From Flavobacteriales bacterium (GTDB taxonomy: Bacteria > Bacteroidota > Bacteroidia > Flavobacteriales_F > PHOS-HE28): DNA of 50,294 nt. Location: assembly GCA_018057455.1 (NCBI GenBank), contig JAGPDT010000020.1:1-50294 (forward strand), in the 5' to 3' direction. How positions within the stretch are numbered: position 1 is the first letter of the stretch; each line of letters starts with the position of its first letter. Below the pieces are notes generated by a model. That model was not told where the DNA came from, did not search any database, and worked only from the letters and a program-made list of their open reading frames with translations. Shown one piece after another: positions 1 to 50,294 of the stretch. The position numbers and the translations under genes were made by a program.

Positions 1-247
1 GAGGGTGGTAGCGGGAGGCTACTTGCGGGAACGGCGGTGTGAAGTTGCCGGGGTGGATATGCTGGCAGCAGCCCGTCGCCACGGCAACCGTCCGGGTGCC
101 CCTCGAAGGCATGGCGCCGGGAGCTTAGCTGGCCATCGGCCGCAGCGCGCAGGGCCGTTGTGCCCTGCGCTTCGTGGTTCCCTGAGCGTACGGTGTGGCC
201 TGCCCATCCGTCCAAATAATGCGTGCATCACGGGTTAGTTTTACCCC
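1..247. other. Leader region without a recognisable gene
   Basis: High-GC sequence in which no frame gives a convincing protein; the short open frames have arginine- and proline-rich shadow composition. A stretch resembling the Bacteroidota -7 box (TAGTTTTA, about 236-243) lies just before the hydrolase start and may be its promoter. Confidence 0.4.
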
Positions 248-1501
248 ATGACGCGCACCATCCTCTTGCTTCTTATCGCTCTCCTGACCCTCAGCGCCTG
301 CAACGTGCCGCGCAAGATGGCGCAGGCCAACACCAAGGCCTACGAGAAGAACCAGCTGGTGCCCCACACCTTCACCGATGCCGCAGGCCCGCACTTCACC
401 TGGGCGAGCCACGACCTGCTTACCGGCACCAAGCCCACGCTGCTGCTGGTACACGGCATCATGAGCAGCAGTGCCATGTGGTCCGGCAATTTGGCCGGTT
501 TGGGCAAGGACTTCGAACTGATCGTGCCCGACCTGATCGGCCACGGGAAGAGCACCAAGCAATGGAGCGGCAACAGCATCGACCAGCAGGTGGCCCACCT
601 CGCCCTGAACCTGGACAGCCTAGGCGTGAAGCAGCCCGTGTACGTGGTGGGCAATTCCTACGGCGGGGCCATCGCGGCCAACTTCGCGGAGCAGCATCCG
701 GAGCGGGTGCGCGCCCTGGTGATCTACGACGGGCCGGCCAGCGACTACACCCTGGCCATCGCCGATAGCGTGGCGCGTTCCGTGGGCGCGGCGGACCTGA
801 AGAGCTTGTTCACCCCGCAGAATCCCGACGAGCAATACCGCCTGATGAGCGTGGCCATGAACGAGCCACCTAAAGTGCCCGGCTTCGCACGCAAGCAACT
901 GTTCAAGCATTTTGCCAGCATGCAGCAGGGCTATCTCGGCCTGTTGCAAGACCTCCTGGACCGGGCGGACGAATACGCCACCAAGCGCTACCTGTGGACC
1001 ATGCCCACCTACGTGATCTGGGGCGAAGGCGACCGCCTGATACCGGCCAGCGTGGGCCGCGCCATCGCTGCACGCAACGAACTGCCCAAGGACCACTTGA
1101 TCATGATCCCGAAGGCCGGCCACGTGGCCAACGTGGAGCAGCCCTCAACCTTCGAAGGGCACCTGCTACGCATCCTCCACGATGGGCCCTGCGTGGACAC
1201 CGCGCGCGCAGCCCCCGGCCCCTGCACCCGCGAGTACCGTCCGTTGTGCGGCTGCAACGGCATCACCTACGGCAACCTCTGCGAAGCCTGGCGCGCCGGT
1301 GTCCACGTGGTGGCACAAGGACCTTGCGCCACTGCGCCGGAAGCCCCCTGCCCGGATCCCGCACTGCGGGCCCTGCACAAGGACGACCTCTGCACCATGG
1401 ACTATACGCCCGTGTGCGGCTGCGATGGCAAGACCTACCCCAACGCCTGCGTAGCCCAGCAAGCAGGGGTGAGGGTGGTGAGTGAAGGGGAGTGCGAGTA
1501 G
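248..1501 (+). CDS. Lipoprotein alpha/beta hydrolase with two C-terminal Kazal domains
   Basis: A 417-residue protein. Residues 1-18 form a lipoprotein signal ending in the lipobox LSAC, so Cys18 is probably lipidated and the protein membrane-anchored outside the cytoplasm. Residues about 60-310 are an alpha/beta hydrolase fold: oxyanion motif HGIMSS (69-74), nucleophile elbow GNSYGG with Ser137, acid Asp262 in WGEGDRL, and His292 in AGHVANVEQP. The remainder holds two Kazal-type serine protease inhibitor domains (about 315-360 and 368-416). Each has six cysteines in Kazal spacing and the CGC-G-TY core (C315, C326, C334, C336, C345, C360; C368, C382, C390, C392, C401, C416). The hydrolase part is family-typical and its substrate cannot be read from sequence. 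Fusion to inhibitor domains is unusual and may protect the enzyme, or neighbours, from extracellular proteases (inference). Confidence 0.88.
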   Translation: MTRTILLLLIALLTLSACNVPRKMAQANTKAYEKNQLVPHTFTDAAGPHFTWASHDLLTGTKPTLLLVHGIMSSSAMWSGNLAGLGKDFELIVPDLIGHGKSTKQWSGNSIDQQVAHLALNLDSLGVKQPVYVVGNSYGGAIAANFAEQHPERVRALVIYDGPASDYTLAIADSVARSVGAADLKSLFTPQNPDEQYRLMSVAMNEPPKVPGFARKQLFKHFASMQQGYLGLLQDLLDRADEYATKRYLWTMPTYVIWGEGDRLIPASVGRAIAARNELPKDHLIMIPKAGHVANVEQPSTFEGHLLRILHDGPCVDTARAAPGPCTREYRPLCGCNGITYGNLCEAWRAGVHVVAQGPCATAPEAPCPDPALRALHKDDLCTMDYTPVCGCDGKTYPNACVAQQAGVRVVSEGECE

Positions 1502-1766
1502 GGATCCAGCGCAGTTAGACTGTAAGTATCCCCTTTTTAGGGCGCAGTGGTTGCTATAGGTACTTCCTCAACTCTTCCAGTCAATTGGATGTTGCATCAT
1601 GGGCCTGAAAGATTGGCGAGCAACTCGTCAATCAACAATGGTTAGGGGTAGGGCCTTCGTCTTAGTGCCGGTATTGCTAGAAAAAATCTCCGCATTGGGA
1701 TGTTCGTAACGACTTGCGCTTGGCCTTGATCGCGATTGGCACACTAGGTAGATTTGAACCACTCCA
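1502..1766. other. Left junction of AT-richer island
   Basis: The 265 bases between the hydrolase gene and the methyltransferase gene carry no credible ORF. Composition changes here from strongly GC-rich to near-balanced, starting about 1510-1560. This is the likely left edge of an acquired segment. I could not find a clear direct repeat matching the right edge near 9480. Confidence 0.4.
1725..1756 (+). promoter_or_regulatory. Probable Bacteroidota-type promoter of the methyltransferase gene
   Basis: TAGATTTG at 1749-1756 matches the Bacteroidota -7 consensus TAnnTTTG exactly and lies 10 bases before the ATG at 1767. A TTG at 1725-1727 could be the -33 element with a spacer of about 21 bases. 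The very short leader fits weak use of Shine-Dalgarno sequences in this phylum. Confidence 0.5.
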
Positions 1767-3062
1767 ATGAAGAACGAAATGGACAAGTTGAAGGTGATCG
1801 AGCTATTCGCCGGTGTTGGTGGATTCAGAGTTGGACTTGAGCGTGCTTCAGACTTGTATAGAGTGGTCTGGAGCAACCAATGGGAGCCTTCGACCAAGAA
1901 GCAGGAAGCGTCCGCCATCTATGAGGCGCGCTTTGGTGCTGAAGGGCATTCGAACCAGGACATCTCTACGGTGCCCTTGAAGGCAATTCCAGAGCATGAC
2001 CTTCTAGTGGGAGGCTTCCCTTGTCAGGACTACTCCGTTGCCCGCACCTTGAACCAAGCGGAAGGACTGGCAGGGAAGAAGGGTGTACTCTGGTGGGATA
2101 TCCAGCGTATTCTCAAGGGCAAGAAGAAGAAGCCCGGCTACCTCTTTCTCGAGAATGTTGACCGCTTGCTGAAGTCTCCTGCTCAGCAACGTGGTCGCGA
2201 TTTCGCAGTAATGCTTGCCACACTGGCCGACCTGGGGTACGTGGTGGAATGGCGGGTGATCAATGCCGCCGACTATGGTATGCCCCAGCGCCGCCGTCGC
2301 ATTTTCTTTCTGGGTTACCACAAGTCAACCCCGATGGGACAAGCACTTCTGAAGTCGAAGCACTTTGAAGAGTGGATCTTGGAGGATGGTGTATTTGCTG
2401 AAACCTTCCCCGTGATCTGCAAGGATGGTGTGTGCACTGAGTTCAAGATAACGGGCGATCTGGCGGAGGTTACCGAGAAATTCAATGCAGGTAAAATGGC
2501 TTCCACGAGCCCATTCGCTAATGCTGGAGTGATGGCAGAACGGAAGGTTTGGACCGTTAATACGAGCGCTAACTACGAGGGATCCAAAAGGACCTTGGGT
2601 GATATCGTCTTCCCGAACAAGGAAGTGCCGAAGGAATTCTTTGTGGATGCAGATCAACTACCACAGTGGGAGTATCTGAAAGGAAGCAAGAGTGAAGTGC
2701 GGACGAACAAAGCGAATGGCTTCGTTTACAACTACGCAGAAGGCGCCATGGTGTTCCCAGATGCCTTGGACAATGCATCACGCACGATCATTACCGCTGA
2801 AGGCGGATCAACTCCTTCTCGATTCAAGCACGTTATCCGCACGGCGGATGGTCGGCTCCGCAGATTAACACCCGTCGAATTGGAACGGCTGAACATGTTC
2901 CCGGACGACCATACCAAAGAAGCATCTGATAGCCGCAGGGCCTTCCTGATGGGCAATGCTTTAGTGGTAGGGGTGATCGAACGCACAGGCAGAACTCTGG
3001 CCTCGCGGATCAGCCAATCCCCTATTGTTCGCGAAGCAGTGCTTAAGGAAGCTTTAGTCTGA
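1767..3062 (+). CDS. DNA (cytosine-5-)-methyltransferase
   Basis: A 431-residue C5-cytosine methyltransferase that transfers a methyl group from S-adenosylmethionine to cytosine in a short DNA site. Family motifs appear in order: motif I FAGVGGF (14-20, AdoMet binding), motif IV GGFPCQDYS (82-90) with catalytic Cys86, motif VI ENV (129-131), motif VIII QRRRR (174-178) and a C-terminal motif X-like GNALVVGV (about 393-400). The stretch of roughly 190-330 between VIII and the C-terminal motifs should be the target-recognition region. The gene converges on a BglII-like nuclease gene with only five bases between the two stops, so it is read as the protective half of a type II restriction-modification system. 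An alternative start lies at 1779. Composition is AT-richer than the flanking backbone, consistent with transfer. Confidence 0.95.
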   Translation: MKNEMDKLKVIELFAGVGGFRVGLERASDLYRVVWSNQWEPSTKKQEASAIYEARFGAEGHSNQDISTVPLKAIPEHDLLVGGFPCQDYSVARTLNQAEGLAGKKGVLWWDIQRILKGKKKKPGYLFLENVDRLLKSPAQQRGRDFAVMLATLADLGYVVEWRVINAADYGMPQRRRRIFFLGYHKSTPMGQALLKSKHFEEWILEDGVFAETFPVICKDGVCTEFKITGDLAEVTEKFNAGKMASTSPFANAGVMAERKVWTVNTSANYEGSKRTLGDIVFPNKEVPKEFFVDADQLPQWEYLKGSKSEVRTNKANGFVYNYAEGAMVFPDALDNASRTIITAEGGSTPSRFKHVIRTADGRLRRLTPVELERLNMFPDDHTKEASDSRRAFLMGNALVVGVIERTGRTLASRISQSPIVREAVLKEALV

Positions 3063-3067
3063 GCGAC

Positions 3068-3679
3068 CTACTTCATGACGACATCCCCAGTCTTCTTGCC
3101 GGGGTTCAGCTGTCTGTGCTGGAGATAGAACGAGTCGAAAGTATCCAAGCCGATCAATAGGATAGGTACTGTGAGTACGGTACTCAAAGGATTCAGGTAG
3201 GTGAGGAACTTTTCAAACGTGCCGACCGCACTGTCAAAGCCTCCTTCCCTTGCCAGTGCCTCCGTGCATGTAATGATCACACCGGCGCGTGTCTGGATCG
3301 CCTTTTCAACATGGTTGAGCTCGCTTGCCAGGACTGGCTTGATCAAATTCCAAGCGGTCGCTTCGCCATGGTTGAATGCTACCTCCACCGAAATAAGACC
3401 TTTGGCAAAGTCCAGGCGCCAGCGATCACCTCGATAGCGGGTATCTTGAAAAATGGGTGATTCGCTTGCCCAGCCGTGGTCGGTCAGGTAGGTCTTGAGC
3501 GTGTCATTTATCGCGCGAGAGACACTTTTGTTGCGCCCACCATATGTGGCAAAGCGCTCTATGATCTCGTTGTCAGTGATCGCACGCAGTACCCCCAACA
3601 GTTCTTCGCTCTCATGAAGGAACTCGGGTTCCCGAAGGATCACTTCGGCATGGCGGTACGAGTGGGTGATGTAGTTCAT
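3068..3679 (-). CDS. Probable BglII/BstYI-like type II restriction endonuclease
   Basis: A 203-residue protein convergent with the cytosine methyltransferase. The segment RLDFAKGLISVEVAFNH (about 88-104) resembles the PD-(D/E)XK active-site region of the BglII/BstYI family. Asp90 and Glu99 have the same nine-residue spacing that BglII uses for its metal-binding Asp and Glu. The following catalytic residue, Gln in BglII two positions after the Glu, is Ala101 here. A hydrophobic strand (VPILLIGLD) near the C-terminus fits a nuclease core. The chosen start is the Met of MNYITHSYRH; ten further codons upstream look non-coding. Predicted role: cleaving unmethylated foreign DNA at the site its neighbour methylates. 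The assignment rests on motif pattern and gene pairing. The altered residue could mean a variant active site or an inactive enzyme. Confidence 0.7.
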   Translation of the reverse strand: MNYITHSYRHAEVILREPEFLHESEELLGVLRAITDNEIIERFATYGGRNKSVSRAINDTLKTYLTDHGWASESPIFQDTRYRGDRWRLDFAKGLISVEVAFNHGEATAWNLIKPVLASELNHVEKAIQTRAGVIITCTEALAREGGFDSAVGTFEKFLTYLNPLSTVLTVPILLIGLDTFDSFYLQHRQLNPGKKTGDVVMK

Positions 3680-3742
3680 GGGTGGACAAAGAAAGGATAG
3701 GAGCACCAAACGACTAAAGACCTACATTGACAGCGCCATCAA

Positions 3743-3949
3743 ATGCCCATCCATATTCCGTATCATCTTAGCCAAGTCAATAGCTCGCAATGCGGCGCGG
3801 TTGATGTATGCATCTGGAACGAGCGCGAGAAGAACTTGGAACTGGTGATGCGCAACACCTCTCAGCTGTTCGACTCCATCAAGAGCATTGCGAGGAACGC
3901 GATCGGGCCGGTGCAGAGTTTGGAGTTCCCGATGAACAGCTTAGAATGA
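3743..3949 (+). CDS. Small ORF translationally coupled to the PHP-ATPase gene
   Basis: A 68-residue ORF (MPIHIPYHLS... ends EFPMNSLE) whose stop TGA overlaps the ATG of the downstream PHP-ATPase gene in an ATGA arrangement typical of translational coupling. A -7-like TACATTG (3723-3729) lies 13 bases before its ATG. The protein has no signal peptide, membrane segment or motif I know. It could be a small partner of the ATPase, a leader peptide setting its translation, or the remnant of a longer gene. Real coding is plausible but not proven. Confidence 0.45.
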   Translation: MPIHIPYHLSQVNSSQCGAVDVCIWNEREKNLELVMRNTSQLFDSIKSIARNAIGPVQSLEFPMNSLE

Positions 3950-6636
3950 AACAACGCGAAGAGATATTAGCACAGCCAACGGGTGCGAAATTCTATCGTG
4001 CCGACTTGCACATACATTCTTACGGTGCATCGCACGATGTGAAGGATTCAACGATGACGGCCGATGCGATCGTAGCCACTGCTATTGCGCAGGGACTGAG
4101 CATCATCTCGATCACGGATCATAACGAGATTGGGAATGTTCAAAAGGCCCTGGAAGCGGCCGCTGCCAATGGATTGTGCATAATTCCAGGCATCGAACTC
4201 TCCACGCCTCAGGGCCATCTACTATGTTATCTACCGACACTCGAAGCACTCCAAAGACTCCATGGCCAGGTTACAATTGTCGATAGGGGACAACGGACCT
4301 CACGCTGTCAGCAGTCCATCTTGGAGTGCCTTTCGCTAACAGAAGCGTTGGGAGGATTCGGTGTACTTGCGCATGTCGATGCTGCGTCTGGCTATGAAGT
4401 GGAAGTGACAGGTGCTTCGCCACACAAGTTTGACGTCATCTGTCACAAGGCATTGCTTGGTATCGAGCTGAAACACTCGAGTTCAGTGATTCGCTACGGT
4501 GAAGGTGACCCTGATGCTGACAGGGTCAGAATAGGACGGGATAGGATTACCAGACTCGGCTTGGGTGCAGGGCAGTGGTTAGCAAGAGTGCTGAACTCAG
4601 ATGCACACGCTCTATCTATGCTTGGCCGAAACGCATCGAACGATACCAAGGTCACCCGTTACAAAATGGAAGCTCCATCCTTCAATGGTCTTCGCGTGGC
4701 GCTACAGGATGCTGATGCACGTGTGCGTATCGAGGACCTTGTCCCAGCTTCTGTTCCAGTGATACTCGGTGTGCAACTTGATGGTGGCTTCTTGTCGGGT
4801 CAAGTGATTCAGTTCAATGGCAACTTGAACTGTTTGATAGGGGGAAGGGGAACGGGGAAATCAACGGTGTTCGAAGCCATTCGCTGTTTAGTTGGCAACC
4901 CTAGCGAAAGCCAGGTGGTTGACTCAGAAGTGTGGCCTGAAGAACTGTTCATGCTCTGGAAAGACCGAGCTGGACAGACACATGCCTTGGGCCGGACGAA
5001 GGATGGTCAGCTTAGGAACCATGATGATCCAATCTTGGGGCCTTGTGCCTTCGATATTGATTGTTTTGGCCAAGGTGATGCAGCCCGTATCAGCCTGGAG
5101 TCTCAGAAGAACCCCTTAGCGCTCCTTTCCTATCTGGACAAATTCGTTGACCTGAAGTTGGCGGTTGATGAAGAGGAAACGGCCCGTGAAGAACTGCTAT
5201 CGCTTCAAACCGAAATTGAAAAGGCGGAGCTGAACGTGGCTCAGATACCGCAGTACGAACGGCTTCTATCCACCACGCAGCAGCAGTTAGCCGCGCTTCA
5301 AAAGCCAGAGGTGAAAGAGCTTATCAATCTCCAACGCGAACTCGCCAGTGAGAAGGAACTACGTGTACAGATACAGGTGAAGCTACAAGATGCGAAAAAG
5401 AGCGTTGGTACCGAGTTGACCAAATCGGTGATTGAAGAAATCAAAGACATGGCCAGCCCTTCAGAGCTCTCGGTCGGTGCGCCTGAATTCAAGGCAATCC
5501 AAGAAGGAGCCGAAGTCTTCGAGGGTGTTGTTCAATCGGCGGCGAATCAAGTAAGCGCGAGTCTGAAAGACTTTGAAGCAACGGTGGCGTTGCAGTTTAC
5601 GAATTGGAAGGCGAAAGAGACGGAATCACATAAGAAGCTTGATGAAAAGCGACGCGAGTTGGAAGCGTTGAAAGTGCCATTCGACATGTCTTATATCAGC
5701 AAATTAGCAAAAGATGAGGCATCGCACGCGCAGAGTGTCAAGGTCTTGAAGACATGGAAGCCGCATCTACAGGAACTTCAGAAGAAGCGCGCTAGTGTGC
5801 TTAAGCGGCGCTGGGAAGCTCGCACGAAGATTGCGATGCTGCGCAACGCTTTTGGTCGTAAGGCGACCGACACACTCGGTGAAGCACTAACCGACTTACA
5901 GGTCAGCTTGAAGTATTCCGAGAACGCCTATTCACCGGATGCGGCGAGCCAAATCATTCAGGCGATGGGATGGCGTACGAATCAACAGGGCCGAGCTTCT
6001 TGGCTAGTTGAGCGGTTGACGCTTCCAGTGTTGCTTACGGCAATTGGCAGTGAAGACGCTGGTTCAATACTTGCGCTCAGGACACCTGAAGGTGTTCAGG
6101 TGTTCCAGTTGGATGAGGCAAGGGATATACTGGAGAAGCTCCGGCAGCCAGCTGTGAAGTTCGCGCTGGAACGTGCGGCCATTCATGATCTACCACGGTT
6201 GCGAGTGACGAGGATGATACCCGATGGTAGTGGCGGCTCAATGCCCGCTACACGTGACTTCAGCAACCTTTCCCTTGGTCAAAAGCAGTCGGTCCTATTA
6301 GCACTAATACTCTCATCTGATAGCGACAAGCCCTTGATCATCGATCAGCCGGAAGACAACCTAGATGGTGAGTTTATTTATAAGACTCTCGTGCCTGTAT
6401 TGCGCCGTGCAAAGGAGAGACGGCAAGTGATAGTCGTAACGCATAATGCCAACGTGGCGGTTTTAGGTGACGCCGAGCAACTCCTGATCATGAAGGCGAA
6501 CAGCGACAAGGGCGTTGTGGTAGCGAGAGGCTCAATTGATGAACCGCAGATACGCGACTTCGCTTGCGGCATTCTGGAGGGTGCCCGCGATGCATTCGCA
6601 ATGAGAGCTAGGATGTACGGCATACGGCTCGCATGA
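3946..6636 (+). CDS. PHP-domain SMC-like ATPase (TrlF-like)
   Basis: An 896-residue protein from the ATG at 3946, which overlaps the upstream ORF; the open frame extends further upstream, but that part reads as the other gene. Residues about 17-225 form a PHP phosphoesterase domain with the metal-ligand motifs DLHIHS (20-25), TDHNE (57-61), GIELS (82-86), AHVD (142-145) and NSDAHAL (217-223). Next is an SMC/RecN-like ATPase: Walker A GGRGTGKST (299-307), a long coiled-coil-prone middle (about 385-690), an ABC signature LSLGQKQS (775-782), Walker B LIIDQPED (797-804) and the H-loop VTHNAN (831-836). This layout matches proteins that databases call TrlF-family AAA-like ATPases, often found near defence genes. 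Predicted role: ATP-gated nucleic-acid sensing that drives PHP hydrolysis of DNA, RNA or nucleotides; the substrate is unknown. All key motifs look intact. Confidence 0.85.
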   Translation: MKQREEILAQPTGAKFYRADLHIHSYGASHDVKDSTMTADAIVATAIAQGLSIISITDHNEIGNVQKALEAAAANGLCIIPGIELSTPQGHLLCYLPTLEALQRLHGQVTIVDRGQRTSRCQQSILECLSLTEALGGFGVLAHVDAASGYEVEVTGASPHKFDVICHKALLGIELKHSSSVIRYGEGDPDADRVRIGRDRITRLGLGAGQWLARVLNSDAHALSMLGRNASNDTKVTRYKMEAPSFNGLRVALQDADARVRIEDLVPASVPVILGVQLDGGFLSGQVIQFNGNLNCLIGGRGTGKSTVFEAIRCLVGNPSESQVVDSEVWPEELFMLWKDRAGQTHALGRTKDGQLRNHDDPILGPCAFDIDCFGQGDAARISLESQKNPLALLSYLDKFVDLKLAVDEEETAREELLSLQTEIEKAELNVAQIPQYERLLSTTQQQLAALQKPEVKELINLQRELASEKELRVQIQVKLQDAKKSVGTELTKSVIEEIKDMASPSELSVGAPEFKAIQEGAEVFEGVVQSAANQVSASLKDFEATVALQFTNWKAKETESHKKLDEKRRELEALKVPFDMSYISKLAKDEASHAQSVKVLKTWKPHLQELQKKRASVLKRRWEARTKIAMLRNAFGRKATDTLGEALTDLQVSLKYSENAYSPDAASQIIQAMGWRTNQQGRASWLVERLTLPVLLTAIGSEDAGSILALRTPEGVQVFQLDEARDILEKLRQPAVKFALERAAIHDLPRLRVTRMIPDGSGGSMPATRDFSNLSLGQKQSVLLALILSSDSDKPLIIDQPEDNLDGEFIYKTLVPVLRRAKERRQVIVVTHNANVAVLGDAEQLLIMKANSDKGVVVARGSIDEPQIRDFACGILEGARDAFAMRARMYGIRLA

Positions 6637-6686
6637 GCATCAATGTGCTAAATGTGTAATGCATCGAATCTCAGATTGGGATGAAC

Positions 6687-7688
6687 CTATCGATGAATGA
6701 GCAACATAGTGAAATCATGGGAATCGCCCCCACCATCCTCCCAGTTCATTCGAACAATATTGCCATTGTCGGCCAAGGTAATAGTGCATAACCCAGCCTC
6801 GCTAGAATGCTCACCACCACCTTCATGCACTTGCATCTTCAGGGCAATCTGACCTTTAGTTAACCAACGTGATTCAAGAATTGAACCTACGGGATGGTGC
6901 TTCACATTTTCGAACCACCAACCTGGCTGTCCTAGTTGGCCGAATCTCCAACTCCAGCTAGCATTGGGGTTTATGAATTCAATAGCCACTTCGACACATC
7001 CCGAAAGTTCGTGTGTAAGGGTTTTTCCGTTCAATGAGAAGGCTCCCTTTTCTGACATGGGGGTCCAACATGCCATTCTTGAACTCAAGCGTTGCGGATG
7101 GGCTCGAAGCACCGCCCCCGTTTTAGATTGAACCCAGAAGTCAGATTCTGGCTTACCGGGTCCATTAGCGGGTGCATCTAACACCATGCAATGCACGTGT
7201 GTGACCGATAGCGTACTGAATTCAGACGGGTCAAAGTCGAACTCCCATTCAATGCCTCCTAATGGAATTTCAACTCGGGTGTACACTTCACCGTAATTAC
7301 CGTAACCCGCCGCTGCCGGAACGACAAATGCTGTAGGACTTATGTGTCGTCCAGAGAAACACTTTCCATTCGCATCAACCCAAATGACGAAATACAGCCT
7401 CGCGCTCACAGTTCCAGATAGACCAAGATTTTGAATGCGAACTGTACATCTAATTGATACCTCTGTGATTATGACACCTTGTATGGCTTCACTTGGGGAC
7501 CAAGATCGAGTGATGTCCCGCAGGCCGCGATCCTGAAGTACTTCCTTCAAACGATCACCTTGCGCAAGCGTGAGAACCACTCCCGGGTTTAATCCACCCT
7601 CGTCGCCTTCGCCTTTGTTATCAATGCGCCATCTTTGTTCTGACGCTGTAGGTTGCATAACAACAGAAATCTGGTTGGTGAGTTTCAT
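6687..7688 (-). CDS. Unknown beta-rich protein, second gene of a two-gene operon
   Basis: A 333-residue protein that I do not recognise. It has no signal peptide or membrane helix and alternates hydrophobic and polar residues like a beta-sandwich or carbohydrate/lipid-binding fold. The C-terminal half is rich in tryptophan and glycine (for example ASWSWRFGQLGQPGWWFENV at about 245-264). A glycine/acid patch near the end (NWEDGGGDSHDF) could bind metal. It starts ten bases after the stop of the phospholipase C-like gene and is surely cotranscribed with it. Its product is therefore predicted to act with that enzyme, for example as partner, inhibitor or membrane-targeting module (inference). AT-rich composition matches the rest of the island. 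Confidence 0.75.
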   Translation of the reverse strand: MKLTNQISVVMQPTASEQRWRIDNKGEGDEGGLNPGVVLTLAQGDRLKEVLQDRGLRDITRSWSPSEAIQGVIITEVSIRCTVRIQNLGLSGTVSARLYFVIWVDANGKCFSGRHISPTAFVVPAAAGYGNYGEVYTRVEIPLGGIEWEFDFDPSEFSTLSVTHVHCMVLDAPANGPGKPESDFWVQSKTGAVLRAHPQRLSSRMACWTPMSEKGAFSLNGKTLTHELSGCVEVAIEFINPNASWSWRFGQLGQPGWWFENVKHHPVGSILESRWLTKGQIALKMQVHEGGGEHSSEAGLCTITLADNGNIVRMNWEDGGGDSHDFTMLLIHR

Positions 7689-7698
7689 GGGCGTGATT

Positions 7699-9381
7699 TC
7701 AAATTATGCTGAAGTCTGATAGGTTACTCCATGGCTTGGTGGCTGATGTTTTCCAAGTAGGCCAACCATAACCACGGTCACCATCAAGATTCCAGTTTGG
7801 GATGTCGTTTGTTCCAAGTGCTATTCGGTTCATGAGGTGTTTGGCGAATGGACAAACTGACAAGCCTTGGAGATTTCTAAGTGAGTCTATCGCCTTTTCA
7901 ATGCTGGATAAAGTAGGCGTGCTCAACAGCGCATTAATATGTGCTGCATCGTCCCATCCTTCAAACAACCCCTCAGGAAGATTCAGAGGGAATGCTGGAA
8001 GCACGTTAGATCGGGGATATTCGGGATTGTTCACTTGGATTTCGAGCGGATGAATCAAATGATATGTTTGATTTGAGTTATGATACCTCTCATGAGGGAA
8101 CACTTCGGTATAGAGACTCAAAAACTCAGATGGATTTACAATTTTACCAAAGTGCGTACTGAGCATCTCCGGTTCCGGATGCACATATCCTGCCAGCGAC
8201 AAACTAAGCCGTACGTTGTAGGAAAGATCGTAAATGGCCCGCAGCGCAAGCCAGTTCAAATAGCGCAGTCCTGTTGCGGACAAGTTCGCGATTACGGCTT
8301 CCGGCAGTAGAACTATTGACACTGCGACTTCCAATGACCACAACGCTAACTCTGCGATAGAACGTAAGAATCGTTTGATACTCCCCAAGGAGAGTGCGCC
8401 AGATGGCACTTGAACTGAAGGCTGAGAACTTTGAAGTTGACTAATTCTGTCGCGAATCGTTTCCGGTAAATCAAACCAGTCGAATAGTTCAGGTTTTGGT
8501 AAATTTAGTGTTGATTGTTTAGAGCTGTCTCGCACCCAACGATAGAACGTGGAGAACATGAAATGCACCTGTTCATCTGTGATGGGAGCTTTGCCCAATG
8601 GCTCATACACAGAATTGAAACAGTCGCTGAGGTAATTACAGAATGAATCTTCAATTGAGAACCCTGTGCCAGGCGTAGTCTGCAGTTTTCTGTAAGCCCT
8701 CGATGAGGATAACCTTTCCCCGTTCCAGTGTTGCCACAGATAAGTATCTATAACCTTTTCGACCAATACGTGCCTGCGCCAATGATTGCGGTACGGTCCG
8801 GATGAAATGACATTTACGTAAGGATGACCGATGACGTCGGCACCGATATGAGCAGCGTAGCCAAATGCATATGATTTTTGTTTAACATTACTTGCTTTGG
8901 CTGCTAAAGTATTGGCGAGATCGCCTGTGCGATAGTGATGGCCGATGTCAATCCACCACCAATTCTTTCGATCATGTTCTCCTGGTTTAGCATGCATCGG
9001 TGGTTTGATGATTTCAAAGAAGTCCACCTTGTCTGTCAATAGCTTGGCTGCAAAGCTTGTTATCGTGATTTTGAGAGCTTCCGTTGTTCGTTGCAACTCA
9101 GAATACACCCCGCCAGTCTTCCAGTCGATGATGTTTTCATAAGTATCCCTGAGTTTTTTGTATAAGTCTAATATTTCGTCGAAACAGTCATATAGTCCGA
9201 ATAATAGTTCGAAATAGTCCTTGAGTATTATCCAGTCATCCGGATGGAAAAACAGAACATCCGGCCCCATAGATCCCCAATTGAAATGCTCAGGCTGTGA
9301 ATGAATGGGGCTGAATTCAGACTCCCGGCAGTGCTCCCTGAGTCTATCTGCAAGCGCTAAATGACTAAATGCTCCTGGCAT
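7699..9381 (-). CDS. Zinc-dependent phospholipase C-like protein
   Basis: A 560-residue protein starting MPGAFSHLALAD. The frame is open for 104 more codons upstream, but those lie in GC-rich junction DNA and lack family features. Residues about 1-215 match the zinc-dependent phospholipase C family: His7 in FSHLAL, MGPD (38-41), GHHY (147-150) and GYAAHIGADVIGHP (174-187) with His178, Asp182 and His186 as likely metal ligands. There is no secretion signal, unlike exported phospholipases C, so the product should be cytoplasmic. Residues about 335-400 contain strongly hydrophobic helices that could insert in or contact membrane. The C-terminal 160 residues are unassigned. It heads an operon with the beta-rich gene downstream. 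In an island beside restriction and PHP-ATPase genes, a membrane-damaging effector is a reasonable hypothesis, not shown by sequence. Confidence 0.78.
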   Translation of the reverse strand: MPGAFSHLALADRLREHCRESEFSPIHSQPEHFNWGSMGPDVLFFHPDDWIILKDYFELLFGLYDCFDEILDLYKKLRDTYENIIDWKTGGVYSELQRTTEALKITITSFAAKLLTDKVDFFEIIKPPMHAKPGEHDRKNWWWIDIGHHYRTGDLANTLAAKASNVKQKSYAFGYAAHIGADVIGHPYVNVISSGPYRNHWRRHVLVEKVIDTYLWQHWNGERLSSSRAYRKLQTTPGTGFSIEDSFCNYLSDCFNSVYEPLGKAPITDEQVHFMFSTFYRWVRDSSKQSTLNLPKPELFDWFDLPETIRDRISQLQSSQPSVQVPSGALSLGSIKRFLRSIAELALWSLEVAVSIVLLPEAVIANLSATGLRYLNWLALRAIYDLSYNVRLSLSLAGYVHPEPEMLSTHFGKIVNPSEFLSLYTEVFPHERYHNSNQTYHLIHPLEIQVNNPEYPRSNVLPAFPLNLPEGLFEGWDDAAHINALLSTPTLSSIEKAIDSLRNLQGLSVCPFAKHLMNRIALGTNDIPNWNLDGDRGYGWPTWKTSATKPWSNLSDFSII

Positions 9382-9849
9382 GTCATTGGTGTTTAGTAGG
9401 GGTAGTGCTCTCTGACAGTCAACACCTCTTTTGTGGTAACACGTTGACTGGTGTCGAATATAGATAATAGTTTGCTTGAGTTGGCGTCGGGGGCACGGTG
9501 GACTACCAAGTCTAACGCAGCATGCAAGGCGACTCCTCGTGCGCGGCGAATAGCCGACCCTTGTTATTGCCAGCTGTGCATGCTTCCAAACGCGTGAGCT
9601 GGCGCAGCGGCAGCCCGGTGAAGGAAGAATCCTTGCAACCACGAGCAGCGAGGAGGCGCGAGGAACGATCGCCGTGGGTGCTAGCCCTGGCAAGTCAGGC
9701 TATAGCGGAGCACGCGACCCGAGGGCTTTGTGCAGCGGCATGCCCACAAACTCACCCTGATGATGATCGTTCCCCATCACCCGTTCGGGGTGAGCTTCTT
9801 CACCACGGTGAGCGTGGTCGTTGGTGGTGGGGAGTGGTACAAGGCCCGC
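9382..9849. other. Right junction of AT-richer island
   Basis: The 468 bases between the phospholipase-like gene and the four-helix-bundle gene show no convincing coding frame. Composition switches from AT-richer to strongly GC-rich at about 9480-9520, marking the probable right edge of the acquired segment. A -7-like TATATTCG on the minus strand (9455-9462) could promote the phospholipase operon. An inverted GTCAAC/GTTGAC pair lies at about 9418-9446. Confidence 0.4.
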
Positions 9850-10440
9850 TCATGCCGTGGGCTCGTCCAATTCGCCCTTCCGCACTTTGTACAACCGCTC
9901 GCTGAAACCACCCTTGGCCTCGAACTCGCGACCGAGGCTCTGTAGCTGGCGGTCCAACAGGGCCTTGGTCACATTCGAAAGGATGCTTCCGACGTTGGCT
10001 GCGACCTCTGCCACGCTGCGCTCAGGGAAACGTGCATGCACATCCTTCACCCAACGGATCAAAGCGTCCACCTCCTTGTGGCGCTTGTCGATCAGCTCCT
10101 GTCGGATGGGATCATCGCTGGGCCATTCCTTCAACTTGTTCTGGCGAAGGAAAGCTTGGTAGTCCTTGCGCAGTTCCGTCTGGCTGGCCTTGGCCACATT
10201 GGTCAGGTTCATCTCCAGCTTCTTGCTGGTGGCACTGAACACACTGCCCTCGGCGATGTTGCGGCTGCCGCTGCGCGCCGCTTGGTCCATCTGGTCCCGG
10301 GTACGGCTGCCCGGTTCGATGAACTTCTTGGTGAAACGCACGGTGTAATCGTAGAGCAATTCGCCCACTTGGTAGCCTACGAGCTTTTCAAAGCCACCGC
10401 TCTTGGTGAAGACCTTGCTGTTGGGTGGGCGGTCGGGCAT
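9850..10440 (-). CDS. Four-helix-bundle protein (23S rRNA IVS-protein family, with suffix domain)
   Basis: A 196-residue helical protein. The N-terminal two thirds carry the four-helix-bundle hallmark: a YDYTVRFTKKFIEPGSRTRDQ helix of about 20 residues, then the core SGSRNIAEGSVFSATSKK and helices beginning LEMNLTNVAKAS. This family was first seen encoded in intervening sequences of 23S rRNA but is now found as free genes in many Bacteroidota, often at variable loci. The C-terminal 70 residues match the longer 'suffix domain' version. Function is unknown. It sits at the GC-rich edge of the island and may or may not belong to it. Confidence 0.82.
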   Translation of the reverse strand: MPDRPPNSKVFTKSGGFEKLVGYQVGELLYDYTVRFTKKFIEPGSRTRDQMDQAARSGSRNIAEGSVFSATSKKLEMNLTNVAKASQTELRKDYQAFLRQNKLKEWPSDDPIRQELIDKRHKEVDALIRWVKDVHARFPERSVAEVAANVGSILSNVTKALLDRQLQSLGREFEAKGGFSERLYKVRKGELDEPTA

Positions 10441-10558
10441 TTTTCAGATCTGCTTAGGAAAGCCAAGGTATGGGCGGTTTTGGCTTCTGGGGTTGGGTGG
10501 ACAGGGTGGACGGTGTGAGGCAGCACCCCGTCCACCCAGTCCACCTGCGCGGGCGAGC

Positions 10559-12625
<2,067 letters not shown>

Positions 12626-12765
12626 TGGTGGCGAAGTTAACCGTGGGTGCAGCTTGTTATTGGAAGGGGATGGACTCGGATGGACGGGTGCCATAGGTCC
12701 GTCCATTCCGGGGCCATTGGAGTCCTCCAGCAACCCGCCAGTCACATGTGGACGGGTGGCTATGG

Positions 12766-12784
12766 TAGCATGTCGGACATGCTA
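12766..12784. promoter_or_regulatory. Perfect palindrome at the toxin-antitoxin promoter (probable operator)
   Basis: TAGCATGTC-G-GACATGCTA is a perfect 9-base inverted repeat around one central base. It overlaps the first two bases of the -7 box (12783-12790) and ends 22 bases before the antitoxin ATG. Type II antitoxins commonly autoregulate through such sites, so this is the likely operator. Confidence 0.6.
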
Positions 12785-12790
12785 TCTTTG
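12783..12790 (+). promoter_or_regulatory. -7 promoter element of the toxin-antitoxin pair
   Basis: TATCTTTG matches the Bacteroidota -7 consensus TAnnTTTG exactly and lies 16 bases upstream of the antitoxin ATG at 12807. No clear -33 TTG was found at the usual distance. The palindrome at 12766-12784 overlaps it. Confidence 0.5.
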
Positions 12791-12806
12791 TTGAAGCCAC
12801 ACGGTC

Positions 12807-13046
12807 ATGGATACCCGCGCACTCAAACTGGAGTTGTTGGAGAAACTTGCCGCCATTAACGACGCTGCGACACTTGTTGAGGTGAAGCACACGCTCGATG
12901 GAACGGATGCGTTCGAGCTATCCGACCAGGAACTCAATTTGGTGAGCGAGCGCTTCGAGCAGTACAAGTGCGGCGAGGCGAAGACCTATTCTTGGGATGA
13001 GGTGCAGCGCATGCTGGAGGAGAACCGACGTCGGGAGCAGCGATGA
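12807..13046 (+). CDS. Type II antitoxin, RelB/addiction-module type
   Basis: A 79-residue acidic, helical protein (begins MDTRALKLELLEKL). The C-terminal segment SWDEVQRMLEENRRREQR is typical of small addiction-module antitoxins of the RelB/StbD sort in Bacteroidota. It precedes and overlaps the RelE/ParE toxin gene by four bases (ATGA), so the two are cotranslated. Predicted role: binds and neutralises the toxin and represses the shared promoter through the palindrome at 12766-12784. Confidence 0.8.
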   Translation: MDTRALKLELLEKLAAINDAATLVEVKHTLDGTDAFELSDQELNLVSERFEQYKCGEAKTYSWDEVQRMLEENRRREQR

Positions 13047-13342
13047 GGCTTCGGCTCGTCATCCACGAGGAGGCCTTTCGCGAACTGGATGAAGCCGAGC
13101 GTTACATCGAGGTGCGGCGCTCCGGGTATGGCAGAAAGTTCCGTGCGGAGGTGGGTGCCTGTTTGCAGTTCATCTTGGAACACCCTTCCGGATATGCGCT
13201 GCGGCATGCGGGTTTCCGCTACGGCGTAGTCGCAAAATTCCCCTATCGGGTGATCTACAAGGTGCATGGTGATGATGTCTTCATCGCCGCCGTGTACCAT
13301 GGGAAGCGCAAGCCGCAAGGTTGGATGGACCGGAAGATATAG
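13043..13342 (+). CDS. Type II toxin, RelE/ParE family
   Basis: A 99-residue basic protein with the RelE/ParE fold pattern: an N-terminal strand MRLRLVIHEEAFRELDEAER, a helix of about 20 residues, and the C-terminal strands ending FPYRVIYKVHGDDVFIAAVYHGKR. The motif YRVIYKV...I.AVYHGKR is characteristic of ParE/RelE toxins, which target gyrase or ribosome-bound mRNA; sequence alone does not tell which. It overlaps the antitoxin gene by four bases. The end of the gene abuts the remnant of a paaZ-like gene on the opposite strand. Confidence 0.85.
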   Translation: MRLRLVIHEEAFRELDEAERYIEVRRSGYGRKFRAEVGACLQFILEHPSGYALRHAGFRYGVVAKFPYRVIYKVHGDDVFIAAVYHGKRKPQGWMDRKI

Positions 13343-13538
13343 CGTGCAGGTCACGATCAAGGAAGGTCACATTGTGCCGATGAGGACCGACCTCGCGGGC
13401 CTGGTGGAGCATGGCGCCGAAGTCCAGTCCGCCGCTGCTGGTGGTGGCGATCGGTTCACCGGTGATAGCGTCGGTGAGCTCGGCCTGCTTGCCGGTGCCG
13501 GCGATCCATTGGCCGCAGGCGTAGTTGGTCAGTTGCAT
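13340..13538 (-). pseudogene. 5' fragment of a second paaZ-like gene
   Basis: Bases 13411-13538 align without gaps to the first 128 bases of paaZ (12498-12625), with about 15 differences by eye, many at third codon positions. Weaker protein similarity continues for some 20 more codons (GPHRHNVTFLDRD versus PPLRKMTFPERGR) before the frame runs into the toxin gene end. It keeps the start MQLTNYACGQWIAG but only about 67 codons. The mostly synonymous differences suggest a diverged homologue or paralogue, not a recent duplication. Together the two copies bracket the toxin-antitoxin pair. Confidence 0.75.
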
Positions 13539-13620
13539 GTGGCGAAGGTAAAGGGGTGGCACGGCTTGCTCGGGCAGTGATGACCAATGGCTGTTCCTTC
13601 CTATCCACCGAAGCACCATC

Positions 13621-13839
13621 ATGGAACAGATCGTCATTCAACTGGAGAACACGCGCAAGCGCCGCCTGCTGCTGGAGCTGCTGGGCGAGTTGGATTGCGT
13701 GAAAGTGACCAGTGTGACCCGCGACGGCCGCAAGGTGGCCTTCGCCAATGACCTGTTGGATGCCCTGATGGAGGCCAAAGCCGATGCTCGCGGTGAAAAG
13801 AAACTCACACGCGCCCGCGATTTCCTCAAGCATGGCTGA
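13621..13839 (+). CDS. Second antitoxin-like small protein
   Basis: A 72-residue protein. The N-terminal half LENTRKRRLLLELLGELDCVKV and the tail KKLTRARDFLKHG resemble the small antitoxins that precede RelE/YafQ-like toxins in Bacteroidota. The downstream toxin reading frame starts inside this gene's last codons (ATG at 13832) but is frameshifted. An orphan antitoxin may still be expressed, or may act on the intact toxin upstream (inference). Confidence 0.6.
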   Translation: MEQIVIQLENTRKRRLLLELLGELDCVKVTSVTRDGRKVAFANDLLDALMEAKADARGEKKLTRARDFLKHG

Positions 13840-13998
13840 GTCATCCTTACCGTGTTCTTCAAGCGCCGGTTCAAGGAATTTAAGAAGCGGCATCGGTCGC
13901 TGGAGGCGGATGTCCAGGCCTTGGTGACCTCGTTGGGTACCCCGAAGTACTTCGAACGGATGGAACAGATGCCCATCATAGGTGCAGACGAAGCGTGA
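13832..13998 (+). pseudogene. Frameshifted, truncated RelE-type toxin
   Basis: From the ATG at 13832 the frame reads MAESSL and then shifts. The following +2 frame gives VFFKRRFKEFKKRHRSLEAD and VQALVTSL, a clear start of the RelE/YafQ-like toxins common in this phylum. One missing base near 13848-13853 would join them. The family's C-terminal half (YKIRLAI...GARVI-like) is absent, and the frame ends after GADEA at 13998. The toxin is therefore broken twice: by frameshift and by loss of its catalytic end. Confidence 0.65.
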
Positions 13999-14125
13999 CG
14001 AAAGGAGGATACTGGGCCAAGGATCCGACTGGGGCGCAACGAAGTATGGGACAATGAGAGGCGTGTGCCCGTAGGGGCGACGCGAGGCGTCGATGATGCC
14101 GGCGCGAGGTGCTTCGCGGCACCCT

Positions 14126-15532
14126 TTACTCCTTCACGAACCGCTGCGTCTGCATACGGCCTGGGCCATGCACGCACAGGAAGTAGGATCCGGAAGCAAC
14201 GGATGAAATGTCCACCTGGACAATCGGTCCGCCCTGCGCGGAAAAAGCCCGCACCAAGTTCCCCACGGGATCCAGCAACACCACGGCACTGGCATCGGCA
14301 GGGACCGCCAGGGTCACCACGTCGCTGGCCGGGTTCGGGTAGAGCAGGAGCGACCGGTCATCCTGTTCAAGGAGCCCCGTGGTGGTGCATGTCTCGAAGG
14401 CGCCGGCATCCAGTGTGGCATGTTGGCAACGCTCCGTGCCAGCCGTGGGGTGTACGTATTCAAAGAGCGCCACCAACGGATAGCCGCTTGTGGCAAGTCC
14501 TGCAGGCACTCCCAGGTTGTGCGCAGGGGACGCCTCACCAATGCGGTAGTCGTACGCGGAAGCCGCTGCGAAGCCCACCGTGCCGATGGCGGTGGCCCGC
14601 AGGTTGCCCAGCGTGTCCATCTCCGTGGGCCATGCCGTCACAAAGCTTCCACCGCCCGCCAGGATGTTGTTCCAAACCTTGAAATAGGCCGTTGCCGGCA
14701 GCTGGAAGAAGGAGCCTGTGGCCTTCTCGTTCACCAGCGTGTTGTTGATGGCGTACAACTGCTGCGGACCGGGGTTGGAAAGCCCTTCCATGCCAAAGCC
14801 CACCAGGTTGCTGTTCTCGCCCTGTGGCCCCTGCTGCACCACGTTGCCGATCAGGTACGCTTGTCCACCGTTGGGCAGGTCGATCTCGCGGCTCGCGTCA
14901 CCATCGGCCTCATTGCCGATGCGGTTGTACTCGATCACGTTCACCCGGGCACGGCTCTTCAGCTCATGCCCGATGTGTGCATGGTGTGCGTAGTTGTAGC
15001 GGAAGACCAGCGTATCGATGTTGCCGATGTACAGGTTGTGGCTGTAGCCGTCGCCGTGGCCGTTGTAGCCGAACTCACAGTGCTCTATGCGCACGGTGCT
15101 GGGGTGGTACTCGCCGCCGAGGATCCCGTTCTCGTTGTGGTGGAACCAGCAGTGCCGCACGGTGAGGCCCAAGCCTTCCAGCCGGATGCCTGCGCCATTC
15201 TGGTCGGGCACGGCGCACTCGCTGAACGCGATCCATTCCACCACGTTGTTGTTGCCTTGGATCACCCAGATCGCCTTGCCGCCCCAGCTTTGCCCGTTGG
15301 ATTCCAGGTGCGCAAAGCCGCCCACGCCGCGCAGCAGCAGGTCATCGGCCTGCCAGCGGGCCACATCACTGGCATACACGCCTGCGGCCATGTCCACTGT
15401 GTCGCCATCGGCCACCAGAACGCTCACTTGGCTCGGCAGGGTGTAGGCTTGTCCCGGGCCCACCTGCCAAACGGTCGCCTGCATGGAAAGGGGCAGGGCG
15501 ATGGATAGGATGACTGCGTGGCGGCTCCTCAT
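14126..15532 (-). CDS. Secreted parallel beta-helix protein with T9SS sorting domain
   Basis: A 468-residue protein with a short signal peptide (MRSRHAVILSIALPLSMQA). The body (about 25-330) is a right-handed parallel beta-helix of the pectate-lyase/right-handed-repeat sort, with short asparagine-, glycine- and histidine-rich coils (NNNVVEWIAFSE, VRHCWFHHNENGI, IEHCEFGYNGHGDG, RYNYAHHAHIGHE). The C-terminal 75 residues beginning LLLYPNPASDVVTL and ending in MQTQRFVKE are a type IX secretion sorting domain. Such folds bind or cleave polysaccharides, but no catalytic set could be recognised. The frame is open 29 codons further upstream without signal-like sequence. A -7-like TACCTTCG (15538-15545, minus strand) precedes it. 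Confidence 0.85.
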   Translation of the reverse strand: MRSRHAVILSIALPLSMQATVWQVGPGQAYTLPSQVSVLVADGDTVDMAAGVYASDVARWQADDLLLRGVGGFAHLESNGQSWGGKAIWVIQGNNNVVEWIAFSECAVPDQNGAGIRLEGLGLTVRHCWFHHNENGILGGEYHPSTVRIEHCEFGYNGHGDGYSHNLYIGNIDTLVFRYNYAHHAHIGHELKSRARVNVIEYNRIGNEADGDASREIDLPNGGQAYLIGNVVQQGPQGENSNLVGFGMEGLSNPGPQQLYAINNTLVNEKATGSFFQLPATAYFKVWNNILAGGGSFVTAWPTEMDTLGNLRATAIGTVGFAAASAYDYRIGEASPAHNLGVPAGLATSGYPLVALFEYVHPTAGTERCQHATLDAGAFETCTTTGLLEQDDRSLLLYPNPASDVVTLAVPADASAVVLLDPVGNLVRAFSAQGGPIVQVDISSVASGSYFLCVHGPGRMQTQRFVKE

Positions 15533-15745
15533 GTGTACGAAGGTATCGGGTTGCGGTGTACCGGTCCGGGCGGGCAGCAGTTTCAATACGATGGGTGCGG
15601 GCGTGCCCCTCGCCCGCAATTCAAGCTGGCGCTCAAGTCATGGAAGAAGTCCTCGTTTGCCCGGCTTTAGGGCCGGGTGCGCTGCGCGCGATCCGCTGCC
15701 ATCCTTCACGCCTTGCAGCCCGTGTTGTGCCGCGCGCATCGTTTT

Positions 15746-16270
15746 TCAATGGACGGCAGGCGGCAACCGGTCGCGGCCCAGGGCCCGGTCCACGAATTGT
15801 TGCAAAACCACCATCTCCGCCCGGGCGCGGCGCTTGCCCCCTTGGGCCACGGCCCACACCGCCACGCCTGCCATGATCAATGCCCACGTGGCATGCAAGG
15901 CCCAAGCGGTGATGCCCAGCATGCGCTGCGCGATCCCCACGTTCAACGCGATCACCGCGAACAGGAACAACGCCAGGTACATCCCCATGAAGCCCATCCA
16001 GACCGATGGCGCAGGCCCGATCAAGCAGCGCACCACTGTACGCGTTTCTGCGCCCGGCACTTGTTCCATCTGCAGGTCCATGTCCATCTGGGGGGTCCAC
16101 ATGCGCCGCACGGCCGCGGGCTTCTTCAAGGTCAAGTGCGGCAGGTTGCCGGTCAGCAGGAATCCCTCCGGATTGTCATCCCGCACTTGGTTGCGCAGCC
16201 GGTCGATCACCGCGTCGGGGTGCAGCAGCGTACGGACCTTGCACCGGGGCCTGAATTGGAATTCGCTCAT
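15746..16270 (-). CDS. Two-helix membrane protein of unknown function
   Basis: A 174-residue protein from MSEFQFRPRC. About 85 soluble residues are followed by two membrane helices (about 90-112 and 119-142) and a basic tail. The soluble part includes FLLTGNLPHLTLKK and PQMDMDLQM. I do not recognise the family. The open frame continues upstream to 16519, but the extra residues are proline/arginine-rich and run against the T9SS fragment on the other strand, so the downstream start is preferred. Confidence 0.65.
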   Translation of the reverse strand: MSEFQFRPRCKVRTLLHPDAVIDRLRNQVRDDNPEGFLLTGNLPHLTLKKPAAVRRMWTPQMDMDLQMEQVPGAETRTVVRCLIGPAPSVWMGFMGMYLALFLFAVIALNVGIAQRMLGITAWALHATWALIMAGVAVWAVAQGGKRRARAEMVVLQQFVDRALGRDRLPPAVH

Positions 16271-16390
16271 GGGGGAGCCAACGTACAGCGCATTCTGCAT
16301 CGAAAGCACACGGTCCAATAGGCGTGGTGGCCGGCGCTTCCACAAGACCCGTCCTGCGCAGGTCACGCCGAGCTGGGCACCACGCAGTTG

Positions 16391-17123
16391 TGGCGTGAAC
16401 CTCCTTGATTCACTGCGGGTGGCGCGTTGGGACGGATCCCTGTGGCGCGACCATGGCCATGGTGGCACCACGGGCAACGTGGCCGCCGGCACCGTGATGT
16501 CATCCAATGTGGTGCCCACGTTGACCTATTTCACGCTGGCCACGGCACATTGGAGCAACCCGCTGCCCATCGAACTGCTGGGCTTTGAGGCATGGGCCCG
16601 GCCCGGACGCGTGGACCTGCGCTGGGTGACGGCCAGTGAACAGGACAACCGGCTCTTCGTGGTGGAACGCTCCTCGGATGCACTGGCCTTCGGACCTGTG
16701 CTGGAGGTGCCTGGCGCCGGCAACAGCAACGCCCCGATCACCTACTCGGAAGTGGACCCCGACCCCTTGCCGGGCATCTCCTACTACCGGTTGCGCCAAG
16801 TGGACCTGGACGGCACCGCCACGATCAGCCCAGTGGTGGCCGTGGTCTTCGATGGCATGGATGAACGTTCGCTCGTGGTGTTCCCCAACCCCGCGCAGGG
16901 TGCACCCGCTTGGCTGTTGCTGCCCAAGGACCAGCTGCACGGCACCCAACACCTGCAGGTCCGCGATGCGGCCGGCCGCGTGGTCGCCCACCATGTATTG
17001 GAACTTGCCGGCACCGCCTCCCGCGTGGAAGTGCCCAACGCCGCGGAACTGAGGCCCGGCGCTTATCTGATCACGCTCGGGAACGGGCAGAACGGTCGAT
17101 CGGTCCGTTTCCTGGTGCAATAG
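16391..17123 (+). pseudogene. C-terminal remnant of a large T9SS-exported protein
   Basis: The reading frame from about 16400 encodes the end of a familiar Bacteroidota secreted protein: SLRVARWDGSLWRDHGHGGT, then NPLPIELLGFEAW (the conserved LPIEL linker) and VDLRWVTASEQDNRLFVVER, finishing with the sorting domain VVFPNPAQGAPAWLLL...GAYLITLGNGQNGRSVRFLVQ. No start codon or signal peptide belongs to it. The same frame is open back to 15483, but that part has shadow composition and lies over an opposite-strand gene. The gene has lost its 5' part, probably by deletion or rearrangement. Its exact left edge is uncertain. Confidence 0.75.
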
Positions 17124-17331
17124 AATGGCCGGGTCATGGTCCCTTTGTTGGCCGTACCAACGCGGGGTGCATGGTGCCGGGGTTTCCAGATGGTCTTCAG
17201 CGGACGTGACGGACCGGCACTTCAGGCCCGGCATTCATCAAAATTCCGGGCCAGTGCATGGCCCTCGGTTGAATCACGTGGTGTTGATGGGGGATGAAGC
17301 CGGTGTCCGCCATGATCCCGGTCGTCAAGGA

Positions 17332-18893
17332 TCACCATTTGAGGAAGGGTAGCACGTAGCTATTGCTTGCCGTGCGAACGCGCACGTGGTACTGTCCACG
17401 GCCCAATTGGGCAATGTTGGATCCTTCATGGTCCGTGTGGATGGCCCGGCGCATCACCGTCCTTCCCAAGGCATCCGTTACCTCCATAGTGGCCGGAAGG
17501 TCCCCGGCAGCCAAGCGGATCCACAAGTGGTCTGTTGCCAGGTTCGGCGCCAGGATCGGTTTGTCATGCTCAGGGGCGTTGAGGTGCGTGGTGGCATCAT
17601 CTCCGAGGTAGCGTACCACGGCCAGGTCACTGTCGAACGCGGAAAGCGCTCCGCCGGCTTCCCCGGCCACCACGATCTTGCCGTCCGGTGCCACGGCGAT
17701 GGCATGGCCGGCATCGCCAGTCGGGTCGATGTTGGTGATGACTGTGCCGCCGGTCCCAAAGGTCTCGTCCGGCCCGCCCTCCGCCGTGTAGCGCGCCACG
17801 AAGAGGTCGCCCGGCTGCACGGACCAGCCGGAGCCGGTATGGCCACACACCAGGATCTTTCCATCGGGGGCGATCGCAAGGTCCTCCCCTTTACAATCCG
17901 CCTCCAGTTCGGTGATGGCAACGCCATTGGTCCCAAAGCTGCCCTCTACGCTGCCATCGGCATGGAAAGCAGCCAAAAAGACCTTGGTATGGCCTGGAAG
18001 CCGATCTCGACATAGCCGGTCACCAGGAATCCGTCACCGGTGGATGCGATGCCGTGGCCGGCGCTCTCCATGTCGCAGCAAAAAGGCAATAGCACGCCGT
18101 TGTCACCGAAGCCGGCCATGAAATCACCATCCGCATCCACGCGGGCAAGCAGGGTGTAGTTGGGCACGGAGTAAAATGCGATCAGGCCGGTGGCCACGAG
18201 GGTGCCGTCGTCCAGCAAGGCGATGTCATGGATGTATTCCTCATCCCCCGGGTAGTCGGTGCAGATCCGTTTGCCGCCGTTGCCAAAGGAGCTGTCCAAG
18301 GTCCCATCGGCGTTGTATCGCAGAAAGAGGATGTCCGCGGTCTGTAGTTGTGTGTAGCCCCCAAGGACGACCTTGCCATCGGGCTGCACCACCATGCCGT
18401 ACACCCGTGTATTCTGGTTGCCCAACGGGGTGCTCACCGTGCCGTTCACACCGAAGCCCAGGTCGGGGATTCCCATGGCATCGGTATGCGCCAGCAGCAC
18501 GATCTCCTGGTAGTTGGTGAGCATCGCGTAGCCCGCCAGGTAGATGCCCCCGCCGGGGCCTTGTGCCAAGGATGTGCCATATGCCTGCCAGCCCACCGGG
18601 AAGAAGGTGTAGCCTCCATCCGTGCCGAAGGCCGTGTCAAGGCTTCCGTCTTCCAGCACATGCGCCATGAACATGACTTGCGCCCCATCATGGTAGGCCG
18701 TGCCTCCGATCAGCAGGGAGTGGTCCGGCAAGGCGATCACATCGCTCACTACATCGGTCTCCGCCATGGGCACGGTTTCCGGATGCAGGACCAGGATGCC
18801 CCCTTCGGCGAAGCATGCGTCCAACGATCCCGGCTGTGCGGTGGCCATGGTGGAGCACAAGGCAAGCAGGGTAATGAAGCTATGTGTTCGCAT
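17332..18893 (-). pseudogene. Delta-60 repeat protein with T9SS domain, split by a frameshift
   Basis: Two overlapping frames encode one protein of about 520 residues. The upstream part (18893 to about 17975) has a signal peptide (MRTHSFITLLALCSTMATAQ) and repeated delta-60-type blades with motifs like DGSLDTAFGTDG, DGKVVLGGY, NADGTLDSSFGNGGK. The frame ends early at 17946 after a garbled tail. The downstream part (17976 to 17332) continues directly with FHADGSVEGSFGTNG, more blades and a C-terminal sorting domain ending VLPFLKW. Around 17985-17995 one extra A in the coding strand (CCAAGG to CCAAAGG) would restore ...AIPKVFLAAFHADG. This may be a true pseudogene or a sequencing error. Intact relatives are secreted beta-propeller-like proteins. 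Confidence 0.8.
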
Positions 18894-19074
18894 GGACGGT
18901 AGTTTGGGTCGAAAAGATAACGTGCCGGGGCCCAATGAAATCAGCCTATGGGGCCTGGGCCGTCCGGTGAGGGCTCACGTCGGCTCTTCATCCCACCGGG
19001 CGGCTCCATGCGGCCCTGCCGCGAAGATGATCCCGCCAAGGCCCTAACTTTAGGCTACCTAAGGGATGTGCATC

Positions 19075-20574
19075 ATGGATCGATCACTGCTCCCGGCCAC
19101 GTTCGCCCTGCTCACCGCATGCGGCGCCACCGCCCAGTACCAGAACGTGCAACTCTCCGATGCCACGCGCATCCGGTGCACGCGTTGGGGTGCCGACCAG
19201 GCCTACATGGCCGTCGAACGGAGGTTCGCCTTCGATAGCAGCTATGTGGAGTTCCTCCAGGCCGACGCCGGTTGGACCATCACACCGCTCTCTTCCCGCC
19301 GGTTCGCCCAGCCCTTGGGTTTCCTCTTCGATGCCGTGGGCACCGGTGACGGCATGCTGTGCACCGGGGTGTTGTCCTACCTCTCCACGCCGTACATGTA
19401 CAAGGTGGACAACGACGGCTCCATGGGCTGGGCGCGTAGCCTTGTTGGCATGGCACATGCCCAGACCCGTATTGCCAAGCTCTTCGCCAACGGCACTGCA
19501 TGGTATGGCTATACCAATGCGGATGGTTTCTTCGGTTCGGGCATGTACCGGGTGCAAGGTGATGCCGCCGGCAGCGCGTTCAGCATCCGGGAGATCACCG
19601 TGGCCAATTTGATCTTCCGCTTCTACGAGGGCGTTACGGCCGGGAGTGGGGACAGCCATGTGCTGTGCGGTGCCGGCATGCTCACGGGCGGCGGCGCCAT
19701 CGAGGCGCTGCTGGGGCATTGCGACGGATCCGGTGCCACCTGGATGAAGCAGTACAGCGTGTCGTCTGCGGCAGGCGCCGAGGAAGCCTTGGCGGTATGC
19801 CGCACGGTAGCGGGGGGCTACGCCTGCGTGATCAACGCACCGGAGGGGACCGCCATGACGGCGGGCCACCTGTTGCGCACCGATGCCGCCGGCAATGTGC
19901 TGGGCTGCACCAAGATCGCCCGGCCATCGGGCATCTATCTCACGGCGGTCACCACGCTCGATGACGGCTCGTTGCTGGCCGCAGGTGCCACCAATGCCGG
20001 TACCGGCATGCTCTTCAAGTTCTCGCCCGCGGGGACCTTGCTCTGGTCCCGGGCCTGCACCAATTGCATCTACAACACCATCAATGCCTTCTACCGCAAC
20101 GGTAACAACGACCTCTTCGCGCTGGGACCGAACACCATTTTCGGCCTCGGCCCTGATGGCTTGGCCTGCAACTTCAGTGACGTGGCGGACGTGGTCTCCT
20201 CATCCGTCAGCCCCGTGGTCGCCGACATGGCCCCGGTGAACAACCTTTCGCCAGCGGTATCCACGGCACCGCTCACGCTGTTCGAGCGTACGCCGGTGAA
20301 CACATCCAGCCCGGTCTGCGAGGGCACTGCCGTTGCTGAACCGGGCGCCCGCCAAGCGATCGTGGCCTGGCCCGTACCTACGGGAGGCGTGGTGCACTTG
20401 GGAAACCCTGGCCAGGTGGGCCCAAGGGAAGAAGTGGTGATGCGCGATGCCTCGGGCCGGGTGGTCTTCCGGGGGCACTATGCCGAAGGCATCGACCTGG
20501 GGGCCCTGGCTCCCGGCGTCTATACCGGTGAACTGCCCCGTACGGGCCTGTTCTTCCGATCGGTGAGGATGTAG
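19075..20574 (+). CDS. Secreted protein with T9SS-like C-terminal domain, function unknown
   Basis: A 499-residue protein with a signal peptide (MDRSLLPATFALLTACGATA). The body repeats blade-like segments of the kind LRTDAAGNVLGCTKIAR, TTLDDGSLLAAGATN, FKFSPAGTLLWSRAC, which resemble propeller proteins that log events (a family widespread in this phylum). The C-terminal 70 residues (VAWPVPTGGVVHLGNPGQ...GALAPGVYTGELPRTGLFFRSVRM) look like a type IX sorting domain. The start at 19075 is preferred over 19066 because it gives a cleaner signal. A -7-like TAACTTTA lies at 19045-19052. It is divergent from the delta-60 gene. Confidence 0.8.
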   Translation: MDRSLLPATFALLTACGATAQYQNVQLSDATRIRCTRWGADQAYMAVERRFAFDSSYVEFLQADAGWTITPLSSRRFAQPLGFLFDAVGTGDGMLCTGVLSYLSTPYMYKVDNDGSMGWARSLVGMAHAQTRIAKLFANGTAWYGYTNADGFFGSGMYRVQGDAAGSAFSIREITVANLIFRFYEGVTAGSGDSHVLCGAGMLTGGGAIEALLGHCDGSGATWMKQYSVSSAAGAEEALAVCRTVAGGYACVINAPEGTAMTAGHLLRTDAAGNVLGCTKIARPSGIYLTAVTTLDDGSLLAAGATNAGTGMLFKFSPAGTLLWSRACTNCIYNTINAFYRNGNNDLFALGPNTIFGLGPDGLACNFSDVADVVSSSVSPVVADMAPVNNLSPAVSTAPLTLFERTPVNTSSPVCEGTAVAEPGARQAIVAWPVPTGGVVHLGNPGQVGPREEVVMRDASGRVVFRGHYAEGIDLGALAPGVYTGELPRTGLFFRSVRM

Positions 20575-20604
20575 CGTACGGGGCAACACCAGGCGCTTGG
20601 CCTG

Positions 20605-22416
20605 TTACACCATGTAATAGTAGGCTTCCTGGCTTTTGCCTTTCAGGCCCGCGCAATGCGGGCAGTTGTTCTCCTCGCCCAGCAGTTCATAGGCCCGCTG
20701 CACGGCCGCCAGCGTACTGCTGAAACGCAGCTTCTGCTCACGGAAGACCTCGCTTTCCTGCATGTTGAAGCGGGTACGCTCCAAGGCTTGGTACAGGTCG
20801 TCGCGTACGCCGCAGAGCATCACATGCACGCCTGCGGCCTCCCAATGCTCCACCTGGTCGGACAGCATGTGCATGCACACCGCATCGGGGTTGCGGATCC
20901 GTTTCATGCGCAACACCAGCACTTTCGCCCCGCCTTTCAAGCGTTCATCAATGGTGTGCAAGTGCTTTTCCAGGGTGCTGGCACTGCCGAAGAACATCTC
21001 GCCTTCCAATCCGAACATGAGGATGCTGCTGCACTCGGGATCTTCCGGCCGCCGTTCGGCCAGCACGCGGTTGCTGCTGATGCTGAACTCGGTGAGCAAC
21101 ATGCGCCCGGCGCGTGGCACGGCCAGCATGAAGGACAGGAACACCCCGATGAGGATGCAGAACTCGATGGAGATGAACACCGCTGAGAACGCCGTTGCGA
21201 TCACGATGCCGGCATCGAAGTGGGAGGCGCGGACATGGTAGATCAACGACGCGGGATCGATCATCCGAACGGCCGTCATGATCAGGATCCCGGCCAGGCA
21301 AGCTTTGGGGATGTACTGGGCCAACGGGGCGAACAGGAGCACGATCGCGGCAACGGCAACCGCGGAGAACACCCCGGACCATTGGGTGATGGCACCGGCC
21401 TGGGTGTTGATGGCCGAGCGGGTAAGGGAACCTGAGCCCGGTATGCACTGGAAGAACCCACCGCCCATGTTGGCCAATCCCTCGCTCAGGCATTGCTGGT
21501 TCAGGTCCAGTTGTTGGCGCTTGGCGCTGGCGATGGACTTGGCCATGGCAATGGCTTCCAACAGGCCCAACGTGGCTATGGCCAGTGCCGATGGGGCGAT
21601 CTCCTTGATGAAGACCCATTCCGTGTGCGGGAAATGGAAGGATGGAAGGGAGGCGGGGATGGTGCCTACCACGCCAACCCCTTCCAGGCCCAATAACGCC
21701 GTGATGGCCGAAACACTGATCACCGTGATGAGCAGCTCCGGGAGGAGGGGGAAGTGCAACCGCTGCTTGGCCCAGCGCAGGCCAAGTACCAAGGCAATGG
21801 AGGCCAGGCCCACCCACAAGGTGTACAGGTGCACATCGCCCCCCTCGGTCATGCTGCGCCAGAATCGCATGAGGAAATGATCGTGCACGCCGCCCATGGC
21901 CTTTTTGCCAAGGAGGTTCTTCATCTGGTCGATCACCAGCAGAAGCGAAGCCCCTACCGTGAAGCCAACGATCACCGAATGCGAGATGTATTTGGTGATG
22001 TCGCCCAGCCGGAGCAGGGCGATCGCCGTTTGTATGCAGCCGATCAACAGCGACATCACGATGATGGTGTTGATCTTGTCCCCCGGGTCGGCAATGGCGG
22101 CGGTCACGCTCAGCACGGCAATGGAGATCGCGTTCGTGGGCCCGTTGATCAGCTGTCGGCTGGAGTCGAAGAAGGCCCCGATCGCGGTCATCACGATCGC
22201 CGTGTAGAGGCCATATTGCGGGGGCACCCCGGCTACCAGCGCATAGGCCATGGCCTGCGGCACCGCCACCGCTGCCACCGTCAGCCCGGCCAGCAGGTCC
22301 GCACGGGCGGCCGCACCGGAATATTTCAACAGGCTGTCCAGCGCGGGGAAATACCGCAGCCATCCTTGGGGGAAAGTGCGTAACCGGTCCAGCGGAGGAG
22401 ATGAGGTTGATGGCAT
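20605..22416 (-). CDS. SulP-family anion permease with STAS domain
   Basis: A 603-residue inner-membrane transporter. Residues about 35-430 contain the SulP transmembrane domain: conserved AVAVPQAMAYALVAGVPPQYGLYT near helix 1 (given here in two motifs, AVAVPQAMAY and GVPPQYGLY), PTNAISIAV, and QCIPGSGSLTRSAIN. Residues about 450-560 form a cytoplasmic STAS domain (SSILMFGLEGEMFFGSASTL, then VLRMKRIRNPDA). The family moves sulfate, bicarbonate or other anions; the substrate is not readable here. The extreme C-terminus has an extra NNCPHCAG segment with a CxxC pair, uncommon in this family, which might bind metal or respond to redox. The start MPSTSSPPLDRL is chosen because the longer frame lacks family similarity. 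A -7-like TATTATTG (22457-22464, minus strand) lies upstream. Confidence 0.92.
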   Translation of the reverse strand: MPSTSSPPLDRLRTFPQGWLRYFPALDSLLKYSGAAARADLLAGLTVAAVAVPQAMAYALVAGVPPQYGLYTAIVMTAIGAFFDSSRQLINGPTNAISIAVLSVTAAIADPGDKINTIIVMSLLIGCIQTAIALLRLGDITKYISHSVIVGFTVGASLLLVIDQMKNLLGKKAMGGVHDHFLMRFWRSMTEGGDVHLYTLWVGLASIALVLGLRWAKQRLHFPLLPELLITVISVSAITALLGLEGVGVVGTIPASLPSFHFPHTEWVFIKEIAPSALAIATLGLLEAIAMAKSIASAKRQQLDLNQQCLSEGLANMGGGFFQCIPGSGSLTRSAINTQAGAITQWSGVFSAVAVAAIVLLFAPLAQYIPKACLAGILIMTAVRMIDPASLIYHVRASHFDAGIVIATAFSAVFISIEFCILIGVFLSFMLAVPRAGRMLLTEFSISSNRVLAERRPEDPECSSILMFGLEGEMFFGSASTLEKHLHTIDERLKGGAKVLVLRMKRIRNPDAVCMHMLSDQVEHWEAAGVHVMLCGVRDDLYQALERTRFNMQESEVFREQKLRFSSTLAAVQRAYELLGEENNCPHCAGLKGKSQEAYYYMV

Positions 22417-22998
22417 AGGAGGCGGGCGCCAGGGCAACGGGGCCTTGGCGAAGCGACAATAATACGTTCGGCCCGGCTGTCTGGTTCGGCACGCGAGAGG
22501 GAAGATCCGAGTGGCGGGGGGCGACCCCACTTGATCACCGGCATAGCCGGCTTCAGCGTGCCCTCCTGCCGCCCCCGGCCATGGCGCCACCATCCTGGGC
22601 AAGCCGAAGCTGCAGGGCGCGGAGTAGGTGGTGGGAATGACCTGCTGAACGGCCAGCCCGGCCAATTTCCCTGGGCAGATGTTGATTTTGGGCTTCGCGG
22701 TGGGGCCGATGCCCGTCACAGGGGTGAGGAGCCGGGTTGCGCAATCGACGCTGCTGGACGGGCCGCAAACGCACCTTCATCAGCATCCACTGAAGTCCAT
22801 GGGAACAGCACGGGCGGAATGGGCGAATGAACTTGTGGGCCGGGGCCGGCATTCGTTGTCCGGTAGATCCGTGCCCGATGATCCCGGCGGGCCTGCTGTT
22901 TCCGGCGCGACATCCATGAAGAGGTGCACGCTGGCTCCGGTCTGCCTGCCGAAAATGCCGGTTTGGGCCTTGTGTGGCCGGTGTTCCAGGGGGGAGGG
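22417..22998. other. 582-base gap upstream of the SulP gene
   Basis: It separates two minus-strand genes. It holds the probable SulP promoter near 22457-22464. I see no credible protein, RNA gene or repeat in the rest; open frames here have arginine/proline-rich shadow composition. Confidence 0.4.
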
Positions 22999-23643
22999 TC
23001 AATTCCGTCGATGCAGGTAGAGCTCCGGCGGGTCTGCGCAGAAATTGGGGCACGGCTCGGAGAGGACCCGGTCCTCATACGTGCCCACCGCCCGCGCTTT
23101 GCCCATGGATATTTTCACGGGGATCAGTTGGAACGTGTTCGTGCCGTCGGCCATCCGCATCACTGCCAGGCCAATCCCATTGCACTCATGAAGCACCAGC
23201 ATGCGCGCCAGTACCGGTTCCGGGCAGTCCATGCTCCAGGTGGGGCTGCCCTTGTATGTGGCATGGACCACCACCTGTTGAGCCGTCGGCTCGTCCAACC
23301 GGTCCAATGTGGTCCTGGATCCGTTCATGGCCTTGTACCTGCGGAACAGTGTGGAGCCGTTCTCCGGCACATGCCGCCGGGCACTGTCCACCGCCACCAT
23401 CGCCGCGCTCAGGCTTCCTGCATCCGTGGTGGCCAAATAGAACCGCACGGCCCTCGCAGGCGCCGGACGGCCGGCTTCATTCACGCTGGCTTCATCAAAG
23501 TAGGCGATCATGGGCGGGGCGGCTTGCAGGTCAGGTGGGCGTAGCGTATGGATGGACCACGCCACCGCGATGCCGATCAACCCGCCGCCCACGAAGAGCA
23601 GCATGGCCATCCGGAGGCTCAATTTGGAACGCTTGATCACCAT
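22999..23643 (-). CDS. Membrane-anchored protein of unknown function
   Basis: A 214-residue protein with a basic N-terminus and one membrane helix (about 11-30, MAMLLFVGGGLIGIAVAW). The remainder is predicted outside the cytoplasm and contains MIAYFDEASVNEAGR, VRFYLATTDAGSLSAAM and a cysteine-containing tail (EPCPNFCADPPELYLH). I do not recognise the family. A -7-like TACATTCG (23666-23673, minus strand) lies about 25 bases upstream of the start, supporting it. It is divergent from the adenylate cyclase gene, 95 bases away. Confidence 0.7.
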   Translation of the reverse strand: MVIKRSKLSLRMAMLLFVGGGLIGIAVAWSIHTLRPPDLQAAPPMIAYFDEASVNEAGRPAPARAVRFYLATTDAGSLSAAMVAVDSARRHVPENGSTLFRRYKAMNGSRTTLDRLDEPTAQQVVVHATYKGSPTWSMDCPEPVLARMLVLHECNGIGLAVMRMADGTNTFQLIPVKISMGKARAVGTYEDRVLSEPCPNFCADPPELYLHRRN

Positions 23644-23738
23644 GTTGGTGGGGGATTTGGCCCATCGAATGTAAATACATCCTCCAGTTCAACATCCATC
23701 GGGGCGCAGTGCTATCTTTCTTTCCATATTGGCAAGGA

Positions 23739-25595
23739 ATGAACACCTTCGGAAGGAAGCTGGTGTTGCTGATGCTCTTGGCGGCGATGCACCCCTCTGC
23801 AGGGGCATCAGTCCTTGCAGGCCAGGTGGGCACGCCGCTCTCCCACGCCGTGGACGGGCCGGATGACCACAGGGCCGTTGGCAGCCCCGCCAGGGCGGAC
23901 ACCACCCTGGCCGATACCCTATCATCGGCGGAGACCTTGGTGAAGGACAGCCGCGCCAAACAGCTCAAGGGCGATTTTTTTGGTGCCATTGCCGATCTGT
24001 ACAAGGCGCTGCGGATCTACGAAACAGTGCAAGACCAGGACGGCATGGCCGAGGTGTACAACGCGATCGGCACCATCCACCACTACGATCACAATTACAA
24101 ACAAGCCCGGTCCTTCTATGATCGCAGCCTGAAGATCCGGCAACAACAAGGCCGCAAACAGGAAATCGCCATCCTGTACGGCAACATCGGAAGCTTGTTG
24201 GAGGTGATGGGCCATCCGGACAGTGCCTTGGCCTACCACCGGAGGAACCTGCAGCTCCGCCGGCAACAGGGCGCGGGGCCATGGTTGGCCATTTGCTACG
24301 CCAACTTGGGGGCCTGTTATGGCAAATTGGGCCAACGCGACAGCGCGCTGCACTACCTCCGGCACAGCTTGGAACTGGTGCGTACTTCCGGCGGGCCCAG
24401 GCTCCGCGGCAGTGTGCTGGCCATGCTGGGCCAGGCGGAGTTGGAAGGCGGGGCGTTCACCCATGCGGTGGGGCACTGCGAAGAAGCCTTGAAGCTGGCC
24501 CGGCAGACCGGTGCCTTGCCCGGTGTGGAAGCAGGCTTGGATTGCCTGTACCAGGCCTATTCCGCCATGGACCGGCCACGCCAAGCCCTGGCAACGCTAC
24601 AGGAACTGGTGGCCGTGCGCGACAGCATGTTCGGAAAGGAGCGCACCAAGGGCTTGTTGAAGGTGGAATTGGATTACGCCCATGAGCGGCAGCACTTCGC
24701 CGACAGCCTGGTGGCCGTGGACCAGGAGCGCAAGGCGCAGTTCGCCTACTTGCAGGGATTGCTCAAGGAGCGCAACCAGAAACGACTGCTCTTCCTTGCC
24801 GCATTGGCCGTCGTGGGCGTGGCTTTCGCCTTGTGGAGCCGGTTGCGGTTCATGCAGCGTTCACGCAACCGCATCCGGCACGAAATGGACCGCAGCGAAG
24901 CTTTGTTGCTCAACATCCTGCCCCGCCCGATCGCGGTGGAACTCAAACGCAATGGACGGGTCGTAGCGCGGGAAATTGCCGGGGTTTCGATCTTGTTCAC
25001 TGACTTCCATGAGTTCACCAAGCTCAGCGAACGCATGTCCGCCCAGGATCTTGTGGAGGGGATCGACGTGTGCTATCGTGCGTTTGACGACATTGCCTCA
25101 CGCCATGGGCTGGAAAAGATCAAGACCATCGGCGATGCGTACATGTGTGCAGGGGGGCTGCCTGCACCTCAGCAAGGCAGCGTGCGCAGCACCGTGCTGG
25201 CGGCCTTGGACATGCAGGCATGGATCTCCGGCCATTGCCAGGAGCGCGAACGCATGGGGCGGCCCGGGTTCCGCATGCGGGCGGGGATCCATACGGGCAC
25301 GGTGGTGGCGGGCGTGGTGGGCCAGGCCAAGTTCCAGTACGACGTGTGGGGCGATACCGTGAACACCGCTGCGCGGTTCGTGTCGGCAGGGGAGGTGGGT
25401 GAAGTGAATGTCAGTGAAGTCACCCGCTCACGGCTGCACGGCGATGCCGATTTCACGTTCATCGCCCGTGGAAAGATCATGGCCAAAGGCAAAGGCGAGA
25501 TGGAGATGTTCTTCGTGCGGTTGGCTGCCGCGGACCCGCCAGGCAACGGCGATGGGCAGGCCGGCCGGCTGGCCTCCGTGTCCCGCGGTGGTTGA
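23739..25595 (+). CDS. TPR-containing class III adenylate cyclase
   Basis: A 618-residue protein. Signal peptide about 1-25; extracytoplasmic TPR region about 60-310 with several 40-residue repeats (for example AEVYNAIGTIHHYDHNYKQA, AICYANLGACYGKLGQ); one membrane helix about 350-368; then a cytoplasmic class III cyclase domain (about 408-600). Metal aspartates are present (Asp422 in FTDFHEF, Asp466 in TIGDAYM), as are the transition-state Asn and Arg (VNTAAR). The purine-selecting pair is Lys (EKIKTIGD) and Asp (QYDVWGD), the adenylate-cyclase combination. Predicted role: turning a periplasmic protein-protein signal sensed by TPRs into cAMP. The start at 23739 is preferred over 23709 because it begins the signal peptide. 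A -7-like TATCTTTC (23712-23719) lies 19 bases upstream. Confidence 0.9.
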   Translation: MNTFGRKLVLLMLLAAMHPSAGASVLAGQVGTPLSHAVDGPDDHRAVGSPARADTTLADTLSSAETLVKDSRAKQLKGDFFGAIADLYKALRIYETVQDQDGMAEVYNAIGTIHHYDHNYKQARSFYDRSLKIRQQQGRKQEIAILYGNIGSLLEVMGHPDSALAYHRRNLQLRRQQGAGPWLAICYANLGACYGKLGQRDSALHYLRHSLELVRTSGGPRLRGSVLAMLGQAELEGGAFTHAVGHCEEALKLARQTGALPGVEAGLDCLYQAYSAMDRPRQALATLQELVAVRDSMFGKERTKGLLKVELDYAHERQHFADSLVAVDQERKAQFAYLQGLLKERNQKRLLFLAALAVVGVAFALWSRLRFMQRSRNRIRHEMDRSEALLLNILPRPIAVELKRNGRVVAREIAGVSILFTDFHEFTKLSERMSAQDLVEGIDVCYRAFDDIASRHGLEKIKTIGDAYMCAGGLPAPQQGSVRSTVLAALDMQAWISGHCQERERMGRPGFRMRAGIHTGTVVAGVVGQAKFQYDVWGDTVNTAARFVSAGEVGEVNVSEVTRSRLHGDADFTFIARGKIMAKGKGEMEMFFVRLAAADPPGNGDGQAGRLASVSRGG

Positions 25596-25662
25596 CCTGG
25601 TGAGGTGTGCAAGCTGCTGAGACCTTTGAAAGGGGCGCAAGCCAAGCCCACTATTGCTTTCA

Positions 25663-25697
25663 CGGCAGGGCGATCATCACGTGCCCGGGACTGGACT
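25663..25697 (-). repeat. Diverged copy of tRNA-Leu 3' end plus downstream flank
   Basis: These 35 bases match 25949-25983 with two mismatches. The match covers the 3' acceptor/T-arm end of the tRNA-Leu gene and the first arm of its terminator. The rest of the tRNA is missing. Confidence 0.75.
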
Positions 25698-25760
25698 TCC
25701 CGCATCTTCGCAAGCTCCGTGCGGGATGAACTTCCCGCCGGTGGCTTTCCTCCGGAAAGC

Positions 25761-25790
25761 GGAAAGGCTCCGCATGAGCGGAGCCTTTCC
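25761..25790. terminator. Strong bidirectional hairpin
   Basis: GGAAAGGCTCCGC-ATGA-GCGGAGCCTTTCC is a perfect 13-base stem with a four-base loop. Both sides carry short A/T-containing ends inside the stem. It is probably a terminator left from a tRNA-like unit, since a tRNA 3'-end copy sits just upstream on the minus strand. Confidence 0.55.
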
Positions 25791-25801
25791 GGTCACCTTC
25801 G

Positions 25802-25818
25802 GTGCCCAGGACTGGACT
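25802..25818 (-). repeat. Short copy of tRNA-Leu 3' end
   Basis: GTGCCCAGGACTGGACT is identical to 25967-25983, the 3' end of the tRNA-Leu gene plus one flanking base. The remaining tRNA body is not recognisable beyond it. Confidence 0.7.
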
Positions 25819-25854
25819 GGCTTCGCCGGACCAGGTTTAGCCGTGGAGTGGATC

Positions 25855-25885
25855 GCCCTGACGCTTCGCGTCACGCGGGCTTTTT
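25855..25885 (+). terminator. Terminator-like hairpin with T run
   Basis: GCCC-TGACGC-TTC-GCGTCA-CGC-GGGC followed by TTTTT. The inner stem is six pairs and the outer four, with a three-base bulge. On the plus strand the nearest gene is the cyclase 260 bases upstream, so it may end that transcript or be a relic. Confidence 0.45.
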
Positions 25886-25928
25886 CATACGCCGCTTCGC
25901 CCAAGCCTTGCTTGGCTCGCTGCGCACG

Positions 25929-25957
25929 AAAAAGCCCTGCCGCGTTCGCGGCAGGGC
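25929..25957 (-). terminator. Terminator of tRNA-Leu
   Basis: Read on the minus strand, GCCCTGCCGC and its complement form a stem of at least ten pairs with a four-base loop, followed by TTTTT. It begins 10 bases after the tRNA 3' end. Confidence 0.8.
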
Positions 25958-25967
25958 GATCATCAAG

Positions 25968-26052
25968 TGCCCAGGACTGGACTCGAACCAGCACAGCCTT
26001 TCGGCCACTACCCCCTCAAAGTAGCGTGTCTACCAATTTCACCACCTGGGCA
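25968..26052 (-). tRNA. tRNA-Leu (anticodon GAG)
   Basis: The minus strand reads GCCCAGG ... CCTGGGC-A, a perfect seven-pair acceptor stem with discriminator A. The D-arm has the leucine-type AATTGGTAGACACG. The anticodon stem CTACT/GGTAG encloses TTGAGGG, giving anticodon GAG. The long variable arm (TGGCCGAAAGGCTG) marks a class II tRNA. The T-arm GGTTCGAGTCC is standard. No CCA is encoded. 85 bases. Confidence 0.93.
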
Positions 26053-26092
26053 AGGGGCCGCAAATATAGCCGCCTGCATCATTGGTTGAACA

Positions 26093-27397
26093 CTACTCTT
26101 TCACCAGGCGGTTCGTCCAAGTCCCGGCAGTGGTGGAAACCCGCATCAGGTAAAGCCCCGGCCGCAGTCCGCGCACATCCAGCTCCTTGGCTTCTTCCAC
26201 CGAAAGCACCGTGCGCCCTTGGCCGTCCAACACCAGGACCTGGCCAATGCCAACATCGGTTGGCACGGCGATCCGGACCATGGCGGAGGCAGGGTTGGGC
26301 ATGATTGAAAAGCCCTGCCCGGGACCGGTTTCGCCCGTACCCGTGGTGCAGTCCAGCTCGTTCATGTACTGCCAGATGAGGTTGTTGAAGTAGGAGGATA
26401 CCTGCAGCGATACGTCCGCGGCATTGCCCATGCGCACCAGCACCAAGCCTTGGCCGGGCACCACGTTCAGCAACTGGTCGTTCTTGCCCAGCCCGTTGAA
26501 CATGTGCTCCGGGGCATTGGGCATCAACGGGCCCGGGAAGATGAATTGGGTTTGGGGCAGCATGTAGGTGGGTTGCCCGTTCAGCCACCACAGGTACCCG
26601 TAGCTCAGGTTCAGGCTTTGGGAAGGGGTGGTGGCCGCGTTGAAATAGGCCGTGTCATGCAGCAGGGTGTCCCCGTCCCACACCATGCGGTTCAAGGCCA
26701 ACAGCCCGAAACGCGCCATGCTGCGAGCCGTGCTGAAGTAGACGCTGAGGTCGTCCAGCGGGATCCAAAAGCCGTCCATCCCGATGGGATCGCGCAGCCG
26801 GGTGTTGAAGTACGCGCCATATAACTGGCCCGTGGCATTGGCCACCACGTCCTGCAGCAGGGTATAGGGTGCGTTGTGGTACGCCCAACGCGTACCTGCA
26901 TCGGCCAGGTAGGTGAGGCATCCCGGGTCGGTGCAGTCCACGTTTGCCACGCCGTCGTTGAGGCCGGTGGTCATGGTGAGCTGGTGGCGCACGGTGATCT
27001 GCTGCTCCAGGCCCGGGGATTCACCCGTCCAGCCCGCACCCAGGTAGGTGGCCGTGGGCTGCGTGATGTCCAGGGATCCTTCCTCCTGCGCAATCCCCAC
27101 CATGGTGCCTGTGAGCGTTTTGCCCGCGCTGGCCCAATACCAAAGGCTGTCCTGCGTGAAGGTGCCGAAGTAGTGCTCCAGCACGATGCGTCCGTCCTTC
27201 AATACGATGAAGGCCTTGGTGTTGTGGGCGCCCAAGTAGTTGTAAAGCGAATCGATCCGTTCCGGGCACCAGCCCAAGGAGGCCGGATCGGTGGTTTCCC
27301 AATCGCTGCCCGCAACGGCAGGGGGGAAGTACGGCGTTTGGGCGTCCAGGCAGAGGGAAACGAGCATGAGCATGCCCGACAGAAGCAGGTACCGCAT
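26093..27397 (-). CDS. Secreted serine hydrolase (beta-lactamase family) with T9SS domain
   Basis: A 434-residue protein with a signal peptide (MRYLLLSGMLMLVSLCLDA). Residues about 45-340 are a class C beta-lactamase/penicillin-binding-type serine hydrolase: SAGK with Ser90 and Lys93, Tyr173 in YHN, and NGLGKND near residue 305 in the place of the third motif. This is the EstB/peptidase S12-like group that hydrolyses esters or peptides, so antibiotic resistance should not be assumed. The C-terminal 75 residues (SIMPNPASAMVRIAV...GLYLMRVSTTAGTWTNRLVKE) are a type IX sorting domain directing export to the cell surface. It lies downstream of the CxxCH lipoprotein gene on the same strand. Confidence 0.9.
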   Translation of the reverse strand: MRYLLLSGMLMLVSLCLDAQTPYFPPAVAGSDWETTDPASLGWCPERIDSLYNYLGAHNTKAFIVLKDGRIVLEHYFGTFTQDSLWYWASAGKTLTGTMVGIAQEEGSLDITQPTATYLGAGWTGESPGLEQQITVRHQLTMTTGLNDGVANVDCTDPGCLTYLADAGTRWAYHNAPYTLLQDVVANATGQLYGAYFNTRLRDPIGMDGFWIPLDDLSVYFSTARSMARFGLLALNRMVWDGDTLLHDTAYFNAATTPSQSLNLSYGYLWWLNGQPTYMLPQTQFIFPGPLMPNAPEHMFNGLGKNDQLLNVVPGQGLVLVRMGNAADVSLQVSSYFNNLIWQYMNELDCTTGTGETGPGQGFSIMPNPASAMVRIAVPTDVGIGQVLVLDGQGRTVLSVEEAKELDVRGLRPGLYLMRVSTTAGTWTNRLVKE

Positions 27398-27465
27398 GGC
27401 CGTTGGACGTTCGGCGCGGAGAATGGTTCAATTGCCCGCCGAGGGGGCCATGGCATCGGCCGCGC

Positions 27466-27984
27466 TCACGGCTGCGGCAACCCCATTTTGTTGATGCGCA
27501 CCAAGGGGCCCGGGCACATGTGGCCATGGCACGCCGCGCAAGTGCCCACCAACGCATTGAACACCCCAACGCGCTCGGCCTCGGGGGCTTGGTAAAGCGC
27601 ATTCAAGTGGTACTGCCAGGCTTGTGCGTAGGGGTCGAAGGTGCTGCGGTCCACCATGCCGGGGGTGGCTTCGGCCGTGCGCAGGTTGTTGAATTGCGTG
27701 GGGAATGGAAGCAGTTCCCCGCCCGCCGCCAAGCGCTTGCGCGTGGTGTCGGTGAAGTCCGCCATGGCCCGCATCATCAGGGCCAGCTCACTGGTGGCAA
27801 GGGGATTCCCCTTTACGATCTCCACCTGTTCCCGCGGGGGCGCGGCGGGCGGGGCCACCGTTTCGGTGGGCACAGGCTCCTGGGTTGCAGCGGTCACGGC
27901 TGGTCCGGCCCGGCGGCTGCTGCATGCCAACAGCACCAGCAGGATGAGTGAGAAGGCCAGTTGGGCCCATTTCATGGAGGTCAT
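27466..27984 (-). CDS. Lipoprotein with single CxxCH haem motif
   Basis: About 172 residues. The signal MTSMKWAQLAFSLILLVLLA is followed by Cys in the lipobox LLAC, so the protein should be lipid-anchored. A proline/threonine-rich linker follows, then a helical domain. Near the C-terminus CAACHGHMCPGP provides one CxxCH, the covalent haem c attachment site, suggesting a cytochrome c'-like or monohaem electron carrier. Starts at 27984 and 27975 are both reasonable. The distal ligand cannot be assigned. Proximity to the serine hydrolase gene may be incidental. Confidence 0.7.
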   Translation of the reverse strand: MTSMKWAQLAFSLILLVLLACSSRRAGPAVTAATQEPVPTETVAPPAAPPREQVEIVKGNPLATSELALMMRAMADFTDTTRKRLAAGGELLPFPTQFNNLRTAEATPGMVDRSTFDPYAQAWQYHLNALYQAPEAERVGVFNALVGTCAACHGHMCPGPLVRINKMGLPQP

Positions 27985-28063
27985 GGCGTGCGGGGTTGGG
28001 TGCCTGCGCACCTGCCAAGGTGGCCGATGCGTAATATGGCCCGAAGATCGTTGATCCCAGCCG

Positions 28064-28810
28064 ATGATGGCACAGGTGCCTCCAACTCCCGTCGATCACG
28101 ACCGCCGCCGCTTGGTCACCGCGCTGTTCATGCCTGCCGTGGCGGTGGCCACCCTGTGGATCGTGCTGGCCTTTGATGAGGTGTACCGGTTGGACCTGGC
28201 GCGGTTCGGCATTCTGCCGCACGCGCTCATCGGCCTGCGCGGCATCGTGTTCGGCCCGTTGATCCACGGCGGCGTGGACCACTTGTTCAACAACAGCGTG
28301 CCCCTGCTGGTGCTGGGCTGGTTCACGGTGTATTTCCATCCCAAGGCCAGCGGCCGGTTGGTGCTGGCCAGTTGGCTGGTCACCGGCCTGTGGGTGTGGG
28401 TGATGGGGCGGGAGAGCTACCACATCGGGGCCAGTGGCATCGTGTATGCCTTGGCGGGCTTCAACTTTTTCAGCGGCTTGTTCCGGCGGCGCATGGCGCT
28501 CATGGCCGTGTCGCTCATCGTGGTGTTCCTGTACGGCAGCATGTGGTGGGGGGCGTTGCCCCTGCAGCCCGAGGTGAGCTGGGAGAGCCATTTGGCCGGT
28601 GGCATCGTGGGCAGCATCATGGCGTGGTACTACCGCAAAGTGCCGCCCGCGCACGTGCCACCGCCCAGGCCCGAGGAACCCGATGATGGCGGGGATCAGG
28701 AGCTCCCGGATAGCGATCCCGGCGATGAACAAGTGCCAGCTCCGCTTCCCCCTGCGCCTGATGCCGGCCCCTGGTATGATCCCGGGCGCACCAGCGGTAC
28801 GTGGCGGTGA
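28064..28810 (+). CDS. Rhomboid-family intramembrane serine protease
   Basis: A 248-residue protein with about six membrane helices. The catalytic Ser lies in HIGASGIVYALAG and the catalytic His in SWESHLAGGIVG, the GxSx and AHxxG-type rhomboid signatures. HGGVDHLFNN matches the conserved L1/helix-2 motif HxxxxHLxxN. The enzyme cleaves membrane proteins within or near transmembrane segments. The C-terminal 45 residues are proline- and acid-rich and probably disordered in the cytoplasm. Confidence 0.92.
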   Translation: MMAQVPPTPVDHDRRRLVTALFMPAVAVATLWIVLAFDEVYRLDLARFGILPHALIGLRGIVFGPLIHGGVDHLFNNSVPLLVLGWFTVYFHPKASGRLVLASWLVTGLWVWVMGRESYHIGASGIVYALAGFNFFSGLFRRRMALMAVSLIVVFLYGSMWWGALPLQPEVSWESHLAGGIVGSIMAWYYRKVPPAHVPPPRPEEPDDGGDQELPDSDPGDEQVPAPLPPAPDAGPWYDPGRTSGTWR

Positions 28811-28900
28811 TGCCCAAGCCGTACGCGGGAGCTGCAGGCTGGTTGTTCCACTGCAGCCCGACCTTGCCCCCGGCGCCTGCTGCCCGCCGCACCTTCAACC

Positions 28901-31834
28901 CTACTCGCATTCGATCAGCAGCTCATCCACGAAGATCCATGTGGTCTCTCCGGCACCGGGATGCCCTTCCGGCGCTGGCCCTGCATTCGTTGCGATGAGC
29001 TTGATGTAGCGTGCGCGCTTGTCCAGCACCTCCGTCATCAGCCCGGTGATCAGCGTGCCCTTTGTTTCGCGGGGCACGGTGTTCGCCACGGTGGTACTGC
29101 TCCAGTTGCGGCCATTGGTGCTCCAGGCAAACTGCACGGTGCCCGGGTTCCAGATCCACGACTTCTCATCCTGGAGCACGCCAAGGCCGAGGCGCTTCAG
29201 CTGTTTCACGCCGCCCAGGTCCACGGTGGCCAGCACGTCGGTGTTGCGGTAGCCTTGCCACCCGCCGGTGCGCCAGTCCTTCGGGCCGCGGATGCCGTCT
29301 ATCAGGGCGATGCGGCCTCCGGCATCATATTGCGGTGACCAATGGCTCTCCACTTCGATCGTGCGGTCCGGGTCCAAACGAAGGTACTGGGCGGTGGACA
29401 CCGCGCCCGTTCGGCCTCCGCGCATGGCCACCGCCTTCACCACGGTGGATGAGCCAATGGTGATGGGGCTGCGGTAGGGAAGGCTGTGCAGCCCCGGTGT
29501 GGTGCCGTCCACGGTGTAGAAGATCGGGTCGGTGGGGGCCAAGGTGTGCATGCTTACCGCCATGGGCGCGGTGAAGGAGCGTGAGGCGGCCGTGATCACC
29601 GGCGCCGTTATCGGGTAGCCCGCCGCGGGGTCGCGCCGGTAGGCGCCCTTCAACAATGATCGCTCCATCGTGGGCGCTTCCGTGTCCAACGGCCGCCACA
29701 TGGGGGTGAGCTCCATCGTCAGGTCCATGCCGCCCATCAAGGTGGAGTAGGGGATGCTGGTGAGGCGCCCGCGTGTTCCGTTCAACGTGGTGGCCTTCAC
29801 CAGCCGCGCGCCTTCCAATGCGCCGCTGCAACGCACATTCACCTCTTTGCCGTTGGGCAGGTGGATGCGGTAGCCGTGGAACAGCGGGGCCAACAGTTCA
29901 AGGTCCGGTGTGCCGGGCGTGATCGGGTACAGGCCCAAGGCGCTCAATACGTACCACGCGCTCATCTGGCCGCAATCCTCGTTGCCGATCAAACCGTCCG
30001 GCGCATCGCGGTAGAACCCGGTGAGGATCTGGTCCACCCGTTGTTTGGCCTTGTCCGGCCGGCCCACCAAGGCGTAGGTCCAGGCCATGGCATGGCTGGG
30101 TTCGTTGCCATGGGCGTACTGGCCTATGAGGCCGGTGATGTCGCTCTGGTCGCGGCCGGTGGTTTGGGTGCGGGCCCCGAAGAGGAGGTCCAGCCGTTGT
30201 TCCAGCCCGCCATGGCCGGTGGTCTTCAACAGTTGGTCCAGGCCGGCCAGGTCCTGCGGAACAAAGGTGGCATAGTGCCAAGCATTGGCCTCGGTGTAGT
30301 TCACGTTCACCTCGTAGGGGTCGAAAGGGCTTTGGAAGCCGCCATTGTAACGGGCGCGGAAGAAGCCGGTCTCCGGATCGAAGACGTTGCGCCAGTAGGT
30401 GCTGCGATCGAAGAAGACGTTCGCCAGACTGTCCTTGCCCATGGCCTTCGCCATGCGCGCAATGCACCAATCGTCATAGGCGTATTCCAAGGTGCGGCTC
30501 ACGCTTTCCGCTTGGTCCTCGCTGCTGATGAAGCCCTGTGCCCGGTAGGTGTTCAGCCCCGGCTCGTCGCGCATGGCGCTGGCCACCATGGCTTCCAGGG
30601 CCAGCTCCGCATCGAAGCCCCGCAGCCCTTTCAGGTAGGCATCGGCGATCACGCTTGCGCTGTGGTAGCCGATCATGCAGTCGGTTTCGTTGCCCCACAG
30701 TTCCCATACCGGCAACCGGCCGCTCTGTTGGTATTGCAGCAGGAAGGTGTTGATGAAATCCACCGTGCGCTCCGGTTCCAGGATGGTGAAGAGCGGATGC
30801 TCCGCGCGGAAGGTGTCCCACAGGCTGAACACCGTGTACACGTTGTGCCGGGCGGTGTGCACCAGTCCGTCATGTCCACGGAAGCTGCCGTCCACGTCGT
30901 TGAAGAGGTACGGGGCTTGCAGGCAGTGGTAGAGGGCGGTGTAGAACACGCGCTGCTGTGCGGGCGTTCCGCCCAGTACCTCCATGCGGCCCAATTCCTT
31001 GTCCCAGGCTTCTTCAGCCTGCTTGCGCACGGCGTCGAAATCCCAGCCCGGCATTTCGGCCTCCAAGTTCTTGCGGGCGCCCTCCACGCTCACCGCGCTG
31101 ATGCCCACTTTCACCAGCACCTGTCCGGTGCCGGCGGGAAGGGTGATCACGGCCACCGTGCTGTCGGAGCGGTTTTTTTCCAGCTCCACGGGCCCATTGA
31201 ACCGGATGCAGAAGAACAGCCGCTGGTCCCGCGCCCATGAACTGCTGCGCCGCTCCCCACTGATCTCGGACGGCCCGCTTTGAACGATGGAACCCGCCAG
31301 GAGCGGATCGCGGTGGCGCAGGTCCAGCACGAAGGCGCGGGCTGCGTGGCCGTTGAAGGCGTAGCGGTGAACGCCCACCCGTTTGGTGGCCGTGAGCTCC
31401 ACGTCCACGTTGGGGTCGTCCAAGTGTACGCTGTAGTAGCCCGCGTGTGCCTTTTCGCGTTGGTGCGAAAACCGCGAGCGGTACGCTTCCGGTTTGGTGG
31501 TGAGGCCGCCGCTCAAGGGCATCAGCAGCACGTCGCAGAGATCGGCCACGCCCGTGCCGCTGAGGTGCGTATGGCTGAAGCCGTAGATCAGGCTGTCGCT
31601 GTAGTGGTAGCCGCCGCAGCCGTCCCATTCATACGCATCGGGGCGGGTGTCCGGGCTCAACTGCACCATGCCGAAAGGCACGCATGGGCCGGGGAACGTA
31701 TGCCCGTGCCCGCCGGTGCCGACGAAGGGGTTCACCAATTCGGTGGCATAGTTGGCGGCCCAGGTGGTGGTGTCCTGTGCGGTGACCGCGAGGGAGGTGA
31801 AGCAAGGGAGGAGCAGTAGATAGCGGGAAGGCAT
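28901..31834 (-). CDS. GH92-family alpha-mannosidase, secreted, with discoidin-like C-terminus
   Basis: A 977-residue protein with a signal peptide (MPSRYLLLLPCFTSLAVTAQ). The GH92 catalytic region (about 25-720) shows VNPFVGTGGHGHTFPGPCVP, PFGMVQLSPDTRPD, SLWDTFRAEHPLFT, and GNEDCGQMSAWYVLSALGLY with the conserved acid Glu. These enzymes are calcium-dependent exo-alpha-mannosidases, commonly alpha-1,2, acting on N-glycans or yeast mannan. The C-terminal 230 residues hold a chitobiase/FN3-like linker (DPIFYTVDGTTPGLHSLPYR) and an F5/8 type C-like carbohydrate-binding domain. There is no T9SS domain. The frame extends 27 codons upstream without signal character. The neighbouring sugar kinase and permease fit uptake of released sugar (inference). 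Confidence 0.93.
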   Translation of the reverse strand: MPSRYLLLLPCFTSLAVTAQDTTTWAANYATELVNPFVGTGGHGHTFPGPCVPFGMVQLSPDTRPDAYEWDGCGGYHYSDSLIYGFSHTHLSGTGVADLCDVLLMPLSGGLTTKPEAYRSRFSHQREKAHAGYYSVHLDDPNVDVELTATKRVGVHRYAFNGHAARAFVLDLRHRDPLLAGSIVQSGPSEISGERRSSSWARDQRLFFCIRFNGPVELEKNRSDSTVAVITLPAGTGQVLVKVGISAVSVEGARKNLEAEMPGWDFDAVRKQAEEAWDKELGRMEVLGGTPAQQRVFYTALYHCLQAPYLFNDVDGSFRGHDGLVHTARHNVYTVFSLWDTFRAEHPLFTILEPERTVDFINTFLLQYQQSGRLPVWELWGNETDCMIGYHSASVIADAYLKGLRGFDAELALEAMVASAMRDEPGLNTYRAQGFISSEDQAESVSRTLEYAYDDWCIARMAKAMGKDSLANVFFDRSTYWRNVFDPETGFFRARYNGGFQSPFDPYEVNVNYTEANAWHYATFVPQDLAGLDQLLKTTGHGGLEQRLDLLFGARTQTTGRDQSDITGLIGQYAHGNEPSHAMAWTYALVGRPDKAKQRVDQILTGFYRDAPDGLIGNEDCGQMSAWYVLSALGLYPITPGTPDLELLAPLFHGYRIHLPNGKEVNVRCSGALEGARLVKATTLNGTRGRLTSIPYSTLMGGMDLTMELTPMWRPLDTEAPTMERSLLKGAYRRDPAAGYPITAPVITAASRSFTAPMAVSMHTLAPTDPIFYTVDGTTPGLHSLPYRSPITIGSSTVVKAVAMRGGRTGAVSTAQYLRLDPDRTIEVESHWSPQYDAGGRIALIDGIRGPKDWRTGGWQGYRNTDVLATVDLGGVKQLKRLGLGVLQDEKSWIWNPGTVQFAWSTNGRNWSSTTVANTVPRETKGTLITGLMTEVLDKRARYIKLIATNAGPAPEGHPGAGETTWIFVDELLIECE

Positions 31835-32205
31835 GGATGGATGCTGGATCGATGGATGGACCGCGAATGTGGCAAAGATCGCCATGGAATACCGGGGGGA
31901 ACACGGGGACATCAATGGGCACGAAGGGAGCTAAGGGAGGAAAGGGAGGTAAGGGAGGAAATGCCGGGAACCAGGCAAGCGGGATTGTTGCTCTGTTCCG
32001 CGGATTCGGGCAGGCCGAGGCGCTGGGGTGCTGGGAAGCACATGGATGCCAATGGCTCTGTCCGTCGGATAGGCACAAGCCGCGAAGCCGGGTGGATCGC
32101 CGTGCAGCCCGCATCGGCTGTCCATTCAACATGCCAGGAAGAGCACGCCTGCCGGGACGCGCCCACGCCCCATGCACGGCCTGGCCCCTTAGCGGCTCAT
32201 GGGCT
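31835..32205. other. Intergenic region with purine-rich tandem repeat
   Basis: 371 bases between two minus-strand genes. It contains a 9-base tandem repeat (31924-31959) and a -7-like GATCTTTG on the minus strand about 31874-31881 that may serve the GH92 gene. No credible coding frame was seen. Confidence 0.5.
31924..31959. repeat. Four tandem 9-base units AAGGGAGGN
   Basis: The units read AAGGGAGCT, AAGGGAGGA, AAGGGAGGT, AAGGGAGGA. Four evenly spaced GGG runs fit a G-quadruplex pattern on the plus strand. They lie about 90 bases upstream of the GH92 start. Confidence 0.8.
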
Positions 32206-33105
32206 TCACAGCGTGGTCAACGCCGCCGCGCCCAGGATCGCCGCGTCATTGTCCGGCAGTGCCGAGGCCACCAGGTCCACGCGGCCGTGGTAGATGTTCA
32301 GCAGGCTTTCCCTGAACCGTTCGCGCAGCGGGGCCATCAGCAGTTCGCCGTTGCGGGCGATGCCCCCGAAGAGCACGATGCGTTCGGGGCCGGTGACGGC
32401 CACGGCATTGGCCAGTCCCACGGCGAGCCAGCGCGCGGCATGGCGGAAGGTCTGCAATGCGGCCGCATCACCTTGCTGCGCGGCCTTGGCGATGCACAGC
32501 ACGCCTTCTTCCTTCAGCACGTCCGGATCACCGTCCAGCTCGGCATAGGTTCGCCGCAGCCCGCGGATGCTCACGTACGCTTCCAGGCAGCCCTTTCGGC
32601 CGCAGGTGCAATCCCGCCCGTCGATCACAATGGTCATGTGGCCCACTTCGCCCGCATTGCCGTGGCTGCCCAGCACCAAGCGGTCGTGCACGATGAAGCC
32701 GCTGCCCACACCCGTGCCCAGGGTCACCATCAACAGGTCCTTGCAGCCCTTGCCCGCGCCATAGCGCCATTCGCCGAGCGCAGCTGCATTGGCATCGTTG
32801 CCCAGCACGGCGGGAATGCCGCAGCGCAGCTCCAGCATGCGGGCCAAGGGCAGGTCCTGTTTCCACGGCAGGTTGGGGGCCATTTCAATGATGCCCGTGA
32901 TCTGGTTGGCATTGGGCGCTCCGATCCCGATGGCCTCCACCACGTGCCCGGTGGCCAGCTCCTTCGCTTTTTCGGCAAGGGCGTCCGCGAAGGCGTCCGC
33001 GCTGGCGTGGCCCTTGGTGGGCAGCTTCAACTCCTTCACCACTTTGCCTTGGTGCACCAGCCCCAGCTTGGAACTGGTTCCCCCGATGTCGATGCCGATG
33101 ATCAT
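32206..33105 (-). CDS. ROK-family sugar kinase (glucokinase-like)
   Basis: A 299-residue protein. It has the N-terminal phosphate-binding motif GIDIGGTSSKLG, the catalytic GNDANAAALGEW, the second phosphate loop VTLGTGVGSG, EVGHMTI, and the ROK zinc signature CTCGRKGCLEAY. It phosphorylates a hexose, most often glucose, with ATP. Its ATG overlaps the TGA of the upstream sugar permease gene (ATGA), so uptake and phosphorylation are coupled. A longer frame through the permease region is open but unrelated. Confidence 0.93.
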   Translation of the reverse strand: MIIGIDIGGTSSKLGLVHQGKVVKELKLPTKGHASADAFADALAEKAKELATGHVVEAIGIGAPNANQITGIIEMAPNLPWKQDLPLARMLELRCGIPAVLGNDANAAALGEWRYGAGKGCKDLLMVTLGTGVGSGFIVHDRLVLGSHGNAGEVGHMTIVIDGRDCTCGRKGCLEAYVSIRGLRRTYAELDGDPDVLKEEGVLCIAKAAQQGDAAALQTFRHAARWLAVGLANAVAVTGPERIVLFGGIARNGELLMAPLRERFRESLLNIYHGRVDLVASALPDNDAAILGAAALTTL

Positions 33106-34538
33106 TGGCCTTGGCTCATTTGCTGGTGCATGGCCTGGGGCTTCGAGCCCTGGAAGCCGAACCACGCCAAGTAGCCGTAGCACAGCAGCGGAAGCAAAAA
33201 GCTGAGGTGCATGGCGGCATCCCCCAGGCCGCCGGCCTGCAGGGCGTCGATCAGCGCACCTTGCGCCACGGGGACCAAGGCCCCGCCCAGGATCATCATC
33301 ACCAACAGGGAGCTGCCTTGCCCGGTGTCGGTGCCCAGCGCGTGGATGGACAGGGTGAAGATGTTGCTCCAGAGAATGGAGTTGAACAAGCCCACGGCGA
33401 GGATCGCCCACATGGCGGTTGCACCGCCGCTGAACATGGTGAAGAGCACCAAGGCCCCGGCCACGCCGGCGAAGAGGCCGGTGACTTTCCCGGTGTGCCG
33501 GCCGGCCAGCACAAAGACCGCCATGTTCGCTGTGATCAGCAGGGCCAGGGGCCACAAGTGGTTGAGGTGGAGTCCGCCGCTGAATTGGTTGATGAAGCCC
33601 AACAGCAGGAAGAGCGCAGCGCCGATGCCCAGCATCAACGCAAGGCGCTTCACCCCGCGGAACCGGTCGCTCAAGGCCACCGCGCCCAGGAAGCGCCCGC
33701 ACATGGCACCGCCCCAGTACAGGCTCAGGTAGTTCTTGGCAGCGTTGTGCTCCAGGCCCATCACGCCCTTCAATTCCAGGAAGCCGATGATCAAACTGCC
33801 GATGGCCACCTCGGCGCCCACGTAACAGAAAATGGCCACCATGCCGTTGCGCAATTGCCGGTGGCGCAGCGCATGCTGCCTTGCACCGGCCGTGGTATGC
33901 GGCGGTTCGGGCAACGCCGTGAAGTACACCCAAAGCGCTTGCAGCAGGAGCAATGCGGCGAAGAAGGCATACGGCCAGCGCACCGCCGCATCGCCCTTGA
34001 AGTGCCCGAAGATCAATGCGCCGCCGATCAACGGGGCCAGGGTGGTGCCCAGCGAGTTGAAGCCCTGCGCCAGGTTCAGGCGGCTGCTGGCCCCTTCGGC
34101 CGTGCCGATGATGGCCACGAAGGGGTTGGCCGCGATCTGCAGCAGGGTGAAGCCCAGGCCCAGCACGAATAAGGCCAGCAGGTAGAAGCCGTAGGCCTGC
34201 ACGTACGTGGCCGGCACGAAGAGCGCACTGCCGGCGGCGCTCAGCACCAGGCCCGCGATCAGCGCCCGCTTGTAGCCCATGCGCTGGATGGGGTCGCCGT
34301 TGTTGCTGGAGTGGAAGTAGTAGGCGAGCGAACCCAGGAAGTAGGCCCCGAAGAAGCAGAACTGCACCAGCATGCTCTGCCACCAGCTCAGGGTGAACAC
34401 GGCCTTGAGGTGGGGGATCAATACGTCGTTCAGCACCGTCATGAAGCCCCACATGAAGAAGAGTGTGGTGAGCACGGCCATGGGCCAGGCGATGGATCGG
34501 GTCCGTGCTGCTGGGCGGGCGGGGGGGGAGGGGGTCAT
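33102..34538 (-). CDS. Sugar MFS transporter, FucP/GluP type
   Basis: A 478-residue permease with about 12 membrane helices. FFMWGFMTVLNDVLIPHLK and LLQIAANPFVAIIG are signatures of the FHS (fucose/glucose-galactose:H+ symporter) group. It is expected to import a hexose together with protons into the cytoplasm for the overlapping ROK kinase. The first codons contain a run of eight C on the coding strand (34521-34528), a slip-prone tract; see findings. A -7-like TATCATTG (34550-34557, minus strand) precedes the start. Confidence 0.9.
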   Translation of the reverse strand: MTPSPPARPAARTRSIAWPMAVLTTLFFMWGFMTVLNDVLIPHLKAVFTLSWWQSMLVQFCFFGAYFLGSLAYYFHSSNNGDPIQRMGYKRALIAGLVLSAAGSALFVPATYVQAYGFYLLALFVLGLGFTLLQIAANPFVAIIGTAEGASSRLNLAQGFNSLGTTLAPLIGGALIFGHFKGDAAVRWPYAFFAALLLLQALWVYFTALPEPPHTTAGARQHALRHRQLRNGMVAIFCYVGAEVAIGSLIIGFLELKGVMGLEHNAAKNYLSLYWGGAMCGRFLGAVALSDRFRGVKRLALMLGIGAALFLLLGFINQFSGGLHLNHLWPLALLITANMAVFVLAGRHTGKVTGLFAGVAGALVLFTMFSGGATAMWAILAVGLFNSILWSNIFTLSIHALGTDTGQGSSLLVMMILGGALVPVAQGALIDALQAGGLGDAAMHLSFLLPLLCYGYLAWFGFQGSKPQAMHQQMSQGQ

Positions 34539-34739
34539 TTCCGGTCCGGCAATGATAGGGCATGCGGTCCACGTCCCGCACGCCTGCGGCGCCGAGCGGC
34601 CTGTTTTCCCTTTCCGGAAAAACGCGGTGCATCAGCCATGGCTGCCTCCCGGTTCCGGTCCATGCAACAAGGCGCCACCAGGCGCACAGGGTACGCCCGG
34701 ACGCCCTGTATCACGGGCCATGTCCCGGCCCGGTTTTCC

Positions 34740-34747
34740 TACCTTTG
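34740..34747 (+). promoter_or_regulatory. -7 promoter element of the ornithine aminotransferase gene
   Basis: TACCTTTG fits TAnnTTTG exactly and lies 21 bases upstream of the ATG at 34769. No clear -33 TTG was found. Confidence 0.5.
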
Positions 34748-34768
34748 GGCCGCTTCACCCTCAACGCC

Positions 34769-36019
34769 ATGGACATGCCCGCCACACAACACCAGGAAAC
34801 CCGTACGCAACGCGCCATCCGGCTGGAGGACCGCCACGGTGCCCACAACTACCATCCGTTGCCGGTGGTGCTGGAGCGGGGGGAAGGCCTCTTCCTGTGG
34901 GATGTGGAGGGCAAACGGTACTACGATTTCCTCAGCGCGTACAGCGCCGTGAACCAGGGCCACTGCCACCCGCGGATCATTGAGGCCCTCACCACGCAGG
35001 CCCGCAAGCTCACCCTGACAAGCCGCGCCTTCTTCAATGATGTGCTGGGCGAGTTCGAGGAGTATGCCACGCGCTTTTTCGGTTACGACAAGCTGTTGCC
35101 CATGAACACCGGCGCCGAGGCCGTGGAGACCGCCTTGAAGCTGGCCCGCAAGTGGGGCTACGCCAACAAGGGCATCCCGCGGGACCAGGCGCGCATCATC
35201 GTTTGCAGCGGCAACTTCCACGGGCGCACCATCACCATTGTCAGCGCCAGCAGCGATCCCGACAGTCGGGCGGGCTTCGGGCCGTACACCCCGGGCATCG
35301 ACGTGATCCCCTATGACAACATCCCCGCCTTGCAGCGCGCGCTGGAACACCCCCACGTGGCGGCCTTCATGGTGGAGCCCATCCAAGGGGAGGCCGGCGT
35401 GCTGGTGCCCCGGGCCGGCTACCTGAAGGAAGCCTACGAGGCCTGCAAGGCGCGCAACGTGCTCTTCATGGCCGATGAAGTGCAGACCGGTATTGCCCGC
35501 ACCGGCAAACTGCTCGCCTGCGACCATGAAGGCGTGCGGCCGGACGTGCTGATCCTGGGCAAGGCCCTCAGCGGCGGCGTGTTGCCCGTAAGCGCGGTAC
35601 TGGCCGACGACCAGGTCATGCTCTCGATCAAACCCGGCGAACATGGCAGCACCTTCGGCGGCAACCCCTTGGCCGGGCGGGTGGGCATGGCCGCGTTGGA
35701 AGTGGTGCGCAATGAAAAACTGGCGGACAATGCCGAACGCATGGGCGGGTTGTTCCGCGCCAGCATGCAGCAGCTCGTGGACGAATTTGACTTCGTGAAG
35801 CTGGTGCGCGGCAAAGGCTTGCTCAACGCCGTGGTGATCGAACCCCGCAAGGACGGCCGCACGGCATGGGAACTGTGCCTGCTGATGGCCGGCAACGGGC
35901 TGTTGGCAAAGCCCACCCACGGCGACATCATCCGGTTTGCGCCGCCGCTGGTCATTACCGAGGAGCAGGTCAACGACGCCTGCGCCATTGTCCGCAAGAG
36001 CGTTGAAGCCTTCGCCTGA
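34769..36019 (+). CDS. rocD: Ornithine--oxo-acid aminotransferase
   Basis: A 416-residue class III PLP aminotransferase. Family features: [71 protein letters not shown] and the PLP lysine in ILGKALSGG. These match ornithine delta-aminotransferase closely, which turns ornithine and 2-oxoglutarate into glutamate semialdehyde and glutamate, linking arginine breakdown with proline and glutamate. The open frame starts further upstream, but the conserved protein begins at [17 protein letters not shown], right after a good -7 element. Confidence 0.93.
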
Positions 36020-36087
36020 AGTGAGGTTGGAGGTGCCCGGGTGGAATTGATGCGGCGCTGGGTTCCGCGCACGGCCCGGCCATGCGG

Positions 36088-36477
36088 TCAGGGCTGCTTG
36101 GAATGGTCCACCGTACGTACCAACTGGCCTTTCTCGTAGTATTTCTCCAAATACACCTGCCCGTCCGGGGCATACTCGGTCTGCACCCCATGCTCGAGCC
36201 CCTGGTCCCAGTGCTCGGTGAATTTCCGGGTGCCGTTCTCGTAGTAGTACTGCCACTCGCCTTGCTCCACACCGTTCTCGAAGCGGCCCACGTAGTCCAG
36301 TTGGCCATTGGCGTAGTACACCTTTTCCATCACCTTCACGGCGGAGTCACCTTTTCCCTTCATGTACAGCACCACCTCGGCTCCACCGCCGGCATGGCGG
36401 CTGGCGACGATCCGGTGCGTGGTACACCCCGTGCCCAGCAAACAGCAGAAGGCGAAAGGGAGCAGGTGCTTCTTCAT
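36088..36477 (-). CDS. Lipoprotein with MORN-type repeats
   Basis: A 129-residue protein with signal MKKHLLPFAFCCLLGTG and lipobox Cys18. The body has MORN-variant repeats of the pattern YYANGQLDYVGRFENGVEQG, YYYENGTRKFTEHWDQG, YAPDGQVYLEKYYEKGQLV. Such proteins in Bacteroidota are often annotated as YwqK-family antitoxin-like, but nothing here supports a toxin partner. Probably a surface or periplasmic lipoprotein. A -7-like TAATATTG (36485-36492, minus strand) precedes it. Confidence 0.8.
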   Translation of the reverse strand: MKKHLLPFAFCCLLGTGCTTHRIVASRHAGGGAEVVLYMKGKGDSAVKVMEKVYYANGQLDYVGRFENGVEQGEWQYYYENGTRKFTEHWDQGLEHGVQTEYAPDGQVYLEKYYEKGQLVRTVDHSKQP

Positions 36478-36560
36478 AGCGGGCCAATATTAAACCTTGG
36501 TGGGGCTTGGCTTGGGAGGCATCAGGGCAACGATCAACCAACGGTTGTTGGCGGCAGGGG

Positions 36561-39071
36561 TCAGAAGCGTGCGATCAACTTCAGGTTGATGCGGCGCGGG
36601 GTGAGGAATTCGGGGATGCCGTAGTAACGCCCCTGCACGTCCTGCACCCAGGTGTAGTCCACCGTGTTGTTGAGGTTGATCAGGTTGAACACTTCCAGGG
36701 AGACCCACAGGTCCTTCACATGGCGGAGGATGCCCGTTTTCTCCTGGCCGGGTGCGCCCAGCAGTTGCTTGCTGAAGCCGATGTCCACCCGCCGGTAGAG
36801 GCTGGTGCGCAAGGTGTCCGCGTACCGGGTCTCGTTGGGCGGGCCGTAGGGCAGGCTGGTGCCGAACAGCAGGTTCACATGCACCTTGAAGGTGGGCCAC
36901 CTGGGCATTTCATCCTGGAAGAAGAGCGCGAAGTTCACGCGTTGGTCGGTGGGCCGTGGAATGCGGCCGGCATCCACGCGCACGCTGTCAACCGCCGTGC
37001 GGTCCTTGGTGTCGATGGCATCGGTGCGTTCACCAAACTGGTTGTAGTAGTGGTAGTAGTGGTCGCCCCCGATGTCTTCTTCGGTCTGCATCACCGATAC
37101 CGCCGCCCACGATTCCACCCCTTGGATGAACTCGCCGTTGAGCTTCATGTCGATGCCCGCGGCGTATCCCTTGGCATTGTTGTCGGCATAGTAGCGGATG
37201 CGCACATTGTCCAGCTCGTACGTGTTCAGGTGGCTGAGGGCCTTGTAGTAGGCCTCGGTGGTGAATTTGAAGGGGCGTTCCCACATCTTGAACTGGCGGT
37301 CCATGCCCAGGATGAAATGGATGCTTTCCTGCGCGCGCACATCGGGGTGCAACCGCCCTTGGAAATCGCGCAGTTCCCGGTAGAACGGAGGCTGGTGGTA
37401 CAGGCCCGTGGCGAACCAGAAGCTGTAGTCGCGCTTGAGCGTGTCCCCGGCCGTGGTGACCTTGCGCCAACCGGGATGATAGGCCAGGCGCATGCGCGGG
37501 CTCACCACGGTCTGCCCGTTGTAGCTCCAGTTCTGGGCGCGCACGCCGGCCACCAGCGCCCATTTGCGGTCGCCCGCCTGTTGCCAATCCCACGCGTTCT
37601 GCACATAGGCCGAGCTGCGCAGGCTTTCCAGGTCTATCGCTGATTTCACGCTGGTGTTCAACTCCAGCTGGTCGCCTTGGCTCTGCGGTATGCTGTAGCC
37701 TGCGCTGTCCACCATGTACCATTCGCTCAGGCGGTCGTGGATCAGCTCGCTGCGTACTTCCAGGCCCCACTGCAGGTTGCGGGTGCGGCCCCAGCGGTAG
37801 GTTCCGCTGTGGGTGGCGCTGGCCACGGTGGCTTCCAGGCTGTTGCGCGCGTGGTCCAGGTAGGCGCCTATGCCCAGGTCGCGCACCACTTCACCAAATT
37901 GTTCACTGCCCAAATTGCGGTCCAGTTCGCCCAGCAGGTATTCCCCCAGGATGTCCATCCGCTCGGTCTCATAGGTGTTGAACACGCTGCCGGTGAACTT
38001 GAGCAACAGCTCGCGCGAGGGTCGTACGTTCATGCTCAGCGCCCCGGAGAACGTTTCGTAAGCGGTGCGCTCCTGGCCTTCAAAGAAGACCGTGTAGCGC
38101 AGGGCCTGGTTGAAGTTGCCCAGTTCGGTCTCCCGGTCGCTGGGCACCACGTCATACCGGTTGCGCGAGTAGAGGCCCAGAAAGCCCAGTTCCACCTTGT
38201 CGCTCAGGTCGTAGGTCCAGTAGCTCTGCAGGTCGGTGTAGGTGGGGATGTAGTCACCCTGGGTGTCCAGCCCTTGGAGGATGGTGCTGAGGGTGCGGTA
38301 GCGGAAGCCGGTGATCTGGCGCAGGCGTTGCCCGGCCAGGGCGCTGCCCACCGTGATGGAGCCTCCCAGCAGGCTGGCCGATACGGTGGCATCGAACTCG
38401 CGCGGACGCCGGTAGGTGATGTCGAGCACGCTGCTGAGCTTGTCGCCGTATCGCGGTTCCCATCCCCCGGCGGTGAAGTGGATCCGTTCGATCATGTCCG
38501 GATTGGGGAAGCTCAACCCTTCCTGCTGGCCGCTGCGCACCAGGAACGGGCGGTACACCTCAATGCCGTTCACATACACCAGGTTCTCATCGAAGTTGCC
38601 GCCGCGCACGTTGTAGCCGCTGCTGAGCTCGTTGCGGCTCATCACGCCAAGGCTGCCCTGCAGCAGGCTGTTCACATCGCCCAGCGATGGCTGGAAATGG
38701 GAGGTGCGCGCGTTGAGTTTGTCAATGCCCGCATCGCGCAGCCGGTCGTCCACCACGGTCACCGGGCCGATCACCGTGGAGCGGATCACCACGTCCATTT
38801 CCCGCACCTCGCCTGCCTCCAGCAGCAAGGTGTGCTCCACCGTTTGCGCACCCGGGTATGCAAAGCGCAGCACGAACTGACGCCCCGCCGGTACGGTGAT
38901 CCGGTAGCTGCCGTTGGAACCGGAGGCGGCGGAGGCAACGCCCGCCACGGCTATGCTCGCATCGGGCAGGGGCCGGTGCTCATCGTCCCGCACGGTGCCC
39001 GCCACGGTGGCCGTTTGGGCAATGCTCAAACAAGGGGCCAGTAGCACGGATAGAAGGAGAAGTCGCCGCAT
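36561..39071 (-). CDS. TonB-dependent receptor with carboxypeptidase-regulatory-like domain
   Basis: An 836-residue outer-membrane receptor. Signal peptide MRRLLLLSVLLAPCLSIAQ; a carboxypeptidase-regulatory-like beta-sandwich at about 22-105 (VAGTVRDDEHRPLPDASIAV); plug domain about 120-230 with the YNVRGGNFDENLVYVNGIEV motif; then a 22-strand barrel ending in KLIARF, the aromatic end required for outer-membrane assembly. It would take up a ligand using TonB energy. No SusD partner lies beside it, so a glycan role is not supported; siderophore, vitamin or peptide uptake remain possible. Confidence 0.93.
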   Translation of the reverse strand: MRRLLLLSVLLAPCLSIAQTATVAGTVRDDEHRPLPDASIAVAGVASAASGSNGSYRITVPAGRQFVLRFAYPGAQTVEHTLLLEAGEVREMDVVIRSTVIGPVTVVDDRLRDAGIDKLNARTSHFQPSLGDVNSLLQGSLGVMSRNELSSGYNVRGGNFDENLVYVNGIEVYRPFLVRSGQQEGLSFPNPDMIERIHFTAGGWEPRYGDKLSSVLDITYRRPREFDATVSASLLGGSITVGSALAGQRLRQITGFRYRTLSTILQGLDTQGDYIPTYTDLQSYWTYDLSDKVELGFLGLYSRNRYDVVPSDRETELGNFNQALRYTVFFEGQERTAYETFSGALSMNVRPSRELLLKFTGSVFNTYETERMDILGEYLLGELDRNLGSEQFGEVVRDLGIGAYLDHARNSLEATVASATHSGTYRWGRTRNLQWGLEVRSELIHDRLSEWYMVDSAGYSIPQSQGDQLELNTSVKSAIDLESLRSSAYVQNAWDWQQAGDRKWALVAGVRAQNWSYNGQTVVSPRMRLAYHPGWRKVTTAGDTLKRDYSFWFATGLYHQPPFYRELRDFQGRLHPDVRAQESIHFILGMDRQFKMWERPFKFTTEAYYKALSHLNTYELDNVRIRYYADNNAKGYAAGIDMKLNGEFIQGVESWAAVSVMQTEEDIGGDHYYHYYNQFGERTDAIDTKDRTAVDSVRVDAGRIPRPTDQRVNFALFFQDEMPRWPTFKVHVNLLFGTSLPYGPPNETRYADTLRTSLYRRVDIGFSKQLLGAPGQEKTGILRHVKDLWVSLEVFNLINLNNTVDYTWVQDVQGRYYGIPEFLTPRRINLKLIARF

Positions 39072-39218
39072 GCAGGTGGGGCCGATGGAGGCCGGTCGGA
39101 TTTCAGGTCGGCCAAAATAACGGGGAAGCAGCGGGATTAGTGCAGCGCGCGCTGGTCCCATGTGGCACGCAGGCACAAGGCCGGTGGCCATGCCCCTGCC
39201 TTTGTGGTCCCGGTTCCG

Positions 39219-40475
39219 CTACCACGATATGCGCCGGTACCCTTTCACCCCGTACCACAGGATGAACAGGTAGCACGGCACCATCATCCAGTAGGCCTGC
39301 TGGTGACCGATGCTGGGCTCCTCCGCCAGCTGGCCGTAGACCAAGGGAAGGATGGCGCCGCCGGCGATGGCCATGATCAGCAAGGCGCTGCCGGTTTTGG
39401 TGTGCCGCCCCAACCCGTTGATCGCCAAAGGCCAGATGGCTGGCCATACCAACGCATTGGCCAAGCCCAGCAAGGCAATGCACAGGATGGAAGCCTTGGC
39501 CGGAAGCACCGTGGCCGCCACCGTGAGCACCACGCCCAGCACGGCCGATGCCGCCAACGCCCGCTGCTGGCTGATGTAGCGCGGTATGGCCACGATGCCC
39601 ACCACATAGCCCACCACCATGCCGATCAAGGTGTAACTGGTGAAATGCTTGGCCTCGCTCAGGGGCAGGCCCAGCGACTGGCCGTAGAGGCCGATCGTAT
39701 CGCCGGCCATCACTTCAACTCCAACGTACAGGAACAACGCGACCACGCCCAGCACCAGGTTGGGGAAGGAAAAGATGCTCCGCCCATCGGTGGCCACCCC
39801 GGGGGCGTCCACTTCGGGGTCCAATTCGGGCAGCGGGGAAAAGCGCACCAACAGCCCAAGCCCCACCAGGGCCAGGGCCATCACGCCGTAGGGCAGTACC
39901 ACCCGTTGGGCCAGTTCATCGAGGCGGGCGGCAAGCTGCGCACCCTCCAGGGCTTCCAGGTCGGCTTGAAGGCTGTCGGCATCGGCCAGCAGCAATGCGC
40001 CCAGCACGAACGGTGCCAACACCCCGGCCAGCTTGTTGCAGATGCCCATCACGCTGATGCGCGCCGCGGCGCTTTCGAGCGGGCCCACCACGGTGATGTA
40101 CGGATTGCTCGCCGTTTGAAGCAGGGCCAGGCCGGTGCCGATCACGAACAGCCCGCTCAGGAAGAGGCCGTAGGAGCGCCCTTCGGCGGCAGGGATGAAG
40201 AGGGCCGCGCCCATGGCCATGGTGAACAGGCCGTACATCATGCCCCGCTTCATGCCCGTGCGGCCCAGCACCCAGGCCATGGGCAAGGCCGTAACAAAGT
40301 AGGCGATGTAGAACGCGAACGTGACATAGAACGGCTCGGCGCCCGTGTCCAGCTCGCACACGATCTTCAGGTAACTGATCAGCGGGCCGTTGATCCAGGT
40401 TACGAAACCGAAGAGGAAGAAGAGCAGGCCGATGATGTACACGGCCGGGGTGGTGTGCTGGCGGGAGGTATCCAT
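39219..40475 (-). CDS. Sugar MFS transporter, FucP type (second copy type)
   Basis: A 418-residue permease with 12 predicted helices. LFFLFGFVTWINGPLISYLK and LLQTASNPYITVVGPLESAA are hallmark FHS-group motifs. It is only distantly similar to the permease at 33102-34538, so this is not a recent duplicate. It is transcribed away from mazG. Its cargo is probably a hexose or fucose. A variable loop of about 40 residues (ADADSLQADLEALEGAQLAA) lies between the two halves. Confidence 0.9.
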   Translation of the reverse strand: MDTSRQHTTPAVYIIGLLFFLFGFVTWINGPLISYLKIVCELDTGAEPFYVTFAFYIAYFVTALPMAWVLGRTGMKRGMMYGLFTMAMGAALFIPAAEGRSYGLFLSGLFVIGTGLALLQTASNPYITVVGPLESAAARISVMGICNKLAGVLAPFVLGALLLADADSLQADLEALEGAQLAARLDELAQRVVLPYGVMALALVGLGLLVRFSPLPELDPEVDAPGVATDGRSIFSFPNLVLGVVALFLYVGVEVMAGDTIGLYGQSLGLPLSEAKHFTSYTLIGMVVGYVVGIVAIPRYISQQRALAASAVLGVVLTVAATVLPAKASILCIALLGLANALVWPAIWPLAINGLGRHTKTGSALLIMAIAGGAILPLVYGQLAEEPSIGHQQAYWMMVPCYLFILWYGVKGYRRISW

Positions 40476-40598
40476 GGGGTGGTCCAGGCCGGTGAAAGTA
40501 CGGGTGCTTGCATGGCGCGATCCGTGACCCTGCCCCAGTTGTCAGAAATCCGCTGTTAGCAGCTGGTCCGCTGGAAGCCGGCTTTCCGCCCAACAGCC

Positions 40599-40627
40599 TT
40601 TGAACCTGGCCCCAACACCTACACTTG
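40599..40627 (+). promoter_or_regulatory. Probable promoter of mazG
   Basis: TTTG at 40599-40602 and TACACTTG at 40620-40627 are spaced by 17 bases, fitting the Bacteroidota -33/-7 layout. The ATG follows at 40632, giving a nearly leaderless transcript. Confidence 0.5.
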
Positions 40628-40631
40628 CACC

Positions 40632-41417
40632 ATGGATCCGCGCCTCGCTGCCTTTGAACGCCTGCTCACCATCATGGACGACCTGCGTGCCAAGTGCCCG
40701 TGGGACCGTAAACAGACGCTGGAATCCTTGCGTCCGCTCACCATTGAAGAGACGTACGAACTGGGTGATGCCATCCTGGAGAACGACCTGGAGGGGATCC
40801 GCGGTGAACTGGGCGACCTCATGCTGCACCTGGTGTTCTATGCCAAGATCGGCGAGGAGAAAGGGGCGTTCACCATCACCGATGTGCTCCATGGCATCTG
40901 CGAAAAGCTGGTGCGCAGGCATCCGCACATCTACGGCGACGTGAAGGTGGAAGGGGAGGAGGACGTGAAGGCCAACTGGGAGAAGATCAAGCTGGCGGAA
41001 AAGTCCAAAGGGGGCGATGCCGCATCGTCGAAGAGTGTACTTGAAGGTGTGCCGCGCGGCCTCCCCAGCCTGGTGAAGGCCATCCGCATCCAGGACAAGG
41101 CCCGTGGCGTGGGCTTCGATTGGGAGCACGCCGGGCAGGTGTGGGAGAAGGTGAACGAGGAACTGGCCGAATTGAAAGCGGAAGTGGATGCCCATAGCGG
41201 CAAGCAGCCCGATGAACTGGGCGACCTGCTCTTCAGCATCGTGAACTATGCGCGCTTCCTGAAGATCGACCCGGATGAGGCGCTGGAACGCACCAACCGG
41301 AAGTTCATCCGGCGGTTCCAGTACTTGGAGCAGGAATCCCGCAAGGACGGAAAGAAACTGGGGGAGATGAGCTTGGCGGAAATGGACGTGTATTGGGAGC
41401 GGGCGAAGGCGCTCTGA
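40632..41417 (+). CDS. mazG: Nucleoside triphosphate pyrophosphohydrolase MazG
   Basis: A 261-residue protein of E. coli MazG length with two MazG domains. The first holds CPWDRKQTLESL, EETYELGDAI and ELGDLMLHLVFYAKI; the second GFDWEHAGQVWEKVNEELAE, DELGDLLFSIVNYARFL. The acidic residues bind magnesium. The enzyme cleaves NTPs, including damaged ones, to NMP and pyrophosphate, for pool cleaning and adjustment of stress responses. A -33/-7 promoter ends just before the start. Confidence 0.94.
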   Translation: MDPRLAAFERLLTIMDDLRAKCPWDRKQTLESLRPLTIEETYELGDAILENDLEGIRGELGDLMLHLVFYAKIGEEKGAFTITDVLHGICEKLVRRHPHIYGDVKVEGEEDVKANWEKIKLAEKSKGGDAASSKSVLEGVPRGLPSLVKAIRIQDKARGVGFDWEHAGQVWEKVNEELAELKAEVDAHSGKQPDELGDLLFSIVNYARFLKIDPDEALERTNRKFIRRFQYLEQESRKDGKKLGEMSLAEMDVYWERAKAL

Positions 41418-41620
41418 TCAATTCCTTCCGTTTCCGGCGAGGCCTTCATCGCGCTGCATGCGATGCTCCTTCCCGAAGGAATTCCATCCATGCCCCGGCG
41501 TTGAAAAGATCGGAAGGACGGCCGGAACGTTGTATCCCGGCTGGGATAAGTTCGTCCCGGAGCGTCATGGGCGGCCTGAAGGGTTGTTCACGGCCTCGAT
41601 CACAACTGAAGACGGCGACG

Positions 41621-43996
41621 ATGAAATCCTTGAAGCTGATCCACAGCTGTGCGGCCGCGCTTTTGAGCGCAGGCCTGCACGCTCAACTGCCCTCCAAGTG
41701 CCTGGAGATCGAGAGCATCCTGGTGGATGCCTGCATCTCCGCCACGGATTGCCCGGCGAGCACCGAAGGCATGAACGAGATGGTGCGCTTCATCACCGGA
41801 CCTGCCCCCATTGCCCTGGGTGATCTGCAGTTTGAATTCTTCAGCAGCAGCTTTCTGGGTATTGCGCAGAACGCCAGTACAGCAGCGCTCACCAGCCAGT
41901 TGAATGCCACCATGCAAGGTTGTGGCTTTCTGCTTGAACCCCCCGCCGGTGTCATTCCCCCGGGCAGCGAAGTGCTTTTCGTCACCTCCACGGCGATGTG
42001 CGCACAGGCCAACTCGTTCACCGCGCTCTACGATACGCTCTACATCATTTTCCAGGTTCCGGGAAACAGCCAAGGCCACTTCAAGAACAACGACCTGTCG
42101 GGCCAGCCCATCACCACGGTGCCGGGGCCTGTGCTCAACCGCTGGCTCCGCATGTCCGTTACCGGCACCGGTTGCGGCGATACCGCCACCTATGATGCCG
42201 GCCAGTTGACGAACATCCACGGTACCTATGGCGGCACTTCCGCTGAGAATGACGGCGCAACCGTGGATCTCAGTTGGCCGGGCACCCCCATGGCCAGCTA
42301 CATGAACCACGGTTGCATGGCGGCGTTTGAACCCACCGTGCCCGAAGTGATTTCCGGTGGCGGGCCCGTGGCTTGCGGCGATTCCGCCGCGCTCTCCGGC
42401 TCGATCACCGGCGATTACGTTTCCGCTTACTGGCACGGCGGTGGTGGCGGGTTCAGTAATCCCACGGCCTTGGCCACCCATTACATCCCGGGCGGCGGGG
42501 ACAACGGCAACGTACAGCTTTCCTTTTGCGCCGTTCTAGCCTGTGGCGACACGATTTGCACGCAGGTGGCGGTGGCCACCGGGGCCACGCCGCAGGTGGG
42601 CATCAGCGGCGACACCACGCTGTGCGGCAATTTTGCCACCACCGTGCTCACCGCCTCCGGTGCGGATACCTACCTCTGGAGCACCGGCGCAACGGGGCCG
42701 TCCATTGTGGCGGCGATCTCCGGGCCAACTTCCTATTGGGTGGTGGGCACCACAAGTTGCGGTACCGATACGGCCTTCATCGCTCCAGGCTGGATGAACC
42801 ATACCACTTATTACCAGAATGTCAGTTGTGCCGGCGCGGCGGACGGTACCTTGGCCCTGCAAGGCAACCACGGTGAACTGCCGTACAGCTACACCTGGTC
42901 TACCGGGAGCACCGATCCCATGATCAGCGGACTGGCCCCGGGAAGCTACTCCTACACCATCACCGATGCCGATGGATGCAGCCAAAGCGGGTCCTACTTC
43001 ATAACAGAACCCCCGGTACTAACGGCCACCATTGCTGCTGATACCACGATTTGCCCGGGCGGCTACGCCGTCCTCCTTGCACAAGGAGCGGGCGGATCGC
43101 CCGCGTACACGTACACCTGGTCGCCGGAAGGCCCGTTGGCGTCGCCATCGGAGACCACCGTGTATACCGTGGTGGTAACGGACACGCACGGATGCACGGC
43201 GGGTCCGTTGCAAATGACGGTGAACGTTGGCGGCGTACCTGCGGTGTTCACGGTCTCCGACACGCTGGGCTGCCTGCCGCATTGTATCACCTTCACCGCC
43301 GGCCAAACGGATGGCGCGACCTACACCTGGACGCTTGGTGACGGAAGCACCGGCACCGGTGCCGTGTTGGAGCATTGCTACGCCACGGCCGGTTCCTTCA
43401 CGGTCAACCTGACCGTGGACCCCGGCAACGGCTGTACCAGCAGCTCCACGCTGACGGACCTGGTGCAGGTGCAGGCACCGCCAACAGCGGAATTCAACTT
43501 CACCCCGGACGGAAGTTCGCCCCAAGTGCAGTTCAACGACCAATCCACGGGAGCAACAACCTGGCTCTGGTTGTTCGGCGATCTTGCAGGCAGCACTTCA
43601 TCAAGCCCTTCACCGCTGTTTGCATTCCCCGGCGAAGGCTGCTATCCGGTGAACTTGGTGGCGATGAACGATGCGGGCTGTGTGGACAGCACCACGGCCC
43701 AAGTCTGCATCAGCACCACGGATTCCTTGTTGATCCCCAACCTCTTCACGCCGAACAACGATGGGGTCAATGAGGTGTTCCGCGTCACCGGTGGAAACCT
43801 CGCTGCGTTGGATGTGCAGGTCTTCAACCGCTGGGGGCAGGAGGTGGCCCGCCTTGAACGCGTGAACCAAGTGTGGGACGGCCGCACCATGGCCGGGGAG
43901 GAACTCAGCGCAGGCACGTACTTCTACACGCTGCAGGCCGTGGGCAAGGATGCACGGCACTATGACCTCAACGGCACGGTGATCCTGGTGCGCTGA
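41621..43996 (+). CDS. Large secreted protein with PKD domains and gliding-motility C-terminal domain
   Basis: A 791-residue protein with a signal peptide (MKSLKLIHSCAAALLSAGLHAQ). The N-terminal 220 residues (LPSKCLEIESILVDACIS...) resemble a lamin-tail-like domain frequent in such proteins. Ig/PKD-like and SprB-like repeats follow (PYSYTWSTGSTDPMISGLAP, TWTLGDGSTGTGAVLEHCY, TWLWLFGDLAGST). The C-terminal CHU_C domain has IPNLFTPNNDGVNEVFRV, FNRWGQEV and YFYTLQAVGK, the type IX export and surface-attachment type tied to gliding proteins. Probably a cell-surface adhesin or matrix protein. The open frame starts further upstream, but the chosen ATG begins the signal peptide. Confidence 0.9.
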   Translation: MKSLKLIHSCAAALLSAGLHAQLPSKCLEIESILVDACISATDCPASTEGMNEMVRFITGPAPIALGDLQFEFFSSSFLGIAQNASTAALTSQLNATMQGCGFLLEPPAGVIPPGSEVLFVTSTAMCAQANSFTALYDTLYIIFQVPGNSQGHFKNNDLSGQPITTVPGPVLNRWLRMSVTGTGCGDTATYDAGQLTNIHGTYGGTSAENDGATVDLSWPGTPMASYMNHGCMAAFEPTVPEVISGGGPVACGDSAALSGSITGDYVSAYWHGGGGGFSNPTALATHYIPGGGDNGNVQLSFCAVLACGDTICTQVAVATGATPQVGISGDTTLCGNFATTVLTASGADTYLWSTGATGPSIVAAISGPTSYWVVGTTSCGTDTAFIAPGWMNHTTYYQNVSCAGAADGTLALQGNHGELPYSYTWSTGSTDPMISGLAPGSYSYTITDADGCSQSGSYFITEPPVLTATIAADTTICPGGYAVLLAQGAGGSPAYTYTWSPEGPLASPSETTVYTVVVTDTHGCTAGPLQMTVNVGGVPAVFTVSDTLGCLPHCITFTAGQTDGATYTWTLGDGSTGTGAVLEHCYATAGSFTVNLTVDPGNGCTSSSTLTDLVQVQAPPTAEFNFTPDGSSPQVQFNDQSTGATTWLWLFGDLAGSTSSSPSPLFAFPGEGCYPVNLVAMNDAGCVDSTTAQVCISTTDSLLIPNLFTPNNDGVNEVFRVTGGNLAALDVQVFNRWGQEVARLERVNQVWDGRTMAGEELSAGTYFYTLQAVGKDARHYDLNGTVILVR

Positions 43997-44006
43997 GCCG
44001 GGCACT

Positions 44007-44615
44007 TCAATTGCGGCCGCCCCCGATCACAAAGCCCAACGTGGCATACCACGTGAAATACTTGCTGGCGGACAACAGCTTGCCTTCATCCTTGTAGGCA
44101 TTGCTCAACCCATAGCTCAGGCCGCCCTCCAGGGTGATGAACACCAGATCGAGGCCCAAGCCCGCGTCCAGGTTGAAGGAGCCGCCGTTGTAGTCGTCCT
44201 TGTTGAAGGCGATCTGGTCGTCCTTGTTGTCCACGCTCAGCAACGCCTCGTACGTGGGTCCCGCGTTCACACGCAAGCGGAAGGCATCACCGTGGACCAG
44301 GTTGTAGCCCATCAAGGCCTTCACCTTCGCCGTGGTGCGGATCAGGTTGTCTTCCATGGTCACGGTGTCCTGCGGACTGAGCTTCACGTAGGTGGCGCTG
44401 CGGCCGAAGAAGGCCCCGGGCTGGAAGTAGAGGCGATCGCCCAAGCGGAGGTCGGCACCCAGTTGGAAGCCCGCGGCGGCAGAACTGGTCACCCCCGCAG
44501 GGGTGTTGGTGAGCCGGGTGAAATTGACGCCCAGCTGCGGGTTCACGGCGAATTGGCCCATGGTGAAGTTGCTGATCGCGGCCAAGGCCGGTATAAGCAG
44601 GGATCGGATGTGCAT
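44007..44615 (-). CDS. Outer-membrane beta-barrel protein (porin-like family)
   Basis: A 202-residue protein with an N-terminal signal (MHIRSLLIPALAAISNFTMG). Alternating strands such as FQLGADLRLGDRLYFQPGAFF and FRLRVNAGPTYEALLSVD, with a final strand YATLGFVIGGGRN, fit the small eight-strand barrel (PorT/OmpW-like) family of Bacteroidota. Function is unknown. It lies between two CHU_C-domain genes on the other strand and may help assemble or anchor them (inference). Confidence 0.8.
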   Translation of the reverse strand: MHIRSLLIPALAAISNFTMGQFAVNPQLGVNFTRLTNTPAGVTSSAAAGFQLGADLRLGDRLYFQPGAFFGRSATYVKLSPQDTVTMEDNLIRTTAKVKALMGYNLVHGDAFRLRVNAGPTYEALLSVDNKDDQIAFNKDDYNGGSFNLDAGLGLDLVFITLEGGLSYGLSNAYKDEGKLLSASKYFTWYATLGFVIGGGRN

Positions 44616-44792
44616 CTGGTTGATGGTCGTTTGGGGATGGGGGCATCATGGGGCTTCAGCCCGTGGACAGGAACGCAAAAGTGGGGCCGATCATGCGGCC
44701 CCCCTGTTTCCGTGGCTGTATCAAGGGCCCGTCCTGGCGCAAGTTCAGATCCTTGGTGCGCCAACCTGCCCCAATTTTGCGTCCAACAAGGC

Positions 44793-47177
44793 ATGCTCCA
44801 CTTGGCCTCCACTATTCTCTTGCGCGGCTTGCCGTTGGGCTTGCTGCTGGCCGCAGAAGCGGCCCAGGGGCAGTGCGGCACGGTGATCAGTTCGTTCCCG
44901 TACAGCGAAGGGTTTGAAACCGCACCGGCCTGGACCACCGGCGGGGTAGGCAACGATTGGGCTTGGGGCACGCCAGCCCACCCTTTGATCAATTCGGCGG
45001 GTGGCGGCACGAAAAGCTGGTGCGTGGGCGGGCTTACGGGCGCCAACTACAACAGCAATGAGCGTTCATGGCTGGAGAGCCCTTGCTTTGATTTCTCCGG
45101 TGTGTCCAACCCGCGCATTTCCTTCAAGCTGTTCTGGGAAGTGGAACGCCAGTACGATGGCCTTACGTTCCAGTACTCCACCGATGGCGGCACCACCTAC
45201 AGCAATGTGGGCGCCTTCGGCGAAACGCCTGATTGCACCTCGGAAAATTGGTTCAACGCCGTGGATATCGCCAACCTGCCAGCCTCGATCAGCCCCAAGC
45301 ACGGCTGGAGCGGCAGGGTGGGGATCACGCAAGGAGCCTGCATGGGCGGCAGTGGCAGCCAGGCATGGGTCATCGCCAAGCATTGCCTGGCGTGGTTGGC
45401 CTTCGAGCCCAGTGTGCGGTTCCGCTTCTTCTTCGGTGCCGGGAGTACCTGCAACAGCTACGATGGCGTGGCCGTGGACGATATCCTCATTGAAAGTGCC
45501 GGTTCCGTGGTGGCCGCCTTCGCCGGTGATTGCAATGGGAATACCGTGGATTTCATCAATTCATCTTCCCCATGCCCCAATTCATTTTCCTGGGATTTTG
45601 GTGAACCGGGTTCTCCGCAGAACACCTCCACGCTTGAAGATCCTTCCCATGTCTATGCCACCCCGGGCACATATGCGGTAACGCTTTCCGTGAGCGACGC
45701 GTGCGGGGCATCCGCCGCGATCACCCAGTTGATCAGCGTGCTGGGCGTGGAAATATCCGCTACCCAGCCCACCTGCGGACAGAACAATGGCAGCCTGGCC
45801 GCAGTGGTGGCCGGGGCCAATGGCCCGGTGAACTACTATTGGTCGCCGGGTGGGGCCACCACCCCGACCCTGGCCAATGCCGGGCCTGGCGATCATTCAG
45901 TGACCATCTCCGCGGCCAACAGCTGCCCGGCTACTGCAACGGCCACGCTTTTTCCTTCCACGGGAAACCTGGTGGTGAATGTGTCCCACACCAACGTCAT
46001 CTGCCATGGAGGGGTCGATGGCACCGCCGCGGCGGTGATCTCCGGCGGGGTCGCTCCGGTTTCAATCGCGTGGTCGCCTGGCGGCAGCCCCGCCCCGGTG
46101 ATCACCGGACTGGGCCCCGGTTGGATCAATTGCACGGTAACGGACACCGACGGTTGCACGGCCATGGACAGTGCACTGGTGGAGGAACCATGGCCGGTCA
46201 CCGTTCAAGCTGTGCCGGACACTGCTATCTGCGCGGGCGCTTCAATCACAGTGGGGGCTACGGCCACCGGAGGAACAGGGGGCCACACCTTCGACTGGAC
46301 GCCCGCCGGACCGGTGATCGTTCCGCAGGCCACGGCCTACTACTCCGTGACCGCCACCGATGCCCAGGGATGCACCTCCGCGGCAGACTCCATGCAGGTG
46401 TCCGTGGCAAGTGCCGTTGTCCCGGACATCACTTGGTCGGACACGGCAGGCTGCACACCGCTCTGCATCACCTTCGGGGCACAACCCGCAACGGCATTGG
46501 CCTTTGCGTGGGACTTTGGTGACGGCACCACGGCGGCCACGGCCCTGGTGGACCATTGTTTCACCTCCGGAGGTTCCTTCACCGTCAGCCTTGCCGTGAC
46601 CGATTCGGCGGGTTGTCCGGGCTCCATCACCCTGCCCGGCCTGGTGCAGGCCATTTCCTCGCCGGTGGTGGTCCTCAGCGCTTGGCCTGCCGTTACCACC
46701 ACGGAGGATCCCGTGGTCCGGTTCCTCAATGGCAGCAGCAATGCCACGGGGTTCGAGTGGCATTTCGGCGATGCCCTCAACAGCACGTCCAACGAACCGT
46801 CTCCCAGTTTTGCCTATGATTCCGTGGCCTGCTACACGGTGGCGCTGGAAGCCACCAATGCTGCAGGTTGCCAGTCCACCGGACAAACCGAGGTCTGCGT
46901 GGAAGACCCTTTCATGCTCTTCATGCCGAACGCGTTCACGCCCGATGGGGACGGCATCAACGATGTGTTGCGGCCCGTCACTTCGGTGCGCGATCCCGCC
47001 GGTTTCCAGCTGCACATTCACGACCGATGGGGAACCGTGCGCTACAGTACGGGGGATCCACAGGGCGGATGGGATGGACGCTCTGCGCCGGACGGCCTGT
47101 ACATCTGGAGCATTTGGATCACTGACGCCCTTGGCAAGCCCCACGAACAGCGGGGCCACGTGGTGCTGCTGCGCTAG
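44793..47177 (+). CDS. Large secreted protein with PKD/Ig repeats and gliding-motility C-terminal domain
   Basis: A 794-residue protein starting MLHLASTILLRGLPLGLL, with signal cleavage near AAQGQ. An N-terminal 180-residue MAM/jelly-roll-like domain (FPYSEGFETAPAWTTG; GVAVDDILIES) is followed by PKD domains (FSWDFGEPGSPQNTSTLEDP, FAWDFGDGTTAATALVDHC, FEWHFGDALNSTSNEPSPSF) and SprB-like repeats (VNYYWSPGGATTPTLANAGP; CTVTDTDGCTAMDSALVEEP). The C-terminal CHU_C domain (MPNAFTPDGDGINDVLRPV, HIHDRWGTVRYS, GLYIWSIWIT) directs T9SS export. It has the same architecture class as the protein at 41621-43996, but the N-terminal domains differ. Probable surface adhesin. The frame is open upstream across the opposite barrel gene; the start is set by the signal peptide. 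Confidence 0.9.
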   Translation: MLHLASTILLRGLPLGLLLAAEAAQGQCGTVISSFPYSEGFETAPAWTTGGVGNDWAWGTPAHPLINSAGGGTKSWCVGGLTGANYNSNERSWLESPCFDFSGVSNPRISFKLFWEVERQYDGLTFQYSTDGGTTYSNVGAFGETPDCTSENWFNAVDIANLPASISPKHGWSGRVGITQGACMGGSGSQAWVIAKHCLAWLAFEPSVRFRFFFGAGSTCNSYDGVAVDDILIESAGSVVAAFAGDCNGNTVDFINSSSPCPNSFSWDFGEPGSPQNTSTLEDPSHVYATPGTYAVTLSVSDACGASAAITQLISVLGVEISATQPTCGQNNGSLAAVVAGANGPVNYYWSPGGATTPTLANAGPGDHSVTISAANSCPATATATLFPSTGNLVVNVSHTNVICHGGVDGTAAAVISGGVAPVSIAWSPGGSPAPVITGLGPGWINCTVTDTDGCTAMDSALVEEPWPVTVQAVPDTAICAGASITVGATATGGTGGHTFDWTPAGPVIVPQATAYYSVTATDAQGCTSAADSMQVSVASAVVPDITWSDTAGCTPLCITFGAQPATALAFAWDFGDGTTAATALVDHCFTSGGSFTVSLAVTDSAGCPGSITLPGLVQAISSPVVVLSAWPAVTTTEDPVVRFLNGSSNATGFEWHFGDALNSTSNEPSPSFAYDSVACYTVALEATNAAGCQSTGQTEVCVEDPFMLFMPNAFTPDGDGINDVLRPVTSVRDPAGFQLHIHDRWGTVRYSTGDPQGGWDGRSAPDGLYIWSIWITDALGKPHEQRGHVVLLR

Positions 47178-47197
47178 GTGGCAGCGCGGTGTTCCGG

Positions 47198-47800
47198 TCA
47201 GTAGGGGGGCGGTGGCGCCATGGCCTTGAGCGCTTCATAAACCTTGTGCATCGGTAAACCCATCACGGTATAGAAACTGCCTTCGATCCGCTCCACGCCG
47301 GTATACCCGATCCAATCCTGCACCCCGTAGGCCCCCGCCTTGTCCAACGGCGGGTGCCGCTCCACATAGTAGCTGATCTCATCCGGCCCCAGCACCCGGA
47401 AGTGCACCACGGCCGTATCGCTGAAACTGAGGGTCTCCCTGGCGGTGCGCAGGCACACGCCGGTCACCACCACATGCGCCTGGCCCGAGAGCAGGCTGAG
47501 CATGTGGCGCGCTTCGGCCGCATCCGCCGGCTTGTTCAACAAAAGGTCGCCCAACAGCACGGTGGTATCGGCTGTCACCAGCACTTGGTCCGTGGCCAAT
47601 GTGCCCGGCCAGGCTGCTGCTTTTTTGCGCGCCAGGTGTTCGGCCACTTCGCCTGCGGCCATGTCACCGGGCGGTGTTTCATCCACGTCCACCCGGGTGA
47701 TCTCCACCGGCAGGTCCAGGCCGTGCAAGAGATGCCTGCGGCGGGGTGAGGCGGAGGCCAGTACCACCCGCCATGGGAACAGGGGGGGGGCGGCGCTCAT
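47198..47800 (-). CDS. maf: Maf-family nucleotide pyrophosphatase
   Basis: A 200-residue protein with the Maf signatures: ASASPRRRHLL near the N-terminus, VTADTTVLLG with the catalytic Asp, and DKAGAYGVQDW. Maf proteins hydrolyse non-canonical or modified NTPs (dTTP, UTP, m5-derivatives) to monophosphates. The start overlaps the stop of the UbiA gene by four bases. A run of nine C on the coding strand (47782-47790) sits in codons 4-7; see findings. Confidence 0.92.
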   Translation of the reverse strand: MSAAPPLFPWRVVLASASPRRRHLLHGLDLPVEITRVDVDETPPGDMAAGEVAEHLARKKAAAWPGTLATDQVLVTADTTVLLGDLLLNKPADAAEARHMLSLLSGQAHVVVTGVCLRTARETLSFSDTAVVHFRVLGPDEISYYVERHPPLDKAGAYGVQDWIGYTGVERIEGSFYTVMGLPMHKVYEALKAMAPPPPY

Positions 47801-48828
47801 AGGGTCTTGCGGATGAAGAAGGCGAATGTGATGGCAATGGCCATGGCCGCCTTCAGGACGTGCCCGGCCAATGAATGGCCTTGCCTGTCGGAGGCCTGGT
47901 AGGTGAAACCGGCCGAGATCAGCAAGGGTACCACCAGCCCTGCACCGATGTACCAGTAGGAGAACGGATCGGTGAGGAACTTGGAGCGAACCACCAACAG
48001 GGCCAGTATGGTGATGCCCATGTACAGCAGCGTGATGGCCTTGGCCCAACCGGTGCCCAAGACCACGGGAATGGTCCTGCATCCGTCGGCGGCGTCGCCC
48101 TTGATATCCGCCAGGTCCTTTTGCAATTCCCGCACCAGCGTGGTAAGAAAGGCGAACCCGGCAAAACCAAGTACCCACGCCCACAGCCCTTGGAACCCGA
48201 AGACGATCTCCACGGCCTCACCGCTGGTAAGCGTGCCCTTTGCCGATGCGCCGTATAGTTGGAACAGCCCGGGGATCTCATACAAGCCCACGGACAGCGG
48301 CACCAGCGCCACCAGTAGGGCCACCAAGCCATTGCCCAGCAGGAAGGTGCGCTTGAACCGGGTACTGTAGGACCACAAGGCCGCTGCGGAGAATACCGGG
48401 AGCACCGCCCAGTGCAATTGTCCGCTGCGCCAGGCCACCCCGGCGCCGATCAATACACCGGCGGCGGTCAGCGCCAAATGGCCGAGCATGGCCACGCGGC
48501 GCTTCACCGTGCGGCCTACGATCACGGCCTCAGGCTTGTTCACCCGGTCTATGCGCGTGTCGAAGTAGTCATTGATCATGTTGCCCCCGGCCGCGATCAG
48601 CACGGTGCTGAGCACCAGCAGCCAGAAGAGCGGTCCGCTGAAACCGTGCTCAAAGGTGTTGCCGGGCACGTTCCCGAAGATCGTGGCCGTTGGATCGGCG
48701 GCCATGGCTTGCAGTTCCGCGCTGCTCACCGCCAGAAAGCCGCCCACCACCCCGTAGCGCATGGCCACCATGGTGAATGCGATGATCAACAGGTTGGTCG
48801 GGCGGGTGAGCCGCAGGAAATCCAACAT
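47797..48828 (-). CDS. UbiA-family prenyltransferase (geranylgeranylglycerol-phosphate type)
   Basis: A 343-residue membrane protein with about eight to nine helices. The first metal/diphosphate motif is NMINDYFDTRIDRVNKP, the second DLADIKGDAADGCRTIP. Homologues in this four-gene cluster of Flavobacteria are annotated as geranylgeranylglycerol-phosphate geranylgeranyltransferase; transfer of a prenyl chain to another acceptor, such as a quinone head group, is possible. The start directly abuts the stop of the KdsC-like gene, and the stop overlaps maf by four bases. Confidence 0.88.
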   Translation of the reverse strand: MLDFLRLTRPTNLLIIAFTMVAMRYGVVGGFLAVSSAELQAMAADPTATIFGNVPGNTFEHGFSGPLFWLLVLSTVLIAAGGNMINDYFDTRIDRVNKPEAVIVGRTVKRRVAMLGHLALTAAGVLIGAGVAWRSGQLHWAVLPVFSAAALWSYSTRFKRTFLLGNGLVALLVALVPLSVGLYEIPGLFQLYGASAKGTLTSGEAVEIVFGFQGLWAWVLGFAGFAFLTTLVRELQKDLADIKGDAADGCRTIPVVLGTGWAKAITLLYMGITILALLVVRSKFLTDPFSYWYIGAGLVVPLLISAGFTYQASDRQGHSLAGHVLKAAMAIAITFAFFIRKTL

Positions 48829-49353
48829 CTACCAGTGGTGCGCTTGTTCGGTGAGCCATTTGTCCTGCACCTTCATGGACTGTTCCAGCACATCCCGCAC
48901 ACAGCCCCTGCCGCCGGGGAACCGCGATACGTAACGGCTGATGGCCTTCACCTCCTCGGCCGCATCCGCCGGGCAACAGGGCAGGCCCACGCGTTCCATC
49001 ACCCGCAGGTCGGGGATGTCATCGCCGAGGTAAGCGGTGGAAGCCAGGTCCAGCCCTTGGGCCACCAACTGGTCCAATACGGCGTTCTTGTTGGCCACCG
49101 AAGGATGGAACTCCTGGACGCCCAGCCGGGCAAAACTCTCCGCCACACCAGCGGAAACCCCGCCGGATACCACGATGATCCGCAGACCCTCCTTCAAGGC
49201 ATGCTGCACGGCATAGGCATCGCGGGTATGAAAGGTGCGCACGGGGTCCAGGCCCGGGTGCAGCAGCACTTGTCCATCGGTGAAGACGCCGTCCACATCG
49301 AACATGAAGGTGCGGATGCCGGCGAGCAGTTCTTTGTAGGTCTTGTGGATCAC
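48829..49353 (-). CDS. KdsC-like HAD phosphatase
   Basis: A 174-residue protein with a GTG start (49353-49351) overlapping the TGA of the DUF2520 gene as GTGA; no ATG gives a full HAD domain. HAD motif I is FDVDGVFTDGQV, motif II the Ser in IVVSGG, and motif IV YLGDDIPDL. The length and motifs fit 3-deoxy-D-manno-octulosonate-8-phosphate phosphatase, which makes KDO for lipopolysaccharide. Related small HAD sugar phosphatases are an alternative. Confidence 0.88.
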   Translation of the reverse strand: MIHKTYKELLAGIRTFMFDVDGVFTDGQVLLHPGLDPVRTFHTRDAYAVQHALKEGLRIIVVSGGVSAGVAESFARLGVQEFHPSVANKNAVLDQLVAQGLDLASTAYLGDDIPDLRVMERVGLPCCPADAAEEVKAISRYVSRFPGGRGCVRDVLEQSMKVQDKWLTEQAHHW

Positions 49354-50141
49354 GGGGCCGGGGGATGATAGGTGTGCAGGATCAAGTCGCTGAGCGCAGC
49401 GTAGGCGCGGCGAAGTTCGGGTTCGTCCGCCAATAGCTGCAGGTGCCTTTCCACGGTGCCTCGGTCGCCGCGCCGAGCGGGGCCGGTCACGGAGCGGTCG
49501 GCGCCGTCCATGGCCTTGTGTGTGGAAGCCTTCCACAACGGCAGTACCAGCTGCGGGTCGATGCCGTGCTTCACCAATAAGCGCTCGGCTTCGCGTAACA
49601 GGAACACGGGGAAGTTGGAGGCGACCACCGCGCTCACGTGCAGCTGTTGCCGTTGCTCAAAGGGCAGGCGCACCACCGTCCGGCTCAAGCGCCCGGCAAT
49701 GCCACCGAGCAGCTGCAACGTCGGCTCGTCCGTTGCATCCACCACCAGGGGCACTTCGGTGAAGTCCATGGGAACGCCGGGGCTGAAGCTCTGCACGGGC
49801 CACAGCACACCGCGATGGACATGTGGCCGCAAGAGGTCCATGGGGTTGGTGCCGCTGAGGTGCACCACCGGCGTGCCATCGGCCTGCAACAAGGCCGCCA
49901 AATGGACGATGGCATCATCGCTGACGGCCAGCACACGCAGGCCGGCTTCGGGCAAGGGCCCGTTCAAGGGGAACCCGGTGCAGTCCCATTCCCGGGCCAG
50001 CTCCCGTGTGCGGGCCAAATCACGCCCGGCCACGCCTGCCAACACTACGCCGGAGCGGTACAGGGCATGGCCCAAGTGGAAGGCCAGGCGCCCCGTGCCC
50101 AGGATCAGCACGCTTTCCATGTGGGGGGCGAAGTTCGGCAT
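49350..50141 (-). CDS. DUF2520-containing Rossmann-fold protein
   Basis: A 263-residue protein: an N-terminal Rossmann domain with VLILGTGRLAFHLGHALYRS (8-33 region), VLAVSDDAI and HLSGTNPMDLL, then the helical DUF2520 domain (about 120-260; QLHVSAVVASNFPVFLLREA, LVLPLWKASTHKA). Resembles NADP-dependent dehydrogenases of the ketopantoate/pyrroline-carboxylate reductase type, but the substrate is unknown. It heads the operon. Starts at 50141 and 50120 are both possible; the second gives MESVLILG. Confidence 0.88.
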   Translation of the reverse strand: MPNFAPHMESVLILGTGRLAFHLGHALYRSGVVLAGVAGRDLARTRELAREWDCTGFPLNGPLPEAGLRVLAVSDDAIVHLAALLQADGTPVVHLSGTNPMDLLRPHVHRGVLWPVQSFSPGVPMDFTEVPLVVDATDEPTLQLLGGIAGRLSRTVVRLPFEQRQQLHVSAVVASNFPVFLLREAERLLVKHGIDPQLVLPLWKASTHKAMDGADRSVTGPARRGDRGTVERHLQLLADEPELRRAYAALSDLILHTYHPPAP

Positions 50142-50182
50142 GGACCAGGCACGCCTGGCACGGTGGTCCAGGGCAAACGCAT

Positions 50183-50294
50183 CTAAAGTCCTAGGACTTT
50201 CAGGAGATAGTCATTATCCCAGCCAGCCTTGAGGCGCTTGGACTTGATGCCCACCTTGGTGGAGGTGTCCCTCTTGAGCAAGGTCAGGGTCATC
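50183..50294 (-). CDS. C-terminal end of a probable ISAs1/IS4-like transposase (partial)
   Basis: The frame runs off the window edge on the minus strand and ends with TLTLLKRDTSTKVGIKSK then RLKAGWDNDYLLKVLGL and TAG. The pattern LLK...K.GIK.KR..AGWD.DYLL.VL is the familiar C-terminus of ISAs1-type DDE transposases. Only 37 codons are inside the window, so the family and completeness are uncertain. It implies an insertion sequence just right of the window. Confidence 0.55.
   Translation of the reverse strand, partial: MTLTLLKRDTSTKVGIKSKRLKAGWDNDYLLKVLGL

Follow-up and report, generated by a model that had tools for sequence, protein, structure and literature searches.

The 3' ends of tRNA genes are classic landing sites of mobile DNA. 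Tycheposons are elements tied to tRNA genes; they leave partial tRNA remnants and carry recombinase genes. In Escherichia coli, the 178-bp repeats at tyrT/tyrV are associated with the RttR small RNA and with tpr; they stand in tandem with the tRNA 3' end, and in NC_000913.3 they are spaced 178 nt apart and run into the last bases of tyrV. REP and REPIN repeats, by comparison, are spread over intergenic space. They are short, non-coding and palindromic and occur in tandem; PMC3116915 and PMC3733652 deal with such repeats. Genomic islands and phages use tRNA and tmRNA 3' ends as targets (PMC9897764). In the archaeon Methanopyrus kandleri, a palindrome of some 20 nt lies about 10 bp behind about half of the tRNA genes and is reported as specific to that archaeon (PMC5217627).

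We analyzed a window of 50,294 nt (the whole stretch of DNA under study, contig JAGPDT010000020.1 of the Flavobacteriales bacterium assembly GCA_018057455.1) in which a tRNA gene is followed by short, structured units, each ending in a copy of the tRNA tail. Like the tyrT/tyrV repeats, these units form direct tRNA 3'-end repeats in tandem, but they occur at many tRNAs rather than at one locus, and R2, one of two covariance models of the unit, gave no match in the E. coli locus even at E<=10, marking a different family. As with islands at tRNA or tmRNA ends, an intact tRNA lies on one side and a displaced tail on the other, and as with an attachment-site scar, the old flank has moved behind the second direct repeat. 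Unlike islands, the units contain neither integrase nor cargo, here or in relatives; between the repeats lies a structured, conserved body, in which a hairpin replaces the T-loop. Tycheposons are likewise tied to tRNAs but differ in their recombinase genes. REP/REPIN repeats share the short, non-coding, palindromic, tandem character but not the placement, as all eight matches in the window's own genome lie at tRNAs, and the M. kandleri palindrome has no reported tail copy. Our literature searches, mostly of openly available journals, turned up no description that we recognized as such units, which is weak evidence that they are new. In our judgment, the units at this locus probably belong to a family of short non-coding elements, here called tRNA-tail elements, that occurs throughout the phylum and whose members are added one after another at tRNA 3' ends.

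The tRNA-Leu(GAG) locus and its tail copies

The only tRNA that ARAGORN found in the window is tRNA-Leu(GAG), on the minus strand. Read along that strand, the gene is followed by three stretches with copies of its own 3' end in between, and the features are as follows, with the basis of each in brackets.

25967..26051, minus strand: tRNA-Leu(GAG), the host gene (ARAGORN; Rfam RF00005)
25802..25966, minus strand: Unit 1 (E type), a complete tRNA-tail unit (covariance model matches)
25929..25957, minus strand: hp1, a GC hairpin with a T run, intrinsic-terminator-like, adjoining the tRNA (inverted repeat; sequence; fold)
25877..25937, minus strand: hp2, a long hairpin overlapping the 3' strand of hp1, with apical GAGCCAAGC/GCTTGGGC (inverted repeat; fold; covariation)
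25859..25873, minus strand: hp3, a TGACGC-GAA-GCGTCA hairpin with a GNA triloop (sequence; fold; loop survey)
25851..25858, minus strand: 3' strand of the outer stem, GGGCGATC, pairing with GATCGCCC at 25954-25961 (inverted repeat; sequence)
25812..25834, minus strand: T-arm mimic, CTGG, a GGC-GAA-GCC hairpin replacing the T-loop, CCAG (sequence; same design in relatives)
25802..25818, minus strand: Copy 2 of the tRNA-Leu 3' end, 17/17 (repeat search)
25681..25801, minus strand: Unit 2 (F type), displaced, beginning CGAAGGTG (sequence; relatives G032 and G004)
25681..25697, minus strand: Copy 3 of the tRNA-Leu 3' end, 16/17 (repeat search)
25656..25680, minus strand: third unit, E type, truncated, beginning GTGATGATCGCCCTGCCG (direct repeat; G004 has TTGATGATGAAGG there)

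Unit 1 is a non-coding stretch of about 165 nt directly 3' of the tRNA, with copy 2 as its right end at a spacing of 148 nt, and it is matched by both models (R1 at 25812-25963 with 71.3 bits, R2 at 25812-25964 with 85.5 bits). From the tRNA outward, its parts are a putative terminator, two further hairpins, the T-arm mimic and the tRNA acceptor strand. With its GC hairpin followed by a T run, hp1 is a predicted intrinsic terminator, while hp2 and hp3 together present terminator-like signals on both strands. The outer stem (GATCGCCC/GGGCGATC) has 8 bp. At the right end, CTGG, the hairpin and CCAG followed by TCCTGGGCAC correspond to the T-stem and acceptor strand of the tRNA, with the hairpin standing where the T-loop would be.

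The body of Unit 2 is unlike that of Unit 1, but its end is of the same kind, a second T-arm mimic (TCCCGCA at 25720-25726, TGCGGGA at 25698-25704). Other F-type units, with a T-arm-mimic ending as in the E type, were seen at L038, L043 and L061, the last of which lies at tRNA-Asp in genome G008 and bears the Asp tail. The third stretch corresponds to the first 25 nt of another unit of the Unit 1 type, and copy 3 is best read as belonging to an older unit than Unit 1. Beyond the array, positions 23709-25595 encode a TPR protein that also contains an adenylate/guanylate cyclase catalytic domain; its gene is convergent with the tRNA.

Both repeats named in a preliminary description of this DNA are real. 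The copy at 25802-25818 is identical over all 17 bases, and the 35-base copy reported at 25663-25697 extends to 42 nt at 90% (25656-25697 versus 25942-25983), covering 17 nt of the tRNA and 25 nt of the sequence behind it. The same description placed a minus-strand hairpin after each copy, which is right for copy 2, where Unit 2 holds a perfect 14-bp hairpin at 25760-25791, and wrong for copy 3, which is followed by only 25 nt of another unit with half a hairpin. It missed the hairpin mimicking the tRNA T-arm that precedes each copy.

The matches do not fall within chance, as had been raised as a possible refutation. The tRNA tail has two further occurrences in the 400 nt downstream (with 0 and 1 mismatch), whereas among 20,000 random 17-mers from the window 8 recurred at least once over the same distance and none twice; no further match to the tail at <=2 mismatches was found in the whole window on either strand. 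An assembly artefact fits poorly with the recurrence of the unit at this position in numerous assemblies, some contigs of which exceed 1 Mb, so that an origin of the repeats in chance or misassembly is hardly credible.

Decay of tandem tRNA-Leu genes, also offered in the preliminary description, would account for copies that are tRNA 3' ends in direct orientation. However, no second tRNA-Leu(GAG) was present in any of the 39 loci examined in the genus, nor was there another tRNA match in the region of the window; D-arm and anticodon arm are absent in front of the copies; and the same body stands behind different tRNAs. We regard this origin as very unlikely, and a tRNA pseudogene or tandem tRNA was rejected as a candidate for the copies, as neither arm lies upstream of them.

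The same locus in relatives and an island at the same tRNA

When the 461-nt region was compared with 45 genomes of the genus, alignments in 15 of them ended near the end of copy 2 (query positions about 256-264). Six of the 45 genomes had no tRNA-Leu(GAG) locus to examine, and 20 of the remaining 39 loci carried a downstream tail copy (<=3 mismatches in 17). Several of these loci are tandem, including one in G024 with four copies 92-96 nt apart. The tandem 92-96-nt units of that locus (L011, 1762-2062) are little like the E type, and each ends in ATGCGGGA followed by the tRNA tail.

The flank that the window has after copy 2 adjoins the real tRNA itself in G032 and G021, and less clearly in G027. 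In G004 it instead follows the attR of an island of about 27 kb, where the order attR, CGAAGGTG.., F unit, copy, TTGATGATG is the window's order behind copy 2. Unit 1 plus one tail copy is thus exactly what sets the window apart from them. Such presence and absence is expected after an insertion, but a deletion between repeats would produce it as well. The position of this flank next to the tRNA end in G032 and G021 (less clearly in G027), and next to the attR in G004, supports the earlier idea of a ladder of successive tRNA 3'-end duplications.

The G004 island, a BREX defence island, shows that integrases do use this tRNA, as the preliminary description had proposed to check. It encodes BrxC, PglX, PglZ and BrxL, and next to attR a 413-aa protein that matches a PHROG integrase family; the protein has no Pfam match and is named from PHROG only. 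In our data the island spans L329 and L330 (G004:C96:52000-80000), is bounded by a long 3' tRNA copy and contains a further tail fragment (L042:3966). Its attR carries a normal T-loop. The island shows that tRNA-Leu(GAG) is also an ordinary integration site and that the units are something else, the island being an event separate from them.

The preliminary description had suggested that the repeats may be old attachment sites that had lost their cargo. Support for such scars comes from the use of this very tRNA by a real BREX island with an integrase between tRNA and attR, and from three loci (L362, L367 and L376) in which a tail fragment, and no tRNA, lies ahead of the unit. The latter look as if later insertions had split unit from tRNA. 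In 39 of 45 genomes, however, the repeats enclose a body that is conserved and covaries, which scars of islands do not predict; nor do they predict a hairpin in place of the T-loop, which is normal in the G004 attR. Lost cargo is not supported, as what lies between the repeats is a non-coding unit found behind many tRNAs, and we consider island scars an improbable explanation.

Structure, placement and distribution of the units

Sixteen units were aligned by plain MAFFT and their common fold was tested for covariation. In this alignment 80.9% of paired cells can pair, compared with 70.1% after shuffling, and 33 of 56 pairs have changed on both sides. The covariation score was 0.281 against 0.134 for shuffled alignments, none of 500 of which reached 0.281, and against at most 0.117 for slid ones. 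In the long hairpin, the sequence can differ completely while pairing persists. Overall, units are about 150-175 nt long. Right after the tail, a motif like TTGATGAT/TAGATGAT begins the units of L261, L276, L279, L286, L306, L307, L309 and L321, and such a motif may mark the left unit boundary.

GNA triloops are especially stable in DNA. They close 55 of 175 hairpins in units, compared with 1 of 29 behind tRNAs without a unit and 9 of 156 in the background, a preference that hints at a single-stranded DNA role for the units.

Placement was surveyed with R1 and R2, which were run against whole genomes but built from tRNA-adjacent units, so that the scores of weak matches may be biased. In the window's genome, all 8 matches (E<=0.1) lie at the 6 of 37 tRNAs that carry a unit, namely, Leu(GAG), all four Ser and Pro(CGG); one of the 8 is the reverse strand of the window's unit and one a second tandem unit. 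Across the genus, 51 matches fell in 40 fetched regions, 39 of which hold a tRNA; in each of these, the start of the first unit lies -5 to +2 nt from the tRNA 3' end. The fortieth region is a contig end. Partial matches to the locus elsewhere lie behind tRNA-Pro(CGG), tRNA-Ser and tRNA-Asp, many with the tail of their own host.

Other genera gave the same picture, with 18 of 18 matches at a tRNA 3' end in one set and, for R1 outside the genus, 50 of 58 next to a tRNA by ARAGORN. Two of the other eight stand behind a tmRNA by ARAGORN (L301, L309), and inspection by eye found a tmRNA-like end at L275 and L325, a tail copy at L289, L313 and L328, and a tRNA-like end at L319. R2 placed 20 of 26 matches at a tRNA (4 of these places repeat those of the R1 set of 58); inspection of the other six by eye showed a T-arm or tail fragment ahead of five, and the sixth, L355, begins 95 nt downstream of its tRNA. 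In genomes reached through named records, 17 of 20 matches are at a tRNA, and the other three follow a tail fragment that no tRNA precedes. Hosts across genera include Asp, Cys, Arg, Val, Met, Gly, Gln, Lys and Leu tRNAs and tmRNA.

R1 matched 39 of 45 genomes in the genus (38 of 44 in an earlier draw) and 78 of 395 genomes, in 46 of 196 genera, in a class draw; the family and order draws held the window's genus only and added one genome. In a phylum draw of 395 genomes, 27 had an R2 match, and 9 of the 27 lie outside the class. Of 48 genomes found via named records, 13 gave an R2 match, including those of Gelidibacter salicanalis, Kordia jejudonensis, Polaribacter filamentus and Oceanihabitans sediminis. 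No R2 match was found in five genomes titled Kapaibacterium, Ignavibacteriae, Aminicenantes (two) and Acidobacteria, and R1 found nothing in 16 of 80 contigs that had been retrieved through a protein of the window.

In a search of a phage collection with the locus, the 20 matches listed cover only the tRNA part of the query, and a pattern scan of viral contigs returned two with the apical motif of hp2, neither of which had a model match or a tRNA in the stretch examined. A known RNA family was rejected as a candidate identity: apart from tRNA, Rfam (release 15) gave for the window only MIR820 (E 0.31, far under the gathering score), and for 13 loci only the antisense look-alike RF04351 and one RF02223 (L089), both below gathering.

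Tails, arrays and inheritance

Outside the genus, too, tail copies are specific to the host. The 16-nt T-stem and acceptor sequence is copied (<=2 mismatches) in 15 of 79 units, compared with a mean of 0.1% for decoy tRNA tails, and 31 of 79 units repeat the two T-stem strands (4+4 nt), compared with 10.7% for decoys. These counts exclude 23 of 102 outside-genus loci, where ARAGORN found no host whose T-loop could be read or where the unit signature was missing, and they include separately the four places common to the R1 and R2 sets. Full-length copies stand at the mimic end at a Kordia jejudonensis tRNA-Arg and at a tRNA-Gln of another genome, and at the tmRNA hosts L301 and L309 the tail copies are 16/16. 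The remaining 64 of 79 units have no long acceptor copy; the acceptor part decays, whereas the T-arm mimic is retained.

In 19 arrays, the last tail copy was more decayed in 12, less decayed in 4 and equal in 3; another 2 of the 21 arrays went unscored, and one last copy cut by a contig end was counted as most decayed. This pattern fits newest-first addition, but it would equally fit if the tRNA corrected the copies closest to it.

Within the genus, identity between units was 0.639 for the same tRNA in another genome (308 pairs), 0.541 for another tRNA in the same genome (131 pairs) and 0.522 for neither (1,514 pairs), and the nearest neighbor belonged to the same tRNA for 43 of 63 units. Units there track the tRNA locus and not the genome, so that they have mostly been inherited in place.

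One possibility is that the units are a fixed functional module, either a trailer or bidirectional terminator of certain tRNA genes or a small RNA transcribed in the minus direction, that is kept by selection and has its tails refreshed by recombination with the tRNA. In its small-RNA form, the 5' part would be antisense to the tRNA tail and the end would lie at the second terminator. Several observations suit such a module: the same six tRNAs of the genus (Leu-GAG, four Ser and Pro-CGG) carry units that resemble their orthologues, structure is kept while sequence changes, and hairpins with T-run signals occur on both strands. The host tRNAs, however, vary widely between genera, units are present or absent at the same tRNA among relatives, and the occurrence of tandem arrays and of F units, with an unrelated body but the same T-arm design, is not what a fixed module predicts. 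We consider this explanation unlikely, though less so than island scars.

A proposed model for stepwise addition

We return to the reading of the locus as tRNA-tail elements added stepwise. Each new unit would enter between the tRNA and the old flank, as an insertion of the attachment-site type would, and the terminator-like hairpin at its front, as predicted from its sequence, would let the tRNA keep a terminator wherever a unit lands. Addition would leave the intact tRNA in front and a displaced tail copy at the far end, where the T-arm mimic and the host's acceptor strand would form the right end and probably the recombination end. Repeated addition would produce an array with the newest unit next to the tRNA, here E, F and truncated E. 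Signals on the opposite strand could stop convergent transcription, such as that from the cyclase gene ending at 25595, and terminator activity on both strands, as predicted, may be a benefit of the units or the reason they are tolerated.

From sites with and without a unit we infer that units were inserted rather than only lost, although precise deletion between repeats would equally give the unit-less state; no enzyme, circular form or fresh insertion was found for the units. Movement between different tRNAs needs a re-copied tail, which ordinary conservative integration does not explain. We propose, tentatively and with less than even confidence, that the units are a novel kind of non-coding element, either selfish or domesticated, which has spread through the phylum, takes only tRNA and tmRNA 3' ends as insertion sites and restores both tail and terminator each time. 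Its T-arm mimic, formed from single-stranded DNA with GNA-loop hairpins, would serve as the recombination end, such that any tRNA could be a target and each unit would acquire the tail of its host.

The units offer a concrete handle on how the ends of tRNA genes are protected, terminated or invaded, and they would account for some of the apparent tRNA fragments in genome annotation. Their presence in cultured Flavobacteriaceae makes them testable.
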